IMG/VR virus record: IMGVR_UViG_3300026319_000239
Span: 1-21,764 of that record
Direction: 5' to 3' (one strand)
Source: a virus
Length of the DNA stretch: 21,764 bases
Part shown: piece after piece, positions 1 through 21,764 of the stretch
Layout: every line of letters starts with the position of its first letter
How positions within the stretch are numbered: position 1 is the first letter of the stretch
Notes under the pieces: generated by a model
The model's input: only the letters and a program-made list of their open reading frames with translations
What the model was told of the DNA's origin: nothing
The model's database searches: none
Program-made: the position numbers and the translations under genes

Positions 1-642
1 AACTAAAATTTCACGTTCAGTTTCATGCCGGCGCCGATTGCGCTCATCCCAATAGGCTTGCCAACGTTGATGAATATCCCGAGCTGTAGTGATCTTGTCT
101 TTTTCGGCTTGTATTCGCTGGCATTCTTTTTGGATTTTGGCCCGAGCCAATTGCACTTCGCGATTGCGTTGGGCGGCTTTTTGCAAAAGTTCGTCGACCA
201 AATTGTAATAAACTCCTAAACCCTTCAAATCTTCACGGCTGCATAGACTGACAAAAACCGGATCACCATTGACAAATTCGCGCAAATCTTGGGCCGGTCG
301 CTCAATAAGATCCCGGTCACTAACACAATAAGGAAACTCGTAATCTTCACCGGCCCAAAAACGTTCCAGGGCAATAATTCTCCGAATCGTTTTTTGGTTA
401 GCGTGTTTTAATCGGCACCAATCAGCGGAACCACTGAACCCAATTCGCATTTTGCTTGGCCGTCGATTGCGGTAATACTCTTGAACGTCCGGCCGTTTGC
501 GTCGTTCCTTTTCGTAAGCCGCTCGTCGTACCTTAAATTTTGGGTTTTGCCTATAGGCTCGGCTATAGGCTCGGCTCTTCTGCGGATAAATATTTTCGTG
601 GTCGGCCCATTGGACGTGGTTAGTGGTTGCGCAGTGCGACAA
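1..642 (-). CDS. partial basic, charged-helix phage protein (C-terminus beyond left edge)
   Basis: The minus frame stays open from the left edge up to a TAG at 808-810. The reading is protein-like: a basic stretch with RAYSRAYRQNPKFK and KRPDVQEYYRNRR, then a compact segment (SADWCRLKHANQKTIRR, LERFWAGEDYEFPYC, LCSREDLKGLGVYYN), then a highly charged helix rich in Q, K, E and R that is still running at base 1. The Y-x-x-NP-x-x-K-x-R type of repeat is common in phage zinc-ribbon or HNH-associated proteins, but no nuclease motif is visible here. The start is uncertain. The only in-frame start codon above the first ATG (448-450) is the TTG at 640-642, and neither has a clear ribosome binding site. 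The coding-like basic stretch lies upstream of the ATG, which favours the TTG. It is the last gene of the leftward early operon in this window. Function unknown. Confidence 0.6.
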   Translation of the reverse strand, partial: MSHCATTNHVQWADHENIYPQKSRAYSRAYRQNPKFKVRRAAYEKERRKRPDVQEYYRNRRPSKMRIGFSGSADWCRLKHANQKTIRRIIALERFWAGEDYEFPYCVSDRDLIERPAQDLREFVNGDPVFVSLCSREDLKGLGVYYNLVDELLQKAAQRNREVQLARAKIQKECQRIQAEKDKITTARDIHQRWQAYWDERNRRRHETEREILV

Positions 643-787
643 AACTGTTTTGTCGTTTTGGTTTTCTGTCGTTTTAGCCCATTCCGTGGGAAGGCGATAG
701 GAAGAGGAGGCTTGACGACGGTAAGGGCTGTTGATAAAACAATAGACAAAAGGCAGGGCGCGAGGGGTCGCGGCCTTTTGTCGTTTT
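640..787. repeat. cluster of TGTCGTTTT repeats with two small dyads
   Basis: TGTCGTTTT occurs three times on the plus strand, at 651-659, 667-675 and 779-787. A perfect dyad, GACAAAA-ctg-TTTTGTC, lies beside the first copy (about 638-654), and another perfect 7-bp dyad, GCGACAG/CTGTCGC with a 5-nt loop, lies at about 788-806. Neither hairpin is followed by a T-run, so they do not look like terminators. The cluster lies between the helicase gene and the left-edge gene and may be a protein-binding region. Part of it may overlap coding sequence if the left gene starts upstream. Confidence 0.35.
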
Positions 788-875
788 AGCGACAGCCTTC
801 CTGTCGCCTACGGAACGGGTTGGGATCAGTAATTTCGTAAAAATATTTTGGATCATTTTTCGCGACAAAAATCAC
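786..875 (-). CDS. possible 29-residue peptide downstream of the helicase
   Basis: A GTG codon overlaps the TGA stop of the helicase gene in a GTGA arrangement, which is the usual form of translational coupling in this operon. The frame runs 29 codons to TAA. It begins MIFVAKNDPKYFYEITDPNP and ends in a basic segment with one cysteine. The first 20 residues look protein-like, with balanced hydrophobic and aromatic content. The end of the frame reads through the GCGACAG/CTGTCGC dyad. No family is recognised. It could be a real small gene or a chance frame, and only its coupling to the upstream stop supports it. Confidence 0.3.
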   Translation of the reverse strand: MIFVAKNDPKYFYEITDPNPFRRRQEGCR

Positions 876-2002
876 GGTCCACTCTTTTTCTTGAAATCTT
901 CGAATCGGTTTCGCTCATCGAGCGAAAGCTGATAACCATCGGTAAGCAGCACCGATTTAACTATTTTAGCCGGCAACAATTCTTTCAGCCGGCGTTGCAT
1001 GGTGCGGTGAGTGACTAGAGTTGAATCAGCCAAAATCTTGGCAGTAGTGCCACCATTGGAATCCTCAGCTCGAAGGATTGCTAGAATTTCGGCGCCCAAA
1101 TCTTTCTTTGGTCGCCCCGGTTTTTTGATCGGTTTTAGATCATCCGGATCAAGCCCGGTGGTATCACGAACCAATAAAGGCCATTGCCATCGAACCACAA
1201 ATTTTTGCACGGCAGGAAAATCGCGGAGAATAAACTCGGCCGTAAAAATCGGATCAGAATCGGTCCAAGCGGTATGTTTCGCCAGATCAAAGAGGCAATC
1301 CGGATCGCGGGACCAGGCGCCGGCACCGCTTGAGCGATCTTGGGCATCGCGTTCGCTCTGGTTGCCCTTGGAATGATGATGGACATAGACAATGGCCACA
1401 TTGGCTTCCATACAAAACTCGGTGAGCCCTTCGAGCATATCAGCCACCTGGCCATTGGCTGATTCATCTTTACCGAGCAGAAACTTGTAAACCGGATCGA
1501 TAATCACTACCTCAACCCCTTCGGTGATGACTAGTTTTTGCACCGCCTTGATATTCTTATAGAATTTACGGGTTTTGCCGCGCATGGCACAAATCCGCAG
1601 ATTGGAAAAATCGCCTTGGCCGCAAAGTTGTTTTTGGATGAGTTTTAGCCGGCGTTTGATCGCTCGCCGAGAAAGCTCAAAATCAAAAATTGCGACCTTT
1701 ACGGCTTTAGTTGGAAAATCCAAAAAGGGCAATCCATTGGCCAAACAATAGGCCAGATAAAGCAAGAGCCAGGTTTTGAAACTTTTCGAGCCGGCGGTGA
1801 TCCCTAGCTTTTCGCTGGCTCGAAGCAATCCTTGAATAATCTCGGGTAAATCTTGATCGGGTAGATCATCAACGGATTCAAATTTCAGCCAACTTAAATC
1901 CTCGGTTTTTCCATTTTTAGCGCTGCTTTGTTTTGGGGGCGTTGCGCCACTGGCTTGGGCCCGACCTTGTTCCCGCCGGATCCGATCGCTTTCAGTTTGC
2001 AT
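872..2002 (-). CDS. RepA-like AAA-type DNA helicase
   Basis: A 376-residue RecA-fold ATPase of the RSF1010 RepA/AAA_25 type, expected to act as the replicative helicase. The order is a polar N-terminus (1-35), a P-loop region GSKSFKT at 71-77, a Walker B strand VVIIDP at 165-170, the family signature HHH at 208-210 after a hydrophobic strand, and SSGAGAW at 224-230, matching the RepA segment before the last strands. A GRPKK linker is followed by a C-terminal region of about 80 residues that resembles a winged helix and may bind DNA or the primase. The usual P-loop glycine before the lysine is replaced by F75, so the loop is a variant. The gene directly follows the DnaG-like primase, the standard phage replication pair. 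No strong ribosome binding site is seen at the ATG at 2002. Confidence 0.88.
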   Translation of the reverse strand: MQTESDRIRREQGRAQASGATPPKQSSAKNGKTEDLSWLKFESVDDLPDQDLPEIIQGLLRASEKLGITAGSKSFKTWLLLYLAYCLANGLPFLDFPTKAVKVAIFDFELSRRAIKRRLKLIQKQLCGQGDFSNLRICAMRGKTRKFYKNIKAVQKLVITEGVEVVIIDPVYKFLLGKDESANGQVADMLEGLTEFCMEANVAIVYVHHHSKGNQSERDAQDRSSGAGAWSRDPDCLFDLAKHTAWTDSDPIFTAEFILRDFPAVQKFVVRWQWPLLVRDTTGLDPDDLKPIKKPGRPKKDLGAEILAILRAEDSNGGTTAKILADSTLVTHRTMQRRLKELLPAKIVKSVLLTDGYQLSLDERNRFEDFKKKSGP

Positions 2003-2015
2003 GGAAAAAGAATTT

Positions 2016-2891
2016 CTAGGTAATGATGGAAAATTGGGTTGTGACCTCCTCTAGCAAGGTTTGAATTCGGCCGGCGCACTGTTGGCCGGGTTCATCGGGA
2101 TCGGCAAAAAAGATCACCGTTTTGCCGGAAAAGAGAAAAAGCCAGGGCTCGATATTGGTGAACCCGGCATCGGGCAGAGCCACCACTTTTCGACCCTCAA
2201 CCTCTAGCCCTTCATCGAGTAAGTTGATCGTATCGGTTTCGCCTTCGGTCAGATAAATCTCTCCTGCCGCTGCCAAAAGTGCGCCGCGCCAGAACCATTT
2301 ACGGGCGCCCGGCGCCCATTTGATTTGGCGTTTTCCCGCGTCATCTTTCCAGCGGAATTTCCAACCAGTAGCGTAGATGAAAACCAGGACACCCTCGGCG
2401 GTGAGCCCGAGCTCACCCTCGAGCGCCAGGCCGCGGATCGTGTCCGGTTTCCAGCCCCTAGTTGCCGCTATGGCATCGATCAGGCTGGGATCCGACAGGA
2501 GATTTTCGGCTAGAATGCGGGCTTGGGTTTGCTCGGGCTTAGTGAGTTGGTGGGGTAAGGCTAGAGGGTTTTCGCTTGAGGGTCCAATCCGTTCTTTCGG
2601 GCTGGTCGCATGTACCGCACTAGGTGGCACATTGCCGGCGCCCAATCGGTCCCAGAGCTCGACTAGTGCTTCCTCTGGACTGATCCCCTTGGCCCTCGCG
2701 TAAAAGTCCAGAACGTCGCCACAATCGCCGGTGGCGAAATCGCGGAACCGGCGGCCCTCATCGAAAACGCTAAAACTTGGGGTTCGATCCGGCCGGAAAG
2801 GCGATAGGCAACTCTTTGCCGGGCGCCAATCCGGGTAAAGCTCGGCCGCTAAACTCGGGATCGTGAACCGGGTTTTAATTTCGGCGATCAT
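2016..2891 (-). CDS. DnaG-like primase (CHC2-like plus Toprim)
   Basis: The 291-residue product starts at the ATG at 2891; an upstream GTG in frame would overlap the divergent gene and is less likely. The N-terminal part follows the DnaG zinc-domain pattern (RPDRTPSF, then RRFRDFATGDCGDVLDF), but most zinc ligands are gone: the HxxC-type residues are replaced and only isolated cysteines remain. The C-terminal half carries the Toprim motifs: the acidic TEGETDTI at about 215-222, VVALPDAG, and the DxD motif ADPDEPG at about 263-269. It should synthesise primers for the adjacent helicase, whose gene starts 13 bp downstream. Between the two domains is a linker with proline-rich stretches. The fold assignment is secure. 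Whether the domain still binds zinc is doubtful. Confidence 0.88.
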   Translation of the reverse strand: MIAEIKTRFTIPSLAAELYPDWRPAKSCLSPFRPDRTPSFSVFDEGRRFRDFATGDCGDVLDFYARAKGISPEEALVELWDRLGAGNVPPSAVHATSPKERIGPSSENPLALPHQLTKPEQTQARILAENLLSDPSLIDAIAATRGWKPDTIRGLALEGELGLTAEGVLVFIYATGWKFRWKDDAGKRQIKWAPGARKWFWRGALLAAAGEIYLTEGETDTINLLDEGLEVEGRKVVALPDAGFTNIEPWLFLFSGKTVIFFADPDEPGQQCAGRIQTLLEEVTTQFSIIT

Positions 2892-2932
2892 GATTTTCTC
2901 GAGGAAAAGAGTTGTGTTAAAGTGCTCTAATA

Positions 2933-3151
2933 ATGATTGATACACTCAAATTGGCTCGCCGTTTGGAAGCGGCCAACTTGCCCAAGGATCAAGCCGAAGC
3001 ATTGGCCGAGGGCTTGAACGAAAGTCTCAAAGAAAACTACGTCACCAACGAACGGTTTGACCTTGGGCTTTCCAAACTTAAAACCGAGCTCGTTTTTTGG
3101 ATGGTTGGCACGGTTGGCCTGGGCGTTTTGATCAATCATTTTTGGCGTTGA
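2933..3151 (+). CDS. DUF1640-like coiled-coil membrane protein, opposite to the operon
   Basis: A 72-residue protein with an amphipathic, charged N-terminal part (LARRLEAANLPKDQAEALAE), a middle segment (YVTNERFDLGLSKLKTEL) and one C-terminal membrane span (FWMVGTVGLGVLINHF) ending two residues later. This architecture is that of DUF1640/CCDC90-like proteins: a coiled coil followed by a tail anchor. It is the only plus-strand gene inside a long leftward operon. It starts 41 bp from the divergent primase and ends 4 bp from the VWA stop. No convincing promoter or ribosome binding site is visible. A small AT-rich hairpin at 3153-3170 lies just after the stop. The minus strand here is also open but gives a poor protein. 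Position and orientation suggest an independently expressed accessory gene. Confidence 0.75.
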   Translation: MIDTLKLARRLEAANLPKDQAEALAEGLNESLKENYVTNERFDLGLSKLKTELVFWMVGTVGLGVLINHFWR

Positions 3152-3155
3152 GCTT

Positions 3156-3809
3156 TTATTTGAGTAAAAGAGTGAAATCGTTATTGCCCAACCGGTAAGC
3201 CGCCACCCCTTGAGTGAGTTTGGCTAACACACTGGAAAGGCCGGCCGGATCGGCACTGAATTGGACGATATGTTCCCGCGGGATCCCGAGCCGGAGCGCG
3301 TAATTGACCGCGGCCTCGGTCACCGCCAAAAAGAGAAAGATCCACCCGCAGTGTAACCGGCGATAGCGCACCAGTTGCTTGATCCATTCGATGGAGTAGA
3401 TGCGGCTTGAGTTCTCCATTCCATCGGTCAAGATCACAATCATCGCCCGGCCGGGTTGGGCGTCGAAACGTTCACCTACCACTGAAATGATTTTGCCCAT
3501 GCCATCAAGGAGCGCAGTCCCGCCACAGGGATGGTAACTGGCAATTGAGAGGGGTTCGATAGCGGCTAGTTGCGTCGTTGGGATCACTACCCGGACCGAA
3601 CCGGAGAAAGTGACCATGGTGGTATCGGCTCGGGCGTCACCTAAGTTGATTTGCTCGTTTAGGAGCTGGTTAAACCCGGTAATCACCACATTCTGGAGTT
3701 TAGTCATCGAACTCGATTCATCGATGGCGAACCCGATCCGGAACGGCCCGAGCACGGTGGGTGCTTTCTCTTTTTCGGGCTCGGACAAATAAGCTTTAAT
3801 TGCAGGCAT
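3156..3809 (-). CDS. von Willebrand factor A domain protein
   Basis: A 217-residue single-domain VWA protein. The metal-ion-dependent adhesion site is complete: D30-x-S32-x-S34 (DESSS after the first hydrophobic strand), T98 in the CGGTALLDG loop, and D129 in VILTDGMEN. The C-terminal third (CGWIFLFLAVTEAA, IPREHIVQFSADP) matches the last strands of the fold. The start is set at ATG 3809, 4 bp after the stop of the upstream gene; upstream readings in this frame overlap that gene and look non-coding. VWA proteins bind partners through Mg2+. No MoxR-type ATPase, the frequent bacterial partner, is encoded nearby, so the phage role is unknown. It lies between recombination and replication genes. 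Confidence 0.85.
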   Translation of the reverse strand: MPAIKAYLSEPEKEKAPTVLGPFRIGFAIDESSSMTKLQNVVITGFNQLLNEQINLGDARADTTMVTFSGSVRVVIPTTQLAAIEPLSIASYHPCGGTALLDGMGKIISVVGERFDAQPGRAMIVILTDGMENSSRIYSIEWIKQLVRYRRLHCGWIFLFLAVTEAAVNYALRLGIPREHIVQFSADPAGLSSVLAKLTQGVAAYRLGNNDFTLLLK

Positions 3810-3813
3810 AAAA

Positions 3814-3999
3814 TTATTTCTGTTTATCCTCGAGTGCCCAGATTTCCGATTTGATCCGTTCCAATGCTCGCCTGGCATGGCGCAAGGTCTGCTCGAGATC
3901 TGCAATCGTGGTTTCCTGGTGGTTGCGCAGTTTGTAGAGGTTGCGTAACCCCGACCGGTGGCCACTTTGCGGCACTGGATTATAAGGAGCTCGACTCAT
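3814..3999 (-). CDS. small coiled-coil protein
   Basis: A 61-residue basic protein. After a proline- and glycine-containing start (about 20 residues) it is predicted to be one long helix with heptad-like spacing (TTIADLEQTLRHARRALERI and onward). The start overlaps the stop of the upstream gene as TAATG, the usual coupling in this operon, and the VWA gene follows after 4 bp. No family is recognised. The helix could mediate oligomerisation or partner binding. Confidence 0.65.
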   Translation of the reverse strand: MSRAPYNPVPQSGHRSGLRNLYKLRNHQETTIADLEQTLRHARRALERIKSEIWALEDKQK

Positions 4000-4364
4000 T
4001 AGGTTTGGGTGAGAAAATTTTCGATATCCTCAGCTAGTTGCTGGAATTTCTGCAAAATTTTGGGATCGCTCCGGATCCATTTGAGTTGATAGCGCAGATA
4101 GCCAGGATCGATGTTTTTAAATTGTTGACCCTTGAATTTTTTGCCAAACGGGAAAACGCAAAGCCCGTAATCGGGCCGGGTATAACTCATGATTGGCGTC
4201 GACCCATTGCTTGAACCGCCATAGCGTTCGAGCTCTTCCGGTTTGACGGCCCGATCTCGCCAGGCTCGGATTAGCGCAATAGCCGCATTAGAGATCTCGC
4301 CCGGTTGCGCGGCCGGATCGAGAGCCAACCGAATGAGTTTCATCTCTTTTTCGGTTTGCGGCAT
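3999..4364 (-). CDS. DUF3820-like phage protein
   Basis: A 121-residue protein. Residues 8-40 form a helical segment typical of small phage proteins (MKLIRLALDPAA). The central motif FPFGKKFKGQQFKNID at about 71-86, followed by PGYLRYQLKWI, matches the DUF3820/ExoX C-terminal pattern (P-F-G-K, small loop, then Y-L-x-W-x-hydrophobic). That short module is found as an appendix to exonucleases and in phage genomes; its binding role is not settled. The start at 4364 has AGGAAAA about 9 nt upstream, in the 14-bp gap after the DUF669-like gene. An internal ATG at 4343 is an alternative start. Confidence 0.65.
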   Translation of the reverse strand: MPQTEKEMKLIRLALDPAAQPGEISNAAIALIRAWRDRAVKPEELERYGGSSNGSTPIMSYTRPDYGLCVFPFGKKFKGQQFKNIDPGYLRYQLKWIRSDPKILQKFQQLAEDIENFLTQT

Positions 4365-4378
4365 TGCTCATTTTCCTG

Positions 4379-4804
4379 TCAGAACGGTTGGGCCCTGATT
4401 GGCCGCTTATCTGGTGTCGGTTCCGCCGACAATTGTTTCGGATCTGGGATCAAGTACCAGGCCACATCGTTTTGTAAGTCGCCATTGTACTCGTGGGTAG
4501 TGATATGGGCCCGGATATCCCGATCAAGGATCTCATTCGCTTCAAACCCAATATCTTCATTCTCTTTGACCTGGTGCCCGAGCCCGCGCCAAAAGTTGGT
4601 GATATGTTTCCGGCAAAGTTGGTGATCCTTGAAAACCAACTGATCAAAGACCAGTTTACCAGTATGTTTTTCTTTGAGCCGAACCCGGATCATATCATCA
4701 TCTTTGCTGGTTCGTTCCAATTGCGAGTAAACAATGGTGAATGAATAGTCACCATCCGGTAACGGTTCAAAACCGCTTTTGTCAGTTGCGCGTGTGGTTG
4801 GCAT
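4379..4804 (-). CDS. DUF669-like putative single-stranded DNA-binding protein
   Basis: A 141-residue protein beginning with a short tail and then FEPLPDGDYSFTIVYSQLE, the beta-strand opening typical of DUF669-type phage proteins, where a compact OB-like beta domain begins at 'LP-x-G-x-Y'. It continues with alternating strands (MIRVRLKEKHTGKLVFDQLV), an aromatic-rich helix (NFWRGLGHQV) and a late strand pair before a proline-rich, variable C-terminus ending RAQPF. Such proteins are often encoded beside Sak4-type recombinases and are thought to bind single-stranded DNA. Here the Sak4-like gene is about 2.4 kb upstream in the same operon. Assignment is by pattern and context, not by catalytic residues. 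Confidence 0.6.
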   Translation of the reverse strand: MPTTRATDKSGFEPLPDGDYSFTIVYSQLERTSKDDDMIRVRLKEKHTGKLVFDQLVFKDHQLCRKHITNFWRGLGHQVKENEDIGFEANEILDRDIRAHITTHEYNGDLQNDVAWYLIPDPKQLSAEPTPDKRPIRAQPF

Positions 4805-4816
4805 AACTTAATTTCT

Positions 4817-5083
4817 CTAACTCTTAGTAACTTTTTCCGATTTCTGATTCCGTGAATGGAGTTCAGTCGTTGCTTCCAGTAGTCGCGGTTGCATGAAACG
4901 AATTCGGTTGGTTTGGGTTCCAATTTGCTGCTCGATTACCAAAAATTGCATTTGTAAAGCAGCCGCTTTGAGCATTTTCCCGGCGGTATTATTGAATTCA
5001 CTAGCAACTTTTACATCAACTTTGCCATCCAATAAATTTTCGCCAACGCTGGCAAGTTTATCAATCAAGTCGTCGATATTCAT
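4817..5083 (-). CDS. small helical phage protein
   Basis: An 88-residue, mostly helical protein. Its N-terminal half has the pattern 'DLIDKLA...GKVDVKVASEFNNTAGKML', seen in small early proteins of many temperate phages, where a short acidic helix, GK-[V/I], and N-T-A-G-K recur. The C-terminal half is a charged helix. The ATG overlaps the stop of the upstream gene by 4 bp (ATGA), and the gap to the DUF669-like gene is 12 bp. Function unknown; the family usually sits near replication or regulatory genes. Confidence 0.65.
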   Translation of the reverse strand: MNIDDLIDKLASVGENLLDGKVDVKVASEFNNTAGKMLKAAALQMQFLVIEQQIGTQTNRIRFMQPRLLEATTELHSRNQKSEKVTKS

Positions 5084-5250
5084 AATAGTTCTATTCTCTG
5101 TTTTAACTGTTGTAGGATTGCTTTTAATTCTCGGTTTTGTGCTAATGCTTGTTCGAGAGTAATTCGTCTGTTTTTGACATCATGCTCAATGAGTAAAATT
5201 CTCATGAATATTTTTTCGATTGTATCGATTTTGGTATTTTCTGAGTTCAT
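5080..5250 (-). CDS. small coiled-coil protein
   Basis: The frame can start at GTG/ATG codons from 5307 down. ATG 5250 (MNSENTKIDTIEKIF) gives 56 residues, and ATG 5205 (MRILLIEHDVKN) gives 41 residues. Both overlap the 3' end of the zinc-ribbon gene. The 5205 start overlaps by only 20 bp and keeps the protein-like core: a strand-like start and then a helix (RITLEQALAQNRELKAILQQ) with leucine spacing of a coiled coil. Its stop overlaps the next start as ATGA, which supports the frame. No family recognised; the start is uncertain. Confidence 0.5.
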   Translation of the reverse strand: MNSENTKIDTIEKIFMRILLIEHDVKNRRITLEQALAQNRELKAILQQLKQRIELL

Positions 5251-6226
5251 TTCGGAGTAGCCAATCAATCTTGCAACCTGCTTTGCGTTTGCCTTGAATG
5301 ATGGCAATCAATTTATTGTTTTCTAAATAAAGAACGTAAGCAAAGAGCAGAGGCCAATTGATATTCGCTGAGCGAAATTCGAAATCAGGCGTGACCGGAA
5401 TGTTATCATTGGCTCGCTCATCGATGCCTTTATAGAGTTGGCGAGCTTCCTTGTACCCACATTGAATCTTACACCGCAAAATTCCATGACGTTTTCGGTT
5501 TGATTGATCTCCTTTCGGCAAAAGAATTTTGGGCTCAAACAGACGCATAACTAAATCGAATAATTTCGGTATCTGATCTTTCAATTGCCTTTCAAATTCG
5601 GCTTGCAATTGGGCCCGGCGCAAATCATCTGCTGATGTATGTTTGCCCAATTGCCTTGAACAATTCTCGCAAAAATTACGCCGCGGTAAACGGACCGGAC
5701 CAGCGCAGATTGAACAAGGATGACGAGAGAATTCACGTTTTGCTGGTAATCGCCGTTTACTATTAAAAAGTGCTCTTATTTTGAAAAAATTCTCACGTTG
5801 GCAGGCTTTACATAAATAAGCCGGCAATGAATCTCTCGGATCTTTTTTAAATTCCTCGGGTGGTTTAATCAGTTTGCAACTCCAACATTGATGCGGTCCA
5901 AGACGTCGGGCAACACTGCGCTCATGCCGCAAGCGGTTAGTGTGTTTGATCGAACAATGAATACAAAGCTGATTAACTCGACTATCGGTAGTTGGCCCAC
6001 CGCATTCTGAACAAGGTAACCGGTTGTTAGTCGGCCGACATTTCACGGAACAATAACGTTTGCCATCGATAAGTGGCCCACCACAAGTTTGGCAAACTGT
6101 ATATTTGCGAACATAAGTGGAAGGACGAATTGGCCGACATTCGGACGAACAATAGATTTGGTTTCGGCCGCTTTTCGGACTTCGTTCGAATGATCCGCCG
6201 CAAGTTTTGCAATACCGGTAATTCAT
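5186..6226 (-). CDS. five-zinc-ribbon protein of unknown function
   Basis: A 346-residue protein with five successive four-cysteine knuckles: C6/C9/C26/C30, C45/C48/C59/C63, C72/C75/C88/C91, C114/C117/C139/C142 and C171/C174/C186/C189. The fourth (CWSCKLIKPPEEFKKD ... CKACQREN) resembles the zinc ribbon often seen in front of phage HNH and endonuclease VII domains, but no HNH motif follows. Residues 200-346 form a separate basic domain without a recognised motif; it contains CKIQC, a strand-rich middle (FAYVLYLENNKLIAIIQG) and a very basic tail. Start ATG 6226 overlaps the nuclease stop by 4 bp. Zinc-dependent nucleic-acid binding is the likely role, inferred from charge and ribbons. The gene sits inside the recombination operon. 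Confidence 0.75.
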   Translation of the reverse strand: MNYRYCKTCGGSFERSPKSGRNQIYCSSECRPIRPSTYVRKYTVCQTCGGPLIDGKRYCSVKCRPTNNRLPCSECGGPTTDSRVNQLCIHCSIKHTNRLRHERSVARRLGPHQCWSCKLIKPPEEFKKDPRDSLPAYLCKACQRENFFKIRALFNSKRRLPAKREFSRHPCSICAGPVRLPRRNFCENCSRQLGKHTSADDLRRAQLQAEFERQLKDQIPKLFDLVMRLFEPKILLPKGDQSNRKRHGILRCKIQCGYKEARQLYKGIDERANDNIPVTPDFEFRSANINWPLLFAYVLYLENNKLIAIIQGKRKAGCKIDWLLRNELRKYQNRYNRKNIHENFTH

Positions 6227-7251
6227 TCTCTCTTTTTCCGATTTGCTATCTGCACAAAGGGTGCGCCCGGGCTTTGTTTGATTGCGCTTGGTTCCGGTGT
6301 AACCCCGAGCTCACCGCAAAGCTTTTCGTAGGCATCTTTAGAGATCGGCCCGGCCGCGTGAATGATATGCTCGAGCCCGTCCCGGATCGCTTCCGGATTA
6401 TCCACATAACTCTTCGCCGCAAGGATCAAGGCACCGGGTTCGACATAGTAATTTTTGCGGCCTGGCATCAGACGGAGCCCGGCAACCTTGCGCTCATGCA
6501 ACAAATGTTCCACCGCAGCCGCACGGGCTTCCGGTTCGTACCGTTCCCGGATTGCTTTGCAGCCGGCAATGAAGGGCCCAAGCAAATCCGGGCTCTCTTT
6601 TACTTTCTGAAAATCGAGCGCGCCCGCCGGCACCTTTAAACTGTAGCCGGCCAAAGCCCGTTGAGCCGGGCAATCGTCAAAATTGGCGCACCATTTGCAA
6701 AACTGGTTGGGAGTCGGGAACGCCGGGAAATCATAACGAGCTTTTTCGTCCGCAATTATTTTCCGGGCTTCCTCGAGTGTGAACCGATACCAAACCAATC
6801 GTTGTGCATCGTAGTAGATAAGAACCGCGGTCCAAGAAACCGCAAACCCGGCTTCCATCTGGCCGAGGGCATAGGCCGCCATCTGCAAAAAATAATCCCA
6901 TTCTTGGCCGCTCTTCCAATCGATCGAAGTGAGTTGGTCCGGGATAATCGCATCGCATTCGGCCGGGTTGGGAAAATCCGGAACCAGGATCGAACAAGCC
7001 TTGCGACCGGTTAAAATCTTGTGGCCACGGGCCCGGTCCCGGGTTTCCCGGATCGCATACTCGAACGGTAACCGCCATTCCTTCGGGACTACCACATCAT
7101 CGCCGGCGAAATAAGCTCGAAGGAGACTATCGATCGACCCACCCCGTTTAGCTGGTGGGCCAATCGGCTTCCCCTTGAACCAACTACAAAGAGCCAGTTT
7201 ATCGAGGTTAGAGGGCCGGAGCGTAGCCCTTGGCAGCTTGACCGTAGTCAT
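6223..7251 (-). CDS. PD-(D/E)XK nuclease with Fe-S cysteines (Cas4/RecB-like)
   Basis: A 342-residue exonuclease-like protein. The catalytic core is readable: D100 in ECDAIIPDQL, then D111-W-K113 (SIDWKSG), then the QMAAYALG helix (Q123, Y127) of RecB-type nucleases. Four cysteines are placed as in Cas4 and AddB: C22 near the N-terminus and C185, C188 and C194 (CKWCANFDDC) after the core, consistent with a 4Fe-4S cluster. The region after 200 is helical and may be an added domain. Such genes in phages pair with Sak4-like or RecT-like recombinases, resecting ends. The ATG overlaps the Sak4-like stop by 4 bp and the stop overlaps the next start by 4 bp. No Cas genes are nearby. Confidence 0.82.
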   Translation of the reverse strand: MTTVKLPRATLRPSNLDKLALCSWFKGKPIGPPAKRGGSIDSLLRAYFAGDDVVVPKEWRLPFEYAIRETRDRARGHKILTGRKACSILVPDFPNPAECDAIIPDQLTSIDWKSGQEWDYFLQMAAYALGQMEAGFAVSWTAVLIYYDAQRLVWYRFTLEEARKIIADEKARYDFPAFPTPNQFCKWCANFDDCPAQRALAGYSLKVPAGALDFQKVKESPDLLGPFIAGCKAIRERYEPEARAAAVEHLLHERKVAGLRLMPGRKNYYVEPGALILAAKSYVDNPEAIRDGLEHIIHAAGPISKDAYEKLCGELGVTPEPSAIKQSPGAPFVQIANRKKRE

Positions 7252-8255
7252 GCCGCGACCGGTTCCTTGGGTTCTTCCTGGGCGGATTTAGCAGCCTCGG
7301 CGGCCTGTTCTCGGGCCCAATCTTCCACCACTTGGGCGAACCGTTCCGGCTCGGCTATCACTCGTTCCAAGAAAAACGGCCGTAAAGAGGGGAGTTCGGC
7401 ATCCCGGCCGAGTTCCCCCCGGTGTATGAGAAAGGCTTTGAGCACTTCCGGCTGAATGCCGGCGGTGAGCTCGGAGAATTTTTCGAACAGCGCCGGGCTA
7501 ATCAGGGCCGGCGTAAGGGTGAACAACGGCGCTAGGCCGGCCGGCAATTCGGTTTTGTTTTCAAACGGGATCTCGGCTTCGAGATCATGCCGGTTTTTGG
7601 CGTCAAAGGCCGCGGTGTGCCGAGTGCAAATAATTCGTTTTTCGCCGCCGATTCCAAAGGTCTTTTTTTGGTCGTTGGTGCTAACCGTGGTCCGGTAACT
7701 CAAAAACAGAACGACTTTGGCCCAGCGTTTAACCACCGCGGCCGCTTTCTCCGCAATCCCGAGTTCATAGCGATCGAATCCCTCGGAGAGTTCCGGCGGT
7801 TGTTTCCGTTTCACAATCGAGTGACCGAGCAAAATGACATTGAGCCCTTTGCGGATTAGTTCATCTAGGACCGAAAGCTCGTCTTCAAATTCCTCCCTGA
7901 CCAGAGTGTAACCATCACCCCAGCCGAAATCCGCAATCCTGGCTTTCTTCTTATCGGTGCAAATCTTATCCTCGAGCCAGCTTTCCAACTTTGAAATTGA
8001 ATCGATGGCCATGGTTTGAAAGGGATGACCCTCATGAATGAGTCGATCAATTACCTCATGATATTGCTGGAGTGTGTTAACCTCGATTCGGTTTAAATCG
8101 TAAGTGTCGCTACTTCCTTCTAAATCGAGAATCACCGCTTGCGGAAACAGACTGGCCAAGGTGGTTTTGCCGACTCCTTCCGGCCCATAGATCACGGCTC
8201 GCAGTGCGCCGGCTAATGGGCCGGCCGAAACTAGATCGCTAATTTGTGTAGTCAT
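7248..8255 (-). CDS. Sak4-type RecA-fold recombinase (phage AAA ATPase)
   Basis: A 335-residue P-loop ATPase. Walker A is GPEGVGKT at 24-31, just after a short N-terminus (LRAVIYGP). The strand that follows ends in DLEGSSDTYD. Walker B is MAIDS at 82-86. Later strands include LNVILLGHS and VVLFLSYRT. The alanine- and glutamate-rich C-terminus is typical of phage AAA_24 proteins. Members with this layout are the Sak4 single-strand annealing proteins; they work with a single-strand binding protein and a nuclease, both found in this operon. Start ATG 8255 overlaps the upstream stop as ATGA. The C-terminal domain (about 230-310) has no recognised motif. Confidence 0.85.
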   Translation of the reverse strand: MTTQISDLVSAGPLAGALRAVIYGPEGVGKTTLASLFPQAVILDLEGSSDTYDLNRIEVNTLQQYHEVIDRLIHEGHPFQTMAIDSISKLESWLEDKICTDKKKARIADFGWGDGYTLVREEFEDELSVLDELIRKGLNVILLGHSIVKRKQPPELSEGFDRYELGIAEKAAAVVKRWAKVVLFLSYRTTVSTNDQKKTFGIGGEKRIICTRHTAAFDAKNRHDLEAEIPFENKTELPAGLAPLFTLTPALISPALFEKFSELTAGIQPEVLKAFLIHRGELGRDAELPSLRPFFLERVIAEPERFAQVVEDWAREQAAEAAKSAQEEPKEPVAA

Positions 8256-8641
8256 GAGAACAGTTCACTAAAATCGAGTTGAAATTTATTCGGAATTGCT
8301 TCTTGCAAAATTCCTTTGGTTAAATTTTCGCTGCATCCTTCATGCCCGGTTTTACAGATGATGAGAAAAGCGTGGGCATTGATCTTGCCTGGTTGCTGGC
8401 CTTGAGCCGCTAACACACAATAGCGAATAATGGAGTTGCCAACCGCGGTTGAACCGATTGCCACTAAGCGGTAATCCGCATCAGTTTTTAACTGTTGGAA
8501 ACTGGCCGCAAATTTGCGCTCTTGTTTGATTGCGCGAATCCAGTGATTCACTTCCGGGCCCTTAATCGGGATTACCGCGCAACACTGGCAACCGGCCGGA
8601 TAAATTGCGCGGGCCACCCATTGATCGATTAAAGTTTGCAT
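8252..8641 (-). CDS. hypothetical protein upstream of the Sak4 gene
   Basis: A 129-residue protein with a well-placed start: GGGGGAG lies about 8 nt upstream of the ATG. It contains cysteines near the N-terminus (GCQCCAVIPI), a helical charged part (HWIRAIKQERKF), strands in the middle (YRLVAIGSTAVG, YCVLAA, AFLIICK) and a hydrophobic C-terminus (FQLDFSELF). The cysteines do not form a regular zinc pattern. I do not recognise the family. Its ATGA overlap with the Sak4 gene suggests joint expression. It is the first gene after a 109-bp gap in the operon. Confidence 0.6.
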   Translation of the reverse strand: MQTLIDQWVARAIYPAGCQCCAVIPIKGPEVNHWIRAIKQERKFAASFQQLKTDADYRLVAIGSTAVGNSIIRYCVLAAQGQQPGKINAHAFLIICKTGHEGCSENLTKGILQEAIPNKFQLDFSELFS

Positions 8642-8660
8642 AAAGGATTCTCCCCCTATC

Positions 8661-8697
8661 GGGCTCGCCTAAACCACAACTAACAAAGCGCGAGCCC
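8661..8697. promoter_or_regulatory. hairpin in the leader before the recombination genes
   Basis: In the 109-bp gap 8642-8750 there is a perfect 8-bp inverted repeat, GGGCTCGC (8661-8668) and GCGAGCCC (8690-8697), separated by 21 nt. An AGGAGG-like sequence (minus strand) lies just beside the distal arm, with no gene start close to it. No T-run follows, so it is not a terminator. It may shape the leader of the 8641 gene. No convincing promoter was seen. Confidence 0.35.
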
Positions 8698-8750
8698 TCC
8701 TTTCTAAAGTTTACTCACTTTACAAGAGACACCGACAGGGGGAGACAGGG

Positions 8751-8903
8751 TTAAACTCGTTCTTGAAAAGGTCGGGCGTTACCATCCCGAACCGGCACAA
8801 TTTTCGGCGGTGCTTTGCGTGGCCAACCATAAACTACCAAAACAAGCAGAATGGTAATTAAGACCGCTTCGATCCCACAAAGAAAAATCAAAATCTCATT
8901 CAT
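8751..8903 (-). CDS. 50-residue single-span membrane protein
   Basis: A short gene whose ATG (8901-8903) overlaps the VRR-NUC stop as ATGA. The 50-residue product begins MNEILIFLCGIEAVLITILL, continuing through a hydrophobic stretch to about residue 25, then WPRKAPPK and a hydrophilic tail. This fits one membrane helix with the basic tail inside. No family is recognised. It could be a small inner-membrane protein, possibly affecting the host membrane or excluding other phages, but nothing in the sequence decides this. The coupling, clean topology and clear stop make it convincing as a gene. Confidence 0.7.
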   Translation of the reverse strand: MNEILIFLCGIEAVLITILLVLVVYGWPRKAPPKIVPVRDGNARPFQERV

Positions 8904-9316
8904 GATATTTCAAACCAGGCACTTATTCGGTGAATTCCATCGGCATAATCCTCAATAATGATCGTTTCGTTGCCGCATTCCCTGAGCCAAGCAATATGCT
9001 CGTATTGGGCCGGGCTAAGTTTGTTGTTGCGGACCTTAAATTCAACCCAGAGAGATCGATTGTTCCGAGTTAATACGAGATCGGGCCGGCCGGTTCGAAG
9101 CCGCGAGCGTCGATGATCATCACCGCCATCGGCATCAATTTTATTGCGCATGCAAAAGCCTTCTATTTGATCGCGCAATTTCTTTTCGTCATCTTCTTGC
9201 CGTTTAGCCGTTCGCTCTTCCATCGTGAGCCCGGCTTTGCCGAGCCGCTTCTTTTCTTTCGGATCGGCAATTTTTGAGATTACCGAATCACCTAATTCTA
9301 GCGGATCGAGCCCCAT
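8900..9316 (-). CDS. VRR-NUC domain nuclease
   Basis: A 138-residue protein. After a charged helical N-terminus (about 60 residues), the VRR-NUC core follows: GRPDLVL at 76-82 (D79), the strand LWVEFKVRNNKLSPAQ with E92 and K94, Q104 in the helix YEHIAWLRE, and the late strand TIIIEDYADGI. This is the compact PD-(D/E)XK domain used by phage Holliday-junction-type nucleases. The upstream gene ends 2 bp before the ATG at 9316. It likely processes branched or flap intermediates together with the Sak4-like system. Its exact substrate cannot be read from sequence. Confidence 0.85.
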   Translation of the reverse strand: MGLDPLELGDSVISKIADPKEKKRLGKAGLTMEERTAKRQEDDEKKLRDQIEGFCMRNKIDADGGDDHRRSRLRTGRPDLVLTRNNRSLWVEFKVRNNKLSPAQYEHIAWLRECGNETIIIEDYADGIHRISAWFEIS

Positions 9317-9318
9317 CG

Positions 9319-9636
9319 TTATTCGACCGGTTCGAGTTCCTTCGTGCGCCTGGTCCGCTTCGGCTTATTCGGTTCGCCGTCGCCGTCTAGCTCGAGCTTG
9401 AGTTGGTCGAGATTGATCTTTTCCTCGCTCGATTCGGTTTGCCGAACCCCAAAGCTAATCGTCACTTTGACGTTGTTAACTTCCCCTTGATAATTGATCA
9501 GGGCTCGGGCCAAGATCCGCACCCGTTCACTATCATTGTCTTCGCGCATGGAAGAGATATCAGACCAGTTATGTTCCAGGAGCTTTCTGAACTGATCGGT
9601 ACAACTATCAATTAATGCTCTATCGATTTTTTTCAT
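9319..9636 (-). CDS. hypothetical phage protein
   Basis: A 105-residue protein coupled to the excisionase-like gene by a TAATG overlap. Residues 1-45 are helical and acidic. A strand-rich middle follows (VNNVKVTISFGVRQTE). The C-terminus is lysine/arginine-rich (KPKRTRRTKELEP). The mixed acidic front and basic tail suggest interaction with nucleic acid or a partner, but no family is recognised. It lies directly upstream of the VRR-NUC gene. Confidence 0.6.
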   Translation of the reverse strand: MKKIDRALIDSCTDQFRKLLEHNWSDISSMREDNDSERVRILARALINYQGEVNNVKVTISFGVRQTESSEEKINLDQLKLELDGDGEPNKPKRTRRTKELEPVE

Positions 9637-9887
9637 TATCGGGTTCGAGTTTTATACCAGGTTTCGAGCTCTGCTCGTTTGAATTTCCAAAGCCCTTTTG
9701 GGCCCGGAGTTTTGAAGGCGATCCCGGATAGGTATCCTTTGCGAGCCCAGCGTTGCAGGGTTTGCGGGGTGACGCCGATAGCGTCGGCCGCTTCACTTAT
9801 CCAGACCGTGCGGGATCGGTCTAATGTGCTGAATAGGGAACCGCTCATGATTTGAATCCGGCCTAGTGCGGCCAGTTCATTTATCAT
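9636..9887 (-). CDS. MerR/excisionase-type helix-turn-helix protein
   Basis: An 83-residue protein from ATG 9887. The helix-turn-helix is clear: VWISEAADAIGVTPQTLQRW, then ARKGYLSGI and a wing (GLWKFKRAELETWYK). This is the HTH_17/MerR-like fold of phage excisionases and Cox-like regulators. A longer reading from 10037 would overlap the preceding gene by 80 bp and would translate the phased repeats at 9925-9977, so it is rejected. A likely role is directing excision with the integrase at 11239-12486, or controlling the early operon; the sequence does not separate these. No clear ribosome binding site is seen. Confidence 0.75.
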   Translation of the reverse strand: MINELAALGRIQIMSGSLFSTLDRSRTVWISEAADAIGVTPQTLQRWARKGYLSGIAFKTPGPKGLWKFKRAELETWYKTRTR

Positions 9888-9924
9888 AGAGGGTTTTTCG
9901 ATTTGGGAAGGGCTACCCCCCAAT

Positions 9925-9977
9925 TTTGGACAAAGGCCAGTGTAACTTTGGACGAATTCAGGGTCGTTTTGGACGAA
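9925..9977 (+). repeat. three phased direct repeats TTTGGAC(A/G)AA
   Basis: TTTGGACAAA at 9925-9934, TTTGGACGAA at 9947-9956 and TTTGGACGAA at 9968-9977 recur every 21-22 bp, two helical turns, on the same face of the DNA. They overlap the last codons of the 77-residue HTH gene and lie just upstream of the excisionase-like gene. They look like binding sites for a regulator or iterons for an initiator or excisionase protein. Confidence 0.6.
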
Positions 9978-10191
9978 ATCGGCCTTTGGCTTTTTCCTTT
10001 TCGAACCAATCGCGGACCGTGTCTTCTTTGACCCCAAAAAAATCGGCGATCTTTTTCAATTCGAGATCGGAAGCATCATCACTGAGAGCAAATGCTAAGA
10101 GTCGAGCGAGCCGGCCAGGCTTAAGAAAGCTTCGCGCTTTTTTCTTATCTTCAGCCGTGGCTAAAGCTAATAGCCTTTCGAAAGCATCCAT
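9958..10191 (-). CDS. small helix-turn-helix protein, first gene of the early operon
   Basis: A 77-residue basic protein. The second half (LELKKIADFFGVKEDTVRDW, then FEKEKAKGRFRPKR) is a helix-turn-helix of the terminase-small-subunit or sigma-like type with a basic tail. The N-terminal half is helical (ERLLALATAEDKKKARSFL). AGGGG lies about 12 nt upstream of the ATG. As the first gene of the leftward operon next to the control region, it is likely a Cro-like or early regulator. The phased repeats over its 3' end are candidate targets of it or of the next HTH protein. Confidence 0.6.
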   Translation of the reverse strand: MDAFERLLALATAEDKKKARSFLKPGRLARLLAFALSDDASDLELKKIADFFGVKEDTVRDWFEKEKAKGRFRPKRP

Positions 10192-10237
10192 TCGAAAGAG
10201 ATCCCCTAGAGAGGTGTAATGTTTTAGTTTATTAAAA

Positions 10238-10257
10238 GTTCAGGGGAAAACCTGAAC
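10238..10257 (-). terminator. hairpin before the early operon, minus strand
   Basis: GTTCAGG and CCTGAAC form a perfect 7-bp stem with a 6-nt loop. On the minus strand it is followed by TTTTAAT. It lies 46 bp upstream of the first early gene. It could act as a leader terminator or attenuator for leftward transcription, or as an operator dyad. The short T-run makes it weak as a terminator. Confidence 0.4.
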
Positions 10258-10280
10258 GGGGAAGAAAATTACATTTGCAC

Positions 10281-10309
10281 TTGCGATTTCAAAACAGTCT
10301 CGCTAATAG
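10281..10309 (+). promoter_or_regulatory. candidate rightward promoter of the small RNA
   Basis: TTGCGA at 10281-10286 and TAATAG at 10304-10309 are separated by 17 bp, matching sigma-70 spacing but with weak consensus boxes. The pair TTTGCAC (10274-10280) and GTGCAAA (10309-10315) brackets it as an inverted repeat. Starting here, an RNA would end at the terminator at about 10431. It is inferred only from spacing and context. Confidence 0.35.
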
Positions 10310-10310
10310 T

Positions 10311-10431
10311 GCAAACGTCAGACAAAACATCACTTCCTGTGATGCACTGGTTTGCTGCAAGCTAAGGGAAAACTTGTAAGATCGGCTGAAAGGTGATTCT
10401 GAGAAAGCTACCTTCAGCCGGTCATTTTTTT
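10311..10431 (+). ncRNA. candidate structured small RNA in the control region
   Basis: No reasonable reading frame exists on either strand, yet the stretch is structured. GCAAAC (10311-10316) can pair with GTTTGC (10350-10355). Within it, CATCAC (10328-10333) and GTGATG (10339-10344) form a perfect 6-bp hairpin with loop TTCCT. The 3' end is a strong intrinsic terminator. The order, candidate promoter, nested hairpins and terminator with a T-run, is that of a bacterial small RNA of about 120 nt. Because the strand is opposite to the leftward early operon, it could also be a leader or antisense RNA. No homologous family is recognised. Confidence 0.45.
10380..10431 (+). terminator. intrinsic terminator, rightward
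   Basis: The 5' arm at 10380-10394 and the 3' arm at 10410-10423 form a stem of about 14 bp (GATCGGCTGAA against TTCAGCCGGTC) with one bulge and a G-T pair. Seven T residues follow at 10425-10431. The T-run is only on the plus-strand side, so it terminates rightward transcription. No plus-strand gene lies upstream in the gap, which supports a non-coding transcript. The remaining stretch 10432-10690 shows no gene and only a small ACCA-a-TGGT dyad. Confidence 0.8.
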
Positions 10432-10695
10432 AGTTAAGGCGGAATCCTCAAAATCGCGAAACCGATTGGAATTTGGAGATTACCCGAGAAAGCCATATTC
10501 ATAAAAAACCAATGGTTAGGGATTGATCCTCACAGGCGGAGATCTCGACCCGTTTAATCGGTAGCCCGTACCATTCGAGCGAATGGGCCGAACACCTTCG
10601 GATGGGGGAAAAATCACCGAGACGATAAAGAACGAATCGGGCAAAATTCAAGCAATTTCATTTAGAGCAGATAAAATTTCTGGAAAGCACAAATC

Positions 10696-10748
10696 GTGCA
10701 AACCAAGTGCAAAACACGGTGTTGTCACGCAATTGTTGCAATGCAACA
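10696..10748. promoter_or_regulatory. operator-like repeats and palindrome before the RHH gene
   Basis: GTGCAAA is repeated at 10696-10702 and 10707-10713, 11 bp apart (one helical turn). A palindrome, TGTTGCA-a-TGCAACA (10734-10748), lies 23 bp before the start of the RHH-like gene. The same heptamer occurs as an inverted pair around the small RNA promoter. GTGCAAA also occurs by chance inside genes of this window, so the clustering, not the word itself, is the evidence. Confidence 0.4.
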
Positions 10749-10771
10749 TTTCAGAATTCTTCACTAGGGCA

Positions 10772-11053
10772 ATGAAAGCGCGTTCTAGTAAATATAAACC
10801 CAACATGCCCGGTCAAAATGTTGGTGGCTTTCAAATGACCCCTGAAGAAAGAGAACGATTTGACCGAGCTCTCAGAGATCGAGGTTACGCTAACCGCCCG
10901 CAATTCTTGCGGGCGGTTGCCCTCCAATTTATTAAACAAGTCGAAAGCGGCGAATACCCGGATTGGCCGATCCGCTTTGTGCCGCGGCCAGATGTCGAAA
11001 TAAAAAAGGCGCCAACCAAACGCGGGCGCCCAAAAGGGAAAAAGAAGGGTTAG
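10772..11053 (+). CDS. ribbon-helix-helix-like regulator, candidate lysogeny repressor
   Basis: The 93-residue reading from ATG 10772 begins with a short basic arm (MKARSSKYKPN). It then has a strand-like segment and two helices (QMTPEERERFDRALRDRGYA, NRPQFLRAVALQFIKQ). This fits the beta-helix-helix order of Arc/MetJ-type repressors, including the 'N-R-x-x-F-x-R' turn before helix B. The C-terminus is a lysine/arginine- and proline-rich tail ending in KGKKK. An upstream extension to 10583 would translate the operator-like repeats and reads poorly. It faces the early operon across the control region, the usual position for a lysogeny repressor. Its role and the start codon are inferred. Confidence 0.6.
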   Translation: MKARSSKYKPNMPGQNVGGFQMTPEERERFDRALRDRGYANRPQFLRAVALQFIKQVESGEYPDWPIRFVPRPDVEIKKAPTKRGRPKGKKKG

Positions 11054-11059
11054 GCCGCT

Positions 11060-11242
11060 TCAATCGCTCGGTGGGTAATATTCAGCGAAAAAGTCATAGA
11101 GCAGTAGCGCTCGGTCTTCAGCTTCGAGCGTAATTCCTAATTGCTTCGCTGCCTTATTAGCGAGTTCGCCGGTTGGAGTTTGGCCATTATCCATTTCCAA
11201 TATTGCTAAACAAAGTTGTCTTGTCTGTTCGTTGTTTATCAT
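11060..11242 (-). CDS. small protein coupled to the integrase gene
   Basis: A 60-residue acidic, helical protein (EQTRQLCLAILEMDNGQTPT, then KQLGITLEAEDRALLLYDF). Its ATG overlaps the integrase stop by 4 bp (ATGA), and GAGG lies 4 nt upstream, giving good translational coupling. It ends 6 bp from the convergent regulator gene. No family recognised. Small proteins downstream of phage integrases can be excision or directionality partners, but this one is acidic and shows no DNA-binding motif. Confidence 0.6.
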   Translation of the reverse strand: MINNEQTRQLCLAILEMDNGQTPTGELANKAAKQLGITLEAEDRALLLYDFFAEYYPPSD

Positions 11243-12486
11243 GCTGCCTCGATTTGTAGGATCTTGCCCGCGGCCGGAATCAAAGGACCATAAGGCACAC
11301 TGTTAAACCATTCCTGCCCCGCATCCGGCTTCAAAGTTTGGACGTAATAGCGCCGTATCGTTGATTCGAGATCCCCCATTGCCTTGGCAACGTCGCCCGG
11401 TGATCGGCAGCTTTGGCCATAACTCGCATAAGAATTCCGAAGTCCATTATCGGGTACCTCGATTCCGAGCTTGTCCAAAAGTTCACCATTGAGCCGTTGG
11501 AATTGAGTTTGCGAAATCTCGATAATCGGACCTGATTTTTTTTGAACCATGAACAACCATTCAAAAGCAGCCGGTTCTAATGGAATATAGCGTTTCCGGT
11601 TTTCTTTATTGGTTTGCTTCGCAACATCGTCGCGAATGATAATCAATTTTTCACGCCAAAGAATATCTGCCCATTCGATCGTTGGATCATTTTTATATGA
11701 AGAAATCATCTCACAACGCCGGATTCCAGCCAGACCGCCCAAAACATAAAATGCGAGCAATCCTTTGTAACGTTCGGTAATTTTTTTATCTTCTTCTAAG
11801 GCATCGCGATCAGCAAATTTTGCGATTGGTTCGCAACTGCCACAAACCGAAAGAATCCGGCGATAATCCTCAATTGATAAAATTTCTGTCTTCGCTCCCC
11901 AACTATCCATTGCCGGAATGTTTTCCATCAGATGGGTTGCCGTATAACCTGATTCCTTCAGCCAAGTCATGAAAACACGAAGATTTTTGCGCTTGGTTTG
12001 TCGAGTGGTTCCCGGTGGCATTGCTCGCAAATAAGTTCGCAATTGTTCGCTTGTAAATTCAATGCATTGAAGAGCACCATGAATATCGCAAAGCTCTTTA
12101 ACATGCCGGCGATAATCCATGATCGTTCGAGGATTTTTTTCCTCATGTTCTAAAGTTTCAATCCAGAGCTCGGCGGCTTCGAGAAGACGCGCTTTTTTCG
12201 TCACACTCAAAACGGTTTTGACGTAATAATTGAGAGCTTCAAAAAGTTGTTCGCCGGAAAGTCCGCGTTTTTGAGCAGAGAGGCAAACTGGGTAATATTC
12301 AGCCAAAAGATCCTGATTGAGTTTGGCTCGTTGTTGGTCCGTAGTCGGCCGCAAAAGTCCCCGAATCCATTCCTCGGCTAGTTCCTTGGTTTTGAAATAT
12401 TTGGCGATTTCTCTCCCGTTTTCGCTGTAGCGGCGAGGGACGAATACCCGATAACAATTACGGGCCGGATAGTGTTTTGCTTTCAT
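11239..12486 (-). CDS. int: tyrosine recombinase (phage integrase)
   Basis: A 415-residue tyrosine recombinase. The N-terminus has an arm-binding-like region (YRVFVPRRYSENG, residues 12-24). A core-binding SAM-like domain follows (about 100-190, with TIMDYRRHVKEL and LRVFMTWLKESG). The catalytic domain shows GLAGIRRCEM (R256, E259), a lysine-rich turn before YIPL (about 290-302), NGLRN (R350), and STIRRYYVQ near 376-383 as the nucleophile Y380 or Y381. Two usual histidines are replaced: the HxxR His by N347, and the Gly-His before the tyrosine by Gly-Asp (G371-D372). It lies next to the tRNA-derived att candidate, and a repeat touches its start. It should integrate the phage at a tRNA-Gln gene. 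Confidence 0.88.
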   Translation of the reverse strand: MKAKHYPARNCYRVFVPRRYSENGREIAKYFKTKELAEEWIRGLLRPTTDQQRAKLNQDLLAEYYPVCLSAQKRGLSGEQLFEALNYYVKTVLSVTKKARLLEAAELWIETLEHEEKNPRTIMDYRRHVKELCDIHGALQCIEFTSEQLRTYLRAMPPGTTRQTKRKNLRVFMTWLKESGYTATHLMENIPAMDSWGAKTEILSIEDYRRILSVCGSCEPIAKFADRDALEEDKKITERYKGLLAFYVLGGLAGIRRCEMISSYKNDPTIEWADILWREKLIIIRDDVAKQTNKENRKRYIPLEPAAFEWLFMVQKKSGPIIEISQTQFQRLNGELLDKLGIEVPDNGLRNSYASYGQSCRSPGDVAKAMGDLESTIRRYYVQTLKPDAGQEWFNSVPYGPLIPAAGKILQIEAA

Positions 12487-12487
12487 T

Positions 12488-12777
12488 TGTAACGGTGCAA
12501 GGGCGCTTGCGTAACTGGATTTGTAGCAGAAAATTTGGCTTTAGCAAGCTGTACCGAGCCGGACGAAGATTAACTATAGCCTCAAAGAACTAAAGAGCCT
12601 CTCCTCTGAGATTAGCTTCTAGACTTGATTCTCGAGGGAACTACCGCGGATGGATTCGAACCATCAAAAGCGCCTCCAAAGGGCGTTTGCGCAATTCTCG
12701 TAACTCGTTGATAATGAATACTTGAGGCTTGCAATCATGTAATCTGTAACGGTTTCGTAACGGCAGAATATAACGGA
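12488..12777 (+). repeat. GTAAC-type repeats flanking the att core (arm-site candidates)
   Basis: Same-orientation words of the form (T/C)GTAAC(G/T)G occur at 12488-12496, 12510-12518, 12699-12707, 12745-12753 and 12756-12764, with a related TATAACGGA at 12769-12777. They lie on both sides of the tRNA-derived core, and the first touches the integrase start. This is the layout of integrase arm-type sites. GTAACGG occurs elsewhere in the window by chance, but three copies within 33 bp are notable. The gene-free stretch 12487-12846 shows nothing else clear. Confidence 0.5.
12641..12686 (-). other. attP: attP candidate: 3' half of a tRNA-Gln(UUG) gene
   Basis: Read on the minus strand this stretch has an anticodon stem-loop (CGCC-CTTTGGA-GGCG, anticodon TTG), a 4-nt variable region, a full T arm (GATGG-TTCGAAT-CCATC), and the 3' acceptor strand CGCGGTA with discriminator G. 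The predicted U1-A72 pair and G73 are typical of tRNA-Gln. The D arm and 5' acceptor strand are absent and CCA is not encoded, so this is not a functional tRNA. Such 3' fragments restore the host tRNA on integration. The anticodon stem halves could be the two core-type sites around a 7-bp overlap. Confidence 0.7.
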
Positions 12778-12846
12778 ATCGGCCGATTCTAGCTCAGAAT
12801 TGCCTTTCCAACCAGCCCTGAAAATGCAATGCGTTTGTTTTGAAAA

Positions 12847-13062
12847 ATGAAGCGCCTACGACCTAAACCTATTATTCACACATCACCCAACTTGATTGAA
12901 CAATTGAAAGCCATAAAAGATAAAAAATATTTGGCGAATTGGGAAATTGGCCAAGCTCTCAAGGTTCATCCGGCAACCGTGATGCATTGGCTTCATGGCA
13001 AATACAAACCCGATGCCGGTTCCCGAAGCAAAATTCAGATTTTTTTGAACAAGCAGAAATGA
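12847..13062 (+). CDS. XRE-like helix-turn-helix protein
   Basis: A 71-residue basic protein. The helix-turn-helix is readable (NWEIGQALKVHPATVMHWLH, then GKYKPDAGSRSKI), the pattern of XRE/Cro-type phage regulators: a turn helix, 'V-H-x-x-T-V', then W-L-x-G-K. The N-terminal 30 residues form a basic arm and helix. It is the first gene of a rightward group of five that ends at the 13939-13976 hairpin. No good ribosome binding site is seen. It likely regulates this operon or the integrase region. Confidence 0.65.
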   Translation: MKRLRPKPIIHTSPNLIEQLKAIKDKKYLANWEIGQALKVHPATVMHWLHGKYKPDAGSRSKIQIFLNKQK

Positions 13063-13065
13063 ATC

Positions 13066-13236
13066 ATGGAATCCAATGATGAATACATTTACCAACTCTT
13101 GGCGCCGTATCTCGGTCAACCAATGACCAAAGAGCTGCAAAAGGAGATCGTTGCGAAATTGCCGATTCCACCCCGGAACTTGACCTACATCGTTCGATTC
13201 GGAATTCTGAGAGTAATCAAAGTGAAACTGCAATGA
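13066..13236 (+). CDS. 56-residue hypothetical protein
   Basis: A short gene 3 bp after the XRE-like gene. The 56-residue product begins MESNDEYIYQLLAPYLGQPM, continues with a helical charged segment (TKELQKEIVAKLPIPPRN), and ends in strands and KVKLQ. Its stop overlaps the next ATG by 4 bp (ATGA), and the junction is duplicated in the next gene pair. The composition and the coupling support a real gene. No function recognised. Confidence 0.6.
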   Translation: MESNDEYIYQLLAPYLGQPMTKELQKEIVAKLPIPPRNLTYIVRFGILRVIKVKLQ

Positions 13237-13477
13237 ACAATTTATCGGATTGGGTCATCTGGAGCGAGGAGCACGCTGCCTGGTGGGCTCCAGCCCGATG
13301 GGGTTATACCGAGAGCCTCGCCGCCGCTGGCCGCTACAGTCAAGAGGAGGCGCAAGCCATCTGTGAGAGCGCTAACCATTATTGTGAGCCCGGGACTTGG
13401 AGAGAATGTGCGTTTCCGGATCCGATAAAAGACCACTTCGACCCCAAGGTAAAACTGAAATGAACAATTTATCGGAT
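13225..13477 (+). repeat. duplicated 26-bp gene junction
   Basis: The segment 13225-13250 and the segment 13452-13477 are identical except for one base. Each contains the end of one gene (Lys-Val-Lys-Leu, stop) and the start of the next (MNNLSD) in the same ATGA overlap. The similarity extends a few codons upstream at reduced identity. The two units are 227 bp apart. Confidence 0.85.
13233..13463 (+). CDS. small tryptophan-rich phage protein
   Basis: A 76-residue protein starting MNNLSDWVIWSEEHAAWW. The pattern (W-x-x-W-S-x-E-H-x-x-W-W, then GYTESLAAAGRYSQEEA) recurs in small proteins of many phages and in bacterial genomes with prophages; its function is not established. Cysteines follow (CESANHYCEPGTWRECAF). 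It starts in an ATGA overlap and ends in another; the two overlaps are nearly identical in sequence. Confidence 0.7.
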   Translation: MNNLSDWVIWSEEHAAWWAPARWGYTESLAAAGRYSQEEAQAICESANHYCEPGTWRECAFPDPIKDHFDPKVKLK

Positions 13478-13636
13478 CGGCTGAGAGAGGCGGAAAAGAC
13501 TTTGGAAAAATGGACCCGAGAAGTCAAACAAGACGTGGGCCGAACGGTCCACTTGAAAACTTCCCGGGCGTTCAATCTGGCTTATTGGGAAGGCTACCGG
13601 GATGCACTGGTCAAAGTCAAAGAAGCAAACGAATAA
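13460..13636 (+). CDS. small coiled-coil protein sharing its start with the preceding gene
   Basis: The 58-residue product starts at ATG 13460 in the ATGA overlap. The first six residues, MNNLSD, equal those of the preceding gene, but the rest differs: a charged helix (RLREAEKTLEKWTREVKQDV) and then KTSRAFNLAYWEGYRDAL and a short tail. An upstream in-frame start at 13397 would overlap the preceding gene by 67 bp and is rejected. The shared start and coupling indicate that a translation-start cassette was copied. No family recognised. Confidence 0.65.
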   Translation: MNNLSDRLREAEKTLEKWTREVKQDVGRTVHLKTSRAFNLAYWEGYRDALVKVKEANE

Positions 13637-13937
13637 AGAAAGCTTCCTAGAATGCCCCAGGATCGATTTTGATTGGGTGCCCGCTATCATACCGTTCCCC
13701 TTGGCCTCTATGTTGAGCTCGACTGAAATCTTGCGCTTGGAAGAGGCCTTCCGGGCCGGCGCTATGTATGGCGCGGCGACCATGGAAAGAGCTTGGTGCG
13801 ATATGCATCGCGAGGTTGAACGTCGGCCCTATGTTCTCTTTCGAAAAAGAGATATCGATGCGCAAGTGGCCGCGCTCATTCGCCGAATGGAAACTAATCT
13901 CGACTTAATCGAGAGACTCAAAACCGAACTCAAATAA
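13602..13937 (+). CDS. hypothetical helical protein at the end of the rightward operon
   Basis: A 111-residue reading from ATG 13602, which overlaps the preceding gene by 35 bp; the ATG at 13710 (MLSSTEILRLEEAFRAGAMY) would give 75 residues and leave a 73-bp gap. The strongest protein-like region begins near residue 37: helical, with EEAFRAGAMYGAATMERAWC typical of phage 'A-F-x-A-G' helix proteins, then REVERRPYVLFRKRDIDAQV and a helical end. No ribosome binding site settles the choice. The stop at 13937 lies directly before the terminator hairpin. Confidence 0.6.
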   Translation: MHWSKSKKQTNKESFLECPRIDFDWVPAIIPFPLASMLSSTEILRLEEAFRAGAMYGAATMERAWCDMHREVERRPYVLFRKRDIDAQVAALIRRMETNLDLIERLKTELK

Positions 13938-13938
13938 A

Positions 13939-13976
13939 ACCCGGCTAGCACTTGAGCACATAGTGACTAGCCGGGT
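13939..13976 (-). terminator. hairpin between convergent operons
   Basis: A perfect 10-bp inverted repeat, ACCCGGCTAG (13939-13948) and CTAGCCGGGT (13967-13976), is extended inward by CACT/AGTG with one bulge. Read on the minus strand it is followed by TTTTATTT, so it terminates the leftward late operon. In the other direction the T-run is absent, although the stem may also slow the rightward operon that ends here. Confidence 0.8.
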
Positions 13977-13996
13977 GTCGTTCCGCCAACAAAACT

Positions 13997-14755
13997 TTAT
14001 CGTCTACGCTTCGGTTGGGCTACTCCCCCCTCGGGCACTCCATAGCCCGGATCCACTTTGATCGATTCGATCTTAGCAACTAAAGCCGCTTTGAGTTGTT
14101 CAATCTTTGCGGCAACTTCCGGGCCGCGACTAGCCAACTCTTCTTTCAGGGCATCAATCTTGGCTCTTACTTGAGCCTTGATTTCGGCGATCCGTTGAGC
14201 GCAATCGCTACCGGTCACTCGATCAATCAACTCTTGTTTGAGCGTTTCTAACTCAGCCTTGAGCGCATCGATCTTTTCTTTCACCCCAGGAATTCGATCC
14301 GCAACTTCTTGCCTGATCTGATCCAATTTGGCAACGATGGCTTCTTTTAATGCTGCCAATTTATTGGGCAACCCCTGGCCCGGTGCGCCACCTTCCCCAA
14401 CCCCATAACCCGGATCAAGTGGCCGATTCTTAATTTCCTCAATTTTAGCGGCCACTTCCGCTTTGATCGCTTCCAGCTTTTCTTTGATGCCGGGAATTCG
14501 ATCGGCTACCGCCTGCTTAATCTCGTCGATCTTTTCCTTGATCTGGTCCTCGTATTCCTTCAATATCTCGAGAACCTGTTCCTTACTCGGTCGACTCGGT
14601 AGATGGCCCGGTGCACCTTCCTCCATTCCCCACGGAGGAGTTTGATCCTCTTCTTCGACCGGCAAACTATGATCAGGCGAACCCGAACCATCTCCGGGGA
14701 GGGATAAATGGGTCCAATAGGTTAATTCAACTTTGACTAACTTTTTTCCGCGCAT
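13997..14755 (-). CDS. repetitive amphipathic-helix protein at the end of the late operon
   Basis: A 252-residue product from ATG 14755; the frame stays open upstream to 14989 but that part overlaps the endolysin gene and reads poorly. Residues 1-50 hold strands and a proline/glycine linker. Then there are two helical blocks of alternating K/E and hydrophobic residues with close internal copies: VADRIPG(I/V)KEK at 83-93 and 151-161, and DPGYGV at 114-119 and 235-240. The tail is KRRR. The repeat is like an apolipoprotein/LEA-type amphipathic helix. As the last late gene after the lysis pair it could be a virion, lysis-accessory or membrane-associated factor. No family recognised. Confidence 0.6.
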   Translation of the reverse strand: MRGKKLVKVELTYWTHLSLPGDGSGSPDHSLPVEEEDQTPPWGMEEGAPGHLPSRPSKEQVLEILKEYEDQIKEKIDEIKQAVADRIPGIKEKLEAIKAEVAAKIEEIKNRPLDPGYGVGEGGAPGQGLPNKLAALKEAIVAKLDQIRQEVADRIPGVKEKIDALKAELETLKQELIDRVTGSDCAQRIAEIKAQVRAKIDALKEELASRGPEVAAKIEQLKAALVAKIESIKVDPGYGVPEGGVAQPKRRR

Positions 14756-14801
14756 TTCGTGTTTTGTCTCTATTTTTCGGCTAACTAACAAAAGGGTTTC
14801 T

Positions 14802-15509
14802 CTAGGCGTAAGCCACATTGGTCCCGTGCATGTTGATCGGAGAAGTGGCCAACATCCAATTATCGCGGGTGAGTTCGGCAATAAAACAATTGGCTCGGTA
14901 GACTGTACCCTGCAAAATCTTGTTGCTATGTCCGGCGAGCCATTTTTTACGGGCGGCCAGATAATCGCGGATCCAAACTTTCTCGTCACCGCCGGCGGCC
15001 GGTTTCTTTTCGGGAAAGGAACTCATCAAAAACCCGAGCATCGAACCGGAATGCAGAAAGGAGTCGGCAATCACGAGGTAAGAAAGCGGCAATGCGAACC
15101 CGTTTTGTTTGGCCCATTTGAACGCTGGCCCGAGATAGAACTCTTCGAAACATTCCATTTGGGCTTCGACCATCACCGTTTCTTTGCCGGCCTCTTTGAG
15201 TAAACCGATGAATTTCTCATCACCGGCTCGGCTCGGTGGACTTCCGAGAGTTGGCAGATAACCGGCAAAAGAAGCCATTAATTTCCCGCCTTTGATGATG
15301 TAACGTTCGAGAACCTTTTTCAGATTACCGTTTTCGGTGAAGCCGATGGAAAGCGTGACCTGTTTACGGGCCGGGTTATACCGGTTGTCATCGGCATAGA
15401 TGTAGACGGAGCTCGGGTTCCATTCGGCTTTGCCGGTTTCCGCTACCGATAGAATCCTGCGAATAAAAGAAACGAGCCCGGGATCGAAGGGGACAAAATC
15501 AATTGCCAT
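14802..15509 (-). CDS. GH46-like endolysin (chitosanase-type glycoside hydrolase)
   Basis: A 235-residue protein with a chitosanase (GH46)-like, lysozyme-fold pattern. An N-terminal helix ends with the candidate general acid E24 (SVAETG), a small domain follows with candidate D40/D41 (IYADDNRYNP), then TLSIGFTE with G and aromatic residues, and later helices (FALPLSYLVIADSFLHSGSM) as in the family. The position directly after a holin-like gene supports a lysis function, cleaving peptidoglycan glycan strands. Length agrees with the family. No signal peptide is seen, as expected for a holin-dependent endolysin. It overlaps the holin-like gene by 11 bp. Confidence 0.62.
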   Translation of the reverse strand: MAIDFVPFDPGLVSFIRRILSVAETGKAEWNPSSVYIYADDNRYNPARKQVTLSIGFTENGNLKKVLERYIIKGGKLMASFAGYLPTLGSPPSRAGDEKFIGLLKEAGKETVMVEAQMECFEEFYLGPAFKWAKQNGFALPLSYLVIADSFLHSGSMLGFLMSSFPEKKPAAGGDEKVWIRDYLAARKKWLAGHSNKILQGTVYRANCFIAELTRDNWMLATSPINMHGTNVAYA

Positions 15510-15777
15510 TCTGTTTTTTGTCCTTCAAATATTGTTCGATCATATTCTTCATATCTTTTTGGCGATCCACCGTCTCATTCATAACAGAATGTAACTGGTG
15601 AACTTCTTGGATCGCTCGATCTAATTCCCGATCGGTTTCCTTAGAGGCTTGCTTAGTGGCAAAGAAATTGCCGCCACCGGTCACCAGAACTAGGCCCAAG
15701 GTGATCAGCTTGACCGATTGATCACCACCCTCGAGTAAACTAATCAGGATATTTTTCGGCTTTTCCTCATCAGTCAT
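15499..15777 (-). CDS. holin-like membrane protein
   Basis: A 92-residue protein with an N-terminal charged segment, one hydrophobic span at about residues 22-42 (SVKLITLGLVLVTGGGNFFA), and a long charged coiled-coil tail (TDRELDRAIQEVHQLHSVMN and onward) rich in K and Q. AGAGGA lies about 9 nt upstream of ATG 15777. The single span with coiled tail fits a class III-like holin or hemolysin XhlA-type lysis accessory. Its neighbour downstream is the endolysin-like gene, overlapping by 11 bp. The functional call rests on topology and context. Confidence 0.65.
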   Translation of the reverse strand: MTDEEKPKNILISLLEGGDQSVKLITLGLVLVTGGGNFFATKQASKETDRELDRAIQEVHQLHSVMNETVDRQKDMKNMIEQYLKDKKQNGN

Positions 15778-15816
15778 AAGATCGCTTCCTCTTCTTCCGG
15801 TGCGGGTTTGGCCAAT

Positions 15817-18348
15817 TTATCTGGCTTCTAATTGAGATTCTAAAAGTTTAACTCGATCAAATAGTTCTCCGATCAAATCCATTAATTTTACTTCTTCTCC
15901 GGCTCTTCGGCCTATTCTTTCGGCATCAGCAGCAATAGTCCGTTGGGTAAATGACCTAGCACTACAATCATATTCGACATACACACCTGCATTACCTCCT
16001 GTAGTAGTACGAAATGGATATTGTACTCCTTGCCCGCCAGCGAGCACCTGAACTCGGAAGGCAGACATGTTCTGTGCCGTATCAAAGCCAAAATCTAAGA
16101 CACCAGCAAAATTAGCTCCTCCATTTCCCCAGAAATCAATTCCTCTATATTGAAAACTCGCGCCGGCTGGTATGTTCCAACGCATCCTTTGAGTTAGTGG
16201 TCCGCCATCAGCTATCTTTTGCGCTTGTAGGTTTTGCATTCCGGTTTGCACATTATCAGCCCCAGCAACGTTAGGTAATAGGGCAACTTGACTAGCCGCA
16301 ACAGCACCACCAGGATTACCTAACTGTATAAGTAACCATGCTACCCCATCGGAGATTAGCCAATCTCCCGGGATCATACTAACACCATTAGCCGGACCTC
16401 CCGGAATAGTTCCTCCCTCAAAACATATCACATGATATCCCGGTTGAGTTAGGTTAGCAGCAATCAAAGGACCGTTGGTAAAACCACTAGCAGTTGAGTA
16501 TTGGCAATCTCCAGTAGTACCATTGATAGCACCTATCAGAATAGGACTACCAGTAACTAACGTATCAACATAACGTCTGCGAACGGCATCATTAGGACCA
16601 ACTGCATCGATCGGAGCTAACTCTAACACTCCAGTCATAGGACGACTACCATCGAGAGCTAACAAATGAGTATCATCAAACGGTGGAGTAGCTACTGGCG
16701 GAATCCATTCGGTCGCAAAATCAGCAACCGCGGATTTCGCTAATACTTCGCCGGTTGCTCCACCGCGTGGCACCCCGCTCGGACGCCAGTTGGCATTACT
16801 ATCGGTTGCATCGATCTTGCCAAGCACTTGATCAATGGCCCCACCTGGCGGTAATCCGCCCCCCGCACCTGCTGGCGAAGCCGGCACCCATTGCACTGTG
16901 GTGCCGTCATCGTAACGGATAAAGAGATTGCCATCAGGATCATTGCGCCACCAGAGTTGACCCGGTTCCGGTGTTGCTGGTGGCAAGGGACCGATCGGCA
17001 CTAGGTTTGGCGGCACAATTTCCCAAGCACCATCCTGGCGGCCGTAAAGCGCACCAGGCGGTGCTTCTTCGACCCCACCGCCGGCTGCTGGCGGAATCCA
17101 TTCGGTAGTAAAATCGCCAATTCCGGATTTCGCTAATACTTGGCCAGTCGTTCCTCCCCGCGGCACCCCGCTCGACCGCCAGCCGATCTGATAATTGCCG
17201 ATGGCAGTTTTGCCGAGCACTTGGTCAATTGTGCCACCAGCCGGCACACCGATTGGCGGGCCAACCCATGCCGTATTGAAATCGGTTGCATCGAGCTTCG
17301 ACAAAATCATCGTTGCTGCGCCACCGCGGGGAATCCCGGGTGGAACAATTTCCCAACGCGCGTCCTGCCGCCCGTACATCTCTCCATCAATCGGCGCTTC
17401 ATTTAGCCCTCCCTGGCCGCCGACCGCGATCAGAATCCAAGCCGTGCCATCCGAGATTACCCAGTCACCCACCACCAGACCTTGGCCTGCGATAATAGCC
17501 AGCACGTAAAATCCGCGGTTGGCTGCCGCTGGGTCTGGTAATGGTCCGTTGGTCAGTCCGGACTCGGTCGTAAAGACGCAATCGCCGGTGGTCCCGTTAA
17601 TGGTCCCGACCAGCGTAGGGGTCGGCCCGGTAAGGAGCGAGTCAACATACTCTTTACTGGCCGCATGCGGGTTCAGGGTCGGCAAGCCGCTCAGAAACAA
17701 GGGCGCGGTCATCGTCCGCTGGGCATTGGTACCGGCCCGATGAACCGCCAACGGATCAGTTTCAACCGGTGGCGGCCCACCACCCCCACCTCCGCCGGTT
17801 TCCTCGAGGGAATCAATTTGCGAAAGCGGCAACGATCTGATTGCATCGGCAAATTTGCCGGTGTCATCACCCAAGCCCGGCCATAATCTTGGTTCGGGCG
17901 GAACGCCAAAAAGAAAATCAACTTGGCAAATTTCCGGATCCAAAATCAGCGGTGCTTGATCGCCGCCTTGGCCATCGACGTAATGCACAATGAAGGGGAA
18001 AAACGGCCGAGCGTTCAGAAGCCGCAAAAGATCAGCCGCCATCGGATCGAGCAAAACGATTCGCTCATAGAGCTCAGCCTGATGCACTAGGGTCTGAAAG
18101 GTTTTGGCGTCACCATTCGGCCCGATAATTGGTGGCCGATTAAAAAAATGAACGCGCTTGACTGTGACCGCAGCCGGATCCGCGGCGCGAGTCATATCAT
18201 AGCTCGCGAAACTGATGGAATCACCGGCAATCCGGATATTGGCAACCGCATCAAAGATCAAATAAGAATCGCCCGGCGTTGCCACGATGAATGGAACAAA
18301 GGGAACCGCATTCAGTGCGGTTTGAATTTCAGTAATAGTAACAGGCAT
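15817..18348 (-). CDS. large repetitive tail-fibre protein
   Basis: An 843-residue protein. Residues 1-150 hold two related copies of a small unit (LNAVPFVPFIV at 12-22 and LNARPFFPFIV at 111-121). After a G8-type linker and proline run it has repeated fibre modules: GTINGTTGDC and its near copy, plus GVPRGG(T/A)TG(Q/E)VLAKS units and (A/D)GxxYGRQD(G/A)xWEIVPP units. These low-complexity beta modules are typical of trimeric phage tail fibres. The C-terminus is a beta-rich tip with FQYRGIDFWGNGGAN and then a coiled coil (DLIGELFDRVKLLESQLEAR). AAGGAAA lies upstream of ATG 18348. It likely forms the distal adhesion device. Confidence 0.75.
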   Translation of the reverse strand: MPVTITEIQTALNAVPFVPFIVATPGDSYLIFDAVANIRIAGDSISFASYDMTRAADPAAVTVKRVHFFNRPPIIGPNGDAKTFQTLVHQAELYERIVLLDPMAADLLRLLNARPFFPFIVHYVDGQGGDQAPLILDPEICQVDFLFGVPPEPRLWPGLGDDTGKFADAIRSLPLSQIDSLEETGGGGGGGPPPVETDPLAVHRAGTNAQRTMTAPLFLSGLPTLNPHAASKEYVDSLLTGPTPTLVGTINGTTGDCVFTTESGLTNGPLPDPAAANRGFYVLAIIAGQGLVVGDWVISDGTAWILIAVGGQGGLNEAPIDGEMYGRQDARWEIVPPGIPRGGAATMILSKLDATDFNTAWVGPPIGVPAGGTIDQVLGKTAIGNYQIGWRSSGVPRGGTTGQVLAKSGIGDFTTEWIPPAAGGGVEEAPPGALYGRQDGAWEIVPPNLVPIGPLPPATPEPGQLWWRNDPDGNLFIRYDDGTTVQWVPASPAGAGGGLPPGGAIDQVLGKIDATDSNANWRPSGVPRGGATGEVLAKSAVADFATEWIPPVATPPFDDTHLLALDGSRPMTGVLELAPIDAVGPNDAVRRRYVDTLVTGSPILIGAINGTTGDCQYSTASGFTNGPLIAANLTQPGYHVICFEGGTIPGGPANGVSMIPGDWLISDGVAWLLIQLGNPGGAVAASQVALLPNVAGADNVQTGMQNLQAQKIADGGPLTQRMRWNIPAGASFQYRGIDFWGNGGANFAGVLDFGFDTAQNMSAFRVQVLAGGQGVQYPFRTTTGGNAGVYVEYDCSARSFTQRTIAADAERIGRRAGEEVKLMDLIGELFDRVKLLESQLEAR
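16697..17182 (-). repeat. 93-bp in-frame repeat in the tail-fibre gene
   Basis: The segment 16697-16789 and the segment 17090-17182 are both 93 bp, 393 bp apart (131 codons, in frame), and match at about 77 of 93 positions by hand count. They encode the GVPRGG...VLAKS...TEWIPP unit. A third related unit lies at about 17215-17340, and paired EIVPP units lie at about 17010 and 17340. Recombination between copies would change fibre length in steps of 131 codons. Confidence 0.8.
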
Positions 18349-18363
18349 AATAGTTTCCTTTTT

Positions 18364-20145
18364 TTAAACTGGTAAGGATACGGGCAACGTCTCGAATTCA
18401 GCCACCCCTCCCACCGAAATATACGAATTCTGATTGCCAACAGTATTATTGGGCGGATCAAGGGTGTTGGCCTGTCCCCCATTTAAGAAACCAATAATAG
18501 TGGCCGCAGCAATTGCCTGTAAATCAAATCGCGTATTCGAACTAAACATTACGGCTAAAGTAGGTACACTACCAAATCGAAGAAAGCCTCTCGCACTAGC
18601 AGAACCACCAACAGCATTTAAATGAGCCCTCACGTTTTGTAGGCCAACCGAACTGTTCTGATCGGCTAAAATACCGACTTCGCCATTACCTTGTGCATAA
18701 ATTTCGGCATTTATTTCCCCGATACTAACAGAGCCTTCACTCGCCCAATATCCACGGAGGACATTACCATTAGCGAAAAAATGTCCATGCGAGGCAAGAG
18801 CCGCGCTACCCCCGATAATAAATCCGCTATTATTACCAAAGGCCGCACACATCCCCCCGGATATGTTCCCCCCAACTAGCAAAAAACCATATCTCCCATC
18901 ACTGACCAATATTGAGGTTAATCGGCTATTACCAGCAATTACAATACCATCCAGATTAGCCACTTGAATTTGGATACTGAAATTCTCTAAATCTCGGATG
19001 CCATTACTCAAATCAATTGTCGGATTGGCTGTGCTCCTTAGAACCGTGGGATTCCAATATAATCGCGCATTGGTTATAGCCTCAGCCGGGAAAGCGGTAA
19101 AAATGGAAGCTATACTTAATTGGACACTAACAATATTACCCGCAATACCGGAAATGGTATGGCCACCTTTATGCACATTTTGCATATTGCTGTCAGCGTT
19201 CGAACCGAATAGGTAAATTGGATGACCGATAGTAAGCCCGACTACACTGTCGACGGTAACATCAATAATATTCGGACCGATTCCCGGAGCAATAAAACTA
19301 ATGTTAACACTTTGTTGATCCGCACCGGTCATCCGAATCTGTTGTGCATTAGGGTGATTGAGTTCAATTGTCGCGGTTAGATTATAGACGCCGCCAGCTA
19401 CGTGAATAGTAGCGAGTCGATCCGATGGAATCGTATACTGTCTTAAAAAATCGATTGCGGCGTCAATGGTCGGAAAAACTACATTTGGAGAAGGCGCATC
19501 CGGGTGGTTCTCGGGTACATAGAGATCTAAATCTAACTTCAGAGTTTTTTGCCCAATCGTGATCGTTTCTGCCTCTTCCGTTAACTCGATTCCTATCCCT
19601 TCAACTAAGCGCCGATACCAAAGCGTGTTGCCGATCTTCTGATCAAAGACACCTGGCCCAATCGAATCCGGACCATAGTTTTGGCCGAGAATATCTTGGC
19701 TCGTGCCGAGAGTGATCGTGACATTAGTCGCCCGATCGATTTGCACCTTGATTTTGAAAGCATGAACTGCGGCCGGTTGTTCCGGGCCCGGGATATTATC
19801 CGGGGTTTCAGCAAATGCATTAGCGACACAATAAAGCTGTGGAGTTTCACCGGCGATCTCGGCCATTACCCCGACCTCGCGCAAAGGGAACCCACCACCG
19901 GGTGGCATTGAACTCGAATTGATTGTGCCGTCGATGATCAGGAGCCCGTTACCTTGATCGATCTTGGCGATGATCGGCACATCGTAACGGTGATCAATCA
20001 AAGCCGTTAGCGGATAAAGATCGGTTGGCGCGGTCGCGGCCCCAGCTCCGATTACGATCATCGAAATATTAAGTTGCTCGCCGTTATTGGCGCGGCCAAG
20101 CATTGAACGACCGGCATCGGTGAGGTGTTGTAAAGCAATGCTCAT
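18364..20145 (-). CDS. tail-collar fibre with beta-helix domain
   Basis: A 593-residue protein. The N-terminus (MSIALQHLTDAGRSMLGRAN, then VIGAG, PTDLYPLTALID and PLREVGVMAEI) matches the DUF3751/phage tail-collar fibre start, the part that attaches to the baseplate. After a linker a beta-helix-like stretch (FPTIDAAIDFLRQYTIP, RLATIHVAGGVYNL, then repeated N-G-x-hydrophobic turns) runs to the C-terminus, similar to pectate-lyase-like folds of phage fibres and depolymerases. No catalytic site is visible. The ATG overlaps the tail protein I stop by 4 bp. It likely contacts the host surface. Confidence 0.78.
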   Translation of the reverse strand: MSIALQHLTDAGRSMLGRANNGEQLNISMIVIGAGAATAPTDLYPLTALIDHRYDVPIIAKIDQGNGLLIIDGTINSSSMPPGGGFPLREVGVMAEIAGETPQLYCVANAFAETPDNIPGPEQPAAVHAFKIKVQIDRATNVTITLGTSQDILGQNYGPDSIGPGVFDQKIGNTLWYRRLVEGIGIELTEEAETITIGQKTLKLDLDLYVPENHPDAPSPNVVFPTIDAAIDFLRQYTIPSDRLATIHVAGGVYNLTATIELNHPNAQQIRMTGADQQSVNISFIAPGIGPNIIDVTVDSVVGLTIGHPIYLFGSNADSNMQNVHKGGHTISGIAGNIVSVQLSIASIFTAFPAEAITNARLYWNPTVLRSTANPTIDLSNGIRDLENFSIQIQVANLDGIVIAGNSRLTSILVSDGRYGFLLVGGNISGGMCAAFGNNSGFIIGGSAALASHGHFFANGNVLRGYWASEGSVSIGEINAEIYAQGNGEVGILADQNSSVGLQNVRAHLNAVGGSASARGFLRFGSVPTLAVMFSSNTRFDLQAIAAATIIGFLNGGQANTLDPPNNTVGNQNSYISVGGVAEFETLPVSLPV

Positions 20146-20771
20146 GGAAAGTTAATTGCCGCTTCACTGGTTGTGTAATGCCAAACTGCTGTTCCACCAG
20201 CCCAATAGATATCGGCCGGGCCGACCCGGGCTCGCAAGACCGCTTCCGGCCACCGGCTGATCGGTTTATACCGGTCAATGATCTCGAGGGCTCGCGCTTC
20301 ATCGGCCGACGAAATCACTGCTTGATCAACCAGAATCCGGAATACATACCGGTGATGCCAATTGTTATTGGGATCACTGACATCCGGGTAATTGGGCGGG
20401 AACGGGATCTTATAATGAAACCACTCTTCGACCGTAGCGCCGCCTGGATACCAATAATCTAAGACCTCTTGCACTAGGCCGAGAGTTCCCTTTTTCCGGT
20501 GCCAGACAATCGAATTATGCACGAGTTCACGCCGGCGTTCGATCGTGTCAGTCGGATCATAGAAATCGACGTGGAATTGATAGGCCAAGTGATCGATCAA
20601 ATCCGAGTTGGTCAACTCTTGAATGACCGGAATGATGATGCATTCAGGGATCGCTTCGATCACTTCCTTATATTGCCGATCCATGGCAAACGAGAGCGCA
20701 ATAATGGTGGGATCTTCGCCCATCCATTCTGGCAAATTACTAACCAAATCGACTTGATCGACCTCAGTCAT
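20142..20771 (-). CDS. tail protein I (P2 gpI-like)
   Basis: A 209-residue protein from ATG 20771, which overlaps the baseplate J stop by 8 bp and has GAGGG upstream; a TTG at 20786 would add five residues. The pattern (LPEWMGEDPTIIALSFAMD, then LIDHLAYQFHVDFYD, RRELVHNSIVWHRKKGT and the C-terminal WPEAVLRARV region) matches the Tail_P2_I family. It is a baseplate component at the tail tip, encoded between baseplate J and the fibre gene as in P2-like phages. Confidence 0.85.
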   Translation of the reverse strand: MTEVDQVDLVSNLPEWMGEDPTIIALSFAMDRQYKEVIEAIPECIIIPVIQELTNSDLIDHLAYQFHVDFYDPTDTIERRRELVHNSIVWHRKKGTLGLVQEVLDYWYPGGATVEEWFHYKIPFPPNYPDVSDPNNNWHHRYVFRILVDQAVISSADEARALEIIDRYKPISRWPEAVLRARVGPADIYWAGGTAVWHYTTSEAAINFP

Positions 20772-21764
20772 CCTCAAAACCCTCAAAGATTAAAAACGGA
20801 TCGGTGCCGACCCGCAAAATGCCGAGCTCATATCGAACCAAAGCAGTGTAAGCCGGAGCGGTTCCCAGCGGAGTTCCATTGATCCGGATTCGTTTGACGC
20901 CCGGCACCATCAAAAACCGAGTAAGATGAGATGGCATGATATCGCGCCCAATTTTTGAGCGAGTCCACAAAATCCATTCGTTCATTGCCGCTTCGACCGC
21001 GATTCGGATTTGCGGTGCACTGATTTCATTGGTGCGGTAGATCCAAAAACTCACATCAAAATCGTACTCGATTATTTCGGGCAATTTCACCGTGACGTAA
21101 TCGCTGACCGGTCGGCGCAGATCGGCCGACACACTATCGTAGACCAAATCCATTTCGGCTTGAGTCGGTAACCGACCCCCTTCCATCAGTGGATAAACCC
21201 AAACCTCGCCGGCAATGGCCGGAGCCGACCAGATCGCTACATCGATGATGGCCGGCGAAGCTCGCCTAGCCCAAAAAATATAGCCTTCCTCGCACCCGCA
21301 AGTATTTTGGCTTTCCGGCGCTAGCCAAGTGCGAAACCGCAAAGAAGGATCGGCTTCCACATCGGCGCCACCTTCGGTCGTCTCGAGGTTGACTACGCTC
21401 ATGGCGTAGGGTTCCGACCAGGCATTGATTTGGCTGAGTTGACCAGGGGTAAATCCGTTCCCAACCTTGCCCTTTTCCGTACAAGTGGCGTTCACATCAA
21501 CCGAGAGCCCGCCGGGATCAATTACCGCTGGGGTGTCAGTGGTAAAGATCAATTGCGCAGCACCGGCCACCTCGGTCCCTTGCGGGATAATCGCCGGGAT
21601 CCCAATTGGGCCACCAGTCAGGGCAAAGCGCAAAACGGTTTTAGCCGGGCTTGCATCCAAGCGCAAAACTAACTCGCCGTAAAGGCCGGCCACATTATCG
21701 AGGAATTCTTCCCGACTATATTTGATGAGGTTTTGCTTGGCCGAGGTATCAATGAGCGAACGAA
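20764..21764 (-). CDS. baseplate J protein, 5' end cut by the window edge
   Basis: The frame stays open to the right edge, so the N-terminus is missing. The visible part starts RSLIDTSAKQNLIKY, a pattern typical of baseplate J (gpJ/gp47-like) proteins, followed by the L-x-x-L-x-x-LYGE segment, the PA(K)TVLRF strand and IIPQGTEVAGA, a typical gpJ start for the central domain. It goes on with strands to the C-terminus (VLRFALTGGPIGIPA, ADLRRPVSDYVTV). An internal GTG at 21693 could be mistaken for the start but the frame continues upstream with the same family pattern. It is the first gene visible in the late operon. Confidence 0.85.
   Translation of the reverse strand, partial: RSLIDTSAKQNLIKYSREEFLDNVAGLYGELVLRLDASPAKTVLRFALTGGPIGIPAIIPQGTEVAGAAQLIFTTDTPAVIDPGGLSVDVNATCTEKGKVGNGFTPGQLSQINAWSEPYAMSVVNLETTEGGADVEADPSLRFRTWLAPESQNTCGCEEGYIFWARRASPAIIDVAIWSAPAIAGEVWVYPLMEGGRLPTQAEMDLVYDSVSADLRRPVSDYVTVKLPEIIEYDFDVSFWIYRTNEISAPQIRIAVEAAMNEWILWTRSKIGRDIMPSHLTRFLMVPGVKRIRINGTPLGTAPAYTALVRYELGILRVGTDPFLIFEGFEDD

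Follow-up and report, generated by a model that had tools for sequence, protein, structure and literature searches.

A possible two-way terminator cluster in the divergent early/lysogeny control region of a temperate phage

Introduction

What is a strong intrinsic terminator doing on the plus strand of a phage control region when no plus-strand gene lies upstream of it? The question arises at positions 10238-10431 of a 21.8-kb virus record (IMGVR_UViG_3300026319_000239; 21,764 nt), the whole of which was analyzed and is called the window below. An initial annotation had read this stretch as a candidate small RNA; here we compare it with a related phage, weigh that reading against others and propose, tentatively, a simpler role.

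Results

A gene-free gap shared with a single relative

The initial annotation described the stretch as gene-free, and this description stands: the gap between the divergent genes (10192-10771), whose starts lie at 10191 (leftward) and ~10772 (rightward), holds no convincing gene. A small plus-strand ORF within it (MHWFAAS) was set aside, having no conserved counterpart in the relative described below. Left of 10191, the genes of the leftward early operon include those for an AAA helicase-like protein, a primase-like protein, a Sak4-like ATPase and an excisionase-like HTH protein, replication genes being present among them. The coordinates of all features are collected in Table 1.

Screening viral contigs for matches to the integrase, to the HTH and 93-aa proteins and to terminator patterns yielded a single relative, IMGVR_UViG_3300026319_000002 (42 kb; hereafter G001), in which the flanking proteins are ~80% identical, and all statements on conservation rest on these two sequences. 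The Sak4-like protein as query found no relatives in the viral contigs; DNA and protein searches of phage and plasmid collections with the region and its flanking proteins gave no match, nor did the integrase or the 93-aa protein when run against genome contigs. Two other candidates were discarded: a terminator-pattern match (L013) in an unrelated contig, beside a transposase-like gene, was judged a coincidence, and a second contig (L017) offered only a 12-residue match without a corresponding gene.

The two phages also differ elsewhere. The Sak4-like ATPase (7248-8255) has no matching stretch in G001 by blastn, a possible recombination-gene swap, and positions 13232-13424 are 77% identical to G001 12062-11871, in the opposite orientation and at a different place, which suggests that a small gene near the integrase has moved. 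Weak similarity of the integrase to Akkermansia phage Chantilly (21.5%, E 7e-4) and of the Sak4-like protein to Akkermansia phage Chambord (32%; streptococcal phages match better) hints at a Verrucomicrobiota host, which we take only as a lead.

Table 1. Positions of the features discussed, in the window unless G001 is given
Feature	Position	Strand	Remarks
HTH protein gene, 77 aa	9958-10191	-	leftward early operon, gene no. 1; G001 counterpart 79% identical
Hairpin with T4 tail	10238-10257	-	proposed leader attenuator; not conserved
Inverted GTGCAAA pair	10271-10318 (arms 10271-10281 and 10308-10318)	.	spans the promoter of the initial annotation; operator-like
TTTGCACTTGCG motif	10274-10285	+	kept in G001 as TTTGTACTTGCG; perhaps a promoter or operator element
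Promoter-like pair TTGCGA-17-TAATAG	10281-10309	+	proposed by the initial annotation; not supported
Terminator-like hairpin	stem 10328-10333/10339-10344, U4 from 10327-10324	-	"nested hairpin" of the initial annotation
Intrinsic terminator	hairpin 10380-10423, T7 10425-10431	+	15 outer pairs in fold, about -23 kcal/mol
Two GTGCAAA copies, 11 bp apart	10696-10713	+	upstream of the rightward gene; operator-like
Rightward gene, 93 aa	~10772-11053	+	80% identical in G001; possible ribbon-helix-helix regulator
Leftward terminator-like hairpin	11007-11031	-	3' end of the rightward gene; G001 counterpart 11817-11845
Integrase gene	11239-12486	-	right of the lone rightward gene
GTACAAAA-N5-TTTTGTAC palindrome	G001 11103-11123	.	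operator-like; beside the opposed terminators of G001, as the GTGCAAA copies are in the window (shared form GTRCAAA)
Minus-strand hairpin, different sequence, U5	G001 about 11152-11171	-	same relative place
Terminator counterpart	G001 11193-11232	same strand	same stem, same place, between the same two genes

Predicted opposed stop signals on the two strands

Most of the gap fails to align between the window and G001, but the stretch from a TTTGYACTTGCG motif through the terminator does so better than 1000 of 1000 shuffles. The strong plus-strand terminator called by the initial annotation at 10380-10431 is borne out, keeping its stem, strand and position in G001. It has the G+C-rich hairpin and following U tract of an intrinsic terminator and is the top-scoring T5+ terminator of the 21.8-kb window, as its counterpart is in the 42-kb G001, in a strict scan that replaced an earlier permissive one with far too many matches. 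When the whole window is shuffled, the simple stem score of 10380-10423 is equalled in ~4 of 30 cases, so it is the conserved position and stem that provide real evidence for the terminator, which we infer to be maintained by selection. The further claim that some plus-strand transcript has to terminate at this point draws support from the strength of the terminator, its retention in G001 and the absence of an upstream plus-strand gene, which together imply either a short rightward transcript or antisense read-through. The minus side of this hairpin has a T-poor tail in the window and in G001, so a single hairpin would not serve both directions.

A second, putative stop signal, facing the other way, lies just to the left. 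What the initial annotation listed as a nested hairpin has a minus-strand, terminator-like nature in both phages that it overlooked. Such minus-strand hairpins occur in 0.8% (window) and 1.5% (G001) of shuffles, by a criterion set after seeing them, and for that reason we count the hairpin with its U tract in both phages as moderate evidence. Given the U4 and U5 hairpins and the plus-strand terminator, the element that is kept is a pair of opposed stop signals.

The hairpin at 10238-10257 fared differently. It exists on the minus strand as the initial annotation had it, but its proposed role as attenuator finds no counterpart in G001, where a T-tailed hairpin is absent at that place. A direct repeat, GGGAAAACCTG/GGGAAAACTTG, occurs at 10244-10254 and 10366-10376, and the linker of the putative plus-strand RNA could pair with the loop of this minus-strand hairpin through 10 Watson-Crick pairs and one G-U; no equivalent of the repeat was seen in G001.

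A two-way terminator cluster as the preferred reading

Our leading explanation, plausible rather than probable, is that the divergent early/lysogeny control region contains here a compact cluster of terminators acting in both directions, or insulator. Polymerase heading right, whether launched at a rightward or bidirectional promoter close to the GTRCAAA sites or reading through in antisense, would be halted at ~10431, short of the 93-aa regulator gene, and leftward polymerase from the integrase side would be halted near 10324, short of the early (replication/recombination) operon. The two transcription units would thereby be insulated from each other, and a plus-strand RNA of at most ~125 nt would arise as a by-product.

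Both hairpins carry U tracts, and their strands and arrangement are kept in G001. That the plus-strand terminator holds its stem, strand and position in a gap that mostly cannot be aligned supports an insulator, and minus-strand hairpins of unrelated sequence, ending in U4 or U5 at the same relative place, are what one would expect if the stop signal, and not a base-pairing body, were under selection. Both phages also have a leftward terminator-like hairpin where the rightward gene ends, which favors an insulator as well. Against it, the minus-strand hairpins are modest (6 bp, with 4 and 5 U), and the terminator stands ~340 nt from the rightward gene, farther than an insulator requires. Termination at these hairpins in the host, the transcript starts and insulation as the selected function are presumed throughout. 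Back-to-back intrinsic terminators are expected between convergent genes; two opposed hairpin-and-U stops likewise share a short stretch here, but between divergent genes. Two-way promoters are reported throughout prokaryotes (PMC12825309), so that a gap of this kind can be expected to see stray divergent transcription. An insulator is the simplest reading that uses both hairpins.

A possible antisense RNA acting on the leftward leader

The plus-strand transcript could instead have a function of its own. A functional antisense RNA of ~10310-10431 might pair with the leftward early-operon leader, causing termination at the minus-strand hairpin, by countertranscript attenuation as with pIP501 RNAIII, a reading that we consider possible though doubtful. 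A changing body beside constant stop signals is predicted by an insulator and equally by a cis-antisense RNA, whose body is free to change because its target is the opposite strand, and this rival therefore stays alive. It also agrees with the finding that in both phages the opposed terminators surround a shared hairpin, and with the replication genes in the leftward operon.

Working analogues exist in pIP501 CopR/RNAIII (PMC4981023), the closest, and pMV158 CopG/RNAII (PMC4485353), which each pair a small DNA-binding protein with a short countertranscript on the replication-gene mRNA; pIP501 RNAIII, of 136 nt, acts by transcriptional attenuation (PMC4981023). The small possible regulator, operator-like repeats and opposed terminators described here could support the same logic, whereas the gene order differs, the fold of the regulator comes from a low-confidence model and any antisense effect here is putative.

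The evidence on transcription weighs against antisense attenuation. The 17-bp spaced promoter-like pair placed at 10281-10309 by the initial annotation proved weak: it matches at 4/6 plus 3/6 positions (7/12), 33 hexamer pairs on the plus strand of this gap score at least 7/12, and a sigma-70-type scan of 10100-10800, by rules that may not be the host's, found none above threshold where 1.0 would be expected by chance. Leftward candidates are weak and not common to the window and G001, leaving neither strand with a supported promoter. Whether the RNA is antisense to the leftward leader at all hinges on where the leftward promoter lies, because a start left of ~10310, which may be the case, would mean no overlap with the plus-strand transcript.

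The body of the putative RNA tells a mixed story. Hairpins are present at ~10310-10355, close to the nested hairpins annotated at 10311-10355, but in the window the segment 10305-10379 folds no better than shuffles (z -1.1, equalled by 68 of 500), a further point against a functional antisense RNA; the corresponding segment of G001 is more stable than its shuffles (z -2.8). Between comparable landmarks the two bodies are unrelated in sequence, 75 nt in the window and 46 nt in G001, with a hairpin in each, and the comparison revealed no conserved antiterminator such as attenuation would use. Rfam, which the initial annotation had named as a check, gave no family for the whole window at gathering cut-offs; with relaxed thresholds nothing exceeded the cut-off in the window or G001, and no relevant match, a ctRNA included, was found in the window. 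The best relevant sub-threshold match, ctRNA_pGA1 on G001 (23.9 of 45 bits, E 0.016), speaks for antisense attenuation. The initial annotation's functional small RNA in an RNA switch thus finds no recognizable promoter, Rfam match above threshold, conserved body or common trans target (see below), and the attenuator it invoked is absent from G001; we regard a small regulatory RNA here as possible.

Operator-like sites and the rightward gene

Four copies of GTGCAAA stand beside the terminators, at 10274 (inverted), 10309, 10696 and 10707, and none of 2000 shuffles contained as many, the motif having been chosen after looking. These sites look like operators and are perhaps bound by the 93-aa protein. 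An AlphaFold2 model of this protein has a strand-helix-helix order (mean pLDDT 55), which suggests, at low confidence, a ribbon-helix-helix fold; there is a weak NikR match (E 0.14), and no Pfam or PDB sequence match was found. In-frame conservation with G001 extends through 10731-10771, upstream of the ATG at 10772, and G001 carries AAG in place of this ATG; the start of the gene may accordingly lie farther upstream, at TTG or another codon.

A fuller version of antisense control, which we think unlikely, would have the early replication operon run like plasmid copy control, with a small DNA-binding repressor at the GTRCAAA operators and a terminator-ended antisense RNA whose hairpin mirrors the leftward-leader attenuator.

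The same stretch could also serve the rightward gene, as a leader attenuator whose transcript starts near 10310, usually stops at 10431 and conditionally reads through ~340 nt into the 93-aa gene. The order is the same and the spacing similar in both phages (about 300-350 nt from terminator to gene), but the operator-like repeats at 10696-10713, directly upstream, suggest that the gene has its own promoter there, and since the intervening 300 nt are not conserved and the antiterminator sought above is also missing for this reading, we find it decidedly improbable.

Trans-acting RNA and attachment-site readings

As a trans-acting small RNA pairing with host or phage mRNAs, the transcript would have the general layout of such RNAs (hairpin, A-rich linker and terminator with a U7 tail), but its linker and hairpin sequences differ between phages with ~80% identical proteins, and a ranking of duplexes gave no shared or outstanding target (best z about -2.7 among 30 genes in the window and -3.4 among 55 in G001), making this very unlikely. 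That the feature is instead a DNA-level element, for example an attP with a terminator captured from the host, is scarcely credible: a gene-less terminator could be a host 3' end and the integrase gene is near, but an attP should copy a host gene 3' end, often of a tRNA, and 10238-10431 holds no tRNA piece, whereas a tRNA 3' half and repeats occur upstream of the integrase, within a block of non-coding sequence that is conserved.

This block of 250 bp (12600-12848), 76% identical in G001, contains on the minus strand an apparent tRNA T-arm and acceptor strand at about 12640-12685 (T-loop 12652-12662). The tRNA 3' half reads GATGGTTCGAATCCATC followed by CGCGGTAG in the window and CTTGGTTCGAATCCAAG followed by CGCGGTAG in G001, the T-arm differing between the phages and the acceptor strand being identical. 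Repeated TNTGTAACGG motifs are also present, and no RNA fold signal was found in the block. It is likely the attP, over 2 kb from the terminator cluster; an attP at the cluster itself was rejected with the tRNA 3' half lying elsewhere, and a tRNA gene is the likely integration target of the phage. Three near-copies of TTTGTAACGG occur at 12486-12495, 12743-12752 and 12754-12763, two of them 11 bp apart, and are candidate integrase or excisionase arm sites.

Discussion

The transcript implied here can be compared with known phage RNAs. λ OOP RNA and P22 sar RNA are short phage antisense RNAs of 68-77 nt, and OOP RNA runs opposite to the early operon that it overlaps (reviewed in PMC12197685). 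The implied transcript is also short, opposite to an early operon and situated in a control region, but OOP and sar are mapped transcripts with coding targets (cII, ant), whereas ours is implied from sequence and overlaps no coding target. In the RNA-based immunity of P4 CI and P1 c4 (PMC4825925, PMC12197685), P4 CI RNA stops replication-gene transcription early; it is released by processing of an untranslated transcript and base-pairs with the flanking seqA and seqC (PMC4825925, PMC12197685). RNA-based control in an immunity region would be the likeness, but the candidate described here and the operon are on opposite strands, and no target boxes were seen.

If antisense attenuation were true, it would amount to an RNA-based lysogeny/replication switch on the plan of plasmid copy control, in a lineage of phages that has seen no experimental work. 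If the feature is an insulator, as we tentatively prefer, it would be a neat if unremarkable case of a compact temperate phage keeping its integrase unit, its regulator and its lytic early operon transcriptionally separate.
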